From Fimbriiglobus ruber (GTDB taxonomy: Bacteria > Planctomycetota > Planctomycetia > Gemmatales > Gemmataceae): a DNA stretch of 64,000 bases. The translations under genes were made by a program, and so were the position numbers. This document shows positions 1 to 64,000 of the stretch, one piece after another. The notes beneath the pieces were generated by a model that searched no databases, was not told the origin of the DNA, and saw only the letters and a list, made by a program, of their open reading frames with translations. The DNA lies in assembly GCF_002197845.1 (NCBI RefSeq), contig NZ_NIDE01000005.1, positions 372,001 to 436,000 on the forward strand, read 5' to 3'. Positions within the stretch are counted from its first letter, which is position 1. Every line of letters begins with the position of its first letter.

Positions 1-207
1 ACCCTGCGGGCGTTCGTCGGTTACAACTTCCTCTACTGGTCGAACGTGATCCGCCCCGGCGACCAGATCGACCGGGTGATCGACCTGTCCTACGTCCCCA
101 ATTTCGGCAGCAACATCACGCCCAACCAGAACCGCCCGCTTCCGCTTTTCACGCAAACGGGGCTGTGGGCGCAAGGGATTCAATTCGGCGTTCAACTGCG
201 GTGGTGA
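1..207 (+). CDS. BBP7-family outer membrane beta-barrel protein, C-terminal end (5' cut by window)
   Basis: The first 207 bases read as 68 codons plus TGA, open from base 1. The peptide contains GYNFLYWSNV, RPGDQIDRVID and ends QGIQFGVQLRW. Alternating hydrophobic/polar residues and a terminal aromatic are typical of the last strands of an outer-membrane barrel. The GY-F-YWSNV..PGDQIDR pattern is the one I associate with the planctomycete BBP7 family. The N-terminal part is outside the window, so signal peptide and size cannot be judged. A 296-bp gap with a strong inverted repeat separates it from the next gene. Seen: reading frame and motif. Known: family pattern. Inferred: outer-membrane location. 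Confidence 0.72.
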   Translation, partial: TLRAFVGYNFLYWSNVIRPGDQIDRVIDLSYVPNFGSNITPNQNRPLPLFTQTGLWAQGIQFGVQLRW

Positions 208-362
208 CGCCGTCTGAGTAACACCCGAGCGAACCTTCCCGCGGCGCGCCAACGCTTTGGGACAAGTGACCGTCAGTGTTCGGACATTGTTCGGCGGTTG
301 CCGTTGTGCGCACCGATGACAAAGGCTATAGCCTTGGCCCCGGCGAATCGAGATCTGCGTGG

Positions 363-453
363 TTGCGCCCATTTGGAGTGCGGCGCTTGACCGCCGCTTT
401 GGTTTTTTAAAAGCAAAAGCGGCGGTCAAGCGCCGCACTCCAAATGGGCGCAA
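363..453. repeat. 38-bp perfect inverted repeat with 15-nt spacer
   Basis: Bases 363-400 are the exact reverse complement of 416-453, with a 15-nt A/T-rich spacer at 401-415. The arm begins TTGCGCCCATTTGGAGTGCG and ends in GCGGCGGT...-type sequence. It lies between the BBP7 end and the ATG at 504. It could act as a terminator for the upstream gene or could be a small palindromic mobile repeat. No clear flanking target duplication was seen, and no run of T follows it in either direction outside the spacer. Confidence 0.85.
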
Positions 454-503
454 GTGCCGGGCGACTTGTCACACAATCTCGCTCCCGCCCGAGGTTTACC
501 CGC

Positions 504-2156
504 ATGGGCGCCTCCCGCCTTTGCTTCATCCTGACCGGCGTACTCATGGCGACGTTCGCGGGCGTGCCGTCCGGTGTCCGCGCACAGGTGCCTCCGCCCC
601 CGCCCGCGCCGGGGCAAGATGCGGTGGCGGGGCAAGAGCCGGGCGTGGAAGTGTTGACCCGCGGGCAGGTCCACGAGGCGTTCGCGGCCACGACCGAGTT
701 CCCGGTCGCCGGGCCGGTAGTGCCGAAGGCTCCGCCGCAGCCGATCGAGGAGATGCCCCCAGACCAGCGGCCGGCCGGGCCGAACGTGCAGTGGTTGCCC
801 GGGTACTGGCACTGGGACGAAGAGCGGAACGACTACATCTGGATCTGCGGCTTTTGGCGGGTGTCGCCCCCCGGCAAGGTCTGGGTGCCGGGGAGTTGGC
901 GCGAGGTTCCGTGCGGGGTGCAGTGGGCCGCCGGCTTCTGGCAAGCGTCATTCAAGTCGCAGACCGCGCTCGAATTACTTCCACCTCCGCCGCCCCCGCC
1001 GGCATCGTCCGAAGTCGCGATCTCCCGGCCCCCGACCCCGACGAGCGTTTACGTTCCCGGGACGTATGTCTGGCAGGGCCGATACGTGTGGCAGCCGGGG
1101 AACTGGGTCGAGTACCTCCCGGGATTGGTGTGGGTGCCCGCGCACTTCCGCCGGGCGCCGGAAGGGTACGTGTTCGTCGAGGGGTACTGGGATTACCCGT
1201 TGGATGCCCGCGGGGTGCTTTACGCCCCGGTCGCATTTGACCAGGGCGTATGTACCCGCCCAGGGTACGTGTACACGCCGGTCTACGCGGTCTCCCCGTC
1301 GTGCATGTATGGGGCGATGTTCGTCCGCCGCGGGTACGGAACCTACTACTTCGGCGACTACTTCGACTCCCAGTACGCGACCGCCGGGTACACCGCCTGG
1401 TGTGGGTCCGCCAACGAGGCGACGTTCACCGTGTCGATCGATGTCGGGCCCGGGTTGTCCTACGACCCGTTGTGGGGCTACTACCGCGTCGCCTACCGGA
1501 CGGACCCGGAGTGGGCGGCGGCGGTCGGCAACGTGTACGCCGGCCGATACCGGGGTGACATCCCTCGACCCCCGCGGACCATCGCCCAGCAGACAACGAT
1601 CATTGGCAATATCACCCAGGTCAACGTCACGCACGCGGCCGTTGTCAACACCGTCATGGTCGCCCCGGTAAAGACCATCCAACGGACAAATACCACACTC
1701 GTCCTGACCCCGGTGAAACGGGAGGAAGCCGTTTACGAAGCGGCCCGCGTCCGGGAAGCCCGGGCTGCCGCGGTCCAACGACAACAGGCCGCGATGACCT
1801 GGACCACGGGCGCCTCGCCGCCGACCAGCGGGCCGTCGGCGGTCAAGGCGGCGGTTCCGCACGGACCGCTCGCGGTCAAAGCGGTGGGGTCGCACGCCGC
1901 TCCCGCGGGCAAGCCGTCGATTCTGCACGCGGTGGCCGCCCGGACTCGGATGATCGTCCCGGGCGCGAAACGCGCGCCTCCGCACGCGACCGAGGCACAC
2001 AAGGGCTCGCACGAGCACCCGTCCCTGGCCGAGATGGGAGGCCGTGTCCTTCTCCATCTTCTTGCCAAGGGCGCGGTTGCCGCTCTGGACGCGATGGCAC
2101 ACGAGCACGAGTACGAGCACGAAAAGGAACACGAGAAACATCACGAAAAAAAATAG
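504..2156 (+). CDS. YXWGXW repeat-containing secreted protein (paralogue 1)
   Basis: This is a 550-aa protein. I chose ATG 504 rather than the in-frame ATG at 444 because MGASRLCFILTGVLMATFAG..VRAQV is a good Sec signal peptide and the upstream start lies inside the inverted repeat. After a Pro-rich stretch come W-x-x-G-x-W-like units (WLPGYWHWDEERNDYIW, GFWRVSPPGKVWVPGSW, WAAGFWQ, then further units at about residues 195-260), the pattern of the YXWGXW/WXXGXW family. The C-terminus is His/Glu/Lys-rich (HEHEYEHEKEHEKHHEKK), which could bind metal or a polyanion. The next gene downstream is a clear paralogue in the same orientation, so this is a tandem duplication. The exact function is unknown. 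Export to the envelope or surface is inferred. Confidence 0.85.
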   Translation: MGASRLCFILTGVLMATFAGVPSGVRAQVPPPPPAPGQDAVAGQEPGVEVLTRGQVHEAFAATTEFPVAGPVVPKAPPQPIEEMPPDQRPAGPNVQWLPGYWHWDEERNDYIWICGFWRVSPPGKVWVPGSWREVPCGVQWAAGFWQASFKSQTALELLPPPPPPPASSEVAISRPPTPTSVYVPGTYVWQGRYVWQPGNWVEYLPGLVWVPAHFRRAPEGYVFVEGYWDYPLDARGVLYAPVAFDQGVCTRPGYVYTPVYAVSPSCMYGAMFVRRGYGTYYFGDYFDSQYATAGYTAWCGSANEATFTVSIDVGPGLSYDPLWGYYRVAYRTDPEWAAAVGNVYAGRYRGDIPRPPRTIAQQTTIIGNITQVNVTHAAVVNTVMVAPVKTIQRTNTTLVLTPVKREEAVYEAARVREARAAAVQRQQAAMTWTTGASPPTSGPSAVKAAVPHGPLAVKAVGSHAAPAGKPSILHAVAARTRMIVPGAKRAPPHATEAHKGSHEHPSLAEMGGRVLLHLLAKGAVAALDAMAHEHEYEHEKEHEKHHEKK

Positions 2157-2403
2157 GCGACTGCCGCCCGGACCCGGCGGATTGTCGCCCCATGAGACCG
2201 TCTCAAGAATCCGCGACTTTATGAGAGGCTCACCCCGAACGGCCGCGGTTGAGATTGTGCCCATTTCTCGCAGCCGTTAGAACCATGGCCCGGTAAACCG
2301 GGCGCGAAACTTTAACGAATCCGACCGGCGCAAGCGGCCCGTGCCGGAACTGTTTGGTTAACGGATCTTCCCCCGACTGTGGTGGCCCCGAGGGATTTTC
2401 TTC

Positions 2404-3984
2404 ATGCCAGTCTCCCGCTTCTACTTCGTCCTGGTCGGCATACTCGGGGTCGCCCTCGCGGGCGTGCCGTCCGGTACCTGCGCACAGGTTCCGCCCCCGC
2501 CGCCTCAACCGCCGGGCGATATTCCCCCGCCGCCCCCGATGCCGGAGCAGGTTCCGCCCCCGCCCGGCCCGGGTCAGGTGGCGGTGCCCGGGCAAGAACC
2601 GGGGATCGAGGTGCTGACCCGCGGGCAGGTCCACGAGGCGTTCGCGGCCACGGCCGAGATGCCGATCGCCGGGCCGGTGATCCCGAAGGTTCCGCCGCAA
2701 CCGATCGAGGAGATGCCGCCGGACCAGCGGCCGGCCGGACAGAACGTCCAGTGGCTGCCCGGGTACTGGCACTTCGACGAGGAGCGGAACGATTACATCT
2801 GGATCAGCGGCTTCTGGCGCGTCGCGCCCCCCGGCAAGGTCTGGGTGCCGGGGAACTGGCACGAGGTCCAGGGCGGGGTGCAGTGGGCCGCCGGGTTCTG
2901 GCAGTCGCCGCCCCAGTCGCAGCAACAGGTCTCGTTGCAGTACCTCCCGCCCCCACCCCCGCACCCAGAGGTCGTCGTCCCACCCCAACCGACCGCCACG
3001 AGTGTGTACATCCCCGGTACCTGGGTCTGGCGGGGCCGGTACGTGTGGCAGCCGGGGTTCTGGAACGAGTTCCGCCCGGGCTGGATGTGGGTGCCCTCGC
3101 ACTACCGTTGGACGCCCGTCGGGTACATATTCGTAGACGGATACTGGGACCACCCGCTGGACGGGCGGGGGATGATGTACGCCCCGGTCGCGTTCGCCCC
3201 GGGTGTCTACGCCCGGCCGGGTTTTGTGTACACGCCGGTCTACGCGGTCTCCCCGTCGTGCATGTACGGGGCGATGTTCGTCCGCAGCGGGCACGGGGCC
3301 TATTACTTCGGCGACTACTTCGGCCCCCGGTACGCGACCGTCGGGTACTCCGCCTGGTGCGGGTCGGCCAGCGGGACGACGTTCACCGTCGCCGTCGGTG
3401 TCGGCCGCGGGGTGCCGTACGACCCGATGTGGGGGTATTACCGCGTCGCCTACCGGTCGGACCCGGCCTGGATGGCGTCGGTCAACACCGTGTACGTCGG
3501 CCGGTACCGCGGCGACATCCCGCCGCCCCCGCGGACCATCGTCCAGCAGACGACGATCATTAACAACATCAACATCAACGTCGGCGTCGTGAACGTGAAC
3601 GTCGTCAACTCGGTCATGGTGGCTCCGGTGAGAACGATCCAGCGGACGAACGTGACGCTCGTGATGGCTCCCGTCCACCGCGAGGAGATTGTCCGCGAGG
3701 TGGCCCACGCCCGCGAACTGCGGGCCGTCGCCGTCCAGCGGCAGCGGGTCGAAGTGGGCCTCGTCGGCCGCCCGATCGGGGCCACGCCCCACGTGGTCGC
3801 GCTGGAAGTCCCGCACACGGTCGTGGCCCGAGCGGTCGTCGTCTCGCCCGGCGCTCGCGTGGTCGAACACGGGCCTCTTCACCCCGAAGTGGGCCGACCG
3901 GGCGTCATGGTCCCGGGTCACGGACCGATCCCGCCGAAGGTTCTTGAGAAGAAGATCGAAAAGAAGATCGAGCACAAAGAATAG
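2404..3984 (+). CDS. YXWGXW repeat-containing secreted protein (paralogue 2)
   Basis: This is a 526-aa protein. ATG 2404 gives a signal peptide (MPVSRFYFVLVGILGVALAG..TCAQV). A Pro-rich segment (PPPPQPPGDIPPPPPMPEQ) follows, then W-x-x-G-x-W-type repeats (WLPGYWHFDEERNDYIW, WVPGNW, WAAGFWQ, VWRGRYVWQPGFW, GYIFVDGYWDHPLDGRGMMY). It aligns along almost its whole length with the upstream gene at 504-2156 but lacks that protein's long His-rich tail, ending instead in EKKIEKKIEHKE. The 247-bp gap between the two genes shows no terminator, so they may share a transcript. A strong intrinsic terminator begins 24 bp after the stop. Role unknown. A secreted or envelope location is inferred. Confidence 0.85.
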   Translation: MPVSRFYFVLVGILGVALAGVPSGTCAQVPPPPPQPPGDIPPPPPMPEQVPPPPGPGQVAVPGQEPGIEVLTRGQVHEAFAATAEMPIAGPVIPKVPPQPIEEMPPDQRPAGQNVQWLPGYWHFDEERNDYIWISGFWRVAPPGKVWVPGNWHEVQGGVQWAAGFWQSPPQSQQQVSLQYLPPPPPHPEVVVPPQPTATSVYIPGTWVWRGRYVWQPGFWNEFRPGWMWVPSHYRWTPVGYIFVDGYWDHPLDGRGMMYAPVAFAPGVYARPGFVYTPVYAVSPSCMYGAMFVRSGHGAYYFGDYFGPRYATVGYSAWCGSASGTTFTVAVGVGRGVPYDPMWGYYRVAYRSDPAWMASVNTVYVGRYRGDIPPPPRTIVQQTTIINNININVGVVNVNVVNSVMVAPVRTIQRTNVTLVMAPVHREEIVREVAHARELRAVAVQRQRVEVGLVGRPIGATPHVVALEVPHTVVARAVVVSPGARVVEHGPLHPEVGRPGVMVPGHGPIPPKVLEKKIEKKIEHKE

Positions 3985-4008
3985 GATTTCCGGCACATCT
4001 CGCCGACG

Positions 4009-4054
4009 CACGGGTGGCCGCGGAAGAATCGTCTTCCGCGGCCACCCGTGTTTT
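4009..4054 (+). terminator. Rho-independent terminator after the YXWGXW pair
   Basis: A perfect 18-bp stem (4009-4026 with 4033-4050) closes a 6-nt AATCGT loop and is followed by TTTT. It starts 24 bp after the stop codon of the 2404-3984 gene. Confidence 0.9.
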
Positions 4055-4076
4055 CAGACGTGCGGTGTCGTCCGGT

Positions 4077-4135
4077 GGGACGCCGGCGTCCCGCCGATCC
4101 CGGTACAGAGACTGGTGGGACGCCGGTCCCACCAG
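4077..4135 (-). terminator. Palindrome plus hairpin downstream of modC
   Basis: Two related structures lie between the converging genes. One is a 16-bp perfect palindrome, GGGACGCCGGCGTCCC, at 4077-4092. The other is a 10-bp perfect stem (4112-4121 with 4126-4135) with a 4-nt loop. The second lies 41 bp beyond the modC stop on the minus strand and is a plausible operon terminator, although no clean T-run follows on that strand. Both contain GGTGGGACGCCGG, so one may derive from the other. Confidence 0.5.
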
Positions 4136-4175
4136 CTAAACACGACGAACGGGTATGACGACTTGACGACTCATT

Positions 4176-5267
4176 TCAACTGCCACGCGGGATGATGTGA
4201 ACCGCGGGCGCTTTAACCAGCGCCGTGACGACAGTCCCCGGCACGAGTCCGAGTTCGGCGCACGAGGGCCGGGTCACGAGGGCGACGAGCGGGAATCCGC
4301 AGTCGAGCGACACGCGCACCAGCGGCCCCTCCGCCGCGACCGCCGCGACCGTCCCGGGCAACCGATTCCGGGCGCTACTGGCCCCGGCCTCCCCGCCGAC
4401 AAGAACCACCTCTTCCGCCCGGATACACACGAAGACGTCGTTGGTCAGCGAATCCGGGGGAACGGCGAGCAAGCGGGCCGGACCGACTGCCACGACCGCC
4501 AGCCCGCTGTCGGCCCCGACGACGCGGCCGGGGACGACGGTGTCCGTCCCGACGATCCGCGCGACCGCCGCATCGGCCGGGCGGGCGAACACGTCCGCGA
4601 CCGGCCCGTCCTGACAGACCTTGCCGCGGTCCATGACGACGAGGTGGTCGGCCAATGCGGCCGCCTCGGTCCGGTCGTGGGTGACGACGATCGCGGGAAC
4701 GCCGAACCCCGCGAGAACCCGCCGGAGTTCCGGCCGCAGCCGCTCGCGGGTCGGGGCGTCCAGGGCCGAGAGCGGTTCGTCGAGCAGGAGGAGGCGCGGC
4801 CGGCAGACGAGCGCCCGGGCCAACGCGACCCGCTGCCGTTCCCCGCCCGACACCTGGCCCGGATAGCGATCGCCCAACCCGTTCAAGTGGAGAACGTCGA
4901 GGATGTCGGCGACCCGCCGAAATCGTTCCGTCCGCGACAAGCCGCTCAGCCCGTAAGCAATATTCCCGGCGACCGTCAGGTGCGGGAAGAGGGCGTAGTC
5001 CTGAAACAGGAACCCGACGCCCCGACGTTGGGGTGACAGAAAAATCCGTCGGTCGGCGTCCGACCACGTTTCCCCACCGAACACAAGCGTCCCGATTTCG
5101 GGCTTCTCCAACCCGGCCAGGCAGCGGAGGACCGTCGTCTTCCCACAGCCCGACGGCCCGAACAAAGCCGTGACCGAGAACTGGTCGGCCGGCCGCTCCC
5201 AATCCGCGCGAACGACGGTGCCGCCCGCGAACCGCTTCTCGAACCGGGCGACCAGGGCACTACTCAT
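4176..5267 (-). CDS. modC: Molybdate ABC transporter ATP-binding protein ModC
   Basis: This 363-aa ATPase energises molybdate import at the inner membrane. Start ATG 5267 is fixed by its 4-nt ATGA overlap with the modB stop; the open frame continues upstream but only as a shadow of modB. Visible motifs are Walker A GPSGCGKTT (residues 37-45), Q-loop Q89, signature VSGGERQ (139-145), Walker B LLLLDEPLSALD (159-170) and switch His197 in VTHD. The C-terminal ~65 residues (LPGTVAAVAAEGPLVRVSLD..) look like a single TOBE/Mop molybdate-binding domain. Context with modB and modA makes the assignment firm. A related oxyanion (tungstate) remains possible. Confidence 0.93.
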   Translation of the reverse strand: MSSALVARFEKRFAGGTVVRADWERPADQFSVTALFGPSGCGKTTVLRCLAGLEKPEIGTLVFGGETWSDADRRIFLSPQRRGVGFLFQDYALFPHLTVAGNIAYGLSGLSRTERFRRVADILDVLHLNGLGDRYPGQVSGGERQRVALARALVCRPRLLLLDEPLSALDAPTRERLRPELRRVLAGFGVPAIVVTHDRTEAAALADHLVVMDRGKVCQDGPVADVFARPADAAVARIVGTDTVVPGRVVGADSGLAVVAVGPARLLAVPPDSLTNDVFVCIRAEEVVLVGGEAGASSARNRLPGTVAAVAAEGPLVRVSLDCGFPLVALVTRPSCAELGLVPGTVVTALVKAPAVHIIPRGS

Positions 5268-5932
5268 ACCGGCTGCCCCCGCCGCCCCAATGCGTTGGCC
5301 GCGCACAACACGGCGAACGCGAACCCGAGCAGCGCCAGGGCCGTCCGCCCGGCCGCCGCGTAGTCGAGCGACTGCACGTCGTCGTACACCGCGACCGACA
5401 GCGTCCGCGTGACTCCCGGGATGTTCCCGCCGACCATCAGCACGACCCCGAACTCGCCGACCGTGTGCGCGAACGTCAGCACCAACCCGGCCAGGACGCC
5501 CGGCCACGCCAGCGGCAGCACGACCCGGACGAACGTGCCGGCGCGGGAGACGCCCAGGCACCACGACGCCTCCACCAGCCGGCGGTCCACCGCGGCGAAC
5601 GCGGCGGCGAACGGGCGGACGGCGAACGGCAGGTTGAACAGCACCGACCCGACGAGGATGCCGGCGAACGTGAACGGCAGCCGCCCCCCGGTCGCCGCCT
5701 CGTACCCGCGGCCAACGATGCCACCCGGCCCGGTCGTGAGGAGAATGTAGAACCCGAGGACGGTCGGCGGCAGGACCAGCGGCAGTGCGACCACGGCTTC
5801 GACGAGGAACTTCCCGCGCCAGCGAGTCGTCGCCAGCCAGTACGCGAGCGGCACGCCCAGGACGAACAGCACGGCCGTCGTACACGCCGCGAGTTGGGCC
5901 GTCACGCCGAGAGCCACCCAATCCACGCTCAT
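5264..5932 (-). CDS. modB: Molybdate ABC transporter permease ModB
   Basis: This 222-aa integral membrane protein has about five hydrophobic segments. The conserved EAA loop that docks on the ATPase is visible as EASWCLGVSRAGTFVRVVLP (residues 121-140), followed by the usual G-x-L-x-x-x-x-L-x-F-x-x-x-x-x-EFG pattern (TFAHTVGEFGVVLMVGGNIPG). Length and motif order match ModB. Its start overlaps the modA stop by ATGA (5929-5932) and its stop overlaps the modC start by ATGA (5264-5267), which points to translational coupling in a single modA-modB-modC transcript. Confidence 0.93.
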   Translation of the reverse strand: MSVDWVALGVTAQLAACTTAVLFVLGVPLAYWLATTRWRGKFLVEAVVALPLVLPPTVLGFYILLTTGPGGIVGRGYEAATGGRLPFTFAGILVGSVLFNLPFAVRPFAAAFAAVDRRLVEASWCLGVSRAGTFVRVVLPLAWPGVLAGLVLTFAHTVGEFGVVLMVGGNIPGVTRTLSVAVYDDVQSLDYAAAGRTALALLGFAFAVLCAANALGRRGQPV

Positions 5933-6717
5933 TCTCCCGGCAAGGTGAACCCGTACCGCTTCAAAACTTCCCGGCCCTCGGCGCCGGTGATGAACTCGCG
6001 AAGAGTGGCCGCGGCGGCCGGGTCGGCGGCCCCGGTGATGATGACGCCGCCTTGCTCCAGGCGCGGGTGGGCGTCGAGCGGGACCGGCCAGTACCGGCCC
6101 TTGTCCTTCATCCCGGGCGACAGCACCAGCGACAGGGCGATCACGCCGACGTCCGCCGCCCCGGATTCCACGAACTGGGCCGTCTGGGCGATGTTGTCGC
6201 CAAAGACGAGCCGGTCGCGTACGGCGTCATAAACGCCGAGCGATTTCAGCGCCGCCTCCGCCGCCCGACCGTAAGGCGCGACCTTCGGGTTAGCGATGGC
6301 GACCTTCTTCACCGTGGGGTCGGCGACGACCTTGATGCCGAGCCCGTCGAGGTCGAGCTTCGACGGGTTCGGCACCCACACGACCAAATGCCCGACGGCG
6401 TATTGAAACTCGGATCCCGCAACCGCCCGACCGCCGGCGACGAGCTTGCGCGGGTATTCGAAGTCGGCCGACAGGAACAGGTCGTACGGCGCCTGGTTCT
6501 CCAGCTGGGCGTAGAAGTTGCCGGACGCCCCATAGGTAGGGCTGACGGCAATGTCCGGGTGTTTGGCCCGGAACGCGGCGGCCAGGTCGTCGAAGGCGTA
6601 CTTCAAGTCGGCCGCCGCGGCGACCCGGACCTCGCGGCCGGCGGGAACGGGCTTGGCGCAGCCGGCCAAGGCAAAGACGAGGCCGATGAGCAGGGCGAGG
6701 ATTAGACGCGATCGCAT
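5929..6717 (-). CDS. modA: Molybdate ABC transporter substrate-binding lipoprotein ModA
   Basis: This 262-aa periplasmic binding protein is the first gene of the minus-strand modABC operon. It has a lipoprotein signal peptide MRSRLILALLIGLVFALAGC with a lipobox LAGC, so Cys20 would be lipidated. The mature part carries the ModA pattern AAADLKYAFDDLAAAF, YGASGNFYAQLENQAPYDLFLSADFEYPRKL and later VGVIALSL. It should bind molybdate (or tungstate) and deliver it to ModB. No strong Shine-Dalgarno is seen before the ATG. I could not recognise a ModE-type operator in the 350-bp upstream region. Confidence 0.92.
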   Translation of the reverse strand: MRSRLILALLIGLVFALAGCAKPVPAGREVRVAAAADLKYAFDDLAAAFRAKHPDIAVSPTYGASGNFYAQLENQAPYDLFLSADFEYPRKLVAGGRAVAGSEFQYAVGHLVVWVPNPSKLDLDGLGIKVVADPTVKKVAIANPKVAPYGRAAEAALKSLGVYDAVRDRLVFGDNIAQTAQFVESGAADVGVIALSLVLSPGMKDKGRYWPVPLDAHPRLEQGGVIITGAADPAAAATLREFITGAEGREVLKRYGFTLPGE

Positions 6718-7069
6718 GAAAACTTACTCTGACTTCCCTTGGTGTGCACGATAGGTATTCGTGGCACCGCGTGTACGGGTAACGTCATCTTAGCCAATCG
6801 GGAATTCACCAGGGCGTTCTTGCCAGCGTAGTGGCGACACGCCCTTCGGCACTGCACGTGTGTCTGATTTCGCCATTATGATCTGGATTCTGTGAGGCAG
6901 ACAGCAGGCTCGCGCACTGAACTACACAGTCGGCGGGCCGGAGGTCGTCACATTCAGCAAGAAAAACCGAAAAAACGTCGAGCGAGAACACGCGAAGCTT
7001 GAGCAGATTATCGTGGCGCTGTAGCATAACAGAGGATCGATAATCGCGATTATTTCTAGAGTTTCGCCC
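6718..7069. promoter_or_regulatory. Divergent intergenic region with a 14-bp palindrome
   Basis: This 352-bp gap lies between divergently transcribed modA and the giant gene at 7070. It should hold both promoters. The only clear element is the perfect palindrome ATAATCGCGATTAT at 7040-7053, ending 16 bp before ATG 7070, which could be an operator or start-site element. No open frame here looks real. Confidence 0.45.
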
Positions 7070-10000
7070 ATGAAACGCACCTGGCTGGGGGGATTGTTCC
7101 ACCGTACGACTCACCCCATCCGGCGGACGGCTGGGAGCGTGAGTTTGCGCGTCGGCCTGCTCGAGGACCGAATCGTTCCGGCTACGATCACCTGGGACAG
7201 TGCCGATCACCCCACCGGCGGCAGTCTGGAATCGGGTAGCAACTGGCTCGGGGGCGTTGCGCCCGGTCCCAACGACGACGCCGTCATCAATTTAACCCAG
7301 ACCGGTACCGTCACGGCGTCCGCAGCCGACGCCGTCAACAGCATCACAACGAACGCGAAGACGACACTCGAGATCACCGGAAGTTCGCTCGCGCTTGGGG
7401 CCGGGAATTCGACCTTCGGCGGTCCGGTTACCGTCGACGCGGCGGGAGCCCTGAACGTCAATCCCGGGGCGAACGTAACTATTGAAGAAAATATCACAAT
7501 CACAGTTGACGGATCATTGAATGTTGTAGATGCGAATTCGTTTGATATCGTGGGCGGTAGTCTCCAAACCGAAGGCATCGTGCTGAACGGCACCATGACG
7601 GTAACCGGTACCACCTTCGGCCTCTTGAACTCGATCTCGGGCGAAGGCGAGGCCGGCATCCAGGTCGACGCGGGCGGGCACCTGAGTACCCCGAACCAGA
7701 GCGCCGCCGTCACCAGTACCTTCAATTGGGACTTCATGACCTTCGCCAACGGGAGCGTCCTGAACGCCGGCGACATCCAAGACGACCACTTCCTGACCAC
7801 CCTGTACGTCCCGGTCACAGACGTCCCGTTGTTGGCCGACAACCTGGAATTCCAGGACGTCGACCTCAATTCCGGCAGCATGCCGGGCGCCGCCACGATC
7901 CACCTGGCCCCGCTCGGGACCGCCGACACGGTCAACCAGCGATACGTGTTCGACGGGTTGACCGCGTTCAACTCGGTATTGACGACCCCGTTCGTCGTCC
8001 CGTCCGGGGCGGCGCTGGACGTCGACCCCGGGGCGTCCGTGTTCGTCGGCCGGGGCGTGACGATCACGGTGAACGGGGCTCTGAATGTGACCGACGCGGC
8101 CTCGTTCGAGGCGGCCGAACACTCTGGGACCACCGCCGGCATCACGGTGAACGGGACCATGGCCGTGACCGGCACGACCTTCAGTATCACGGGCGGAGCG
8201 GGTGGCGACGTGGTGATCCAGGTCGGCGCGGGCGGACGCCTGAGTACCCCGAACCAGAGCGCCGCCGTCACCAGCACCTTCAACTGGGACGCCCTGGTCT
8301 TCGCCAACGGGAGCGTCCTGAACGCCGGCGACATCCAGGACAATTATTTCCACACAACCCTCTACATCCCCGCCCCGGACGTCCCGCTGTTGACCAACAA
8401 CCTGGAGTTCCAGGACATCGACCTCAACTCCGGCAGCGTGTCGGGCGCCGCCCCGGTTCATTTGGTCCCGCTCGGGACCGCCGACACGGTCAGCCAGCGG
8501 TACGTGTTTACCGGACAGGTCGGCTTCAACACCGTGAATACGGCGGTATTCGACATCCCGGCCGGGTCGACGCTCGACGTCGACCCGGGGGCGACCGTGT
8601 TGATCGAGTTCGACGTCACGATCCGCGTGTTCGGGGCTCTGAACCTGACCAACCCGGGCTCGCTCACCGTCCAGGAGAACGACGGGGCGATTCAGGGCAT
8701 TTCGGTCTCCGGCACCCTGACGGCGGTCGACACCGACTTCGACGTCGACGGGCAGGTGTTCAGCAACGCCTCGTCGAAAATCCTGGTCAACGCGGCCGGG
8801 CAGCTCAACGTCTCCGGCGGCAGTTTCAACTGGACCAGGATCTTGCTCAGCCCGCAGTCGGCCGCCACGATCCACCTCTTGACCCTCGGCGGCCAGCTTA
8901 CGGTCGACAGCACGGCGACGATCGCGATCAATCAGAACGACTTTTCGGCCGCCACCGTCGTCGCCTCGGGTTCGTCGACCGCCTTCATCAACTTGGTCGG
9001 GAACGACTGGGGCACGACCGACGATACCCAGATCCTGACCAAGATCACCGACCACCACACGAACGCCTCCCTCCCGACCGTCGTCTTCGATCCCGCCCTG
9101 TCCGCGGAACCGGCCGAGGTGTCGGCAACGCCGGCGGACATCGTTTACAGCAGGACCGCGGAAACCGTGCCCGTCAGCGCGACCGTAGCCGACACTTCCG
9201 GTCCCGTGAACGAAGGCACCGTGACGTTCCAGATCCTTGAGGGCAGCACGGTCGTCGGAACCACGACCGCGATCAACGTCATCGACGGGGCGGCCGCCAC
9301 CACCCTCACTCTCCCGACGGGAACCCCGGCCGGCACGTATACGATCCTGGCTTCGTACAGTGGGACCGCCAACTTCAGTAGCGACACCGACTCGAGCCAA
9401 TCTCTGACCATCACCCCGGCCCCGGTTACCATCGCCGGGATTACGGCCGCCGACAAGGTGTACGACCACACCACCGTGGCGACGCTGAATTCCGGAGGCG
9501 CGGCGGTGACCGGGGTCTTCCTCGGGGACGAGGTCAATCTGGTCACGACCGGGGCCGTGGGGACGTTCGCCGGCAAGGACGTGGGGACCGGCATCGGGGT
9601 CGCCGTGTCGGGCCTGACACTCGGCGGGGCCCAGGCTGGAGATTACACCCTGACCGAGCCGACCGCCACCGCCAGTATCACCCCGGCCCCGGTCACCGTC
9701 ACCGGGATCACGGCCGCCGACAAGGTGTACGACCAGACCGCCGCGGCGACCCTCGGGACGGCGGGGGCGGAGTTGAATGGGGTGTTCCCCGGGGACGGCG
9801 TCACGCTGTCTACCATCGGCGCGGTGGGAACATTTGCGGACAGAAATGTGGGAACCGGAATTGCGGTGGCGGTGACCGGTCTGACGCTCGGAGGAGCGCA
9901 GGTCGGGGATTACACCCTCATCCAACCGTCCACCACCGCCGGCATCACCCCGGCCCAAGTCACTGTCACCGGCGTGACCGCCGCCGACAAGGTGTACGAC

Positions 10001-13000
10001 CACACCACCACCGCCGCCCTGAACGTCGCCGCGGCGACGGTATCGGGCGCGTTCAGCGGGGATGCGGTCAATCTGATCACGACCGGGGCCGTGGGGACGT
10101 TCGCCGGCAAGGACGTGGGGACCGGGATCACCGTGACGGTGGCCGGGCTGACGCTGGGCGGCGCCCAAGCCGGGGATTACACCCTCATCCAACCGTCCAC
10201 CACCGCCGGCATCACCCCGGCCCAAGTCACTGTCACCGGCGTGACCGCCGCCGACAAGGTGTACGACCACACCACCACCGCCGCCCTGAACGTCGCCGCG
10301 GCGACGGTATCGGGCGCGTTCAGCGGGGATGTGGTCAATCTGATCACGACCGGGGCCGTGGGGACGTTCGCCGACAAGGACGTGGGGACCGGGATCACCG
10401 TGACGGTGACCGGGCTGACGCTGGAAGGCGCCCAGACCGGCGACTACGTCCTGACCCAACCCACTGCGACCGCCGACATCACCCCGGCGACCCTCTCCGT
10501 CACGGGCATGACCGCCGCCGACAAGGTCTATGACCACACCACCGCGGCGGCGGTGAACACCGGAAGCGCGGCGCTGGTGGGGATCTTCAGTGGAGACGTG
10601 GTCGCACTGAACACCGGCACGGCCGCGGGGACATTCGCCGACAAGGACGTGGGGACCGGGATCACCGTGACGGTAGCCGGGCTGACGCTGGGCGGCGCCC
10701 AAGCCGAGGATTACACACTGACCCAACCGACCACGACCGCCAGTATCACTCCCCGGCCCGTTACCGTCGCCGGCGTCATTGCCGCCAATAAGGTGTACGA
10801 CGGGACCACAGGGGCCGCGCTGAACACCGCCGCCGCGATGGCGGTCGGGGTGGTCGCCGGGGATGCGGTCAGTCTGGTCACGTCCGGGGCGGCGGGGACG
10901 TTCGTCGGCAAGGACGTGGGGACCGGGATTGAAGTCACCGTCACGGGCCTGACGCTCGGCGGGGGCCGGGCCGGGGATTACACCCTGACCCAACCGACCG
11001 CCACCGCCAGCATCACCCCCCGGCACATCACCGTCACTGCCCGGCCCGATACGAAGACGTATGACCAGACTACCGCGGCCGTCGCGTTGGCCGTCGCACC
11101 CGGCGACCTCCAGGGCACGGATACGGCGGCGTTTCACGAGGCCTACGACACGCCCGACGCGGGCACCGGGAAAACACTCACCCCGTTCGGGACCGTGAAC
11201 GACGGCGACGGCGGCAACGACTACACGTACACCTTCGTCCCCGTGGCCACCGGCGTCATTACCCCGGTGTCACTCGCGGTCACGGGCATTACCGCGGCCG
11301 ACAAGGTGTACGACGGAACCGCGGCCGCCACCCTGAACACCGCCGCCGCGACGCTGGTCGGGGTGTTCGGCGGGGACGTGGTCAGGTTGACCTCGGCCGG
11401 AGCGGTCGGAACGTTTGCCGGCCCAGACGTTGGGACCGGGATTGCGGTAGCCGTGACCGGGTTGGCACTGGGGGGTGCCGAAGCCGGAGACTACACTCTG
11501 ATCCAGCCGACCGCTACCGCCGGCATCACCCCGGCCCCACTCACGGTCACGGGCATTACCGCGGCCGACAAGGTGTACGACGGAACCACGGCCGCCACCT
11601 TGAACACCACTGCCGCGGTGCTGGCGGGGGTTCTCGGCGGGGACGCGGTCACGCTGAACGCCGGCGGAGCGGCCGGGACATTTGTCACCAAGGACGTGGG
11701 GACGGGGGTCGCGGTGATGGCGACCGGGTTGACACTCGGCGGCATCCGAGCCGGGGATTACACACTGACCCAGCCGGCTACGACCGCCGACATCACCCCG
11801 GTCGCACTCGCCGTCACCGGGATCACCGCCGCCGACAAGGTGTACGACGGGACCACGGCCGCCACCCTCGATACGGCCGGGGCGGCGCTGACCGGGGTGG
11901 TCACCGGCGATGTAGTGACGCTGGACACGGGCGGGGCCAAAGGCACGTTTGCCAGTCCCGATCCGGGCACCGGGATCGGCGTTACCATTTCGGGCCTGCA
12001 ACTCGCCGGGCCGCAGGCCGCGGACTACGTTTTCACGCCACCGAGCATCACAGCGAACATCACGACCGCCCCGGTTCCACCGACTACACCACCGGCGGTT
12101 CCCCCGGTCTCGCCACCCCCGGTCTCGCCGTCCCCGGTCTCGCCGCCCCCGGTCTCGCCGCCCCCGGTCTCGCCGCCCCCGGTCTCGCCGCCGACGCTGC
12201 CCCCCGTCTCACCACCCCCGCCCGGAATGCCGTCTTCAGTCTTCGCCGGGTCGACGCAGTTCGCCGTCGGAACCGACGCGGGCGGACCGCCGCTTGTGGA
12301 GTCGTTCAACGCCAACCAGACACAGCTCCTGGGCTCCACCCCCGCGTTCGCTTCGTCATTCACCGGCGGGGTCCGGGTGGTGGCCGCCGACTTCAACAAC
12401 GACGGGGTGGCCGACATCGCCGTCGGGACCGGCCCGGGGGTCCCGAACGAGGTGACCATCCTGGACGGCAAGACGGGGGCCGTGATCACCACCTTCCAGC
12501 CGTTCGAGGCCTCGTTCACCGGGGGCATCTTCGTGGCCGCCGGGGACGTCACCGGGGACGGTATCCCGGACCTCATCGTGACCCCCGACCAGACCGGCGG
12601 GCCGGTCGTCGCCGTGTACGACGGGACCAAACTGGTCGAGGGTCTGGCGTCCGGTCAGGCGAACGGCCAGCCGGCCCAGATCAACCGCTTCTTCGGCATC
12701 CAGGACCCGAACTTCCGGGGTGGGGCGCGGGCCGCTGCCGGTGACATTAACGGGGACGGGGTAGCCGATATTGTGGTCTCGGCCGGGTTCAGCGGGGGCC
12801 CCCGGATCGCCGGGTTCGACGGGAAATCGGTCGCGTCCGGTACGGCCACCCCGACCAAGCTGTTCGCCGACTTCTTCGCGTTCGAGCCGTCGCTGACGAA
12901 CGGGGCGTACGTGGCCGTCGGGGACATCAACGGGGACGGGCACGCGGACGTGATCGCCGGCGGCGGGCCGGGCGGCGGACCCCGGGTGACGATCTTTGAC

Positions 13001-13264
13001 GGGGCCGCCCTCCTGTCGAACACCCAGACGCCGGTCGCCGACTTCTTTGCCGGGGATCCGAGCAACCGCGGGGGGGTGCGGGTGGCCGTCAAGGACCTGG
13101 ACGGGACCGCGGACGCGGGTCTGGTGGTCGGGTCGGGGACCGGAGCCGGGGCGACGGTCACCGGGTACACTGGGAAGGCGATCCTGGCCGACCCGGGGTC
13201 GCCTACGTCCCTGTTCTCGCTGGACGCCTTCCCCGGATTTACCGGCGGCGTCTTCGTCGGGTGA
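7070..13264 (+). CDS. Giant secreted protein: LExRxxP motif, beta-helix-like repeats, Big_3-type Ig, nine YDG/MBG repeats, FG-GAP C-terminus
   Basis: This is a 2,064-aa protein. It has no classical signal peptide; instead residues 31-37 read LEDRIVP, the planctomycete LEPRxLL-like N-terminal motif. Residues ~100-620 hold long repeated blocks with STPNQSAAVTSTFNWD, resembling a beta-helix passenger. An Ig-like domain (about 690-790) precedes nine ~89-residue YDG units, each starting near T-A-A-D-K-V-Y-D, with one variant MBG unit (TARPDTKTYDQTTAAV) after the sixth. A Pro/Ser/Val linker (about 1665-1722) leads to FG-GAP/VCBS repeats with calcium-type loops such as DFNNDGVADIAVGTGPG. The protein ends DAFPGFTGGVFVG. 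It is probably a surface adhesin or matrix protein. Partner and function are unknown. Confidence 0.88.
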   Translation: MKRTWLGGLFHRTTHPIRRTAGSVSLRVGLLEDRIVPATITWDSADHPTGGSLESGSNWLGGVAPGPNDDAVINLTQTGTVTASAADAVNSITTNAKTTLEITGSSLALGAGNSTFGGPVTVDAAGALNVNPGANVTIEENITITVDGSLNVVDANSFDIVGGSLQTEGIVLNGTMTVTGTTFGLLNSISGEGEAGIQVDAGGHLSTPNQSAAVTSTFNWDFMTFANGSVLNAGDIQDDHFLTTLYVPVTDVPLLADNLEFQDVDLNSGSMPGAATIHLAPLGTADTVNQRYVFDGLTAFNSVLTTPFVVPSGAALDVDPGASVFVGRGVTITVNGALNVTDAASFEAAEHSGTTAGITVNGTMAVTGTTFSITGGAGGDVVIQVGAGGRLSTPNQSAAVTSTFNWDALVFANGSVLNAGDIQDNYFHTTLYIPAPDVPLLTNNLEFQDIDLNSGSVSGAAPVHLVPLGTADTVSQRYVFTGQVGFNTVNTAVFDIPAGSTLDVDPGATVLIEFDVTIRVFGALNLTNPGSLTVQENDGAIQGISVSGTLTAVDTDFDVDGQVFSNASSKILVNAAGQLNVSGGSFNWTRILLSPQSAATIHLLTLGGQLTVDSTATIAINQNDFSAATVVASGSSTAFINLVGNDWGTTDDTQILTKITDHHTNASLPTVVFDPALSAEPAEVSATPADIVYSRTAETVPVSATVADTSGPVNEGTVTFQILEGSTVVGTTTAINVIDGAAATTLTLPTGTPAGTYTILASYSGTANFSSDTDSSQSLTITPAPVTIAGITAADKVYDHTTVATLNSGGAAVTGVFLGDEVNLVTTGAVGTFAGKDVGTGIGVAVSGLTLGGAQAGDYTLTEPTATASITPAPVTVTGITAADKVYDQTAAATLGTAGAELNGVFPGDGVTLSTIGAVGTFADRNVGTGIAVAVTGLTLGGAQVGDYTLIQPSTTAGITPAQVTVTGVTAADKVYDHTTTAALNVAAATVSGAFSGDAVNLITTGAVGTFAGKDVGTGITVTVAGLTLGGAQAGDYTLIQPSTTAGITPAQVTVTGVTAADKVYDHTTTAALNVAAATVSGAFSGDVVNLITTGAVGTFADKDVGTGITVTVTGLTLEGAQTGDYVLTQPTATADITPATLSVTGMTAADKVYDHTTAAAVNTGSAALVGIFSGDVVALNTGTAAGTFADKDVGTGITVTVAGLTLGGAQAEDYTLTQPTTTASITPRPVTVAGVIAANKVYDGTTGAALNTAAAMAVGVVAGDAVSLVTSGAAGTFVGKDVGTGIEVTVTGLTLGGGRAGDYTLTQPTATASITPRHITVTARPDTKTYDQTTAAVALAVAPGDLQGTDTAAFHEAYDTPDAGTGKTLTPFGTVNDGDGGNDYTYTFVPVATGVITPVSLAVTGITAADKVYDGTAAATLNTAAATLVGVFGGDVVRLTSAGAVGTFAGPDVGTGIAVAVTGLALGGAEAGDYTLIQPTATAGITPAPLTVTGITAADKVYDGTTAATLNTTAAVLAGVLGGDAVTLNAGGAAGTFVTKDVGTGVAVMATGLTLGGIRAGDYTLTQPATTADITPVALAVTGITAADKVYDGTTAATLDTAGAALTGVVTGDVVTLDTGGAKGTFASPDPGTGIGVTISGLQLAGPQAADYVFTPPSITANITTAPVPPTTPPAVPPVSPPPVSPSPVSPPPVSPPPVSPPPVSPPTLPPVSPPPPGMPSSVFAGSTQFAVGTDAGGPPLVESFNANQTQLLGSTPAFASSFTGGVRVVAADFNNDGVADIAVGTGPGVPNEVTILDGKTGAVITTFQPFEASFTGGIFVAAGDVTGDGIPDLIVTPDQTGGPVVAVYDGTKLVEGLASGQANGQPAQINRFFGIQDPNFRGGARAAAGDINGDGVADIVVSAGFSGGPRIAGFDGKSVASGTATPTKLFADFFAFEPSLTNGAYVAVGDINGDGHADVIAGGGPGGGPRVTIFDGAALLSNTQTPVADFFAGDPSNRGGVRVAVKDLDGTADAGLVVGSGTGAGATVTGYTGKAILADPGSPTSLFSLDAFPGFTGGVFVG
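9908..10441 (+). repeat. Near-identical 267-bp tandem duplication inside the YDG array
   Basis: Two adjacent YDG units (9908-10174 and 10175-10441) share long identical stretches at a 267-bp (89-codon) period; for example ACCCTCATCCAACCGTCC recurs exactly 267 bp apart. The neighbouring units differ much more, so this pair is the most recent duplication in the array. Confidence 0.85.
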
Positions 13265-13717
13265 CGCGGCGGCGGACCCTCGCTGTCCGACGTTCGCACG
13301 TTTCGCCTGGTATAGGGCGGTGTCGGCGTTCAGTGAAGACTACGCCGGTGCCGACTTTAGAATCCGCTCTCCGGCGTCTCTTTGTCCCATCACGTGACAT
13401 ATCAAAGTGGCTTTCGGCCAGACTTTTGCACAGGAAGAATTCGGGTGCGGGAAAAACAGAGAATTTCCGCATTCCTGACAAGGATGTTCGATACCCTTTC
13501 AGGCGACATTCGTTATGCTTTCCTGGTATTCGTACCGGACGAGCCAAAATGCCCGCCACGACTCAAAGCGACGACACGTCGCTCGCTGCGCAAGTGCTAA
13601 AAACCGCGTGCCCGCGGCCGTGACCGGACCACGTTCCGACACACGAGTTGGGAATTTGGTTCCGACGAGTAACTGCACACCAACACTTTTCTTTGACGGA
13701 TTAACAGGATTCGCGAT
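13265..13717. other. 453-bp intergenic region
   Basis: Between the two giant FG-GAP genes I see no convincing gene, T-run terminator or repeat. The stretch is less GC-rich than its neighbours and presumably carries the promoter for the gene at 13718. Confidence 0.5.
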
Positions 13718-16700
13718 ATGAGACACCTAATTTCGCCCAAAAAGCTGGTCGTCGAGGTCCTCGAGTCGAGGGTCACACCGTCGTTCGCTACGCAGTTGCA
13801 GGCGCTGTTAAACGCTGCGCCGTCGTTCGGCGGCACGGGCACGGCCATCGCGTCGGCGACGGGTATGACCGCCGACCTGCCGGTCGTGGACGCGAGCATC
13901 GACAACGTGCTCGGCGTCTCGGCCGATTTCAGCCGCATCGCCACGGCGATCGGCAAAATCAATTCGGCGACCGTCACGGATAACGATTCGCTGATCGCCG
14001 CGCTCCAGTCCGCCGACCCGAACGATACCTTCTCTCTGGGGCCCAACGGGGAAAACCTAAGCGTCTCGGTTGTACTGGCGCTACCCACCGAGACGCTCAC
14101 CATCGCCCCCACGGCGGCCGGCCTCGGCGGCGGCACGCCGCAGTACTTCACGCAAGCCAGCCTGAGCGGCAGCGGGGCGGTCCAGTACACGAACAACGGC
14201 CCCCTCGTCGGCGCCGAGTTCAGCTTCGGGACCGACGACACCGGCGTCTATTTCAACGCGGGCCCGCTGCTCGCCTTAGAGGCCAGCGCGTCGTTCCCGG
14301 TGAGCGGGGCGGTCAAGGTCGGCTCGACCGTGTTTTCGGGCCAGTTCGCCGGGACCGCCGCCGTCAACCTGTCGGGCGTCGTGACGCTGAACAGTTCCGG
14401 CGAAAGCGACCACGTTTACCTGAGCGACATTCCCGCGTCCGCCACCTTCAACGATCCCTCGGAACTCCCGACCGCCACCCTCACCGGGAACGACACGGTC
14501 AAGGTTCTGGGGGTGAACCTCCTGACCTGGGGGACCGCGACGAACGGCGGCGCGCCGCTATTGTCGTGGGGCGCCGGGGTTCTCTCCGGCACCCCCCAGG
14601 TCGACACCGGCACCCCGCAGTTCATTGCGTCGAACGAGGGCGCGGCCGAGTCGACCCTGTTTTCCTTCGTGACCGACAACATGCTGGGGCTAACCAACCT
14701 GCACGCCAACCTCGGGCCGTTCAACATTCAGGGGTTGAGCCAGGCGGCCGACATGATCCGGCTCATCTCGTTCATTGCCGACGATTACAGTTCGGCTTTG
14801 AGCGGGGACGGCACCACGTCCAGCGCCGACGGCGTCCCCACCGACTTCCAGGACGACGGGTTCCAGGTGGCGGCGCTGCCGTCCGACCCCTCGGCTTTTC
14901 AATTCCAGCAAGACCCGTCCCAGCTCATCGCGTTCGCCGAGGGGCAAAACGTCGACCTGTTCTCGTACAGCGGCGGCGGGGCCGGCGACGGCTTCGACGT
15001 CACCGTCCCGGTCGTGGAGGAAACTTACGCGATCTTCGGCGGCATCTTGACCATTACGGTGACCGGCAGCATCGGCGTCGACTTCACGCCCGAGTACCAC
15101 CTGGGGATGGGCGTCGACGCCAACGGCCTGTACGTCAGTACCGACCCGACCCAGACCTACGTCAAACTGCAGGCGTCCGGCGGCGGGAGCCTGGTCGTCA
15201 ACGCCCAACTGTTCGACGTGGTCGGCCTGGGCGACTCCACGATCGGGTTGAACCTGGCTTACGGCACCGGCTTCTACATGGACCCCGCGGCCAACAACCG
15301 GCTCTACCTCGCCAGCATTATGCCCGCGGCCGACCAGTCGAACGTCACCGTCACCAGCGGCCTGCCGAGTACACTGGGCGGCGTTTCCAACTGGCTCGCC
15401 GACCACGTGGAATTGCGGAGCGACCCGAGCGTCAGCAGCGAACTGTATTTCAGCCAGGGCGTTAACAACCCGGGACCGGACACGCTGCAAGATATCTTCG
15501 GGGCCATACCCGACGGCATCCGCAAGAAGCTCCAGTGGATCGCCAACGAATTGGGGATCGGCCAGCAGTACCAGAATCTGTCTAACGGCCTGACCAGCGA
15601 GGCGAATCACGTCCAGTCCGTGGTGACGAACGTCGTCACGAACCCGGTCGGCGCGGCCCACGGAGTGCTTTCCAGCCTGGGCCTCGCCGACTCCACCGAC
15701 GCCACGGCTTTCGGCGGGACTTTCAGCGGGAACGTCATCCCGATCGTCGACGCGGCGGCGCAAGCCGAAGGGATCTCGCCGCCGGCGCCGGTGAGCGTCC
15801 CGGTCGACGACCTGAGCGACGTTCCCGGGACGTATGCCGACAACAACCCGGACCACCCCGACGTCCCGCCGGACGGCATTTTCCACTACACCTTCGCCGA
15901 CCTGTCTGCCCTCTTCCCCGGCATCCTCGCGGACGACGACATCGGCCGGGCCGAGTACACGTGGAGCTGGGCTCTCACGCCGAAGGGGACCACGAGTACC
16001 AACCTGAGCGGCGGGACGTTGCCCCAGACGTCGAGCCCGTCGACAGACGCCATCCCGTACAAGTACGACCCGTCGACCGGAATCCTCACCGTCGACGCGA
16101 CCAACCCGAACGCCGACATCACCCTGGAGCCGAGTACCGACGGGGGCGTGGTGTTGGGCCGGATGATCCCGGACGGCTCGGGCGGCGAACAGGTCGACTC
16201 GTCGGTCGTCTTCCCCTCCCTCAACGGCGTGGTGGTCACGACGGCCGGCGGCGACAACACTTTTTACGAGGCGCCCGGCGTCAACGTCCCGGTCACGTAC
16301 ACCGGGTCCACCGGGACGGATTCCGTGACCGTGCAGGACGGCAACAACGCCGTCACGACCGGCAGCGGCGGCGGCCTCGTCCAGGCGGGGAACGGCAACA
16401 ACACCATCGCCACGGCCGGCGGGGCGTCGGTGGTCCTGGCCGGCAACGGCAACAACACCGTCACCGCGGGCAACACTTACGTCTCCCTGGGCTCCGGTGC
16501 CAACACCATCCACAGCCTGGGGGGCCTCCAGGCCCAGATCGGGTCGGGGAACTATACGATCGACGGCCTGCAGGTCGGCGATCAACTGATCACCCAGACG
16601 AGCCCCCCGACTCCGGCCGGTCAGATCGTGTCCCTGACGGCCGCGGACGGAACCCCCGTCGCCAACCCGGACCTGGCTCCCACGGTGACCGCCCTGAGCG

Positions 16701-18013
16701 TGTCGACCGGCCCGGCGGCCGGCGGCACGACGGTCACCATCACCGGGACGAACCTGGGCAACGCTATCGTCGTCGACTTCGGGACCGTCGCGGGCACCGT
16801 CGTCAGCGACACCGCCACCCAGATCGTCGCGACCAGTCCGGCCGGGGCGGCGGGGGCCGTGGACGTGACCGTCACGACCGTGAACGGCACCTCGGCCACC
16901 TCGCCCGCCGACCAGTTCACTTACGCCGCCGTACCCCCCGTCAGCCCGCCGCCGAGTACTGTTCCGCCCGGGACACCGAAACCGTCACTGGTCGGGTACG
17001 CCCAGGTCGCGGTCGGCGCGGACGCCGGCGGGACCGGGACGGTCACCGTGTACAACCCGGACGGGTCGGTCGCGTACATGGCGGCCCCGTTCGGGGCGTC
17101 GTTCACGGCCGGCGTCCGCGTGGCCGTCGCCGACCTCAACGGGGACGGGGCACCGGAGCTGATCGCCGGGACCGGCCCGGGGGTGGCCAACCAGGTCGTC
17201 GTCCTCGACGGCAAGACGCACCAGCAGATCGCGTCGTTCGAGCCGTTCGAGGGCACGTTCACCGGTGGCCTGTTCATCACCGTCGGGGACATCAACGGGG
17301 ACGGTGTGCCGGACCTGGTCGTGACCCCCGACCAGTCCGGCGGGCCGATCGTGGCCGCGTACGACGGGGCGGCCCTCGGGAAAGGACAAGTGGTCCAACT
17401 GGCCCGGTTCTTCGGGATTAACGACCCGAACTTCCGCGGCGGAGCCCGGGCGGCGGTCGGGGACATCAACGGGGACGGGTTCGGGGACGTGATCGTGTCG
17501 GCCGGGTTCGGCGGCGGTCCGCGAGTGGCCATCTTCAGCGGGGCAGCGGTCGCCACGAACACGCCGACCGAACTGATGTCCGACTTCTTCGCGTTCGAGC
17601 CGTCGTTGCGGAACGGTGCGTACGTCACCGCGGGCGACCTGACCGGGAAGGGGTACGCGGACCTCGTCTTCGGTGCCGGCCCGGGCGGCGGACCCCGCGT
17701 CCGGGCCGTCGACCCCGCGGTGCTGCTCGCGGCCGCCGGGGACTTCTCGTCGCTGGACGACAGCGCGGTCTCGGGGGCCGGCCTGGCCGACTTCTTCGCG
17801 GGCGACCCGACGAACCGGGGCGGGGTGCGGGTGGCGGTCGCCAACCTGGACGGGGATACGAAAGCGGACGTGGTCGTCGGGTCCGGGACGGGGGCGGGGG
17901 CGGCGGTGACGGCGTACACCGGGGCGGCGATCGCAGCCAACCCGGCGTCCCCGGCCGCCGCCGGTGACCTGGACGCGTTCCCCGGATTCACTGGCGGCGT
18001 CTTCGTCGGGTAA
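13718..18013 (+). CDS. Giant secreted protein: LExRxxP motif, Gly/Asn-rich repeats, IPT/TIG domain, FG-GAP C-terminus
   Basis: This is a 1,431-aa protein. The LESRVTP motif at residues 15-21 takes the place of a normal signal peptide. Residues ~30-800 are not recognised; they are beta-rich and include a Ser/Asp-rich extracellular-type sequence. About residues 850-960 contain Gly/Asn-rich tandem units (GNGNNTIATAGG, GNGNNTVTAG, GSGANTIHS) reminiscent of RTX-like rolls. An IPT/TIG domain follows (VSTGPAAGGTTVTITGTNLG..), then a short Pro linker (about 1071-1088). FG-GAP/VCBS repeats (1089-1431; DLNGDGAPELIAGTGPG, DINGDGVPDLVVTPDQSGG) end in DAFPGFTGGVFVG. The C-terminal third is closely similar to those of the 7070, 30821 and 56146 genes. 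It is probably a surface or matrix protein. Confidence 0.87.
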   Translation: MRHLISPKKLVVEVLESRVTPSFATQLQALLNAAPSFGGTGTAIASATGMTADLPVVDASIDNVLGVSADFSRIATAIGKINSATVTDNDSLIAALQSADPNDTFSLGPNGENLSVSVVLALPTETLTIAPTAAGLGGGTPQYFTQASLSGSGAVQYTNNGPLVGAEFSFGTDDTGVYFNAGPLLALEASASFPVSGAVKVGSTVFSGQFAGTAAVNLSGVVTLNSSGESDHVYLSDIPASATFNDPSELPTATLTGNDTVKVLGVNLLTWGTATNGGAPLLSWGAGVLSGTPQVDTGTPQFIASNEGAAESTLFSFVTDNMLGLTNLHANLGPFNIQGLSQAADMIRLISFIADDYSSALSGDGTTSSADGVPTDFQDDGFQVAALPSDPSAFQFQQDPSQLIAFAEGQNVDLFSYSGGGAGDGFDVTVPVVEETYAIFGGILTITVTGSIGVDFTPEYHLGMGVDANGLYVSTDPTQTYVKLQASGGGSLVVNAQLFDVVGLGDSTIGLNLAYGTGFYMDPAANNRLYLASIMPAADQSNVTVTSGLPSTLGGVSNWLADHVELRSDPSVSSELYFSQGVNNPGPDTLQDIFGAIPDGIRKKLQWIANELGIGQQYQNLSNGLTSEANHVQSVVTNVVTNPVGAAHGVLSSLGLADSTDATAFGGTFSGNVIPIVDAAAQAEGISPPAPVSVPVDDLSDVPGTYADNNPDHPDVPPDGIFHYTFADLSALFPGILADDDIGRAEYTWSWALTPKGTTSTNLSGGTLPQTSSPSTDAIPYKYDPSTGILTVDATNPNADITLEPSTDGGVVLGRMIPDGSGGEQVDSSVVFPSLNGVVVTTAGGDNTFYEAPGVNVPVTYTGSTGTDSVTVQDGNNAVTTGSGGGLVQAGNGNNTIATAGGASVVLAGNGNNTVTAGNTYVSLGSGANTIHSLGGLQAQIGSGNYTIDGLQVGDQLITQTSPPTPAGQIVSLTAADGTPVANPDLAPTVTALSVSTGPAAGGTTVTITGTNLGNAIVVDFGTVAGTVVSDTATQIVATSPAGAAGAVDVTVTTVNGTSATSPADQFTYAAVPPVSPPPSTVPPGTPKPSLVGYAQVAVGADAGGTGTVTVYNPDGSVAYMAAPFGASFTAGVRVAVADLNGDGAPELIAGTGPGVANQVVVLDGKTHQQIASFEPFEGTFTGGLFITVGDINGDGVPDLVVTPDQSGGPIVAAYDGAALGKGQVVQLARFFGINDPNFRGGARAAVGDINGDGFGDVIVSAGFGGGPRVAIFSGAAVATNTPTELMSDFFAFEPSLRNGAYVTAGDLTGKGYADLVFGAGPGGGPRVRAVDPAVLLAAAGDFSSLDDSAVSGAGLADFFAGDPTNRGGVRVAVANLDGDTKADVVVGSGTGAGAAVTAYTGAAIAANPASPAAAGDLDAFPGFTGGVFVG

Positions 18014-18065
18014 TGCGCGGAGCTTCACCAGGAGTACATAACCTACTATCCCAGATATTCCTTTC

Positions 18066-18094
18066 TCCGGCGCCGGCTCGGCCGGATTTTTTTT
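18066..18094 (+). terminator. Intrinsic terminator after the 13718-18013 gene
   Basis: A TCCGGC/GCCGGA stem (18066-18071 with 18081-18086) is followed directly by eight T residues (18087-18094). It lies 53 bp after the stop codon. Confidence 0.85.
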
Positions 18095-18157
18095 GATCCA
18101 GCAAATGGAACGTTGGTGGCATTTTATTGTCGGGTGGCCCGGACTAATGGATCGCGA

Positions 18158-19471
18158 ATGAGTCATTCCCTCGTCGATTTCCTGCGAACGGCTAGCGGGC
18201 CATCGCCGGACCGGGCGGACGTGCTGTGGGCTCGTTACCGCGAGACCGGTGACGAAGCCGCGTTCACGACTCTCGTGGGGTGGTACGGGAACGGCATCTA
18301 CCGCCGTATTCTGATCGCCGCCGGGTTCGACCACCCGCTGGCCGAAGAGGTCTTTCAGGCCACCTTGTTCAAGCTGCACGAGCGGCGGCAGACCCTCGCG
18401 TGCCCGACGTTCGAGGCCGCCCTAGCGTGGTGGCGGGCGGCGGCCGGGAACGAGGTCCGGATGGCCCTTCGGGGCCGGCGGCGGGGTCGCGCGCGCGAAA
18501 CAGAGGTCGCCCGAAATCCTGCGACCGCCGTCGCAGCGGATGCCGAGACCGAAATCCTTCGGACCGAACTGCTCGCCGAACTCGGGGCAGCGTTCAACCG
18601 CCTCCGACCCGAGTACCGGGAAACCCTAGCCCTCCTCTACTTCGAAAATCTTCCCGAGTCCCGGGCGGCTGAGATCCTCGGCCGCCATCGGGAAACCGTG
18701 GCGCGGTGGGCCGCGTGCGGGTTGGCCCGGCTCCGGGATTTGTTAGCCGCCCGAGGGGTGTTGCCCGCCGCCGGTGGAACGGCTGTCGCCGGGGTCACCC
18801 TGGCCAACGCCGCTCGGGCCGCGACGCCATCCACGGTTCGGATCGTGGAACTCGCGATCGCAGCCCGGGTCGCAAACCCGTCGGGTGCGGCGCTGGCGGC
18901 CGCCAGTTGGGCCAAGAAGATCGTCGCGGCACTCGCGACAGCAGTTCTTGCTGGTGGTGCCCTGGTTGGGTGGCAAGTAGAGCTGATGTCTAACCGATTC
19001 ACCCCCGGCGCCGGGGGTGATCTGCCCGGGCCGCTCACGAATCGCCCCTCACCGGTTCTGACCAATTTCACGATCGTGGAGGTGACCGGTGGTTATTACG
19101 AGATCGCGGGTGATGTCACGCAAAACGGCGTGGCGGCGGCCGGCATGACCGTGTCGTTCGGGGGCACGCCCGAAACACTTCACAGCATGACAACGATAAC
19201 GGACACGAATGGGCACTTCGACGTATTGGTGGAGTTAAACGACGACGGCAGCGACAGTGGCATGGCGACCGCCCAAGCGACGGACGCATATTGCCAGACG
19301 TCGAATATCGCCAGGGATTTAATCACGATATGGAGGTGGCACGACCAGACGCCGAGTGTAACTACGACTCCCGCACACGTTCCAACATACCGCAGTGGAT
19401 TTCGCGTGAGTCGAGCCCCGATCCGCAAAGACAATGTCCCGACGAACCCTGACGGGCCGTCCGGTCCGTGA
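18158..19471 (+). CDS. ECF-type sigma factor fused through a membrane helix to an extracytoplasmic domain
   Basis: This is a 437-aa protein. I chose ATG 18158 (MSHSLVDFLRTASG) over the in-frame start at 18113 because sigma-70 region 2 begins just after it. Region 2 spans about residues 25-95 (DEAAFTTLVGWYGNGIYRRILIAAGFDHPLAEEVFQATLF) and region 4 about 140-195 (YRETLALLYFENLPESRAAEILGRHRETVARW). An Ala-rich linker leads to one hydrophobic helix (about residue 250; IVAALATAVLAGGALVGW). The remaining ~165 residues contain a beta-sandwich of carboxypeptidase-regulatory type (EIAGDVTQNGVAAAGMTVSFGG..TDTNGHFDV). No separate anti-sigma gene is adjacent. Such C-terminally extended ECF factors are known in planctomycetes. 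Here the tail may sense an envelope signal (inference). Confidence 0.87.
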   Translation: MSHSLVDFLRTASGPSPDRADVLWARYRETGDEAAFTTLVGWYGNGIYRRILIAAGFDHPLAEEVFQATLFKLHERRQTLACPTFEAALAWWRAAAGNEVRMALRGRRRGRARETEVARNPATAVAADAETEILRTELLAELGAAFNRLRPEYRETLALLYFENLPESRAAEILGRHRETVARWAACGLARLRDLLAARGVLPAAGGTAVAGVTLANAARAATPSTVRIVELAIAARVANPSGAALAAASWAKKIVAALATAVLAGGALVGWQVELMSNRFTPGAGGDLPGPLTNRPSPVLTNFTIVEVTGGYYEIAGDVTQNGVAAAGMTVSFGGTPETLHSMTTITDTNGHFDVLVELNDDGSDSGMATAQATDAYCQTSNIARDLITIWRWHDQTPSVTTTPAHVPTYRSGFRVSRAPIRKDNVPTNPDGPSGP

Positions 19472-19936
19472 AAACATTGTTTGCTTTTTGGCAGTCCGGA
19501 GACGCATCGCCGCAGTAATCCGGTAAGCGGGCATGCCCTGCTTGGTGCGATAACGAGAGTATCGGGACACGTGTCGTTAAATCCAGGGAAATGTTATGTT
19601 TCCGCTTCTCACCAGTTGGATGGTCAGCGCGAATTCTCGCCGCGCCCGTCGGGACGGGTTCCAGGCCCTCGTGCAGTATTCGACGCGCCCGCCATGAACC
19701 GGTCTCCGGAGGGAGAACCGGAGATACAGACCACCCGATCTTTCGCAGGAGAAAGACGTTAAGACACAGTATCCCACCTGTTATCTGGCAGCCGGCCCGA
19801 ACAAACAAAGTAATGGAAAATATTTTTCAATTTTATACGGCAAACAATTGGTCTGCGGCATTTTGAATTGTATCGAGGGCAGATTGGGTTCCTCGTTGGG
19901 ATTTCGGATCGGCCACCAGAGGTCGTGGAGGACAAC
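19472..19936. other. 465-bp intergenic region, start of an AT-richer island
   Basis: No gene or repeat is supported here. Base composition shifts towards A/T across this stretch and stays lower in GC to about 21,900, unlike the flanking genes. Confidence 0.5.
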
Positions 19937-20095
19937 ATGAAGCGTCTGCTGACTATCCTCGCCGCCCTGACGATTCATCTGCTGTCGGGCTGCGACCGAC
20001 TGCAGATCCGTAAGGCGGCGGATGCCAGTGACCGCATTAGTCAAGTTATAATTAGGTTAATTTTCGACGACGACCATTTTGACAAAAAAGAATAA
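19937..20095 (+). CDS. Small putative lipoprotein
   Basis: This is a 52-aa product from ATG 19937, preceded by GGAGG with a 5-nt spacer, which decides this start over the upstream in-frame codon at 19868. MKRLLTILAALTIHLLSGC is a lipoprotein signal peptide with lipobox LSGC, leaving a mature peptide of about 34 residues (CDRLQIRKAADASDRISQVIIRLIF..) with an acidic/Lys end. No family is recognised. It is the first of four small exported proteins in an AT-rich island (19937-21888). Role unknown. Confidence 0.6.
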   Translation: MKRLLTILAALTIHLLSGCDRLQIRKAADASDRISQVIIRLIFDDDHFDKKE

Positions 20096-20160
20096 AATTG
20101 TTGTTTTTTTTGTAATCGTTTATTGTTTAGTTAATTCTATATTTCAAAGGATGGCTTCCT

Positions 20161-20604
20161 ATGAAAGTTCATTGCTGCCTTGGAACAGGCGGACTGGTCG
20201 TTTTGATGATGGCCGTCCCTGTGTTCGCTGATCACATCGCGCCCAATCCACAGGATTGGGCGGGAAAGCCGCTGGAAGGTGACGGCGAGTGCGTGACCTT
20301 CGTAAAAAGGGCCGCCGGCATCACCGCTTCGACGAAGGACTGGAAGGCGGGCGTTGCAGTGAAGGGTGCAAACCCTAAAGTGGGGACAGCTATCGCGACT
20401 TTTATCGACGGCAAATACAACGGCCACGCCGCGATCTACCTGGGGCAAAACGCCGAAGGGATCCAAGTCGTCGATCAGTGGGCTGAGCGCAAAGACGGGA
20501 AAGGCAAGGTACTTCGTCCGGCTCAACCGCCTCATACGCGGACGATCAAGTGGAATGGTAAAGGCATCTCTAACGATGGGATGCTGTTTCATGTCATCCA
20601 GTAA
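20161..20604 (+). CDS. BPSL0067-family secreted protein, Cys/His amidase-like
   Basis: This 147-aa protein has a signal peptide (MKVHCCLGTGGLVVLMMAVPVFAD). The mature part has the order typical of BPSL0067-family proteins: GDGECVTFVKRAAG, GTAIATFIDGKYNGHAAIYLGQ, VVDQWAE and a C-terminal ISNDGMLFHVI. The Cys in GECV and the His in GHAA sit where a CHAP/NlpC-P60-like Cys-His pair would be, so a peptidoglycan amidase or related activity is possible; this is inference from pattern only. AAGGA lies 10 nt before the ATG. Neighbours are other small exported proteins. It could be an envelope enzyme or a secreted effector. Confidence 0.72.
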   Translation: MKVHCCLGTGGLVVLMMAVPVFADHIAPNPQDWAGKPLEGDGECVTFVKRAAGITASTKDWKAGVAVKGANPKVGTAIATFIDGKYNGHAAIYLGQNAEGIQVVDQWAERKDGKGKVLRPAQPPHTRTIKWNGKGISNDGMLFHVIQ

Positions 20605-20721
20605 TATCTGGCTTCAGAAGCAATGGTTCGGGGATCTGTCCCTAACCACGCGGTAGCGATGGCGTGCATGTGGCGGTATGTGTTCCCAATCCATTAAGTT
20701 CTTCCAGCAAAGGGTAGTCTC

Positions 20722-21217
20722 ATGAGACGCGCGGGCGTAGTGTTCTTGGTGGCGATCGCGGTAGCGGTGGTTCCGGTGCCGTGGGTACAGGCGGAGGACA
20801 AGTTCGACTTTACGCGCACGTTTAATCCTGCACAACAACCGCCAGATGTTTATTGTATAATTATCGATGTTCAAGTAGACAAAAAAATTGACTGTGAGTA
20901 TGCAGTACGCAAACAATCCCAAAGAGCTTGAGTTGGATATCTGTGTCTATCTGGCGGGTGATCGGGTGGGCGATCTTAACAATGGCGGAGCTAAAGGCGC
21001 CAAAAATCTTGATTGGGATTCAGGTAGGCATGTGTCCCCCAACACTCAAACTTACCGCATCTCCGGTTTCTGGAAGGATGCTGTTGGGGGTCGTCATCCC
21101 TGGTATGGAGCGGTTCTTGAGAAACGGGACGCTGACACATGGAATGGCACCTTCTTCCATCGCCAACCTAATATTTTCAACGACAACTGCGGCGACTTGC
21201 ATATTTCTGTAAAGTGA
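20722..21217 (+). pseudogene. Small secreted protein, frame broken at an A7 tract
   Basis: ATG 20722 starts a signal peptide (MRRAGVVFLVAIAVAVVPVPWVQAED). The frame runs to YCIIIDVQVDKK, then meets A7 at 20881-20887, beyond which it decays to IDCEYAVRKQSQRA and stops. In the next frame the sequence continues sensibly as LTVSMQYANNPKELELDICVYLAGDRVGD..., ending HISVK at 21217. Removing one A joins them into a 164-aa exported protein with a beta-sandwich look. The family is not recognised. It may be a true mutation, a sequencing error in the homopolymer, or a gene that relies on slippage. The next gene has the same problem at an A9 tract. Confidence 0.65.
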
Positions 21218-21319
21218 CAGTCGCCAGTCAATTACCAAGCCCCCAGCGCAGATGTTGCTGGGGTATGCTGGCGGGGTCTGTTCCGGTCTGTTCCACAACA
21301 AGCCTAGCTGGGAGCATCC

Positions 21320-21888
21320 ATGAACTCCACGAAACTGCCCGTGTTCATTGCCTTTGCAATTGCCTTGCTGGTCTCTTTCGGTATGGAAACAGCGTTCTCT
21401 CGTCCGCCGGAGGTGAGGAATTACAACCACAATCGCGACGAGATCATTAATGGCAACGTCGACAAACAAAATCTTACCCTGAAGGGGCGGGTAGGGCGGT
21501 TGATTATCAAGGGGAGAGTCGACGGCCAATCTTTATTCGATCTCAGTGGTCTCACGGCGGACGAAATTATCATAGAAGACAGAATTGATGGACAATCGAC
21601 AGTCCATATCGGAAACGCTAAGCTCGTGAAAATCGGTGGAAGAATCGACGGCCAATGCTGTGTGACAATAGGTATTGCCGATCACGTTGAAATAGGCAAA
21701 AAAAAATCGATGGTCAATGCAAGGTCACAGTAACGAGGTGCAAAACCTTCAAAGTCGGCGAAAAAATTGATGGTGGCAAGGACGGGCCTTCACCTGGTAA
21801 AGCCACAGAAGTGACGGTGATCTACACAGAGGGGTTTGAAATAAAAGACGGAATTAAGAGTTCACGAACAACCTTGCGGAAACCGTAA
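21320..21888 (+). pseudogene. Secreted IDGQ-repeat protein, frame shifted at an A9 tract
   Basis: ATG 21320 (GGGAG 6 nt upstream) gives a signal peptide and then repeated units: KGRVDGQS, EDRIDGQS, GGRIDGQC, spaced about 21-25 residues apart, as in a short beta-helix or bactofilin-like stack. The frame reaches A9 at 21698-21706 and ends as GKKKSMVNARSQ (137 aa). A -1 shift in the tract continues the same pattern: K-IDGQCKVTVTRCKTFKVGEKIDGGKDG..., stopping at 21886-21888 (about 189 aa). The shifted frame keeps the repeat motif, so the frame was functional recently or is still used through slippage. No named family is assigned. Confidence 0.65.
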
Positions 21889-22149
21889 AGACCGTCGCCA
21901 CTCCACTCGGCATCACCCCCGCCTCGCGACTTACTGGCTCAATCCAAGTGGCCAGCCTGCTGAGGCGGTCCTTCTTCACGGCGGCGATCTGACGAAATCC
22001 GTTATCGATACCACTGATCGAATCCCGCTAGTTCCTCCGAATGCCATCCGCGGCCCACAGCGCTCCATTACTTCGCAGCGACGATTCGCAAGACTACCAC
22101 ATTCGTCGTCGCGTAGTTCTTCCTCAAACTCACACATTCCGGCACCGGG

Positions 22150-22240
22150 ATAAACGATCCTGGCGAACCCGGCGGCGCCTACGCCCCTGTTCTCGCTGGA
22201 CGCCTTCCCCGGATTTACCGGCGGCGTGTTTGTCGGGTAA
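22150..22240 (+). pseudogene. 3' remnant of an FG-GAP giant gene
   Basis: In one frame this reads TILANPAAPTPLFSLDAFPG then FTGGVFVG and TAA at 22238-22240. It matches the last ~30 residues of the 7070 gene (AILADPGSPTSLFSLDAFPG FTGGVFVG), including codon choice in the final 14 codons. Nothing upstream continues the FG-GAP repeats. This is a leftover end of a deleted paralogue. Confidence 0.8.
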
Positions 22241-22483
22241 ATTTCTGCCCGATATCCGACTCGACCAGCTTTCGCGGCGATTTCGCCACATCTCCTTGCC
22301 ATTATTGGCTTTGAGAAGCGCCCGGTTCGCCAGCCGGGCGCTTCCCGCGTTTCCGCACCTTTCGCCCGTTCGACAACTTTGCCAAAATAATCGTGAACGC
22401 CGCACGAAGTACCAGTGTAGGCGGCGGGCTCGGGCGGGCCGCACGGCGCCCGGGAGCGGGCTGATTCTCTCCGAGGATGTGAG

Positions 22484-24112
<1,629 letters not shown>

Positions 24113-24255
24113 CGCCCGGGCTCTCGTCGGGGGAAGAGGAGGAAGGCTCTCGCCTGGTCCTGTCTCTCCTCCCGCGGCGTCCGGGCGACGTGGGAACCTG
24201 AAGCACACACGCGATCCTTTCCTGAATGGAAAGGTGGATACGACGGACGGAATCA

Positions 24256-24280
24256 GCCCCTCCTTCATTTAGGGAGGGGC
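24256..24280. promoter_or_regulatory. Short hairpin upstream of the 24296 gene
   Basis: GCCCCTCC (24256-24263) pairs with GGAGGGGC (24273-24280) across a 9-nt A/T-rich loop, 16 bp before the ATG. There is no T-run. It could be a weak terminator of the kinase gene or a leader structure. Confidence 0.45.
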
Positions 24281-24295
24281 GGGAAGGGGTGAACC

Positions 24296-25162
24296 GTGTT
24301 CAACCGAATGGCGTCTCAGAACTGCTCGACCCGCGGCGGCAGCGGTCTCGGCCGGCGTATCGCGTCGGTCCTGCTGATCGGGTTCGTCGCGGCGGCGGTG
24401 GTGTCGCTGGCCACGAACCGCTCGACCCGGGTCGCCCCGGCCCCGGCCGAGCCGATGAGCCGGATGACCCCGCGGCGGCTCCAGGCCCACGCCTCGGACA
24501 ACGCCGTCATCGGCGGGGCGACGGCCGGCCAGCAGGCACTCGCGGCCGCGAACATCCTCCCGGATTTTGCCCAGACGACCACCGTGAGCGTGGCGTCGGC
24601 GTCGGCGCCCGACGCGACCCCGGACGCCGACGCCACGCACCCGTGGAGCCCGCACACGGCCCGCCCGGCCGTCCTGCTGCCACACGTCCGGAGTGAGTCG
24701 CCGCACCCGACCCGGGAGAAGGCGCTGGCCGACGCGGTGAACGTCGCCCGCCTCCAGCTCCGCGACAAGTTCCGGGCGCTCGACCCGCCGCTCGACGTCC
24801 TCCCGTCCGCGGCGGTCGTCCAGACCGAGTACCTCCACGGCGTCACCGAGGTCCAGCCGACGGCCGAAGATCGGGCCGCGTGGGCCGAGGCGAAGGTCGG
24901 CACGAGCCGCCTGTGGGTGGACGTCACCGTGGCGGTGAGCGACGAGCAGGTCCGGCAGCTCCGGTCGGCGTCCCGCGTGGACCGGGCGGGCGTGTACGCT
25001 GGGCTCGCGTTCGTCCTGCTCGCCGCCGCTTACGGGTTCCTGCGGTTCGACGCGCTGACGCGGGGTTACTTGACGACGGTTCTCGCGATCGTGGCCGCGG
25101 TCGTCGCGTGCGGCGGCGGCGCGGTTCTCCTGTACTTTGTTCGCAGCAGTGGGATACAGTAA
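24296..25162 (+). CDS. Unrecognised membrane protein between kinase and sigma factor
   Basis: This 288-aa protein has one N-terminal hydrophobic helix (about 20-42; IASVLLIGFVAAAVVSLAT) and two C-terminal ones (about 233-252, GVYAGLAFVLLAAAYGFLRF; about 260-284). They enclose a ~190-residue hydrophilic region with a mixed helical segment (KALADAVNVARLQLRDKFRAL..). The topology suggests a periplasmic or extracytoplasmic central domain. I do not recognise the family. The short gaps to the kinase (183 bp) and to the ECF sigma gene (58 bp) suggest it works with them, perhaps as a membrane regulator, but nothing in the sequence proves an anti-sigma role. Confidence 0.75.
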   Translation: MFNRMASQNCSTRGGSGLGRRIASVLLIGFVAAAVVSLATNRSTRVAPAPAEPMSRMTPRRLQAHASDNAVIGGATAGQQALAAANILPDFAQTTTVSVASASAPDATPDADATHPWSPHTARPAVLLPHVRSESPHPTREKALADAVNVARLQLRDKFRALDPPLDVLPSAAVVQTEYLHGVTEVQPTAEDRAAWAEAKVGTSRLWVDVTVAVSDEQVRQLRSASRVDRAGVYAGLAFVLLAAAYGFLRFDALTRGYLTTVLAIVAAVVACGGGAVLLYFVRSSGIQ

Positions 25163-25220
25163 CGGCATCGGTTGGGGCGGGCGGTGTTCTTGCCCACCGG
25201 GGGTCGATCGAGGACTATCG

Positions 25221-25859
25221 ATGTCGTCCGAATCGGACCGGTTGCTCGTTCAGCAGATCCGCGCCGGCGGGGGCCGGGTGAACGCGGCCTGGGAAGAACT
25301 CGTCGTCCGGTATGAGGGCCGGCTCCGCGCGTACGCCCGCCGCCGGCTCCGGGACCACATGGTCGCGGACGACGTGGTTCAGGACACGTTCATCGGTTTC
25401 CTCAACAGTCTGTCTGCGTTCGACGAGCAGCGGGGCCTCCAGAGCTGGCTGTTCACCATCGCGGCCCACAAGGTGACGGACCAGCTCCGGAAGATGGGCC
25501 GGACGCCGTACCAGCCCGGGAGCGACGCGGACGAGGAGATGCTCGGCCGGGCGGCGGACGGTCGCCAGCGGCCGGCGTCGAGCCTCGCGCGGAGCAAGGA
25601 GCGGCTAGAACTCGAAACGGCGGCCGTCGCCAGAGCCCTCCGCGACCTCATCCGCGGGCTCCAACAGAAGGGCGATTACACCCGGATTCAGGTACTCGAA
25701 CTGCTGTTCGTTAAAACGTGGCCGAACTGGCAGGTGGCCGAGTTCCTGAACGTGTCCGAGCAGCAAGTCGCGAACTACCGGTACGCGGCGGTCCAGAAGC
25801 TGTGCGAGTCGATGCGCGGCGCGAACCTGTCGTCGGACGTGTTCCCGGATCTGAAGTGA
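25221..25859 (+). CDS. ECF-type RNA polymerase sigma factor
   Basis: This is a 212-aa protein from ATG 25221 (MSSESDRLLVQQIRAGG); the longer in-frame start at 25137 overlaps the upstream gene and adds no domain. Region 2 is clear: AWEELVVRYEGRLRAYARRRLRDHMVADDVVQDTFIGF and LQSWLFTIAAHKVTDQLRK. Region 4 is at about 150-200, with WQVAEFLNVSEQQVANYRYAAVQKL as the helix-turn-helix. It has no membrane tail, unlike the sigma factor at 18158. It is expected to redirect RNA polymerase to a regulon controlled by the neighbouring membrane protein or kinase (inference from context). Confidence 0.9.
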   Translation: MSSESDRLLVQQIRAGGGRVNAAWEELVVRYEGRLRAYARRRLRDHMVADDVVQDTFIGFLNSLSAFDEQRGLQSWLFTIAAHKVTDQLRKMGRTPYQPGSDADEEMLGRAADGRQRPASSLARSKERLELETAAVARALRDLIRGLQQKGDYTRIQVLELLFVKTWPNWQVAEFLNVSEQQVANYRYAAVQKLCESMRGANLSSDVFPDLK

Positions 25860-25918
25860 CGGGGTTGGTTTCGAGTCACAATCGAACCTACCCGTACCCG
25901 TAGCCAACCAGGTTTTAA

Positions 25919-26915
25919 GAGCCTGTTTGGGAATCCTGGCTATCTACATCCGTCTGCACTCGTAGTTTAGGTATTCTGGGCCGTCATTCGCCGTCTGTCG
26001 TTAGGCACACTTATTCAGGCGACGAAGCATGAGTCGGATGCTGCTGACCTGGACCATGGCCTCGCTCGACGATTCGGTCCGCTCGTAATCCTTGCTATTC
26101 CGCCGACACCGTCCGATCCACGCGAACGTCCGCTCGACCACCCATCGGACCCGCAACGGCTGGAAGGTGGTCGCCCCCGGGGGCGGGACGAGATCTCCAA
26201 CCGCACCCCCGGGCGGTGACCGGACAACCACGCCTCGAACGCATGGTTGTGATACTTCTGGTCGGCGAACACCGCCCGGACCCGCGAATACACCCCGGGA
26301 TCGAGTCGCCCGAGGACGGTCGCGGCGGCCGCTCCGTCGTCCACGTTGGCCGCCGTCACGACGACCACCAACAGCAACCCGAGCGTGTCCGTCAGGATGT
26401 GCCGCTTCCGCCCCTGGATCTTCTTTCCCCCATCATATCCGGGGCTTTCCGTGCATTCCGTCCCCTTGACGGATTGGCTATCGATGCACGTCGCACTCGG
26501 GGTCGGGTCCGGCCGGCCTTCGGCTACCCGGACCTGGGCGGCCAACGCGGCATTCAGCCGGGTCCATGTCCCGTTCCGCTTCCACGTGGCGAAATACGCG
26601 TACACCGTCTGCCATGGGGTGCCCAAATCGTTCGGCAACATCCGCCACTGGCAACCGGTCCGATTGAGATACAGGATGCTGTTCAGGACGGATCGGAAGT
26701 TCACCGTTCGGGGAGCCCCGGCTCCCGTCGGGGGCGGGACGAACGGTTGTACGAGAGCCCATTCGGACTCGGTCAGGTCGGTCGGGTAACCCGTTCGCAT
26801 GATCCCTCCGGGGAAAGCGGCCATTGGGCTGACCGGCCTATACCCCCGAGTCGAGATCTTCTCCAGACCGACACCACCACCACCACCCAAATCCCATAGA
26901 TTCCCAAACAGGCTC
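25919..26915 (-). mobile_element. IS5-family element with 17-bp TIRs and TAA target duplication
   Basis: A 997-bp element is bounded by perfect 17-bp terminal inverted repeats: GAGCCTGTTTGGGAATC at 25919-25935 and its complement at 26899-26915. The flanks are TAA on both sides (25916-25918 and 26916-26918), a 3-bp T-N-A duplication as known for the ISL2 group of the IS5 family. It carries one transposase gene, frameshifted. It is inserted in the stop codon of the ParE-type toxin gene and regenerates a stop there. Confidence 0.92.
26001..26800 (-). pseudogene. IS5-family transposase, frameshifted before the last catalytic residue
   Basis: ATG 26800 has GGAGG 5 nt upstream. The N-terminal part matches the DUF4096-type domain (MRTGYPTDLTESEWALVQPF..WRMLPNDLGTPWQTVYAYF). 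The DDE catalytic part has D in CIDSQSVKGTE and D in VFADQKYHNHAFEAWL. The glutamate block (RWVVERTFAWIGRCRR..KDYE) is in the -1 frame, joined most simply at the CCCCCGGGGG tract (26174-26183), to end at 26001. The joined product is about 266 aa, normal for the group. Either the copy is dead or a -1 frameshift is used; the latter is known for some IS5-family members but usually earlier in the gene. Confidence 0.82.
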
Positions 26916-27214
26916 TAACTGGATCGCCGGCGTGCCCAGTATCTGGGACGGCGGCGCACATGTCCGACCGCCGCGACCCAAATCCTGTCGGGCAGATCCT
27001 CATAGTGAATCGCGTAAGGGAAGCGCTTGAGCAGACAAGTGCGGTTCGATTGGGAATCGGCGGCGTACACCAGCGGGTTGCTTTGAATTCGTGCCAAGGC
27101 CTGGCCCAACTCCGTCCGAAAGTCCTCACCCAATTCGTCCCGGATACTCTGATAATCCAGTGCGACCGCTCTCGCTTCCGCGGCAGCGTCGGGGTGGAAA
27201 TCAATGGGTTTCAT
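26915..27214 (-). CDS. ParE/RelE-type toxin of a type II toxin-antitoxin module
   Basis: A 99-aa protein (MKPIDFHPDAAAEARAVALDYQSI..) with the fold pattern of the ParE/RelE toxin family: helical N-terminus, then LLKRFPYAIHYEDLPDRIWVAAVGHVRRRPRYW. It would bind gyrase or the ribosome; I cannot tell which. Its ATG overlaps the antitoxin stop by one base (TAATG at 27212-27216), so the two are translationally coupled. Its stop codon TAG is made from the last base of the IS5 element plus two bases of the target duplication. Without the IS it would be TAA at the same codon, so the protein is unchanged. Confidence 0.88.
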   Translation of the reverse strand: MKPIDFHPDAAAEARAVALDYQSIRDELGEDFRTELGQALARIQSNPLVYAADSQSNRTCLLKRFPYAIHYEDLPDRIWVAAVGHVRRRPRYWARRRSS

Positions 27215-27441
27215 TATTTGGGACCAAGCAGAGTCTTTAGAACTTCCTCCGCCGGAATTCCCACGACCTTACCGACTCGTACCTCACCCATTCGTTGCGC
27301 TGCCAACGCGGACCATTCGTCTCGCACCGCGTCTTCATCCTGGTCATCAAGCGATTGCAGAAGAAATTGAGCGAGATCGGCTCGTTCGTCAGCGGGCAAA
27401 CCCGCGGCAGCGATCTTTAATTCCTGTAATTTCAGGCTCAT
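27214..27441 (-). CDS. Antitoxin of the ParE/RelE module
   Basis: This 75-aa, acidic, helical protein (LKIAAAGLPADERADLAQFLLQSLDD..VRDEWSALAAQRMGEVRVGKVVGI) matches the addiction-module antitoxin family (Unstab_antitox type) that pairs with ParE-like toxins. It lies directly upstream of the toxin with a 1-nt overlap, the usual antitoxin-first order. AGGAG precedes the ATG at a suitable distance on the minus strand. Autoregulation with the toxin is typical of the family, but I did not identify an operator. Confidence 0.85.
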   Translation of the reverse strand: MSLKLQELKIAAAGLPADERADLAQFLLQSLDDQDEDAVRDEWSALAAQRMGEVRVGKVVGIPAEEVLKTLLGPK

Positions 27442-27682
27442 AACACAAATCTCCTGGTAAACGGCTTCGGCGATTATCTCAGAGAAACCTGGATCGGTAT
27501 AGGCCTCTCGATCGTTTCACAGTGACCCGTTTCTGTTCGGTTCGTGACGGCGATCGAATCCAATCCGCGGGGTGAAATCTCTCTGACGCAGTGAAACGCA
27601 GGGGGTTTCCGCCTTCGGGTCCGGAAAGCACTCGCGAGTTCTTTGTGGGGCGTTCGACCCACCCGAGATCTGCTTGAAAAAG

Positions 27683-27740
27683 TGCGGCGTTCCCGCTCTC
27701 CTTGGGTTTACCACAACTCACGGACCGAAGGAACGCCGCA
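27683..27740 (+). promoter_or_regulatory. Start-codon-occluding hairpin before ISKra4 transposase (copy 1)
   Basis: An 11-bp perfect stem pairs TGCGGCGTTCC (27683-27693) with GGAACGCCGCA (27730-27740) across a 36-nt loop. The last paired base is the A of the transposase ATG, and the AAGGA ribosome-binding site overlaps the 3' arm. The same geometry with compensating base changes is found before the second ISKra4 copy at 50358-50416. Confidence 0.7.
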
Positions 27741-29254
27741 TGACTCGTTCTATCCCGATGGCCCTGGTCGCGGCTACGTACGGGGTCCCGACCGCCCCCG
27801 CCCATCCGGACCTCGCACTCGCCGATGTCTTCGCGGCGTCCCGGGAGCGGCTCCAGGCACGGGGCGATGCCTTCCGCAGGGATCCCATCACGCCGGCCCG
27901 GACGCATCAGTTCGAGCAGGATGTCCAGGCCGCGTTGCGGGAGATGGGCCGGCCGTTCGTCGAGTTCGCGTACAACCACGTCGAACCGGCCGACGGGGAG
28001 GAGTCGTCGCGGCATGCCCAGTACGAACACGAGTCCTACACCCGGGTCCGCCGGGCGACCCCGCAGAACGCGTGGACGGTGTTCGGCCCCATCCGGGTCC
28101 GGCGGTTCGGATACCGGCCGTCGCAGGCGGGCGAGCCGATGCTGTTCCCGGCGGCCGTCCGGCTCGGACTGGTGTCCGGAGCGAGTCCGGCCCGGGCGTG
28201 CCGGGCGTGCGAACTGTTGGCCGAAGCCGGGGCGACCCAACACCGGGTGCGGGCCCGACGGCGGGCCGACTACGGGGTCGGCTGGGGGGTCAAGAAATTA
28301 CGCCAGGTGAGCCGCGCGATCGCGGACGACAGGGCCACGTTTCGGCACGACGCCCAGGTCGAGCAACTGCTCGCGTGGGTGGCGGCGGCCGACGCCTCGA
28401 CCGGTCGCCACAAGCCCGTCCTGTGCGCCGGTCGGGACGGCATTACCCTCCGCCTGCGGGTGACGAAGGGCAGCCTGTACGAGGTCGCCAGCACGGGCAC
28501 GATCAGCGTGTACGACCGCCGCGGCCGTCGCCTGGGGACCGCGTACTTGGCGTACACGCCCGAACCCGGCCAACCGACGATGACCGGGGCGTTGACGGAC
28601 GCGATCCGCGACGTCCTCACCCAGTGGGAGGGCGGTCTCCCGCGGTTGTGTTACGTGACCGACGCCGGGGACAACGAGACGGGGTATTACGAGGCGGTCC
28701 TGCGGGGGATGATCCACCCGCGGACGGGACAGGTGGTGGCGTGGGTCCGGGTGATCGATTACTACCACGCGAGTGGGCGGGTGTGGCTGCTGGCCGGGGT
28801 CTTGTTCGCGGACGCCGGGCGTGCGGCCCGGTGGGCCCACACGATGCTGCGGTGGCTGCTCACGCCGGGTGGCGTGAACCGGGTCCTACACTCGGCCGCA
28901 GCCGTGCGCGCGATCCGGACACTGACCCGGACCCAGACGAAGGAGTACCGGACGGCATACGACTACCTGCGGTCCCGAATGAGTCACATGGACTACGCCC
29001 GGTATCGGCGGGTCGGTGTTCCGCTGGGCAGTGGGGTCACCGAGGCGGCGTGCAAGACGGTGTTCACCCAGCGGCTGAAGCTCAGCGGCATGCGATGGGG
29101 GAAGGACGGCGCGCAGGCCATCTTGAACCTGCGGGTGATCCTCCTGAGCGGTGTGTGGGACGTCGTGTATCAGCGGGTTCTCGCGGCCTGGACGCTGCCT
29201 GTGATGGGGGGTCACGCCGATTCGCATCAAAAGACGCTGGAAATCGCCGCGTAA
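27740..29254 (+). CDS. ISKra4-family transposase (copy 1, intact)
   Basis: This is a 504-aa protein from ATG 27740 (MTRSIPMALVAATYG), directly after the hairpin. Family motifs are visible in order: AGRDGITLRL, TVYL/TAYLAYTPE, CYVTDAGDNETGYY, VIDYYHASGRVW and GSGVTEAACKTVFTQRLKLSGMRW..GAQAIL, with the acidic residues expected of a DDE-type enzyme (D in VTDAGD, D in VIDYYH, E in GVTEAACK). It is full length with no stop, so probably functional. Element ends were not resolved; the conserved upstream string CTTGAAAAAGTG may be near the left end. The second copy at 50416 is clearly related but diverged along its whole length. Confidence 0.88.
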   Translation: MTRSIPMALVAATYGVPTAPAHPDLALADVFAASRERLQARGDAFRRDPITPARTHQFEQDVQAALREMGRPFVEFAYNHVEPADGEESSRHAQYEHESYTRVRRATPQNAWTVFGPIRVRRFGYRPSQAGEPMLFPAAVRLGLVSGASPARACRACELLAEAGATQHRVRARRRADYGVGWGVKKLRQVSRAIADDRATFRHDAQVEQLLAWVAAADASTGRHKPVLCAGRDGITLRLRVTKGSLYEVASTGTISVYDRRGRRLGTAYLAYTPEPGQPTMTGALTDAIRDVLTQWEGGLPRLCYVTDAGDNETGYYEAVLRGMIHPRTGQVVAWVRVIDYYHASGRVWLLAGVLFADAGRAARWAHTMLRWLLTPGGVNRVLHSAAAVRAIRTLTRTQTKEYRTAYDYLRSRMSHMDYARYRRVGVPLGSGVTEAACKTVFTQRLKLSGMRWGKDGAQAILNLRVILLSGVWDVVYQRVLAAWTLPVMGGHADSHQKTLEIAA

Positions 29255-29296
29255 TCCGTGCGATTAAGAGTCTTTACCCAATCCGCGCCCAAATCC

Positions 29297-30018
29297 TCAC
29301 TCCTCGCTCTTGGGTACCACCCGCACCGACTGGTCACTGATCCGCGGCGGGACGCGCACCTTGACCGTGTCACTCGTTTTGTCCCGGTGGGCGCTGCTCT
29401 TGCCAGCAAGACGCAGACCGCCGTCGGGGCTCAGCGTGACGAACGCATACAAGGAGTCGCGGTAGAAGTCGGCGCCCTTGTTCGTGTACGCATAGGTCGC
29501 GCTGTTGAGCAGGAAGTAGTGGACGCCGTTCCGTGTGCCGTAGCGGTCGTCGTGGTCGTGGTCCATGAACGTCGTGGTCGTGGTCCATGAACACGGCCGC
29601 TACCTTGCCCGCCCGCCGGACTTGATCGTGTGATAATTGACGGTATCGAAGACCTCCAGAATCTCGCACCGGTTGCCCATTTCATTAAGATCGTCCGTCA
29701 GGTAGACGGGTTGGTGCATGAAGACGATCACCGGGTTGGTCGCCTTGGCGAGATCCTTCTTCAACCAGTCGAGTTACTCGACGTCCGAGAAGCTCTTCGC
29801 GGACGCCGGCGAGCGGTACCAGTTGCCGTGGTCGTAATCGACGATCGTGCCGTCGGCCTTCTTGACGCAGTTGCGGTCCATGACGACGAAATGATAGCCG
29901 CCGATGTCGAAGGCGTAGTACCGCATGTTCCATGCCCCAGAAGGCCATGCGCGTCGAGGACATCATCTGACAGCTGACGGGCGTCCGGTAACGTGATGGC
30001 CACGGGGACTTCTCCCAC
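29297..30018 (-). pseudogene. Metallophosphoesterase, broken by a stop, a frameshift and a 22-bp duplication
   Basis: Reading the minus strand across frames gives YYAFDIGGYHFVVMDRNCVKK, DYDHGNWYRSPASAKSFSDVE, an in-frame TAA, then LDWLKKDLAKATNPVIVFMHQPVYLTDD, NRCEILEVFDTVNYHTIKSGG, a frameshift, then VAAVFMDHDHD, DRYGTRNGVHYFLLNSATYAYTNKG and an end at PKSEE. The MHQPVY and DHDHDD..NGVHYFLLNSATY parts match calcineurin-like phosphoesterases. The second lesion is the 22-bp tandem duplication at 29549-29592. The N-terminal metal-binding part is not visible. ISKra4 copy 1 ends only 42 bp away. Confidence 0.75.
29549..29592. repeat. 22-bp exact tandem duplication
   Basis: GTCGTGGTCGTGGTCCATGA plus AC occurs twice in a row (29549-29570 and 29571-29592). 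As 22 is not a multiple of three, it breaks the phosphoesterase frame; removing one copy rejoins the two conserved segments. Confidence 0.92.
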
Positions 30019-30061
30019 CGAGCGGCGGGATCCATGGTATCAATGAATACACAGGTGAATT

Positions 30062-30249
30062 TCATGCTGAGGCAATAGCACCGGTGGTACTCCCGGCTGC
30101 CCGGATCCCGGTCGTCACCGCCCGCCAGTCGCGGACCAGGATAACCCCGACCCACCGCCACGCCCACCGCGGGGCCGACCGGACGTCGAGGGCCGCGACG
30201 AGGTGGGAGAACCAGTGGCACGACGGGGGCCAGGGATGCGACGATGGCA
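30062..30249 (-). pseudogene. N-terminal remnant of a DDE transposase related to the gene at 43980
   Basis: On the minus strand the frame reads PSSHPWPPSCHWFSHLVAAL, DVRSAPRWAWRW, RDWRAVTTGIRAAG, then stops at 30062. It aligns with the first ~55 residues of the 43980 transposase ([46 protein letters not shown]). The start codon position holds CTG instead of ATG. The catalytic core is missing. Confidence 0.7.
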
Positions 30250-30424
30250 GGGCCGGTTCCGTCCGGGTGGTGAGCGGGCCGGGGAACCGCCTTCGTCCCG
30301 GACGGACCGGTCCTCGTCGACCCGCCGCTGGCTACGCGATCAGATGCGTAAAGTTGCAGTGTAGCATCAAGAATTTTAAATTTTTATCCGAAGCTAAAGG
30401 TGATATCTGGCCTATATTTACATT

Positions 30425-30670
30425 GGCTCATGAGGCGGCAGAGGTGGAAGGGCACAACCATCCCGTCGCAATTGCCCCCCACACCGGCGCTCGGCGCGGG
30501 TCTCCGACCCCGCCGCTCGCCCCCTCGGACACCGCCTCATGCGCCACGCTGGCGTTGGAGACCTGCGGTCGGCCGAACGGCGGGGTCGGAGACCCGCGCC
30601 GAGCGCGGGCGGCGAGCGTCGGGACGGAAGCCTGCGGTCGGGCCGAAGCACCTCTGCCGCCTCATGAGCC
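30425..30670. mobile_element. 246-bp MITE with 22-bp TIRs and an 8-bp target duplication
   Basis: The ends are perfect 22-bp inverted repeats (30425-30446 and 30649-30670; outer bases GGCTCATGAGGCGGCAGAGG). TTTACATT flanks both sides (30417-30424 and 30671-30678), an exact 8-bp target duplication. Inside, a 29-bp perfect inverted repeat (30487-30515 with 30578-30606; core CGGGTCTCCGACCCCGCCG) adds a second cruciform. It has no coding capacity. A second copy of the same family is at 58874-60863. Confidence 0.9.
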
Positions 30671-30820
30671 TTTACATTTAACTGCGTAATATTGCACTTT
30701 ACGGGAAATAGCTCGTTCAAAGTTACTGAATCGCGCCGATCGGCAAACTCTCAGAACGAGAGTCTTTGAGTCTTGCGCGGAAATAAGGCAGCCAAACCGT
30801 TAATTGGAAAGAGCGATCCA

Positions 30821-33800
30821 ATGGGCTTAGAACCGTGGATGATTCCCGCCCGTCGTGGAACCCAATCCGCAAAGTCTCGGAAATTACGACTCACCGTTGA
30901 AAACCTTGAAGATCGTTTGACTCCGGCGCCTGTAACTTTTGCTCAATTTTTGGAACAGAACGGCACCAACGATTTCACGTTCACCAACAATGGCGGCACT
31001 AGCGGTGACTTTTCGACGATCGCCGGCGGATCAGCAGTATTTTTCCAATTTACCAATATTGTCGGGCTTTCTGCTCTCGCGCCGGATTTGAGTGGGTTTC
31101 AGAATGCCCACGTTACCGTTTCGGCCCATACGACCACGCCCGCATCAGTTTCCGGATCGAATCTGACTCAACCGTTTAACACCGCGGGCACGATTACCCT
31201 TACGCGAGACACTCCGGCGGCCGAAGGTTTCGGAACTCGCACGAACCTATTGACCATAGTGTTCGACACATCAAGTTCTCAACCAGTTTTAACCGGCGGC
31301 GTCGGCGGCAACGCCGCAACCTTCTCCGCATCGTCAACTGTCAATATCGTCTCAATGACCTCGGATTTCCTCGACTTTTCGCCAACAACTCAGCGCGACG
31401 CCGCTCTCAGCTTGACATCGGTAAACCCTTCATTCTCTCAAGGGGCCGGTGGCTTCGTTGCAAATTTTGCGGCAGCAGCTACCGGCACTTTCGACTCCGA
31501 CCCCGCGCCCGTGATCGCACCCTCGGTTGTTTCCGGCGTTGTGTACAGAGATGCCAACAATAATGGCGCACAGGGCGGCGGAGAGCCCGGCATCCAGAAC
31601 GTCATCTTGAATTTGACCGGGACGGACGACCAGGGCAATGCGGTCAATCAGACGACGGTGACGGATGCCAACGGCACCTACACATTCTCGGTGCGGCCGA
31701 GCCAGAGTGGCACCGGTTATACTTTGACGGAAACTCAACCGAGCGGCTATCTTCAGGGTAAAGATACCATCGGTTCCTTGGGCGGAGACCCCGTTTCGCA
31801 GACGCCGACGACGGACACGGTGCCAAACATCGAAGTGCCGGTTTACACCCACGGCACGAGCTATAACTTCGGCGAACTTCAACCCGCATCACTCAGCGGC
31901 AGCGTATTCGCGGAAAGCGACAACAACGCCATCCAGAATGCCGGCGAGCCGCCCATCGCCGGAGTGACCTTGGTACTGACGGGCACCAATGACTTGGGCG
32001 TCATTACCCCAATCACAGCCGCCACGAACGCCTCGGGGCAATATTCATTTACAAGCTTGCGGCCTGCCACCGGCAACGGTTACACCATTACGGAGACCCA
32101 GCCGACCGGCTATAACGAGGAAAAAGACAACCCGGGCTCTCCCGTCGGAAACGTTACCGTCCAAGACGTCATTTCCGCCATCCCCCTCGGCGTCGGCGTT
32201 TCTGGAACGAGTTACAACTTCGCGGAGAGCGGGGCGGCCCTCTCCGGCACGGTTTACGAGGATAAGAACGCCAACGGCGTGTTTGATGGGGGGGACGGCG
32301 GTGTCTCAGGCGCCACACTGACACTTACCGGCACCGATATCGCGGGCAATGCCGTGAATGTCACTACCACCACGAACGCAGGCGGCGCGTTCGCTTTTAG
32401 TTATCTACGACAGAGCAACGCCGCGGGTTACACTATCACGGAGACCCAGCCGGCCGGATATCTGGAAGGGCGCGACACGGCCGGGAATCTCGCCGGCAAC
32501 ACTGCCGTACAGGACGTCATTTCGGGCATCGTGACGACGACGGGATCCGCGGGAACCAGCTACAATTTCGGCGAGGTTATGCCGGCCCAGCTGAGCGGCG
32601 CCGTCTTCGTCGATCCCAATCTGAACGCCGTTAAAGACGCGGGCGAGCCGGCGATCAGCGGTGTTACGCTCGTGCTCACCGGCACGGATGCTTACGGTGC
32701 ATCTGTCGCTCTGACGACGACGACCAACAGTGCCGGTGCTTACAGCTTCACCAGCCTACGGCCGAGCAACGGCGCGGGTTACACCGTCACGGAAACACAA
32801 CCGGCCGGATTCAACGAAGGGATCGACAACGCGGGTAGCCCTGCCGGTAATATCAACGTCCAGGATGTGATCTCCGCGATTCCCGTCGCCGACAACGGCA
32901 CCGGCACCAGCTACAACTTTGGCGAACTCGGGGCCTCGATTTCCGGCACGATCTACGAGGACAAGAACGCCGACGGCGTGCTAGACGCGGGCGACGCGGG
33001 TATCAGCGGCGTTACGGTCGTCCTCACGGGATCAGATATCACCGGCACCGCAATCACTCCGATCACGGCGACAACCAACGCTTCAGGACAGTTCACTTTC
33101 AGCAACCTGCGTCAAAGCAACGGGCCAGGATATACGATCACCGAAACGCAGCCTAGCGGGTACCTGGAGGGTGCCGACACGGTCGGCACTTTCGGCGCCG
33201 CGGCGGTCGGCAGCGGGACGGTGCAAGACGTGATCTCAGGGGTCGTTACACCGTCGGGCGGCACGGGAACCAGCTACAACTTCGGTGCAGTTAAACCAGC
33301 CCAGCTGAGCGGCGCCGTCTTCGTCGATCCCAATCGGAACGGCATTCAAGATCCGGGCGAGCCGGCGATCAGCGGTGTTACGCTCGTGCTCACTGGACAG
33401 GACGCGTTCGGCGCGTCGGCCAATGCAACCGCGACGACCAACAGTGCCGGTGCTTACAGCTTCACCAGCCTACGGCCGAGCAACGGAGCCGGTTACACCG
33501 TCACGGAAACACAGCCGACCGGATTCAACGAAGGGGTCGACAACGCGGGTAGCCCTGCCGGCAGTATCAGCGCCCAGGATGTGATCTCCGCGATTCCCGT
33601 CGCCGATAACGGCAACGGCACCAGCTATAACTTCGGTGAACTCGGAGCATCGATTTCCGGTGTCGTTTATCAAGACACCAATCTCGACGGCGTGCTGGAC
33701 GCAGGCGACACGGGCCTTACCGGCGTGACGGTCGTGCTTACGGGATCGGATATCACCGGCGCCGCGATCACTCCGATCACGGCGACAACCAACGCTTCAG

Positions 33801-36800
33801 GACAATTCACTCTCAGCAACCTGCGTCAAAGCAACGCCGCCGGTTACACGATTACCGAGACGCAGCCGGGCGCATTCGCGGAGGGCGCCGATACGGTCGG
33901 CAATTTCGGCGGCGCCGCGGTCGGCAACGGCTCGGTGCAAGACATCATTTCGGGCATCGTCACCCCGTCGGGCGGGGCGGGCACAAGTTACAACTTCGGC
34001 GAATTGAGCCCCGGAAACCTGTCCGGACGCGTCTTCGTCGACGGCAACAACAATGGCGTATTTGACGGGACTGATTCCGGCATTTCCGGGGTCACACTTG
34101 TCCTGTCCGGGATGACGGTCTTCGGCGCCCCCGTCGCCATGACGACCACGACCGACGCCACCGGTCAGTATGGGTTTACGGCAGTGCCGCCGAGCAATGC
34201 TTCGGGTTACACGATCACCGAAACGCAACCCTCGGGTTTTCTCGAAGGCGTCGATACCGTTGGAAGTCTAAGCGGCAACGACAGCGTTCAGGATGTCGTC
34301 TCTTCCATCGTGCTGCCCAACGGCGGCAATGGCACAAGCTACAACTTCGCGGAACTGAATCCGATCACAATTGCCGGGACGGTATTCCTCGATGCGAACA
34401 ACAACGGCATTCAAGACCCGGGTGATGTCGGGCTCGCGGGTGTAACGGTCGTCGTGACAGGCACCGATTACAGCGGCCATTCCGTCAACCAGGTTCAGAC
34501 CACGAACGGGTCGGGCGATTACACCTTCATCAGCCTGAGCCCTTCCAACGGCGCCGGCTACACCGTCACCGAGACGCAACCAATCGGCTACGGTCAGGGC
34601 ATTGATACGGCCGGAAATCCCACCAACGGCAATACCACGGTCCAAGACGCCATCAGCGTCATCATCGCCACGACGCCCAACACAAATCTCGTCGGATATA
34701 ATTTCGCGGAAATTGGTCAGAGCCTGTCCGGAACGGTGTACGAAGACAAGGACGCGAGCGGCAGTCTGACCGCGGGCGATAGCTTCCTGTCAGGTGTGAC
34801 GCTGGTGTTAACCGGAGTCGATGACGCCGGCAACCCCGTCGACCTGACCGTCACGACCAACGCCTCGGGCGTGTACTCGTTTGTGAATTTGCGTTCGAGC
34901 AACGGCGTCGGTTACACGATCACCGAAACCCAACCCGGCGGATTCCTTGAAGGGTTAGACACGCAAGGAAGTCTCGGCGGCAATATCGGGGTGATCGACG
35001 TCGTCTCCGGGATCGTTCTCGGTTCCACGAATGGCACCAGTTATAACTTCGGCGAAGTGTCTCCGGCGAGCCTTTCGGGGGTGGTCTTCGACGACAGCGG
35101 CAACAACGACGGCGTCAAGCAGGCGGGCGATCCAGCGATCTCCGGCGTGACGTTGGTGTTGACGGGTACGGATGCGTTCGGCGGGACGGTTTCTCAGACG
35201 CAGGTGACCGGGGCGTCGGGTACATACGCGTTCACGAGTCTGCGGCCGAGCAATGGGTCGGGGTACACGGTCACCGAGAGTCAGCCCGCGACCTTCCTGC
35301 AAGGCCGGGATACGGCCGGTGTTCCGAGCGACGGCACGATCGCCTCGCAAACGGCGACGCAAGACGTTATTAACGCGATCGCCGTCGGCGACGCCGCCGC
35401 TCTCGTCAGTTATAACTTCGGCGAACTGCAAGCGAGTTCGCTCTCCGGCACCGTCTTCGCCGATCCCACCGGGAATGCGATTCGGCAAGTCGGCGACCCC
35501 GGCATCGCCGGCGTCACGGTGGTCCTGACCGGGGCCGACTTCGCCGGCAATAGCGTCAATCAGACCCAGACGACGGATTCGTCCGGCGACTATACGTTCA
35601 CCGGTCTGCCGCCGAGCAATGGTGCGGGCTACACCATCACCGAAAGTCAACCGAGTGGTTACAACCAGGGCTCCGACAACCCGGGCAACCCCGCCGGCAA
35701 CGTTACGGTGCAGGACGTCATTTCTGGGATAGTTGTCGGCGCGGGCGGGGTCACGGGGACGAGCTACAATTTCGCCGAGACCGGCGAGAGCCTGTCCGGA
35801 ACGGTCTACGAGGACACGGACGCGAGCGGCAGTTTGACGGGGGGTGATGTCGCCATTGCGGGTGTGACGCTGGTGTTAACCGGAACCGACATCGCCGGCG
35901 CCGCGGTCACCGTCACCGTTACGACCGACGCCTCGGGCGTGTACTCGTTTACGAACGTGCGTTCGAGCAACGCTGCCGGTTACACGATCACCGAGACCCA
36001 ACCCGGCGGATTCCTGGAGGGCGCGGACACGCAAGGAAGTCTCGGCGGCGATATCAGCGTAATCGACGTCGTCTCCGGGGTCGTCCTCGGTCTCGCGAAC
36101 GGCACCAGTTATAACTTCGGCGAAGTGTCGCCCGCGAGCCTGTCGGGGGTGGTGTTCGACGACAGCGCCAACAACGACGGGGTCAAGCAGGCGGGCGACC
36201 CGGCGATCCCCGGGGTGACGTTGGTGTTGACGGGTACGGATGCGTTCGGCGGGACGGTTTCGCAGACGCAGGTGACCGGGGCGTCGGGCACGTACGCGTT
36301 CACGAGTCTGCGGCCGAGCAATGGGTCGGGGTACACGGTCACCGAGAGTCAGCCCGCGACCTTCCTGCAAGGCCGGGATACGGCCGGTGTTCCGAGCGAC
36401 GGCACGATCGCCTCGCAAACGGCGACGCAAGACGTTATTAACGCGATCGCCGTCGGCGACGCCGCCGCTCTCGTCAGTTATAACTTCGGCGAGTTGCAAG
36501 CGAGTTCGCTCTCCGGCACCGTTTTCAACGACTTCAACGGCAACGGCACTCAGGACTCTGGGGAACTCGGCATCGCCGGCGTCACGTTGGTCCTGACCGG
36601 GACGGACTTCGCCGGCGATAGCATCAATCAGACTCAGACGACGGACTCTTCCGGCGACTTCACGTTTACCGGTCTGCGGCCGAGCAATGGTGCGGGCTAC
36701 ACCATCACCGAAAGCCAACCCGCCAATGCGGTCCAGGGCATCGACACGGCGGGTTCGCCGACCGACGGTACGGTTGCCTCGCAAACGGCGACGCAAGACG

Positions 36801-39800
36801 TTATTAACGCGATCGCAATCAACGCGAATGCCGCTCTGGTCGGATTTAATTTCGGGGAATTGAAGGGCGTCTCATTGTCCGGCGTCGTCTTCGACAACAG
36901 TGCCGGCAACGACGGCTTGATGCAGACGGGCGAACCACCCATAGCGAGAGTTACAGTGGTGCTTTCGGGCACCAGCAGCCACGGACCGATTACACCGATC
37001 ACCACGACCACGGGTGCCGACGGGTCTTTTGTCTTCAGCAACCTGCTGCCGAGTGCCGGCGGCGGTTACACGGTGACCGAAACTCAACCGTCCGGTTTCC
37101 TGCAAGGGAAGGACACTGCCGGTTCGCCCGCCAGCGGCACCGTCTCTCAGAACGGGTCACAAGACGTCGTTTCCGGAATTACGACGAACGGAACAGATCT
37201 TACCGGATACAACTTTGCCGAGTTGGAGCCCGCAAGCATTTCCGGCAGGGTCTTCTCCGACCTCAACAACGACGGTCTTTTCCAGCCCGGTGAAGGACCG
37301 ATCGCCGGCGTCACCGTGGTTCTGACTGGAACCGACGACACGGGCGCGGCGGTTTCACTGACATCGACCACGGGCAACGACGGCGCTTACCAGTTCACAA
37401 ATCTCCGCCCGTCAAGAGCCGGCGGTTACGTACTCACCGTGACTCAACCGGCGGGATTCACTCCGGGACTGGAGCACGCCGGCGAGCTCGGCGGCAGTCC
37501 GACTCAAAACACGATCTCCGCCATATTTGTCGTCGCTGGCAATAACGGCGCCGACTACAACTTTGCCGAAATCGGCGGTTCGCTCTCCGGTTTCGTCTTC
37601 AACGATTTCAATTACAACGGCGTCTTCGATACGCCTGTCGAAACCGGAATCGCGGGCTCCACCGTCGCCCTGACCGGCGTCGACACGGTCGGCAACGCGG
37701 TCGCGGCGACCACCACGACCGGTTCGGACGGAAGCTTTACCTTCGACAATTTGCGACAGTCCAATGCCGCGGGCTATACGCTCACCGAAAGCCCGCCGAC
37801 CGGATACTTCGCCGGCACCGATACCGCCGGCACACTCGCCGGCAGTACGAATGTGCCAAATGTCGTCTCAAATATCGTCTTGGCTTCCGGCGCGAATGGT
37901 GTTGACTACCGCTTCGCCGAACTGCAATCGCCGGCCATCACCAGCGCGGCTGCGACCACGCTCACCGTCGGCACGGCCGGAACGTTCACCGTCACCACCG
38001 GGCCCGACTTCCCAGCCGTCACCCTTTCGGAATCGGGTGCCCTCCCGGCCGGGGTCACATTCGTCGACAACGGGGACGGTACCGCCACTCTCGCTGGGAC
38101 ACCGGCCGTCGGGGTCGGCGGGACGTTCGTCCTGACGATCACCGCGGCCAACAGCGTCACACCCGATGCCACCCAGGCATTCACACTCACCGTCGACGAG
38201 GCGCCGTCGATCACCAGCGCGGCTGCGACCACGCTCGCCGTCGGTACGGCCGGAGCGTTCACCGTCACCACCGCCCACGACTTCCCGACCGCTACCGCCC
38301 TGACCGAGTCAGGTACGCTCCCGGTCGGGGTCACCTTCCACGACAACGGGGACGGCACCGCCACCCTCGCCGGCACACCGGCCGCCGGGACCGGGGGCAC
38401 GTACACCCTCACCGTCACCGCGGCCAACGGCGTCACTCCCGACGCCACCCAGACGTACACACTCACTGTCAACGAACCACCGACTATCACGAGCGCGGCT
38501 GCGACCACGCTCACCGTCGGTACGGCCGGAGCGTTCACCGTCGCCACCGCCCACGACTTCCCAGCCGCGACCACCCTGACCGAGTCGGGTACGCTCCCGA
38601 CCGGCATCACATTCGTCGACAACGGGGACGGTACCGCGACCCTCGCTGGGACACCGGCCGCTGGGGCCGGTGGGACGTACACCCTGACCGTCACCGCGGC
38701 CAACGGTGTCACACCCGATGCCACCCAGGCTTTCACGCTGACCGTCGACGAGGCGCCGTCGATCACCAGCGCGGCTGCGACCACGCTCACTGTCGGTACG
38801 GCCGGAACCTTCACTGTTGCCACCGGGCATGACTTCCCGACCGCCACGCTCACCGAAACCGGCGCCCTCCCGGTCGGGGTGACCTTCCACGACAACGGCG
38901 ACGGGATCGCTACCCTCGCTGGGACACCGGCCGTCGGGACCGGCGGGACGTACGCGTTCACCATCACTGCGGTCAACGGCGTCACCCCGGACGCCACCCA
39001 GACGTTCACCCTCACCGTCGACGAACTACCGACTATCACCAGCGCGGCCACAACCACGCTCACCGTCGGTGCGGCCGGAACCTTCACTGTTGCCACCGGG
39101 CATGACTTCCCGACCGCCACGCTCACCGAAACCGGCGCCCTCCCGGTCGGGGTGACCTTCCACGACAACGGGGACGGCACCGCCACCCTCGCCGGCACAC
39201 CGGCCGCTGGGGTCGGCGGGACGTTCGCCGTGACTATCACCGCGGCCAACGGCGTCACGCCCGATGCCACCCAGACGTTCACACTGACCGTCGACGAGGC
39301 TCCGTCGATCACCAGCGCGGCCACAACCACCTTCATCACGGGTGTCGCCGGAACCTTCACTGTTGCCACCGGGCACGACTTCCCGGGCGCGACCACGCTC
39401 ACCGAAACCGGTACCCTTCCCTCCGGGGTCACGTTCGTCGACGACGGCGACGGGACCGCCACACTGGGCGGGACACCGGCCGCTGGGGCCGGTGGGACGT
39501 ACACGTTCACCATCACTGCGGCCAACGGCGTCACTCCCAACGCCACCCAGACGTTCACACTCACCGTCGACGAACCACCGACTATCACCAGCGCGGCCAC
39601 TACCACCTTCACCACGGGTGCCGCCGGAACATTCACTGTTGCCACCGAGCACGACTTCCCGACCGCCACCACGCTCACCGAAACTGGCGCCCTTCCCTCC
39701 GGGGTCACGTTCGTCGACGACGGCGACGGGACCGCCACGCTGGCCGGCACACCGGCCGCTGGAGTCGGCGGGACGTTCGCCCTGACTATCACCGCGGCCA

Positions 39801-41911
39801 ACGGCGTCACACCGGATGCCACCCAGACGTTCACACTCACCGTCGACGAGGCTCCGTCGATCACCAGCGCGGCTGCGACCACGCTCACCACGGGTGCCGC
39901 CGGAGCGTTCACCGTCACCACCGCCCACGACTTCCCGACTGCCACCGCTCTTTCGGAATCGGGTACCCTGCCCTCCGGCGTCACATTCGTCGACAACGGC
40001 GACGGGACTGCTTCCCTCGCCGGGACGCCGGCCGCTGGGGCCGGCGGGACGTACGCGTTCACCATCACTGCGGCCAACGGCGTCACACCCGATGCCACCC
40101 AGGCTTTCACGCTGACCGTCGACGAGGCTCCGCCGATCACGAGCGCGGCTGCGACCACGCTCACCGTCGGTACGGCCGGAGCGTTCACCGTCACCACCGG
40201 GCACGACTTCCCGACTGCTACCACGCTCACCGAGTCGGGTACGCTCCCGACCGGCGTCACATTCGTCGACAACGGCGACGGGATCGCCACCCTCGCTGGG
40301 ACACCGGCCGGCGGGACCGGCGGGACGTACGCGTTCACCATCACTGCGGCCAACGGCGTCACTCCCAACGCCACCCAGACGTTCACACTCACCGTCGATG
40401 AGGCTCCGTCGATCACCAGTGCGGCTGCGACCACGCTCACTGTCGGTACGGCCGGAACCTTCACTGTTGCCACCGGGCATGACTTCCCGACCGCCACGCT
40501 CACCGAAACCGGCGCCCTCCCGGCCGGGGTCACGTTCGTCGACAGCGGCGACGGGACCGCCACCCTCGCCGGGACACCGGCCGCCGGGACCGGGGGCACA
40601 TACTCCCTCACCGTCACCGCGGCCAACGGCGTTGCCCCCGACGCCACCCAGGCTTTCACACTCACCGTCGACGCCTCGCCGGTGTTCACGTCGACCACCA
40701 TCGCGACCACCAGTCGGACTGGTACCGCGGTCTCGACCACACTCACCGCGAGTGGATTCCCAGTTCCGATTTTCTCCATAGCTTCGGGCCAATTGCCAAC
40801 CGGATTGACGCTCAACCCGAACACCGGGGCGATCACCGGAACGCCGACGGCAGTCGGAACGTTCTCGGGTACGTTCGCGACAACTAACTCGGCCGGCGCG
40901 GCCGACCAGCCGTTTACGTTGACCATCAGCCCGTCCCAATTAAATCAGAACGATGTCAGCGTGTTCGCGATCTCCGGCTCGGCCACCTCGACGCCGCTTA
41001 ACTCCGACGGGTCTTCGGCCGGGTCGCCGGTCACCCCGTTCGGAACCGTCGGAACGGTAACCGCGGTCGCCGACGTGACCGGGGACGGAACGCCCGACCA
41101 GATCATCGGGTCCGGCCCGGGCATCCGGGCGACCGTGGTCGTGGTCGACGGAGCGACCGGCGCTATCGTGATGACCCTCCATCCGTTCGAGGACAGTTTC
41201 ACCGGCGGCGTGTTCGTGGCGGCCGCGGACGTGAACGGGGACGGTTATGCGGACATCGCCGTCTCGGCCGACGTGACCGGCGGGGGTCGCGTCCAGATTT
41301 ACGACGGCAAGACCGGAATGTTGCTGGCCGATTTCTTCGGGATCGCCGATTCCTCATTCCGGGGCGGGGCCCGCGTCGCGTTCGGGGACGTGAACGGCGA
41401 CGGGAGGCCCGACCTGATCGTGTCGGCCGGGGACGGCGGCGGCCCGCGGATCGCCATCTTCGACGGGAGGACCCTGGAGCCGGGTCAGACCCCGACCAGG
41501 CTCGTCAGCGACTTCTTTGCCTTCGAACCGACCCTCCGGGACGGGGCTTACGTCACCGCCGGGGACGTCAACGGGGACGGGAAAGCCGACCTGATCTTCG
41601 GCGGCGGCCCGACCGGCGCACCGCGGGTATTGGTCGTGGACGGCAGCACACTCCTGTCGAGCCAGGGCCAGACGTTGACCCCGCTGGCCGACTTCTTCGC
41701 GGGCGATTCGACGCTCCGAGGGGGTGTCGTCGTCGCGGCCAAGGATCTCGACGGGGACAACCAGGAAGACCTGGTCGTCGCCGTTCCTCAAACCAACGGG
41801 ACAGCCGAGGTGTTCTCTTACCTGGGTAAAGACCTGGCACCGGGTACAACTCCGCCCGTGTTCAAGGAATACGGACCGGTCGAAGACCCGCTCGGCGTGT
41901 ACGTCGGTTAA
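30821..41911 (+). CDS. Giant secreted protein: LExRxxP motif, 18 SdrD-B-like domains, 11 putative Ig domains, FG-GAP C-terminus
   Basis: This is a 3,696-aa protein. I prefer ATG 30821 (GGAAAGAG about 7 nt upstream) to the TTG at 30773. LEDRLTP is at residues 29-35. After a ~200-residue unique region come 18 SdrD-B/CnaB-like domains (about 233-2368), each with S-G-x-V-(F/Y)-x-D...G-D/E-x-x-I-x-G-V-T-L-V-L-T-G and ending S-Y-N-F-(G/A)-E. Ten near-identical He_PIG-type putative Ig units (T-S-A-A-A-T-T-L-T-V-G...) and one more divergent unit follow (2368-3370). FG-GAP/VCBS repeats (3371-3696; DVNGDGYADIAVS) end DPLGVYVG. It is probably a fibrous surface adhesin or matrix protein. An IS701 element sits in its stop codon without altering the protein. 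Confidence 0.9.
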   Translation: MGLEPWMIPARRGTQSAKSRKLRLTVENLEDRLTPAPVTFAQFLEQNGTNDFTFTNNGGTSGDFSTIAGGSAVFFQFTNIVGLSALAPDLSGFQNAHVTVSAHTTTPASVSGSNLTQPFNTAGTITLTRDTPAAEGFGTRTNLLTIVFDTSSSQPVLTGGVGGNAATFSASSTVNIVSMTSDFLDFSPTTQRDAALSLTSVNPSFSQGAGGFVANFAAAATGTFDSDPAPVIAPSVVSGVVYRDANNNGAQGGGEPGIQNVILNLTGTDDQGNAVNQTTVTDANGTYTFSVRPSQSGTGYTLTETQPSGYLQGKDTIGSLGGDPVSQTPTTDTVPNIEVPVYTHGTSYNFGELQPASLSGSVFAESDNNAIQNAGEPPIAGVTLVLTGTNDLGVITPITAATNASGQYSFTSLRPATGNGYTITETQPTGYNEEKDNPGSPVGNVTVQDVISAIPLGVGVSGTSYNFAESGAALSGTVYEDKNANGVFDGGDGGVSGATLTLTGTDIAGNAVNVTTTTNAGGAFAFSYLRQSNAAGYTITETQPAGYLEGRDTAGNLAGNTAVQDVISGIVTTTGSAGTSYNFGEVMPAQLSGAVFVDPNLNAVKDAGEPAISGVTLVLTGTDAYGASVALTTTTNSAGAYSFTSLRPSNGAGYTVTETQPAGFNEGIDNAGSPAGNINVQDVISAIPVADNGTGTSYNFGELGASISGTIYEDKNADGVLDAGDAGISGVTVVLTGSDITGTAITPITATTNASGQFTFSNLRQSNGPGYTITETQPSGYLEGADTVGTFGAAAVGSGTVQDVISGVVTPSGGTGTSYNFGAVKPAQLSGAVFVDPNRNGIQDPGEPAISGVTLVLTGQDAFGASANATATTNSAGAYSFTSLRPSNGAGYTVTETQPTGFNEGVDNAGSPAGSISAQDVISAIPVADNGNGTSYNFGELGASISGVVYQDTNLDGVLDAGDTGLTGVTVVLTGSDITGAAITPITATTNASGQFTLSNLRQSNAAGYTITETQPGAFAEGADTVGNFGGAAVGNGSVQDIISGIVTPSGGAGTSYNFGELSPGNLSGRVFVDGNNNGVFDGTDSGISGVTLVLSGMTVFGAPVAMTTTTDATGQYGFTAVPPSNASGYTITETQPSGFLEGVDTVGSLSGNDSVQDVVSSIVLPNGGNGTSYNFAELNPITIAGTVFLDANNNGIQDPGDVGLAGVTVVVTGTDYSGHSVNQVQTTNGSGDYTFISLSPSNGAGYTVTETQPIGYGQGIDTAGNPTNGNTTVQDAISVIIATTPNTNLVGYNFAEIGQSLSGTVYEDKDASGSLTAGDSFLSGVTLVLTGVDDAGNPVDLTVTTNASGVYSFVNLRSSNGVGYTITETQPGGFLEGLDTQGSLGGNIGVIDVVSGIVLGSTNGTSYNFGEVSPASLSGVVFDDSGNNDGVKQAGDPAISGVTLVLTGTDAFGGTVSQTQVTGASGTYAFTSLRPSNGSGYTVTESQPATFLQGRDTAGVPSDGTIASQTATQDVINAIAVGDAAALVSYNFGELQASSLSGTVFADPTGNAIRQVGDPGIAGVTVVLTGADFAGNSVNQTQTTDSSGDYTFTGLPPSNGAGYTITESQPSGYNQGSDNPGNPAGNVTVQDVISGIVVGAGGVTGTSYNFAETGESLSGTVYEDTDASGSLTGGDVAIAGVTLVLTGTDIAGAAVTVTVTTDASGVYSFTNVRSSNAAGYTITETQPGGFLEGADTQGSLGGDISVIDVVSGVVLGLANGTSYNFGEVSPASLSGVVFDDSANNDGVKQAGDPAIPGVTLVLTGTDAFGGTVSQTQVTGASGTYAFTSLRPSNGSGYTVTESQPATFLQGRDTAGVPSDGTIASQTATQDVINAIAVGDAAALVSYNFGELQASSLSGTVFNDFNGNGTQDSGELGIAGVTLVLTGTDFAGDSINQTQTTDSSGDFTFTGLRPSNGAGYTITESQPANAVQGIDTAGSPTDGTVASQTATQDVINAIAINANAALVGFNFGELKGVSLSGVVFDNSAGNDGLMQTGEPPIARVTVVLSGTSSHGPITPITTTTGADGSFVFSNLLPSAGGGYTVTETQPSGFLQGKDTAGSPASGTVSQNGSQDVVSGITTNGTDLTGYNFAELEPASISGRVFSDLNNDGLFQPGEGPIAGVTVVLTGTDDTGAAVSLTSTTGNDGAYQFTNLRPSRAGGYVLTVTQPAGFTPGLEHAGELGGSPTQNTISAIFVVAGNNGADYNFAEIGGSLSGFVFNDFNYNGVFDTPVETGIAGSTVALTGVDTVGNAVAATTTTGSDGSFTFDNLRQSNAAGYTLTESPPTGYFAGTDTAGTLAGSTNVPNVVSNIVLASGANGVDYRFAELQSPAITSAAATTLTVGTAGTFTVTTGPDFPAVTLSESGALPAGVTFVDNGDGTATLAGTPAVGVGGTFVLTITAANSVTPDATQAFTLTVDEAPSITSAAATTLAVGTAGAFTVTTAHDFPTATALTESGTLPVGVTFHDNGDGTATLAGTPAAGTGGTYTLTVTAANGVTPDATQTYTLTVNEPPTITSAAATTLTVGTAGAFTVATAHDFPAATTLTESGTLPTGITFVDNGDGTATLAGTPAAGAGGTYTLTVTAANGVTPDATQAFTLTVDEAPSITSAAATTLTVGTAGTFTVATGHDFPTATLTETGALPVGVTFHDNGDGIATLAGTPAVGTGGTYAFTITAVNGVTPDATQTFTLTVDELPTITSAATTTLTVGAAGTFTVATGHDFPTATLTETGALPVGVTFHDNGDGTATLAGTPAAGVGGTFAVTITAANGVTPDATQTFTLTVDEAPSITSAATTTFITGVAGTFTVATGHDFPGATTLTETGTLPSGVTFVDDGDGTATLGGTPAAGAGGTYTFTITAANGVTPNATQTFTLTVDEPPTITSAATTTFTTGAAGTFTVATEHDFPTATTLTETGALPSGVTFVDDGDGTATLAGTPAAGVGGTFALTITAANGVTPDATQTFTLTVDEAPSITSAAATTLTTGAAGAFTVTTAHDFPTATALSESGTLPSGVTFVDNGDGTASLAGTPAAGAGGTYAFTITAANGVTPDATQAFTLTVDEAPPITSAAATTLTVGTAGAFTVTTGHDFPTATTLTESGTLPTGVTFVDNGDGIATLAGTPAGGTGGTYAFTITAANGVTPNATQTFTLTVDEAPSITSAAATTLTVGTAGTFTVATGHDFPTATLTETGALPAGVTFVDSGDGTATLAGTPAAGTGGTYSLTVTAANGVAPDATQAFTLTVDASPVFTSTTIATTSRTGTAVSTTLTASGFPVPIFSIASGQLPTGLTLNPNTGAITGTPTAVGTFSGTFATTNSAGAADQPFTLTISPSQLNQNDVSVFAISGSATSTPLNSDGSSAGSPVTPFGTVGTVTAVADVTGDGTPDQIIGSGPGIRATVVVVDGATGAIVMTLHPFEDSFTGGVFVAAADVNGDGYADIAVSADVTGGGRVQIYDGKTGMLLADFFGIADSSFRGGARVAFGDVNGDGRPDLIVSAGDGGGPRIAIFDGRTLEPGQTPTRLVSDFFAFEPTLRDGAYVTAGDVNGDGKADLIFGGGPTGAPRVLVVDGSTLLSSQGQTLTPLADFFAGDSTLRGGVVVAAKDLDGDNQEDLVVAVPQTNGTAEVFSYLGKDLAPGTTPPVFKEYGPVEDPLGVYVG
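34718..36853 (+). repeat. Duplicated three-domain block (period 1,068 bp) in the giant gene
   Basis: Domains 10-12 (34718-35785) and 13-15 (35786-36853) align at exactly 1,068 bp (356 codons). Identity is highest between about 35051-35505 and 36119-36573, where long runs are unchanged. This is a recent segmental duplication superimposed on the older single-domain repeats. Confidence 0.85.
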
Positions 41912-43281
41912 CAGTACAGCGCAGTAATTTAATAGGATGGGAGGGAAGGATTTAGGAGGAATCACATGACCGAGCAGGAAATCGTGGGCGTCGGCCCGGC
42001 GTTCGCCCGGTATCTGGGCCGGTATCGGGACGTGTTCCGGCAGGACCGCACGGCCGCCCACTTCGACACGTATTGTCGGGGCCTGTTATCCGACCTGCCG
42101 CGGAAATCGATCGAACCGATCGCGTTGGCGAGCGGGACGACGGTCCGTACCCTCCAGTTGTTCGTGACGACCTCGGTGTGGTCGTACGACGAGGCCCGGA
42201 CGCGGTTGCACCGATTCGTGGCCGATACGCTGGCCGATCTCCCGACCGATCCCGTCGGAACGGTCGGGGTGATCGACGAGACGAGCAGCCGGAAGTGGGG
42301 GGATCACACTCCGGGCGTCCAACGGCAGTACCTGGGGTGTGTGGGCAAGGTCGACAATGGGATCGTGACCGTCCACGTGGGGGTCACCAAGGGCACCTTT
42401 CGTACCCTGTTGGACGCCGACCTGTTCCTACCCGAGTCGTGGGACGTGGACCGCGCGCGGTGTCAGGCGGCCGGCATCCCGGACACCGTCCGGCACCACC
42501 CGAAGTGGCGGCTGGCCCTCGACCAACTCCTCCGGGCGAACACGAACGGGATCACGTTCGACGGGCCGACGTTCGACGAAGGGTACGGGGCAGCCGTCCC
42601 GCTCCTGACCGTGTTGGGCGTGATGGGACAGCGGTTCGTGGGTGAAATCCCGACGAATTTCGCCGTCCGGGACGCGGCCGGGGGCCCCTCCCGGCGGGCC
42701 GACGAGCGGTTGACCGGGGGTCACGCCGAGCGGGGGCGAGTGTACCGGTTGACCCGCCAGACGACCCGCCCGTCGGTCTGGCGGGTGGCCACCGCCATCG
42801 TCTGGGTGGCCGACCGCAAGCACACCCTGATGGTCGCCCGCAACGACGCGACCGGGGAGATCAAGTACTTCCTGACGAACGCCACGGCCGAGCCGGTGGC
42901 TCGGATTCTCGCCGTCGCCTTCCGCCGGTGGACGGTCGAGCATCTATTCCGGGTCGCCAAACAGGAAGTCGGACTGATGCACTACGAGGGGCGGGATTAC
43001 ACGGGGCTGATGCGGCACCGGACCCTGGCCGTGGTCGTCCTCGGATTCGTCGCCGCCCACACGGAGCGGCTCCGGGGGGAAAAACCCAGACGTGACGATG
43101 GAGCAGGTGTGCCGGGCGCTCAACGTCCGGTGCGCGATCCTGTTCCGGCGGCGACGGGGAACCGGGGCCACCCAACATACCAGCGACGTAATTCAATACC
43201 ACCAGCGGCGAAACAAGCAAGCCACCCGATCTCATAAGAAGCAGCGGCACAAACGTGTTACGTAAAATACGCGCTGTACTG
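41912..43281 (+). mobile_element. IS701-family element with TTAA target duplication
   Basis: This 1,370-bp element is bounded by CAGTACAGCGC (41912-41922) and its complement (43271-43281), with imperfect inner TIR sequence (AGTAATTT against GTATTTT). TTAA flanks both ends (41908-41911 and 43282-43285), matching the 4-bp YTAR duplication known for IS701. The left TTAA contains the TAA stop codon of the giant gene. The single transposase gene is frameshifted near its end. Confidence 0.92.
41966..43265 (+). pseudogene. IS701-family transposase, frameshifted at a G6A5 tract
   Basis: ATG 41966 has AGGAGGA 8-9 nt upstream. The protein has the IS701 order: FDTYCRGLLSDLPRKSIEPIA, VGVIDETSSRKWGDHTPGVQRQYLGCVGKVDNG, ITFDGPTFDEGYG and FRRWTVEHLFRVAKQEVGLMHYEGRDYTGLMRH. 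All three acidic catalytic blocks are in frame. At GGGGGGAAAAA (43074-43084) the original frame runs into unrelated sequence. A shift of one base restores GKNPDVTMEQVCRALNVR, CAILFRRRRGTGATQHTSDV and a basic tail ending at 43265 (432 aa). Loss of the C-terminal tail may or may not abolish activity. Confidence 0.85.
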
Positions 43282-43407
43282 TTAAGGAGCCTATTTGGGG
43301 AAGAACATCATTCCGCCGGGATCCCGCCCGAGGCGTTTTCAATCACTGTGCCCGGGCTCTTCGGTGCGTTCGTCGGTTCGAGTCATCGGCTCCGAGAGAG
43401 ATGATCA

Positions 43408-43899
43408 GTGAATGCCGCGCAAATTGAGGAACTCTTCACTCGCGCCAGGAAGCACCAATTCACGAACGACTTGTCTGAAGCGGTCCAGTGCTATCGACGG
43501 CTTATCGAGATGGCGCCGGACCACATCGATGCGCTTTGCCAACTCGGCATCATTTTTCTCAAGCTCGAACGGGCCGCGGACGCGGAAGAGTATTTGCGGC
43601 GGTTCCTGCGACTCCGACCGCAATCGGTCGATGGTCTTTCCAACCTGGGGGTCGCGCTCGCTCAACAAGGCAACTACGACGAGGCGATCGCCTGTTTCCG
43701 CAAGGCCGCCGACTTGCGACCCCGTGCCGACGCTTTCAACAATCTCGGGAACGCTTATCGGGACGCCTGTCTGTATGACGCGGCGGAAACTTCTCTGAGA
43801 CAGGCCTTGCGACTGAATCCAGATCACGCGGACGCCTTATACAACCTTGGTCGTACATTGTCTGTACTTTCCGCGAAATCGTGTGACGGCGTGTGGTAG
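43408..43899 (+). CDS. TPR-repeat protein, 3' end truncated by an insertion element
   Basis: The start is GTG 43408 with GAGAGAG upstream; the nearby ATG 43401 hits a stop within nine codons. About 150 genuine residues form four TPR units (AVQCYRRLIEMAPDHIDALCQLGIIFLKLE, AEEYLRRFLRLRPQSVDGLSNLGVAL, EAIACFRKAADLRPRADAFNNLGNAYRDA, AETSLRQALRLNPDHADALYNLGRTL). Coding sequence of the host gene stops at about 43860, where a DDE insertion element begins. The last 13 codons (SVLSAKSCDGVW) are read from the element. In planctomycetes such N-terminal TPR blocks often precede glycosyltransferase or sulfotransferase domains, but the rest of this gene is not in the window. Confidence 0.8.
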   Translation: MNAAQIEELFTRARKHQFTNDLSEAVQCYRRLIEMAPDHIDALCQLGIIFLKLERAADAEEYLRRFLRLRPQSVDGLSNLGVALAQQGNYDEAIACFRKAADLRPRADAFNNLGNAYRDACLYDAAETSLRQALRLNPDHADALYNLGRTLSVLSAKSCDGVW

Positions 43900-45341
43900 C
43901 GAGTTCGGGTGGACAGAATGCCGGCCCGTCCGGGCCGATGGGGGTTACCACACCAACCCACGCCCGAACGGACTCGGCCATGACATCGTCGCAGATCGCC
44001 CCTCCCACCGTCCACTGGTTTTCCCGCGTGGGAACCGCTCTCGACCGCCGTCCCGGCGCCCGACGGGCCCGGTTGCTCGTCGGGGCGGTTCTGGCTCGGA
44101 GTCGGCGGACGGTCACCGGGGGGATTCGGGCGGCCGGGTTGGGTGACCAGTTCCGGTCGTGTGACACGACCGTGGCGGCCGTCGGCCGGCGGCCGGACGC
44201 GTGCGCGACCCGGTTGGTGAGCGCGGTCGTCCAGCCCCTGGTGGCCGCCGACGAGCACCGGACGCTGGCTCGCGATGACACCCCGACCGCGCGGTACGGG
44301 CCGCACGTCCAGGGCGCGGGGGGGCATCACAACCCGACCCCCGGACCGGCCGGGTCGGCGTACGTGTACGGGCACGTGTGGGTCGCCCTCGGGTTGCTCG
44401 TGACGCACCCGACGTGGGGGACCACGGCCCTCCCGGTCCTCGCCCGGTTGCACGTCCGGGCGAAGAACGTGGCGGGCCTTCCGGCGGCCGACCGGCCGGC
44501 CTTCCGGACCACGCACGCGAGGGCCGTCGAACTCGTCCGGTGGGCGGTGTCGTGCCTCGCGTCGTGGGGCAAAGCCCTGTGGGTGGTGGCCGACGGGGCG
44601 TACGCCACGGCCCCGTTCCTGACGCCGGTCAACGCCCTCGGGGTGCGGGTCGTCAGCCGCCTGCGGAAGGACGCGGCCCTGTGGACGGAACCCGGTCCGC
44701 GGCGGCCGGGCCCGCGGGGGCGGCGACGGATCTCCGGCGACCGGCGGATGTCCCTGGCCGAGCGGGCCGGTCAGAAGGGCGGGTGGTCGACCGGGACGTT
44801 CGACCTGTACGGGAAGGCCACGGTCAAGCGGTACAAGACGTTCGTCGCCACGTGGCGGCCGGCCGGCGGGGCCATCCGGGTCGTCCGGGTCGACGAGCCG
44901 ACCGGGTGGCGGGCGTACTTCTGCACCGACCCGGCGGCCACCGTGGCCGACATCCTGACGCGGGTAGCTGGCCGGTTCACCCTGGAGGCCACGTTCCGCG
45001 ACCTCAAGCACGTGGTCGGAGCGGGCCAGCAACAAGTCCGGCGATTGCCCGCCAACGTCGGAGCGTTCCATGTCTGCCTGTGGACGTTCGTGATGACCGA
45101 AGCATGGGCGTGGAACGCGACCCCGGACGCACTCGTCGGGCACCGGGCGACGGCCCCGTGGGACGACGCCGCCCGGCGACCGAGCCACGCCGACAAGCGG
45201 CGGGGATGGCGGCGGGAATTACAGGGGAAAGAGATTCGAGCGGCTCTGCGGCCGGGCATGACCGAGGCGGAAATCCAGGCCGCCGCCGAGCCGCTATTGG
45301 ACCTGGCGGCTTGACAGCGACGAATTCGCGGAAAGAACAGA
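43861..45341 (+). mobile_element. DDE insertion element with ~22-bp imperfect TIRs
   Basis: The left end TCTGTACTTTCCGCGAAATC (43861 on) and the complement of the right end (45320-45341) match at 20 of 22 positions. One intact transposase lies inside. I see no target duplication (ATTG left, ATCA right), so the flanks may have been rearranged; the right side runs straight into an IS630 element. Confidence 0.75.
43980..45314 (+). CDS. DDE transposase (IS701/DDE_5-like), intact
   Basis: This 444-aa protein starts at ATG 43980; the longer in-frame start at 43893 lies outside the homology with the remnant at 30062-30249. Visible blocks are [44 protein letters not shown] (first acidic block), [15 protein letters not shown] (second acidic block) and [23 protein letters not shown] (Glu block). 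The order fits the DDE_5 superfamily. I am less sure of the IS family name than of the transposase call. It is uninterrupted and so potentially active. Confidence 0.78.
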
Positions 45342-45369
45342 ATCATACTCATCGCCTGAAAGGTCTCCG

Positions 45370-46682
45370 ATGCCGCGCCGCCACAAGAGCCCACTTCGCC
45401 CGCTGACTACCGACGAACGGACGGAACTCACGACCCTGAGCCGTACCCAATCGGCCCCAGCGATCGAAGTGACCCGTGCGATTCTCCTTCTGCTCGTGAG
45501 TCATGGGCACTCGTACCAGTGTGCGGCCCGCGAGGCCGGCCGCAAGAGCGGGGATGCGGTGACCCATCTGGTGGCCCGGTTCAACACGGACGGCCTGGCG
45601 GCCGTCACGCCCCGACACGGCGGCGGGCGGGCATCGATCGACGACACGGACGCCCGCACGCGCATCCTGCGGGAAGCCAACCGGACGCCGACCCCTCAGC
45701 ACGACGGCACCGCGATGTGGTCGTTGACCCTGTTGCGCAAGGCACTACGAGCCGCCCCCGATGGGCTCCCGCGGGTGTCGACGTACACGATCTGGCGGGT
45801 TCGGCAGGACGCACGGTTTACCGACCAGCGAACCCGCACCGGGTGTCCAACGGGGCAGGCCATCCGCAAGCGCAAAGCGGGGGTGGTGAAGGTCACCGAC
45901 CCGGAAACCGAGTCGAAAAAAAATTGATTGAGGCCGCCGACACCGTGGGCCAGTCGCTGGGTCTGGAGGTGTGGTGCGACGACGAGGCCGGGCCGTTCCA
46001 GACGATCCCTCAGCCCGGATCGTCGTGGCAACCGGAGGGCGACCCAGCCCGGCAGCCACACGAATACCTTCGCGACGGCACCGCCAAGATACTCACCCGA
46101 TTCCACCCGGCGGATGGGCAGGTCCGAATCCCGGGGACAACGACGTGTCCCAATACGGTGTTGCACCCGTGGTTGGAGAGGGAACGGACGGCCATTCTGG
46201 CGGCGTTACCTCCGCTGTTGCCGACGGCGGATCCGTCACGGGCCGCGTGGGAGCGATGGCTTCGAGGACTCCAGCAACCGATCACGTTGCCGGCCGTCTT
46301 GCCGCCGCGGAGGGTGTTGTTGGTGCTGGACAATTTGGCCGGTCACAAGAGCGTGGCATTGGTGCTGTGGCTGTTCGCTCACGGAATTATGCCCTTGTAC
46401 ACCCCCGTCAGTGGATCGTGGCTGAACATGGCCGAGAGCATCCAGAGGGTATTAAAAAGTCGCGCGATGGCCGGTCAACACCCGACGAGTCCAGCCGAGA
46501 TCATCAAGTGGTTCGAGGAGGTCGCAGCGTTCTGGAACGCGAACCCGACGCCGTTTGTCTGGGGCGGAAAGAGGGCCGCTCGACGGAAGCGACAACGCGA
46601 TCGGAGTCACAGACTGAGTGGCTCCGGAGCGACGACTCGGCGGCCCGTCCGCTGTCCGAAAGGCCACGCGCGACCCAAGTGA
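45370..46682 (+). CDS. IS630-family transposase in two frames, -1 frameshift at A8
   Basis: The first frame (45370-45927) encodes the helix-turn-helix N-terminal half ([20 protein letters not shown].., [36 protein letters not shown]) and stops just after A8 at 45916-45923. A -1 slip in the tract continues as [72 protein letters not shown] to 46682, giving about 437 aa. The three acidic residues (D in CDDEAG, D in VLDNLAGH, E in NMAESIQ) are all in the second frame. Programmed -1 frameshifting at A-runs is well known in IS630 elements, so I treat this as a working gene. Element ends and TA duplication were not located. Confidence 0.85.
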
Positions 46683-46779
46683 CCCACTAGTTCTGGCGAA
46701 GAAGTACATCCCCGGTACATCCCGGCTCAGAGGCGAGTGGTAAACGGCTTATTTCGTAAGGGTTTCCGCTCTGAGCGTG

Positions 46780-46827
46780 CGCGACTTTTAATCTTGTGGT
46801 CGTGGGTTCGATTCCCACCGGGCGCAC
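46780..46827 (+). tRNA. 3' half of a tRNA-Lys (UUU), 5' half missing
   Basis: The anticodon loop CTTTTAA (46785-46791) is followed by a variable loop and a perfect T-arm (GTGGG TTCGATT CCCAC). Next comes an acceptor 3' strand CGGGCGC (46819-46825) and discriminator A. Upstream sequence offers no GCGCCCG acceptor strand or D-arm, and the anticodon stem has mismatches, so this is a fragment, not a functional tRNA. It ends exactly where the IS66 element begins. Confidence 0.75.
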
Positions 46828-46916
46828 GTAAGCATTCGGTAACCCCCCCCGGTCGCATTGCCGGGTCGCGATCGGGCTTGCGGAAGAGCGGGATGGGTGG
46901 GTTCAATGGCGTGTGC

Positions 46917-48569
46917 ATGGACGCAACGCGCGCGACCGCCGTCCCCCGGGCAACCGGGCACGATTCCTCTCCGACGAGGGAATCGTGCCCGGTGTGCCCG
47001 CGCATCGCGCGCGAATTCGAGGGCGGGCGACAGGCCGCGTACTGGAAGGCTCAGCACGGTCGCGCGGTCGAACGCGAGCGGTGTGTGAGCGAGCGCATCC
47101 AGGACCTCGAAGCCCAGAACCGGTTGCGTCAGCAAACGATCTTCGGGACGTCGTCCGAGGCCACGGTCGGTGCGGGCACCCCCGCCGAGGGCGGCCCTCC
47201 GGTCCGCCGCCGCTCCCGGGGCCAACAGCCGGGGACACCGAGCCCGGCCAAGCGCACGCACGATCCGTTGCCGGCCGTTGACGAGGTTCGCGACCTGCCC
47301 GCCGACCCGCGCCAGTGTGGGTGCTGTGGGCGGCCGTTCGTCGCGTTCCCCGGGACCGAGGATTCGACGATCCTGGAGGTCGAGGTGAAAGCCCACCGCC
47401 GGGTGATCCGCCGTCGCCGGTCTCGGTCGGGTTGTTCGTGCCCGGGGAACGCGCCCCTCGTGACGGCCCCGCCGGCCCCCCCGGGTCATTCCTAAGAGCC
47501 GCATCGGCGTCTCGATTTGGGTCCATCTGCTCCCCGACAAGTACGTGTTCCAGCGGCCGACGTACCGCTTGCTGGACGCCTTCCGGTTGCACGGCCTCGA
47601 CCTGTCGCTCGGAACCCTGACCGACGGGTTGAAGCAATTGGAACCCCTGTTCACGCCCTTGTACGACGCCCTGGTCGGGCACTCACAGGAGCAGACGTTC
47701 TGGCACGCCGACGAGACGCGGTGGCAGGTGTTCGTCACGGTCGAGGGGAACGCCGGTCACCGCTGGTATCTGTGGGTGTTTCCTGCGGCCGACGTGGTCG
47801 TGTTCGTACTCTCACCGACGCGGGGCCGCGAGACCCCGGACGCGCACTTCGGGGACGACGCCGAGGGCACCCGGGTCGTCGATCGGTACTCGGCTTACCA
47901 GGCGATGGCGGCCGTCCAGAGCGGGACCCTCGTCCTGGCGTTCTGTTGGGCCCACGTCCGTCGAGATTTCCTCCGCGTCCGGAAGGGACGCCCGGAACAC
48001 ACCGCGTGGGCCGACGGCTGGGTCGCCCGCATCGGTCGCCTGTATCACCGGAGCGACGAGCGACGGAACGCGACCCCCTCCCGGCGGCCGTTCCGCGGCC
48101 CCGGACGGAGGCCGACCAGCGGGTGCGCGACCACGTCGAGGCCATGCGGACCCAACGCGACGACGAGTTAGCCGACCCCCAGTTGCCACCCGCCCGGAGG
48201 AAAGTCCTGCAGAGCCTGGCGAGCCACTGGGCCGGATTGACCGTGTTCCTCGACCAACCGGACGTGCCGTTGGATCACAACACGGCCGAGCGGGCGCAAC
48301 GGGGGCCGGTCGTCGGTCGCAAGAATTATTACGGGTCCGGGGCCGAGTGGAGTGGCCGACTCGCGGCCATGCTGTTCCGCCTGTTTCAGACCCTGTCCCT
48401 GGCGAATCTCAACCCGCACGCGTGGCTGACGGCGTACCTGACGGCCTGCGCGGAGGCCGGAGGGGAAGTACCCGCGGACGCCGAACGGGATCTCCCCTGG
48501 AACCTGTCGGACGAGCAGAAACGCGCGTGGTCGCAGGATCGCGAACCCCACCCGACGGACACGTCGTGA
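46917..48569 (+). pseudogene. IS66 TnpC transposase with two frameshifts
   Basis: ATG 46917. The N-terminal part is a coiled-coil/zinc-finger region (CVSERIQDLEAQNRLRQQTIFGTSSEA.., RQCGCCGRPF). The frame is lost at the C7 tract 47476-47482 and continues one frame over as PKSRIGVSIWVHLLPDKY, TFWHADETRW and VDRYSAYQAM, AFCWAHVRRDFL (the IS66 catalytic core). It is lost again near 48085 and continues as DQRVRDHVEAMRTQRDDELA, VPLDHNTAERAQRGPVVGRKNYYGSGAEWSGRLAAMLF to 48569. No tnpA/tnpB accessory genes are present. Two shifts make this copy almost certainly inactive. Confidence 0.87.
46951..46991. repeat. 15-bp perfect inverted repeat near the tnpC start
   Basis: ACCGGGCACGATTCC (46951-46965) and its complement (46977-46991) flank an 11-nt spacer, 35 bp into the IS66 transposase frame. 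It might form an mRNA hairpin early in translation. Confidence 0.7.
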
Positions 48570-48683
48570 CATCATCCCGGTAGGCCATCCGACCGTCGTC
48601 CTTCGAGGCTCATGCCTCCGAAGACGGGCACGTACGCACCGAACGGACGTAAAATGTAGGAGATGGGTTTACCGAATGCTTAC

Positions 48684-49019
48684 ATCTGCTCGGCCGCAAA
48701 CGTGCCCCCCGCAACCGGCCCGTGGCAAATCGCCGAGGACCTCTTCGAGGGCCGCCCGCAACGCGGGCGGCTCCTCCATACATTCGATGACCGTCAACGG
48801 GTGGAAGGCGTTCTGCCACCGCTTCCGCCAGACGCCGACGCCGTGCCGCTCGCACCGGAGTTTCTGGGCGATCTCTTCGTTCGTGAGGCCGTCGAATGCG
48901 AGCAGGATGATTTCCGCGCGGTGGACGAGTCCCTGCGGGCACGACCGGGAGAACGCCATCGCTTGCAGGACCTGCTGCTGACGTTCGGTAATAACGACCT
49001 TGGCTGCCATCCCGGGCAT
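48684..49019 (-). pseudogene. N-terminal fragment of an IS630-type transposase or helix-turn-helix protein
   Basis: ATG 49019 opens MPGMAAKVVITERQQQVLQAM.., VHRAEIILLAFDGLTNEEIAQKLRCERHGVGVWRKRWQNAF, a helix-turn-helix typical of the N-terminus of IS630-like transposases. The frame is interrupted by the right end of IS66 at 48683. The catalytic part is not found on the other side of IS66, where a tRNA fragment lies instead, so more than a simple insertion happened here. Confidence 0.65.
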
Positions 49020-49109
49020 AACATCTCCTCCGCCGGTACGATCGTGCCGTCCGTGAGAGAAGATGGCATAGTCAGCTCGCGGATGGAAGCCCGATTCAGC
49101 CAGGGTGAT

Positions 49110-50210
49110 CTAGCGGCGTCGACGGATCAACAGCCGGACGGCCACGGCTGTCGCCAATACGGACACGGAGGCGGGCAAGATCCACCACCCCGTTCTGGCC
49201 GGCTCGACTGTCGTCGGCAACTGCTTTTGGTCGGCGGCCGGCATTATAGCAACCAACTGCCGCGAAGGACGGACTTCACCCAGGACATTGCCGCCTTCGT
49301 CAATCGTGTACTCCGTGCCATCGATCATATTCGTCACTTTCGTGTCACGCGGATATCGCGGTTTGATGGCGTTCTCGTCGAAGGGCTTCGTATCGATACC
49401 CGTAAGCCTGGTGGTATGATCGAAAAGAGTCGTCGTGCTGCCGCCGGCATTATTTGTGACGCGGAATGACATGACTGCGGGAACAACGACTCCGTCGGCA
49501 CTCCGAGTAAACTCTGAGACCGAAGCGTTCTGATAGGAAACAACATTTTTATCGCTCCCGCGAGCCTCATGCGCAACAACGAGGTAGTTGTTGCGCACAG
49601 AAAGACTAACAATATAAATACCATTATACGCCAAGAGGCGAACCCCATCCCCATCCCCATCCCCATCCCCATCCCCATCCCCATCCCCATCCCCATCCCC
49701 ATCCCCATCCCCATCCCCATCCCCATCCTTGTGAATTTCCACCTTCTTGGCATCATTCTTGAGGAGATGTCTTAAACTGTTCTGGGCGGTCGGCAACGCA
49801 CCGCCCAGAACAGTCACGAGCATGTCGCGATAGGGATCAACGTCCAGCATCGTACGAAGCGTTGGTGAAACGAGTACTTCCCTTCGGTGTTCACGCTTGC
49901 CACCACGCACCACTACCTCGGCCCGTAAACACTCGACCCGGTCGGGACGAACGTAAACGAGGCTCTCAAAGTCCGTTGCCTTAGCCGTCACCACGAGCAG
50001 AGACGGTCCGGCTGTGATCGTGCCAGTCAACACGCGGGGTCGAGCGAAGAAAGTTGACGACGAGGTGTTGGTGAAACTGCATCGGAGAAACTGGAAAGAA
50101 GCGACAGAAGATTCGTGCGCGGCCAGAACAGTGTTGAGATCCTGGGCCGCGCAGGGGTACGTGGCGATCACGGCGATCGCAAGTGCGTACACTTCTCGGT
50201 GAGGCACCAT
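49110..50210 (-). CDS. Secreted or membrane-anchored protein with a (Asp-Gly)14 tract
   Basis: This is a 366-aa protein. ATG 50210 (GGAG 5 nt upstream) is preferred to the in-frame ATG at 50252 because it begins the signal peptide MVPHREVYALAIAVIATYPCAAQ. The central part is not recognised: a beta-rich domain (SSVASFQFLRCSFTNTSSSTFFARP.., ESLVYVRPDRVECLRAEVVVRGGK) interrupted by 14 Asp-Gly pairs, then FTRSADGVVVPAVMSFRVTN. One C-terminal transmembrane helix (WWILPASVSVLATAVAVRLLI) followed by RRRR suggests anchoring with the body outside the cytoplasm. The Asp-Gly tract is encoded by a hexanucleotide microsatellite and can vary in length without a frameshift. Confidence 0.75.
   Translation of the reverse strand: MVPHREVYALAIAVIATYPCAAQDLNTVLAAHESSVASFQFLRCSFTNTSSSTFFARPRVLTGTITAGPSLLVVTAKATDFESLVYVRPDRVECLRAEVVVRGGKREHRREVLVSPTLRTMLDVDPYRDMLVTVLGGALPTAQNSLRHLLKNDAKKVEIHKDGDGDGDGDGDGDGDGDGDGDGDGDGDGVRLLAYNGIYIVSLSVRNNYLVVAHEARGSDKNVVSYQNASVSEFTRSADGVVVPAVMSFRVTNNAGGSTTTLFDHTTRLTGIDTKPFDENAIKPRYPRDTKVTNMIDGTEYTIDEGGNVLGEVRPSRQLVAIMPAADQKQLPTTVEPARTGWWILPASVSVLATAVAVRLLIRRRR
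49643..49728. repeat. Hexanucleotide microsatellite, 14 units
   Basis: CCCCAT (GATGGG on the coding strand) is repeated 14 times without interruption. The AT dinucleotides fall at a strict 6-bp spacing from 49647 to 49725. It encodes Asp-Gly pairs in the 49110-50210 gene. Confidence 0.95.
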
Positions 50211-50357
50211 TAACGCTCCACGGATAGAGTGACTCCGATACAGGGTGAGCAATCGCTAGGCGAACGGGTGCGATCTCTCCCCTGCGCATGAACCAGCCGC
50301 TTTTTCGCCGCCGTCATCCGCAACGTACTCTGGGTTGGCGTTGGCGACTTGAAAAAG

Positions 50358-50416
50358 TGTGGCGTCCTTGGTTCAACGAGCTGTTACCACACAGTTTCGC
50401 CGGCCAGGACGCCACA
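50358..50416 (+). promoter_or_regulatory. Start-codon-occluding hairpin before ISKra4 transposase (copy 2)
   Basis: TGTGGCGTCC (50358-50367) pairs perfectly with GGACGCCACA (50407-50416) across 39 nt. The last paired base is the A of ATG 50416, and AGGA of the ribosome-binding site lies in the 3' arm. Compared with copy 1, a C-G pair has become T-A and one base pair is missing from both arms, so pairing is kept. Confidence 0.7.
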
Positions 50417-51942
50417 TGACGTACTCTCTGCACTTGCTCGCCATCGCGGCTACCCTGGGAGGCACCCGGTCGGCCGCTTCCCCGCCCGTTCGTCGCGACG
50501 CCGAGGAGGCACTCGCCCCGGCATGGACGGCCCTAGTCCAACTCGTCCGCGACTTCGCCGCCGCCGCCGCTTCACCCGCCGCGTCCTTTGCCCTGGAACA
50601 ACAACTCCGGGATCGCCTGCGCGAACTGGGGCGGGTCGGCCTGGAGTGGGCGTACAACCACATCGAGCCCGAGGGCGTCGACGCGTTGCCGTCGCACGTG
50701 GTGTTCGAAGCCGCCCCCTACACTCGGCTCGGCCGCAAGACGCCGCAGGTCGTCGCCACTCTGTTCGGCAAGGTGTCACTGTGGCGGACCGGGTATCGCC
50801 CGACCCAGCGGACCGGCGACCCGACTCTGTTTCCCCGGGCCCACCAACTGGGAATCGTGGCCGGGGCCACCCCGGCCGTGGCCGAGCGGGCTGCGTACGA
50901 TCAGTCCGAGGCCGGGGCCACCCAGCGTCGCACGCTACGGCGGTTGCGGGATGATCACGGCCTGACATGGGGGGTCAAGACGTTGCGCGGGGTGGTCGAA
51001 CGGGTGGCCGCCGGGATGGCCGCCGGACGGCACGACGAGCAGGTGGCGAACGTCCTGGAACTGCTGGAACAGGCGTGGGTCGGGACGGGCCCGCACAAGC
51101 CGGTCCTGAGCGTCGGCCGGGACGGCATCTCGTTCGGCCGGCCGGTCCGCGGGGGCACCGTGTTCGAGGTGGCGACCGCGGTGACGGTGACCGTGATGAA
51201 CCGCCGCGGGCGGCGCCTGGGGACGGTGTACCTGGCGCACACGCCCGAGTCGAAGCAGGGGACGATGAGTCGGAACCTGACCCGCCTGGTGACGGCCGTG
51301 TTGCAGGCGTGGGAGCGGCCGCGGCCGCGCCTGTGTTACGTGACCGATGCGGGGGACAACGAGGCGGCGTATGACGCCACCGTCCTGCGGCCGATGCGGC
51401 ACCCGCGAACCGGGGACCGACTCGCCTGGGTGCGGGTGGTCGACTACTACCACGCGAGCGAGCGACTGTGGGCGATGGCGGGGGCGCTGTTCGGTCCGGG
51501 GCGGCAGGCCCAGACCTGGGTGCGGCGGATGCAGACACTGTTGAAACGGCCGAACGGCATCCGCCGGGTCCTCAACTCGGTGTCGGTGCATCGCAGCCGT
51601 CAGACGCGGAAGGGGAAGAGGCGAACGGTGTTTGACAAGGCGTACAACTATCTTCTGAGGAAGCGGACGCCGTTCCTGCGATCTGCCGCGTACCGGCGAG
51701 TGGGCATCCCGTGCGGCCGCGGAGTCACCGAGGCCGCGTGCAAGACGATCGTCACACAGCGGCTGAAGTTGTCGGGCATGCGGTGGACCAAGGGCGGGGC
51801 GCAGACGATTCTCGACCTGCGGGTTCTCAACCTCAGCGGCGTGTGGGCCGAGGCGTATCAACGGTTGCTCGGAGGGGTCCAAAGCGTCCATGTGCCAACC
51901 TACGCCGCCAAAGTGCCAGACGACCTCAAAATCGCGGCGTGA
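50416..51942 (+). CDS. ISKra4-family transposase (copy 2, intact)
   Basis: This is a 508-aa protein from ATG 50416 (MTYSLHLLAIAATLGG), placed directly after the hairpin; the upstream in-frame start at 50359 would lie in the hairpin. It has the same motif order as copy 1: VGRDGISFG, TVYLAHTPESKQGTM, CYVTDAGDNEAAYD, VVDYYHASERLWAM, GRGVTEAACKTIVTQRLKLSGMRWTKGGAQTILDLR. Copy 1 has GSGVTEAACK where this has GRGVTEAACK. There is no stop or frameshift. It lies between the microsatellite gene and the 3' end of the convergent sedolisin gene, 55 bp from the latter. Confidence 0.88.
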   Translation: MTYSLHLLAIAATLGGTRSAASPPVRRDAEEALAPAWTALVQLVRDFAAAAASPAASFALEQQLRDRLRELGRVGLEWAYNHIEPEGVDALPSHVVFEAAPYTRLGRKTPQVVATLFGKVSLWRTGYRPTQRTGDPTLFPRAHQLGIVAGATPAVAERAAYDQSEAGATQRRTLRRLRDDHGLTWGVKTLRGVVERVAAGMAAGRHDEQVANVLELLEQAWVGTGPHKPVLSVGRDGISFGRPVRGGTVFEVATAVTVTVMNRRGRRLGTVYLAHTPESKQGTMSRNLTRLVTAVLQAWERPRPRLCYVTDAGDNEAAYDATVLRPMRHPRTGDRLAWVRVVDYYHASERLWAMAGALFGPGRQAQTWVRRMQTLLKRPNGIRRVLNSVSVHRSRQTRKGKRRTVFDKAYNYLLRKRTPFLRSAAYRRVGIPCGRGVTEAACKTIVTQRLKLSGMRWTKGGAQTILDLRVLNLSGVWAEAYQRLLGGVQSVHVPTYAAKVPDDLKIAA

Positions 51943-51997
51943 TCATGAGCGCCTGAGTGACCGCCCCCGCCACAACTTATGACGCCTGCGGCAAAAC

Positions 51998-54900
51998 CTA
52001 CCCGACGAACACACCGCCGTTGAAGTTCGCGACGGCGTCGAACGTCAGCCCGGGCGTCGGCGCGTCGGGGTTCGCGGCGATGGCCGCACCCATATATGCC
52101 GTGACCGTCGCGCCCGCCCCCGCGCCGTCGCCCGTTACCACGTCGGCCTTGTTATCCCCGTCCAGGTTCTTCACCGTCACCCGGACCCCGCCGCGGCTGT
52201 TCACGTCCCCGGCGAAGAAGCTCGCGATCTGGGCGTCGCTCGCCGCCGGATCGTCCAAGCTCGTGAAGTTCCCGGCCGCCGCGATGAGTGCCTTCGTGTC
52301 CACGATCCGCACCCGCGGAGCCCCGCCCGGGCCGGCGCCGAAGATCAGGTCCGCGTAGCCGTTGCCGGTCACGTCGCCGGCCGTGACGTACACGCCGTTT
52401 CGCAGCGTGTTCTCGAACGCGAAGAAGTCCGGCACCAGCTCGGTCGGGTTGCCCGAGGCGATCGATGTCCCGTCGTAAATGGCGACCCGCGGACCGCCGC
52501 CGACGCCGGCCGAGACGATCAGGTCGCCGACACCGTTCCCGGTCAAGTCGCCAACGGCCGCCCGGTCCCCCCCGCGGAAGGATGGGTCGTTGATGCCGAA
52601 GAACCTGGCTACCTGGACCACCTGCCCCTGAGCCAGCGCGGCCCCGTCGTACACAACCACGACCGGCCCGCCGGACTGGTCGGGGGTGACGATCACATCC
52701 GGGATGCCGTCGCCGGTCATGTCGCCGACGGCCACGAACACGCCGCCGGTGAACGACGCCTCGAACGGGGCGAACGACACGATCGGCTGGCCGGTACTGC
52801 CCAGCAAGACTACCTCGTTCGACAACCCTGGCCCCGACCCGGCGACCACATCCGGCGACCCCCCCGCGGTGAAGTCGGCGGCGGCCGTCCGCACGCCGCC
52901 GGTGAACGTCGCCGGGAACGGAGTGGCCGTCCACTCCAGCGTCCCGTCGGCCGCGTAGAGTTGGACGGTCGGGCTCTGCCCCGCGTCGGCCCCGACCGCG
53001 ATCTGCGGGATACCAACGAGCGAAGCCGACGGAGACGTTGGCGGTGGGGGCGGCGATGCCGGCGGAGAGACCGCCACCGTCGGCACGGACGCGGGCGGCA
53101 CGTTGGGCGGTACCACGGGCGATACAGGTGGTGACGCCGGGGGCGGACTCGCGGGTGGAGAGGTCGGTGGACTTATGGGGGGGGAAGCCGGCGGGCTCGC
53201 TGGCGGAGAGACCGGCGGGCTAATGGGTGGCGATACTGGCGGCGGCGAAGCGGGTGGGGTAGCCGGCGGCGGCGAAACGGGTGGACTCATCGGCGGCGAT
53301 GCCGGGGGCGGCGTGACTGGAGGCGTCACCGGCGGAGTCGTCGGAGGCGGGGCCACGGGCGGCGTGACCGGGGGCGAGGCGACGATCGTAAGCGTGAGCG
53401 TGCCCGGCTGGTCGGTGATGGTGTAATTCGCGGCGACGCCGCCCGTCGCCGCGATCGGATACGTTCCCGCGGGACTGGCCGTCGTGGCCGTCGTGGAAAG
53501 CTCGACCCCGGTCACAACGGAGACAGGGTCGTTATTCACGAGCCCGATGAGGTTGTACGTGAGTGTCGGAAGGGATTCGCCGGCCACGCCCTGGAGAGAC
53601 GTCGCCGCGACGATCAACGGGGCGGGGGTGACCGTTATAACGGCGGGGGTGAAGGTGATCGTGTAGTTTGCGGCAGCGAGTGTGCCCTGAGTAATCGAGT
53701 ACGTCCCTACGTAACTCGCGGCGGTAGCCGTGGTCGCGAGCGCGCCGGTCAGGGCGGTGGCCGCCGTGTCCCCGTTGACGAAGCCCGTGGCAGATTCCGT
53801 TAACGGCGGGACCGCGGCCCCGTAAGTCATGGTTTGTCCGACGGCTGCTACGGTCAGCGCGGCCTTGCGGACGGTCAGGGTGGCGGGCGCGAAGGTGATC
53901 GTGTAGTTGGCGGCGGCCAGTGTGCCCTGAGTAATCGGGTAGGTTCCCGCGGGGCTCGCGGACGTGGTCGCGGTCGCGAGTGAGCCGGTCAGGGCGGTGG
54001 CCGCCGTGTCCCCGTTGACGAACCCGCTGGAGGTGAAGACGAACGACGGAAGACCGGCACCGTAGACCGTGGCCTGATCGGTCGCGGCTACGGCGAGGTT
54101 AACCTTGAGGACGGTCAGGACGGCGGGCGTGAAGGTGATCGTGTAATTGGCGGCCGCGAGCGTGCCCTGAGTAATCGGGTAGGTTCCCGCGGGGCTCGCG
54201 GATGTGGCCGCGGTCGCGAGCGCGCCGGTCAGGGCGGAAGTCGCCGTGTCCCCGTTGACGAAGCCGGTCGCCGACAACGCCAGCGACGGGACACTCTCGC
54301 CGTAATTCTTGAACTGGTTGACGGCCGCCACCGCCACCGCCGCCTTTTGCACGACGACGGACGCGCCCCCGTTGCTCGTGCCGTTGTTCGCGTCTCCGGA
54401 ATAACTGGCGGTGACCGTGTCGGTACCGGCTGGGAGACTAGTCGTGGTGAGCGTCGCCACGCCGCCGTTGAGTGTCACCGTGCCGAGATCGGTCGCCCCG
54501 AATTTGAAATCCACGCTCCCCGTCGGCGTGTAGCCGGTGACGGTGGCGGTCAACGTCTCGGACCCGCCGTAGACCAGGGTCGGTTGCCCGGCCGTCAGGG
54601 TGGTCGCGCTGGCCACCACCTGAACCGGAACCGTGACACTTCCGCTACTCGCGGCGTCGACCACGTCGCCCAGGTAATTCGCGACGACGGTGTCGGAGCC
54701 GACCGGGAGGCTGGTCGTGGTGAGCGTCGCGACGCCGTTGACGAGCAACACGGTGCCGAGATCGGTGGCCCCGAACTTGAAATCCACACTCCCCGTTGGG
54801 GTGAGCGTGGCCCCTTTGACGGTCGCGGTCAGGGTGACGCTACCGAACACGGTCGGATCGTTCGGGGCGTAGGTGACCGTTGTCGAACTGCCCAGGACAA

Positions 54901-56146
54901 GCGGCGCGGCGTCGACCAGGGCCGGGACGATCAGGTTGGCCTTCGGGCTCCCCAAGCCGGTCAACAGGTCGTAGCCCGGGCCGGCTTCGTTCCCGGCCGC
55001 GTTCTGCCCGGTGGTGATGTCGTGGAAGTCGGCCGCGGGTAAAGCGTACAGGTCCGGGAGCGTCTGGCTCGGGCCGTCGAGCGACCCGAGCCCGGCGAGC
55101 GCCCGGCCCTGGTCCGCGAGCGCGATCAGCCCGGCCCACTGCGGCGCCCCGGCGCTGGTCCCGTACTCCGCCGCCCACGGGGTCGACGTGCCGTTCGTCG
55201 TCGAGTCGTAGATCGAAACCGCCCCCGAAGGGCCGCCGTCGTAGGCGACGTCCGGGGTGCCCCGGGCGTCGCCCACCACACTGGCGACGCCGGCCTGGAA
55301 CGCTGGGATCGATTCCTCCGTGCTGAGCCCGCCGCCGCCGCCGGACTTGGACGCCGCCACATACGACCAGCCGGTTTCGGCCGCCCACGAGTTGTCCGAA
55401 TTCAGGCTGAGATTCGTGCCGCCGACGCCGACCACGTTCGGCGACGCCGCCGGGTATTCGACCGTCCCGGTGTCGCCGGCGCTGGCGACGAACGTCACCC
55501 CGGCGTGCGAGGCCGGGGCGGTCCAGGTCGAATCGTCCCCCGTCTCGCTGGCGTACTCGGCCCCGCCCCAGCTGGTCGAGACGACGGACACGCCCGGTTG
55601 ACTCGCGGCCCACGCGACCCCGGCGTACAGGTTGGGGTCGGACGAGGAGTTGGCTTCCACCAGGATGACGTCGGCCATCGGGGCGACGGCGTGGGCCCAC
55701 TCGACGTCGAGCGCGATCTCGCCGACCCACTCCCGCTGGGAGGACGGCGGCGTCTGCGGGAACGACGAACCGCCGGACTGGTTAACCACCCGGAAGAACG
55801 ACGAGACCGTCCGCGAATTGATCTCGTTGGCCGCGGTCCCGTAGAAACTGTCGAAGGCCGCCAGGTCGGTGGTAATCGTCGGGTCGTTGTAGGCGTCGAT
55901 GATGGCGATCGTTTGCCCGGTCCCGTCGGCCGTCACCGTGCCGCCGAACGCGGGAATGGCGTCGATACCGTAAGCATCCCGGATTTGATCGGGCGCAAGT
56001 CCCTGGGGCGAACTACTACCAAACGGGCTCGCCTCGAGGACGAACGGGGTGGCGACGCCGGCGCTGGGCGTCGCCCGGTCTTCCAGCAGCACGAGTTCGG
56101 GCCGACCGGTCCGCGTGGGGCGGCGATCGTGGGGCGGCCACTTCAT
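51998..56146 (-). CDS. Sedolisin (S53) peptidase fused to Ig, MBG and FG-GAP domains
   Basis: This is a 1,382-aa protein. LEDRATP lies at residues 21-27. The S53 domain (about 50-425) keeps every catalytic residue: Glu143 and Asp147 (GEIALDVEWAHA), oxyanion Asp225 (SAGDTG) and Ser331 (GTSAGAPQWAG), plus the calcium-site region DITTGQN..GPGYDLLTGLGSP. The usual ~190-residue activation prodomain is absent. Two Ig-like units (TGSVDFKFGATDLGTV repeated), four MBG units (GFVNGDTATSAL.., AANYTITFTPAVLTV), a 120-residue Pro/Ser linker and FG-GAP repeats (DMTGDGIPDVIVTPDQSGG) follow. It ends NFNGGVFVG. Likely a surface-attached endopeptidase with acid-type mechanism. Substrate unknown. Confidence 0.9.
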   Translation of the reverse strand: MKWPPHDRRPTRTGRPELVLLEDRATPSAGVATPFVLEASPFGSSSPQGLAPDQIRDAYGIDAIPAFGGTVTADGTGQTIAIIDAYNDPTITTDLAAFDSFYGTAANEINSRTVSSFFRVVNQSGGSSFPQTPPSSQREWVGEIALDVEWAHAVAPMADVILVEANSSSDPNLYAGVAWAASQPGVSVVSTSWGGAEYASETGDDSTWTAPASHAGVTFVASAGDTGTVEYPAASPNVVGVGGTNLSLNSDNSWAAETGWSYVAASKSGGGGGLSTEESIPAFQAGVASVVGDARGTPDVAYDGGPSGAVSIYDSTTNGTSTPWAAEYGTSAGAPQWAGLIALADQGRALAGLGSLDGPSQTLPDLYALPAADFHDITTGQNAAGNEAGPGYDLLTGLGSPKANLIVPALVDAAPLVLGSSTTVTYAPNDPTVFGSVTLTATVKGATLTPTGSVDFKFGATDLGTVLLVNGVATLTTTSLPVGSDTVVANYLGDVVDAASSGSVTVPVQVVASATTLTAGQPTLVYGGSETLTATVTGYTPTGSVDFKFGATDLGTVTLNGGVATLTTTSLPAGTDTVTASYSGDANNGTSNGGASVVVQKAAVAVAAVNQFKNYGESVPSLALSATGFVNGDTATSALTGALATAATSASPAGTYPITQGTLAAANYTITFTPAVLTVLKVNLAVAATDQATVYGAGLPSFVFTSSGFVNGDTAATALTGSLATATTSASPAGTYPITQGTLAAANYTITFAPATLTVRKAALTVAAVGQTMTYGAAVPPLTESATGFVNGDTAATALTGALATTATAASYVGTYSITQGTLAAANYTITFTPAVITVTPAPLIVAATSLQGVAGESLPTLTYNLIGLVNNDPVSVVTGVELSTTATTASPAGTYPIAATGGVAANYTITDQPGTLTLTIVASPPVTPPVAPPPTTPPVTPPVTPPPASPPMSPPVSPPPATPPASPPPVSPPISPPVSPPASPPASPPISPPTSPPASPPPASPPVSPVVPPNVPPASVPTVAVSPPASPPPPPTSPSASLVGIPQIAVGADAGQSPTVQLYAADGTLEWTATPFPATFTGGVRTAAADFTAGGSPDVVAGSGPGLSNEVVLLGSTGQPIVSFAPFEASFTGGVFVAVGDMTGDGIPDVIVTPDQSGGPVVVVYDGAALAQGQVVQVARFFGINDPSFRGGDRAAVGDLTGNGVGDLIVSAGVGGGPRVAIYDGTSIASGNPTELVPDFFAFENTLRNGVYVTAGDVTGNGYADLIFGAGPGGAPRVRIVDTKALIAAAGNFTSLDDPAASDAQIASFFAGDVNSRGGVRVTVKNLDGDNKADVVTGDGAGAGATVTAYMGAAIAANPDAPTPGLTFDAVANFNGGVFVG

Positions 56147-56867
56147 CGAGTCGTCCCCAGAGGCGGTCAGAGAGACCTGTTACCGTGCAACCGGAAAACG
56201 AACGAACCGTTAAACCCCGGCCCGCGACCGACTTCGATCGATCGCCCGCTCTTCGTGAAGTCGCCCGAAACGGTGCGGACCGGGCGCGGAACATGAATGA
56301 GAACAGAGAAAATGCGCGACACACACCGAGAGCCACCCGTAAAATCGCCCTCGTTCCGCGATGAGAACCCTAAAACCGCTGTATTCTTACAATCCGTACC
56401 CGCGTTTACGCCGTGAAGCCGAAGTGCCGCAAACCCTAATATGGTGCATAAACGCCCGGCTTCAATCCGACTGACGGCAAATTCACTCTTTGTTTCCGAT
56501 CGTTTGATCGACCGTGGAGAAATGTTGATACCTCGAAACGAAAAGGGGTGACGCGGGGGTTCGTGTCCGGGACGTGGTGGTGGTCCATCGGCCTTCAATT
56601 CACGAGCGAAACTGCCGGTTTGTCGCCGGGTCGGACCTCGCGGTGAACAGAAAGTGATCACCCCGTGTTCACAAAAAGTTCACCCAGACTTGGGGAACAT
56701 GGGGTTGATTCGGGCGGCCGTCCGGTCCATACTTTGGGGAATCGTGGCGATGAGTGTGAGTCGGGAGTGGCGGGCGGAAACTTGTTCCGTCCTGCCGGGA
56801 TTCGCGGCGTTTCATCGGCTTCGGCCGCGGGGTGCGGGAAATTCCGACTGGATTCCACGCAATCGGT
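56147..56867. other. Gene-free stretch upstream of the sedolisin and rho genes
   Basis: This is the 5' part of a 1.1-kb region between divergent genes. Open frames here have no family features and are treated as chance. It should contain the minus-strand promoter of the 56146 gene. Confidence 0.5.
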
Positions 56868-57253
56868 TGCTATAATCCCCGTAACGACCGAACCTACTGA
56901 CGGTGTTTGGCGTTCCCTTTTTATCGCGCTGCCGCGCGTCTCGGATTTCCCTCCCAGAATAAAAGGCTTTGTGTCGCCTTGAGGGAGTGATCGGGTTTGA
57001 TCCCGATTCTCTGCGAAATCTGTACTGGGAAAGTTGTTGTCACGGGATTTGCAAGTTTGTAACCGGAAGGGGTAGACGAGTCGAAAAGTGCCCGTTCGTT
57101 GAGCGTTGAGTGTGGGATTCTCTGTCGGCCCAATGGAATTTCCCTGTTTCCCCGTTTTGTGAAGCGCGACCGATCGACCGGGGTATAGCCCGGTGTGGTT
57201 CCGTTTCACTCAATAACCCTTGTTAATTGTTTCACATTTCTGAGGTAATCGAC
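56868..57253 (+). promoter_or_regulatory. Candidate rho promoter (extended -10) and ~370-nt leader
   Basis: TGCTATAAT at 56868-56876 is a perfect TATAAT with the TGN extension. No good -35 is evident, as expected for an extended -10 site. Initiation near 56883 would leave about 370 nt of leader before ATG 57254. A 6-bp stem (ACCGGG/CCCGGT, 57177-57194) lies 60 bp before the start codon. Leader-mediated autoregulation is known for rho in other bacteria; here it is inference. Confidence 0.5.
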
Positions 57254-58720
57254 ATGCCCGACGCCAAGAGCGTCGATGGGGCTCCCCGCCCCATGATTCG
57301 CAAACGCATCATCCGCAAGCCGGGTGACGCCGGTCCCCCCGTGTCCGCCGTCGCACCCGCTCCCGCTCCCGCGGCGGCGGCCCCGCCGGCTCCGGCCGCG
57401 TTTTCCGCCCCGCCCGCCTCCCCCCAACCCGCGGCGGCCCCGCCGGCCCGCCCCGTCGGCAGCCGGCTCGACGACCTGTACCGGATGCCGATGCCGAAGC
57501 TGTTTCAGCTCGCGGAAAAGGAAGGCATCCACGAACACACCGGGATGAACCGGGCCCACCTGATCGTCGGCGTCGTCCGCCGGCAGATCGAGCGGGGCGA
57601 GGTCGTCCGCGGGTCCGGGACGCTCGAAGTCCTCCCGGACGGGTACGGCTTCCTCCGCAGCGCCGCCCACAACTACCTCGCGTCGCCGGAAGACATTTAC
57701 GTCTCCCCCAGCCAGATCCGCCGGATGAGCCTGCGGACCGGCCTGGTGGTCGAGGGGCCGATCCGCCTGCCGATCGAGAACCAGGACAACTTCGCCCTGA
57801 TGCAGATCGAGCTGGTGAACGGCCGCTCGCCCGAGGACGGCACGTCCGTCACCGGGTTCGGCGACCTGACCCCGCTGCACCCGAACAAGCGGCTGCGGCT
57901 GGAGACGGGTCCGGACGAGGTGTCCATGCGGATCGTCGACCTCGTGACCCCGATCGGCAAGGGCCAGCGGGGGCTGATCGTCGCGCCACCACGGACCGGG
58001 AAGACGATCCTGCTTTCCAAGATGGCCAACGCCATCATCAAGAACCACCCGGACTCGTACGTGTTCGTCCTGCTCGTGGACGAGCGGCCGGAAGAAGTGA
58101 CGGAAATGCAGCGGCTCGTGACCGGGCCGAACGCCGAGGTGGTCGCGAGTACGTTCGACGAGCCGCCAGAAGAGCACATCCACGTCTCCGAAATCGTGCT
58201 GGAAAAGGCGATGCGGATGGTGGAAATGAAGAAGGACGTGGTGATCCTGCTCGACTCGATCACCCGTCTGGCCCGGGCGCACAATACCGAGGCCCCGGGC
58301 GGCGGCAAGCTACTGACCGGTGGTCTCGACTCGAACGCCATGCAGAAGCCGAAGAAGTTCTTCGGGCAGGCCCGGAACGTCGAGGAGGGCGGGTCGCTGA
58401 CGATCCTGGCCACCGCCCTGATCGACACCGGCAGCCGGATGGACGACGTGATCTTCGAAGAGTTCAAGGGCACGGGGAACATGGAACTGCACCTCGACCG
58501 CCGGCTGGTCGAAAAGCGGGTCTACCCGGCCATCGACGTGAACCGGTCCGGCACGCGGAAGGAAGACCTCCTCCTGCACCCGGACGAACTCCAGAAGATC
58601 GCCATCCTCCGCCGCGTGCTGGCGGACATGCACCCGGTCGAAGCGATGGAACTGCTCGTCAACCGGGCGAAGAAGACCAAGAGCAACGCCGAGTTCCTCA
58701 TCAGCATGAACCTCGGCTAA
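57254..58720 (+). CDS. rho: Transcription termination factor Rho
   Basis: This 488-aa protein is the hexameric RNA-dependent ATPase that ends transcripts. ATG 57254 follows GAGGT by 8 nt; the upstream in-frame codon at 57227 lacks such a site. An N-terminal Pro/Ala-rich extension (about residues 25-72) precedes the Rho_N helices ([33 protein letters not shown]) and the cold-shock-like RNA-binding domain ([36 protein letters not shown]). The ATPase part has Walker A APPRTGKT (about 244-251), [28 protein letters not shown] and the C-terminal FLISMNLG. All core motifs are present. The extension is like those seen in high-GC bacteria. Confidence 0.97.
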
Positions 58721-58741
58721 GCTCCAGTTAACGTGCGAGAC

Positions 58742-58783
58742 TCACCGCCCCCGATCGTGCCGCAAGGCGTGATCGGGGGCGGT
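58742..58783 (+). terminator. Hairpin terminator after rho
   Basis: A 14-bp perfect stem (58742-58755 with 58770-58783) with a 14-nt loop lies 21 bp after the rho stop codon. Only GCGTTTG follows, so the U-tract is weak. Confidence 0.75.
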
Positions 58784-59267
58784 GGCGTTTGAGGGATCTG
58801 ATGGTTGGGGTCTGGCGATTGGGAACGGGAATCCGAAACCGCCTGAGGCGACCCACGAGACTGTGATACTGTTGGCTCATGAGGTGGCAGAGGTGGAAGG
58901 GCGTAACCATCCCGCCGCAATGGCCCCCGCACGGGCGCTCGGCGCGGGTCTCCGACCCCGCCGTTCGGCCCGACCGCAGGTCTCCCGTCCCACGGCGGGT
59001 GCCCCTCCGGTCGGTGTCCCGTACAGCGTGCGTCGGGTGGGGAGACCTGCGGTCGCGAAGAGCGGCGGGGTCGGAGACCCGCGCCGAGAGCGTGTGAAAA
59101 ATTCGCTGGAGCGTGCTCTCCCGATAAATTCCGGAGGAATTTTTAGAAGCCCGTTTTCCCGAACACCCCTCCTGTTCCCGGTCGGGTCATGGCAATCGGT
59201 CCCAATCGCCCTAACAATTCGGACCGCGATCGCCGGTTTTTCGCCCTCCGCCCACTCTCCGGCTCTC

Positions 59268-60672
59268 TCACGCCGCCGCGCGCCGGGCTCGCAGCAGCAT
59301 GGTCGGCATCAAATTGCTCGTCAGCGCGTGGAGCAACGCGGTCGCCCGCACTTTTTTCAACCCTCGGACCAACAATTGTTGTAATCCGTTGTTCCGCACC
59401 CGCGCATTCACCCACTCGGCCGTCGAAGCCCGTCGCTTATAGATCGCTTTGGCTTCCTCCGTCCCCATGTGGACCCGCCAGGTCGCGACGCCCGGTGTGT
59501 CGTTCCGCTTGGGCCGATACGGGTCGTTCCCTTTGGCTTGCTCGGTCGCCGCGTTCCGCACCGGGGCATAGACATCAATCCCGTGCTGCGTCTGCACCGC
59601 CTCAATGTCCGCGAGCGTCGCGAAGTCCCCGTCGACCAGCATCCGCGCCGGCTTCTGCTCGTACCGCTCGTCGATCTGCTCGACCATCGGCAGCATCTGG
59701 CCGCTATTACCTCGGCATGAAATAAGCTCAACAATTGAAGCACAAAAGCACGGGGAGCCGCGTTCGTTTCGGATTTAAATTGTTGAGCTTATTTCATGCC
59801 GAGGTAATATCGGACCCCACATTCCCCACGTCGACCGCTACCACGATGCCGCTGTCCGTATCGGTCGCGTACTGGATGTTGAACGCCGGACGGGTGCCCC
59901 CATCTCCCATCCGCATCGTGCGGGCGTCCGGGTCGGTCGTCGAGGCCCGCGGTTCCTTCCGCTTGGCCCCCTTCTCCGCGATCATCTCCCGCTGCCGATC
60001 CGCCCATTCCTGCCGTTGTGCCAACGCGTCCTCGATGCGCTCCTGCCGTTCCCGTGCGGCGCGTTCCCGCGCCGCCTGTTGCCGACGGCTCGCCGCCCCC
60101 GCGTCGTCGTCCACCTGGCCACGCAACGTCTCGACCTGCGCCTGCGCCTGCGCCAAGCATTCCTGGAGCGACGCCTCGCGCCGGAACGTGTTGGCCCCCG
60201 CGTGGGCCCGCACCCGCACCCCATCCTGAGCGACTTCGTGGAGTGGGACCAATCCTTCGTTCACCAACGTGGCCACGGTCTGGGTCAGCAATCCGTCGAG
60301 GAACTCGCCGTGGAGGCTGCGGAAATCCGACAGGGTGTGATAGTTGACCGATACGCCCCCGCAGAGCCATTGGTAGAACAGGTGCGTTGCGGTCAGTCGG
60401 TCGAGTTCCCGCGCGCTGCCAACGCCGTGGGTGGTCGCCAGTATCCACAAGCTCAAGGAGATGCGGGGGTCGATCGGAGGGGACCCGGCATGGCCGTGAA
60501 CGGCCTTGATGCGTACGAGCAGCGGCGACAGATCGAGTTGCGCGACATACGCCCAGATCACGCGGGCGTGGTCATCGGGTTGGAGCAGTTGATTCAACGA
60601 CCGTTCGTCGATCTGCATTTGATCGCGCTGGGCCAGACGGAGGCGCGGCGCGGGAGGGGATGGCGTACTCAT
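59268..60672 (-). pseudogene. IS1182-family transposase split by a 101-bp MITE
   Basis: ATG 60672 begins MSTPSPPAPRLRLAQRDQMQ, then the IS1182 N-terminal domain (LDLSPLLVRIKAVHGHAGSPPIDPRISLSLWILATTHGVGSARELDRL.., YHTLSDFRSLHG). A Glu/Arg/Gln-rich coiled coil follows, then the start of the catalytic region (FNIQYATDTDSGIVVAVDVGNVGSD). The MITE at 59707-59807 interrupts here. Beyond it the frame resumes as SGQMLPMVEQIDERYEQKPARMLVDGDFATLADIEAV.. to the stop at 59268. Deleting the MITE and one TA gives GSDSGQMLPMVEQ with no other lesion, so this insertion is recent and the host IS was intact before it. Confidence 0.92.
59707..59807. mobile_element. 101-bp IS630/mariner-type MITE
   Basis: Thirty-base perfect terminal inverted repeats (59707-59736 and 59778-59807; outer bases TTACCTCGGCATGAAATAAG) flank a 41-nt centre. 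TA is duplicated at 59705-59706 and 59808-59809, the target signature of IS630/Tc1-mariner elements. It has no coding capacity and sits inside the IS1182 transposase gene. Confidence 0.92.
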
Positions 60673-60886
60673 AAAAAGGATCTAGCGCATTTCATTAGCT
60701 ACGACCAGCGCTTGAATGAAATTAGCCCGATTTATTCACACGCTCCGAGCGCGGGCGGCGCGCATCGTGCGGGGAGACCTGCGGTCGGGCCGAACGGCGG
60801 GGTCGAACGCGGGTAAACATTCCGCGAAATGGCACTCCTCGCACCTCTGCCGCCTCATGAGCCATAGTGTTTAGAGGGAGGGTGCC

Positions 60887-61189
60887 ATGCCACTGACCGA
60901 GATACCGAGCGCCGGAGCGGCTATCCTCGGCCGGCTCGTCGAACCGAACCGGCCGGCTCTCAGTCCCGAGACCGCTCGGGCGATTCTCGGGCTGGGGTTC
61001 GGACAGGTCGACCGCGAGCGAATGGACGAACTCGCCGCCAAATCCCGAATCGGATCGTTGACCGCCGCCGAACAGACCGAAATCGAGGCTTATAGTCGCG
61101 TCGGTAGTCTCCTCGGAATGCTCAAGTCTAAAGCCCGACTGTCGCTCCGCCGTCATTCGAAGACGAACGAGAAGCCCGAGGCGGAATAA
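60887..61189 (+). CDS. Small hypothetical protein paired with an HNH endonuclease
   Basis: This is a 100-aa protein (MPLTEIPSAGAAILGRLVEPNRPALSPETARAILGLGF.., VDRERMDELAAKSRIGSLTAAEQTEIEAYSRVGSLLGMLKSKARLSLRR) preceded by GGAGG 8 nt upstream. From memory of planctomycete and cyanobacterial genomes, proteins of this pattern commonly sit directly before an HNH endonuclease; the function is not established. The HNH frame here starts only 2-5 bases after its stop, so they form an operon. It is all-helical by appearance, with no signal peptide. It starts 24 bp after the MITE right end. Confidence 0.75.
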   Translation: MPLTEIPSAGAAILGRLVEPNRPALSPETARAILGLGFGQVDRERMDELAAKSRIGSLTAAEQTEIEAYSRVGSLLGMLKSKARLSLRRHSKTNEKPEAE

Positions 61190-61191
61190 AA

Positions 61192-61451
61192 TTGGTGGAC
61201 CGCGAGTTAACGGAATTGGTGTGGCTACGTGCGGACGGTCGTTGCGAATATTGCCAGATGTCGCAAGAATTCGACGACCTGACATTCCAGATCGATCATG
61301 TCATAGCAGTCAGTCGCGGCGGGCCGACCCGGTTTTGGTCGGCCGCACGCCGGTCGGCCGCGCCACCGTCGCCACGCTTCGCATGAATCTGGACCATCGC
61401 ACGGCCCACCGCCAGGCTCTTATCGTGGAAAGAATGTTTCCTCCGGGTTGA
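61192..61451 (+). pseudogene. HNH endonuclease with internal deletion and frameshift
   Basis: From TTG 61192 or GTG 61195 the frame reads VDRELTELVWLRADGRCEYCQMSQEFDDLTFQIDHVIAVSRGGPT, the first half of an HNH nuclease (CEYC zinc pair and the QIDHVIA active-site strand). It then runs out of frame and stops at 61386. In another frame the typical C-terminal part appears: LVGRTPVGRATVATLRMNLD, ALIVERMFPPG, ending at 61451. The middle, which should carry the second CxxC and the catalytic N and H, is deleted. The gene is dead. Confidence 0.82.
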
Positions 61452-61817
61452 CCCGGGCGAGTTCTGGACAATCACCATCGCCTGTCACGTGCCAGATGGC
61501 GCGGCCGGGGCCGGTGGCGTTTGGTAGCCGGTTGGTGACAGACCGATTGCTGAATACCCCCGTCTCTTGCTTCATCACCGCGAGCGGTCTCGCACGTTCT
61601 TTCCGCACCGAGCGTAACTGCCGTCAGAATAATCATTTCGGAACCGCATACATACTCGCACGGTTATCTATTAATCATAAAGTAGCAAGCAGCAAGCCAT
61701 GAAAAAAGTGTAGATCATGTTGTCAGGCGCGCTGTTGGTATGCTATTAAGGAGTTCGGAATAGATAGGCATGTCGGTAACATTTTGACCGATCTTTCTTA
61801 AGTGTTTTGGAGACAAC
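61452..61817. other. 366-bp intergenic region before the DUF1559 gene
   Basis: I see no gene. The last 180 bases are markedly A/T-rich and probably hold the promoter of the pseudopilin gene. No repeat or terminator was recognised. Confidence 0.5.
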
Positions 61818-62830
61818 ATGCGTCGCACTTTTCCTCCCGCCCGGCGTGGATTTACCCTCATTGAATTGCTCGTGGTCATCGCGATCATCGCCATCCTGAT
61901 CGGATTGCTGCTGCCGGCCGTTCAGAAAGTCCGTGAAGCGGCCAGCCGATTGACGTGCGGAAACAACTTGAAGCAAATCGGGCTGGCGGTTCACTCTTAC
62001 CACGACGCCAACGGTTTCCTGCCGCCGGCCTGGAACGGGTACTCCGTCTCCATGTCGGGCCGGGCCACACCGGCGACGCCCAAGACCGGCATGCTCCCGG
62101 GCACGCTGCACTTTTACATCCTGCCGTACATCGAGCAAACGGCCCTCTTCCAGCTCGCCACGACGCCGTACGGGTCGATGACGCCGGGCGTTTACACGAC
62201 GAGTATCAAAACTTACCTCTGCCCGTCGGACGCAAGCCGTGGCGTCACGCAAAACTACAGCAACACGACGGCCGGGTTCACCAACTATTCCGATAACCTG
62301 ATGGTCTTCGACCCGAACAAGCCGGGGCAACTCACGACGATCATGGTCGACGGGACCTCGAACACGGTCATGTTCGGTGAACGCTATCAGACGTGCGCAC
62401 TGAACAGTGGGTCGTTCACTCAATCGTTGTGGGCCCAGTATCCTGGTGGCCAGAGTTCGCCCCTGGCGATCAGCTCGTTAGTCGCGGACCAACCCGCGTA
62501 CGCGTCGCCGTTCGGCTACTGGGACGCGGGTTACACGACCGGCCGGCCGTTGCCCAACTTCGCCAACAAGGGGGGCGACACGGCCCGAACCAGCGTGCCG
62601 CCCCTTACACCAGCACGAACACCGCCGGATGGACTCCTTTCCAGACCGCCTCGACCGGACTCACACCGACCAACTGCAACTACATGACACTCAGTTCGTG
62701 TCACCCGGGCTGCCTCATGGTCGGTCTGGGCGACGGGAGCATCCGGGCGGTGAATAACGGCGTGTCGACTGTCACCTGGATGCAAGCCTGCAATCCCAAC
62801 GATGGTGCGCCGCTGGGATCGGACTGGTAA
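61818..62830 (+). pseudogene. DUF1559 pseudopilin-like protein, frameshifted near the 3' end
   Basis: ATG 61818 starts a type IV pilin-like leader: [39 protein letters not shown], with prepilin peptidase cleavage expected after the Gly. DUF1559 features follow ([57 protein letters not shown]). Near 62600-62610 (GTGCCGCCCCTTAC) the frame is lost; a -1 shift continues as [16 protein letters not shown].., LSSCHPGCLMVGLGDGSIRAV to 62830, which includes the family's H-X9-DG end motif. The joined product is about 337 aa. It may be a real lesion or a sequencing error. The family is massively expanded in planctomycetes. Confidence 0.87.
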
Positions 62831-62994
62831 TGCGACGGCGAAACAAACCGCAATTATTGGATAGCGGAAAGCGTTTCCCCACGGTCATCGCGTTCCAGTC
62901 CCGATGAACGGCTTGTTCGCGAGTTAAAATCGGCTCCCATAACACTGGACGCGGGCAAACGGGGTGCGCGAGTCCATTCCACGCTAAGCCGAGG

Positions 62995-63073
62995 GGCCAG
63001 CGAAGAGGGGCAGCGGTCGCCGACTCCGGGTTCACCCTCCGGAATTGGCGACCGTTGCCCCTCTTCGCTGGCC
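62995..63073. repeat. 35-bp imperfect inverted repeat (large hairpin)
   Basis: Bases 62995-63029 pair with 63039-63073 with three mismatches around a 9-nt loop. It lies 164 bp after the DUF1559 stop. The rest of the 62831-63267 gap shows no gene. It could be a bidirectional terminator between the converging genes or a palindromic repeat element. Confidence 0.8.
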
Positions 63074-63267
63074 TCCCGCATTCCCGGAATAGTCCGCGGC
63101 CTTTCGCGAAACGGCGTTCGGCGCGGCGCGGAAGTCCATCGTTGACATCCGCCAGACCGTCCAGTACGGTCTAAACAACTTTCGGGCCGTTTCTTTTCGG
63201 CTTCCTCGGTGATGCGAATAGGCATCGCCTAGGCTGATCGGAAGTCGGGCTGGCCGTGGTTTTTGGT

Positions 63268-64000
63268 TCATCCCGGATTGGGTACGGTTTTTCCCGGGGA
63301 CGGGTCGGTGCCGAGGAACTTCCGCCGCAGCCACTGGACCGTCGACCCGAACATGAGTTTCGCCCACGTCTGAACGACCTTCTCCGGCACCCGCTCGAGG
63401 TCGGCCTGGATTTGTTCCGGGGTGGTCGTCCCGATCATCGCCCCCAACCCCACGCTCAACCCCGTCAACCCACTGGCCGATTGGTCCCCGGACAACCGCT
63501 TGAGAACCCCGAACGCGGATTCCACGATCTCCGTACTCCCGACCAGCCGTTCCCCCGGACGGGCCGCCCGGGTCTCCCGCCCGACGTACGCCCGCAACCG
63601 GTTCCGCAGGCGTTCCGTGGTCGGATGGTCGCGGGTCGCCAACGGCTCCCACGCCTCGGCGACCAGGGCCGGGGTCCGGGCGCCGAACCCGTCGACCCGG
63701 ACCACCCGGACGGTCGCCTGGGCCAGCGCGTGTTGGTCGGCCCAGACCGGCAGCGCCGCCGCGTACCCGGCCACCCACCCGTAGTGCGCCACCACGTCCG
63801 CATCCGGTTCCGCGGCCTGCAACTTCCGCAGAACGAACGGGCCGAACCGGACGAACGCGGCCACACTCAGGTACCGTCCCCGAGCCCGCAACGTTGGGGC
63901 CATCAGGTGCGCCGACCGGGTCTGGCGAATCGCCGCCGCGGTGGCCGCCATCTGGCGGGTGAACGCCGCCCACTGGGGATCGCCCTCCCAGTAGTGCTTG
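63268..64000 (-). CDS. Transposase-like protein, C-terminal part (5' cut by window)
   Basis: The minus-strand frame is open from the window edge (KHYWEGDPQWAAFTRQMAATAAAIRQTRSAHLM) to TGA at 63268, 244 codons. The most telling part is GSTEIVESAFGVLKRLSGDQSASGLTGLSVGLGAMIG. An E-S-x-x-G-x-x-K-R-L block like this ends the catalytic domain of a transposase family I have seen in planctomycetes and cyanobacteria; I cannot name the IS family with certainty. A second acidic residue may be in VVRVDGFGARTPALV. The N-terminal domain and element ends are outside the window. Confidence 0.6.
   Translation of the reverse strand, partial: KHYWEGDPQWAAFTRQMAATAAAIRQTRSAHLMAPTLRARGRYLSVAAFVRFGPFVLRKLQAAEPDADVVAHYGWVAGYAAALPVWADQHALAQATVRVVRVDGFGARTPALVAEAWEPLATRDHPTTERLRNRLRAYVGRETRAARPGERLVGSTEIVESAFGVLKRLSGDQSASGLTGLSVGLGAMIGTTTPEQIQADLERVPEKVVQTWAKLMFGSTVQWLRRKFLGTDPSPGKTVPNPG

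Follow-up and report, generated by a model that had tools for sequence, protein, structure and literature searches.

An inverted repeat under selection at the transposase start of ISKra4-like elements, probably a leader hairpin that lowers translation

In the tnpA leader of IS200, an inverted repeat sequesters the ribosome-binding site (RBS) and lowers transposase translation, as reported in PMC12594629. This stem-loop of the IS200/IS605 group is the same kind of RBS-hiding leader inverted repeat as the one we find in ISKra4-like copies of Fimbriiglobus ruber; the IS200 effect has been tested experimentally, whereas we infer that of the ISKra4-like leader. The IS200 transposase, of the HUH and not of the DDE type, is unrelated to the ISKra4-like transposase.

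Next, the 5'-UTR of tnp in ISPpu9 of Pseudomonas putida has a structure that is thought to bury the RBS. When this structure was weakened, a fusion went up 26-fold; the proposed opener of the structure is an antisense RNA (PMC8450116). Translation of ISPpu9 starts at +245 and two small RNAs are described, whereas in the ISKra4-like copies the stem begins some 60 nt ahead of the start codon and small RNAs are not known. ISPpu9 belongs to the IS110 family, differing in this from ISKra4. In IS10 and IS50, leader structures act against read-through transcripts. That control follows the same logic as the read-through idea considered below, but a transcription start inside the stem is only a candidate here. 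The available part of PMC5006887, on IS10 and Hfq, does not treat read-through control by the IS10 leader.

The ISKra4 family (p-MULT 4, Mutator-like) is described in PMC3942029, which reports that several elements of the group insert upstream of sigma-A promoters; the word “hairpin” is absent from its main text. No earlier description of such a leader in ISKra4 elements was found in the literature, most subscription journals being outside the scope of the search. The traits of RBS-sequestering leaders that are present here are an inverted repeat with the RBS and the start in or at its 3' arm, and selected pairing. With these leaders, RBS hiding would reach a family of Mutator-like insertion sequences, and a comparison of relatives supports selection on the pairing.

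The window analysed is a 64,000-nt stretch of F. ruber contig NZ_NIDE01000005.1 (assembly GCF_002197845.1), and all positions given are those of this window (Table 1). It holds two ISKra4-like copies whose transposases are 48% identical. For both, ISKra4 is the nearest transposase family in NCBIfam, with matches to NF033572 that stay under the curated cut-off of 205 (copy 1, E 5.8e-38, 131 bits; copy 2, E 1.9e-37, 129 bits). Neither transposase matched in a Pfam search.

Furthermore, the host genome (12.36 Mb) contains nine ISKra4-like copies of 1720 bp (L002-L010) with identical ends, leader and transposase. By their sequence identity, these represent a recent expansion in this genome. They start with GGGTGAAGTCTCTCT and finish with AGAGAGACTTCAACC, have terminal inverted repeats and are flanked by 8-bp target duplications that differ between copies. 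Terminal inverted repeats with a short target duplication, a trait of ISKra4, are thus present in the genome copies and in copy 1 of the window. In the flanks of copy 2, read directly, no matching target duplication was seen.

Table 1. Positions of the ISKra4-like copies and of their leader features in the window.
Feature	Position	Strand	Basis or remark
ISKra4-like element, copy 1	27570..29279	+	ends from the 1720-bp copies and the flanking duplication
Element ends, copy 1			left GGGTGAAATCTCTCT, right ...GTCTTTACCC
8-bp target duplication AATCCGCG, copy 1	left 27562..27569, right 29280-29287	.	read directly
Candidate -35 box TTGAAA, copy 1	27674..27679	+	adjoins the 5' arm; best-scoring promoter-like position, below coding controls
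5' arm, copy 1, GTGCGGCGTTCC	27682..27693	+	read directly, folding, alignment
Loop region, copy 1	27694..27729	+	36 nt between 8-bp cores, with inner helix; folding, alignment
Candidate -10 box TCTCCT, copy 1	27697-27702	+	spacer of 17 to TTGAAA
Shine-Dalgarno-like AGGA, copy 1	27729-27732	+	starts one base ahead of the 3' arm
3' arm, copy 1, GGAACGCCGCAT	27730..27741	+	runs into the ATG at 27740; read directly, folding, alignment
Transposase gene, copy 1, ISKra4-like, 504 aa	27740..29254	+	NF033572 match
ISKra4-like element, copy 2	50266..51968	+	right end degenerate; placed by the 1720-bp copies
5' arm, copy 2, GTGTGGCGTCCT	50357..50368	+	read directly, folding, alignment
3' arm, copy 2, AGGACGCCACAT	50406..50417	+	opens with AGGA, runs into the ATG at 50416; read directly, folding, alignment
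Transposase gene, copy 2, 508 aa	50416..51942	+	NF033572 match

Both window copies carry a stem of 11-12 bp in which the A of the ATG is paired with a T (T27683-A27740 and T50358-A50416), so direct reading bears out what the initial annotation had said of this base. The same annotation placed the RBS inside the 3' arm, which is the case for the AGGA of copy 2 but not quite for that of copy 1, one base of which lies before the arm. Its statement that the stem buries the ATG is too strong: only the first one or two bases of the codon are covered, and the AUG is often predicted to be open. A gapless alignment of the two stems shows differences at three pairs, each of which is compensated (C-G/T-A, T-A/C-G and C-G/T-A); the earlier count of one compensated pair and one pair lost from both arms survives as a gapped alternative.

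In terms of folding energy, copy 1 reaches -36.6 kcal/mol (z -3.97), with 0 of 200 shuffles as good. Copy 2 alone is unremarkable (-36.1, z -1.79), because 13 of 200 shuffles match it. Counted from the left end, the stem lies 112 bp inward in copy 1, 91 bp inward in copy 2, and 53-114 bp inward in the 30 of 34 leaders of the wider set (see below) that have a recognised left end; this distance removes the stem from the terminal repeats, of which it might have been a part.

Strong stems are not rare in this GC-rich 64-kb window. A stem score of at least 30 is reached by 2.9% of 8-base windows on the plus strand and 3.5% on the minus strand. Among the 41 ORFs that are 200 aa or longer, 3 reach it at their first ATG, against an expectation of about 1.3; these three are both transposases and a doubtful start at 444, overlapped by a long palindrome. 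Since about 3% of windows reach such a score, the two window copies alone prove little, and the weight of the stem rests on its relatives.

Relatives were sought by protein search in the window's own genome, its family, class and phylum, and in genome contigs. Matches were present in 4 of 95 genomes of the family and, in the class, in 11 of 397 genomes at 1e-60 and 40 of 397 at 1e-25. Across the phylum, at E 1e-60, the own genome was the only one of 392 with a match. From the genome contigs the best 80 of 258 loci were kept, and among these the contigs nearest the query are mostly labelled Planctomycetota. Searches of viral contigs for relatives and of Rfam gave nothing useful.

There are 91 loci at least 38% identical to the clade, some fetched more than once, and 66 of them hold one of 34 extracted stem leaders (the contig part being the best 80 of 258). 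The 25 loci without an exact extracted leader are L033, L038, L054, L166, L017 and L046, together with 19 that lack a scorable N-terminus, their protein match starting at residue 126 or later. The sequence shared by L033, L038, L054 and L166 has an open frame, with the stem absent near its candidate starts; L017 has lost its leader, and the leader of L046 was read in the longer stretch L193. By eye, no stem was seen in the broken copy L196, and in L197 the start codon is ATC and the stem is broken at several pairs. The copy in L193 is itself interrupted right after its first codons by a further insertion, which looks like a transposon and is bordered by a short CTTA repeat.

Dropping L015, L016, L023 and L030, whose stem and loop are identical to others, leaves 30 distinct leaders. 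Their sources are three families of the class and metagenome-assembled genomes labelled Spirochaetaceae (L049) and Deltaproteobacteria (L053), labels that are fallible in such assemblies. The leaders were cut at the already seen stem, so its presence in all 30 holds by construction.

Eleven pairs were scored, three outer and eight core, in an edited alignment (3' arm of L061 re-registered by hand, outer 3' bases left-justified). Across the 30 leaders 297 of 330 cells are paired, against 98-168 of 330 in slid registers. On a tree built from the leaders themselves there are 12.5 double compensations, compared with 0.8 +/- 0.9 expected when each column's changes are moved to random branches, and none of 1000 such simulations reaches the observed value. 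The eight core pairs are 92.5% paired in the unedited MAFFT alignment, and their covariation score is above 500 of 500 shuffles and 6 of 6 slid registers.

As for individual pairs, all four Watson-Crick types occur at the one that adjoins the core (C-G 9, T-A 8, A-T 7, G-C 2, with C.A in the remaining 4). In an R-scape-like G-test it ranks first of 728 column pairs, with 0 of 300 simulations as high. For the predicted pair that comes next the expectation is about 0.8, and none of the nine others is significant. In this test, covariation is therefore individually significant at one of the eleven pairs and not at the other ten.

On this comparative basis, the inverted repeat at the transposase start is real and selected. 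The stem, its position at the start codon and its compensatory evolution in the 30 leaders are established. Selection on RNA pairing had been claimed, and its pairing half is upheld by the tree; the RNA half is no more than likely, because a DNA palindrome would covary too. Read on the plus strand, the stem has more C.A mismatches (20 cells, 10.0 events) than G.U pairs (13 cells, 6.7 events), and among the eight inner pairs the figures are 12 and 2. The loop between the cores measures 36-54 nt and takes ten different lengths.

A separate observation concerns the subclade of L032, L039, L193 and L198, where a C.A mismatch is kept at the same position, next to the core. Two positions further out, L032 has a T-A pair, and the other three have C-G.

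Different stems are found near the start in other ISKra4 lineages. The copies L075 and L077, from Deltaproteobacteria metagenome-assembled genomes, have a stem of TCGGCCCTCC/GGAGGGCCG type one base ahead of the ATG, and in L189 the stem CGTCAGGCTTC/GGAGCCTGACG stands immediately ahead of it. In a Streptomyces group of 11 copies, eight have strong stems of GGGCTCT/AGAGCCC type two to four bases before the start. One copy (L200) has a weaker stem, and in two the start was not located. Windows that equal the eight strong stems in score make up 0.4% to 6% of these GC-rich Streptomyces loci. A conserved loop resembling TCGAAGGTGCCAACC was noted by eye inside the leader stem of L152, L163, L200-L203, L205 and L207.

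Of 13 ISKra4 transposases encoded on plasmids, 3, all of one Streptomyces group, have a strong stem at the annotated start; seven cyanobacterial copies, one of Thiodictyon and two others of Streptomyces (L157, L161) do not. An inverted repeat at a start in the Endozoicomonas copy L080 was rejected, as it falls within the coding region. We also rejected the claim of a stem throughout the family: no convincing one was seen in other ISKra4 subgroups from the window's own genome (18 stretches, L129-L146), in the seven cyanobacterial plasmid copies or in the Rickettsia copies, most of the starts in these subgroups being uncertain. Given this patchy occurrence, the start-site stem is confined to some lineages, with unrelated sequences.

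The inverted repeat is probably a leader hairpin that lowers transposase translation, most likely by acting in the sense mRNA to reduce initiation. Its position at the start codon, with a Shine-Dalgarno sequence that lies within the 3' arm or adjoins it, points to this effect. The 3' arm, which ends at the start codon, would pair with a 5' arm that starts about 60 nt upstream, and in a transcript with both arms the site would be closed to the ribosome. A further step, with less support, is that transcripts from a promoter of the element would begin in the loop and, having no 5' arm, would escape, in which case mainly read-through RNA would be silenced.

Structure predictions were compared in the 34 leaders after deletion of the first 14 nt. 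The predicted openness of the Shine-Dalgarno goes up in 32 of them; copy 2 (L026) passes from 0.02 to 0.34, copy 1 only from 0.30 to 0.44. In L051 and L061, removal of the 5' arm is predicted to leave the Shine-Dalgarno unopened. Predicted openness of the AUG shows no consistent trend with this removal across the 34 leaders.

The same inverted repeat could also belong to the minus strand, which we consider unlikely. There, the stem and an adjoining A-run (a U-run on the opposite strand) would stop antisense transcription where the transposase gene begins, whether the structure is a simple terminator or forms the 3' end of an antisense RNA. A occupies positions -1 to -4 before the stem base in 22-28 of 30 leaders, and each plus-strand C.A, the mismatch in excess of plus-strand G.U, is a G.U on the minus strand. 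However, the 36-54 nt between the cores make a long loop for a terminator, a scanner allowing loops of 3-8 finds none in the window copies, the A-run is not seen in the Streptomyces copies, and the position at the start codon is left unexplained. A DNA palindrome bound by the transposase or by a host repressor, which is quite improbable in our estimate, would show symmetric covariation as well and agrees with mismatch types that lack a sense-RNA bias, but the stem is apart from the terminal repeats and the separation of its arms takes ten values; a loop that varies this much fits an RNA hairpin better than a protein in phase on both DNA arms. A transposase site repeated at both ends was tried and rejected: in 19 elements the arm agrees with the right end at 6-8 of 11 letters and with the interior at 8-9 of 11, the right end being no better, although this is a weak test, as the interior is longer and favoured by chance. 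Chance or shared ancestry alone is hardly credible. It would account for the folding energy of copy 2, and for a score that about 3% of windows here attain, but not for compensations that no tree-based simulation reproduces, nor for the unlike arms that other lineages carry near the start. Two observations speak for translation: the variable arm spacing, and the position at the start codon in Streptomyces, a lineage that lacks the A-run.

If the hairpin does lower translation, its use by the element can be read in two ways, each of which we put forward tentatively. In a strict form of read-through silencing, the -35 box lies outside the 5' arm and the -10 box inside the loop, so that the element's own mRNA would be translated and incoming RNA would not. 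A candidate -35 TTGAAA is present in both window copies, and in 22 leaders (the 30, thinned by hand) the mean promoter score is best with the -10 at +12 from the core, 0.83 against -3.1 overall, the best site falling at +11 to +13 in 12 of 22; 300 dinucleotide shuffles peak at -1.20 and 6 of 22. Ahead of the stem base there is also a T at -7 (23/30) and a G at -6 (20/30), followed by an A-rich stretch, and the insertion of several ISKra4-group elements upstream of sigma-A promoters, reported in PMC3942029, makes incoming transcription plausible. However, conserved coding controls score higher (means of 1.08 for 13 sequences and 1.73 for 16) and their best sites cluster too (7/13 and 9/16), which leaves the promoter-like boxes only suggestive, and a promoter scanner finds no canonical promoter in either window copy. 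Eight of 30 leaders have their best -10-like hexamer (TATTnn in six) at -11/-12 relative to the stem base, which suggests a start at the stem base, and in seven annotated Streptomyces copies an ORF lies just upstream of the stem, which would therefore be intercistronic there. These two observations count against read-through silencing and in favour of a general brake, where the element's own mRNA would start at or before the stem base and carry the hairpin; translation would then be always low, until the stem is opened by some factor such as an antisense RNA, Hfq or a translating ribosome. ISPpu9 is reported to work in this manner (PMC8450116). Against a general brake, the -11/-12 motif is the best site in 0 of 9 leaders from the window's own genome. 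It is somewhat doubtful that the 5' arm serves at once as half of the hairpin and as most of a 16-18 bp promoter spacer, an arrangement by which only RNA begun by the element would be translated and which would be kept across several families, perhaps phyla. If true, the RNA would report its own start point through promoter spacing coupled to pairing, in Mutator-like insertion sequences, and a start within the loop would be a compact way for the element to ignore the transcription of neighbouring genes.

Lastly, other inverted repeats were noted in the window. The palindrome at 365-451 has arms of about 36 bp and a short AT-rich centre, closely precedes a gene whose product probably has a signal peptide, and looks like a repeat or MITE-like element. 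Another inverted repeat, at 59705-59809, has arms of 32 bp and lies close to a minus-strand ORF (59794-60672) that is transposase-like.
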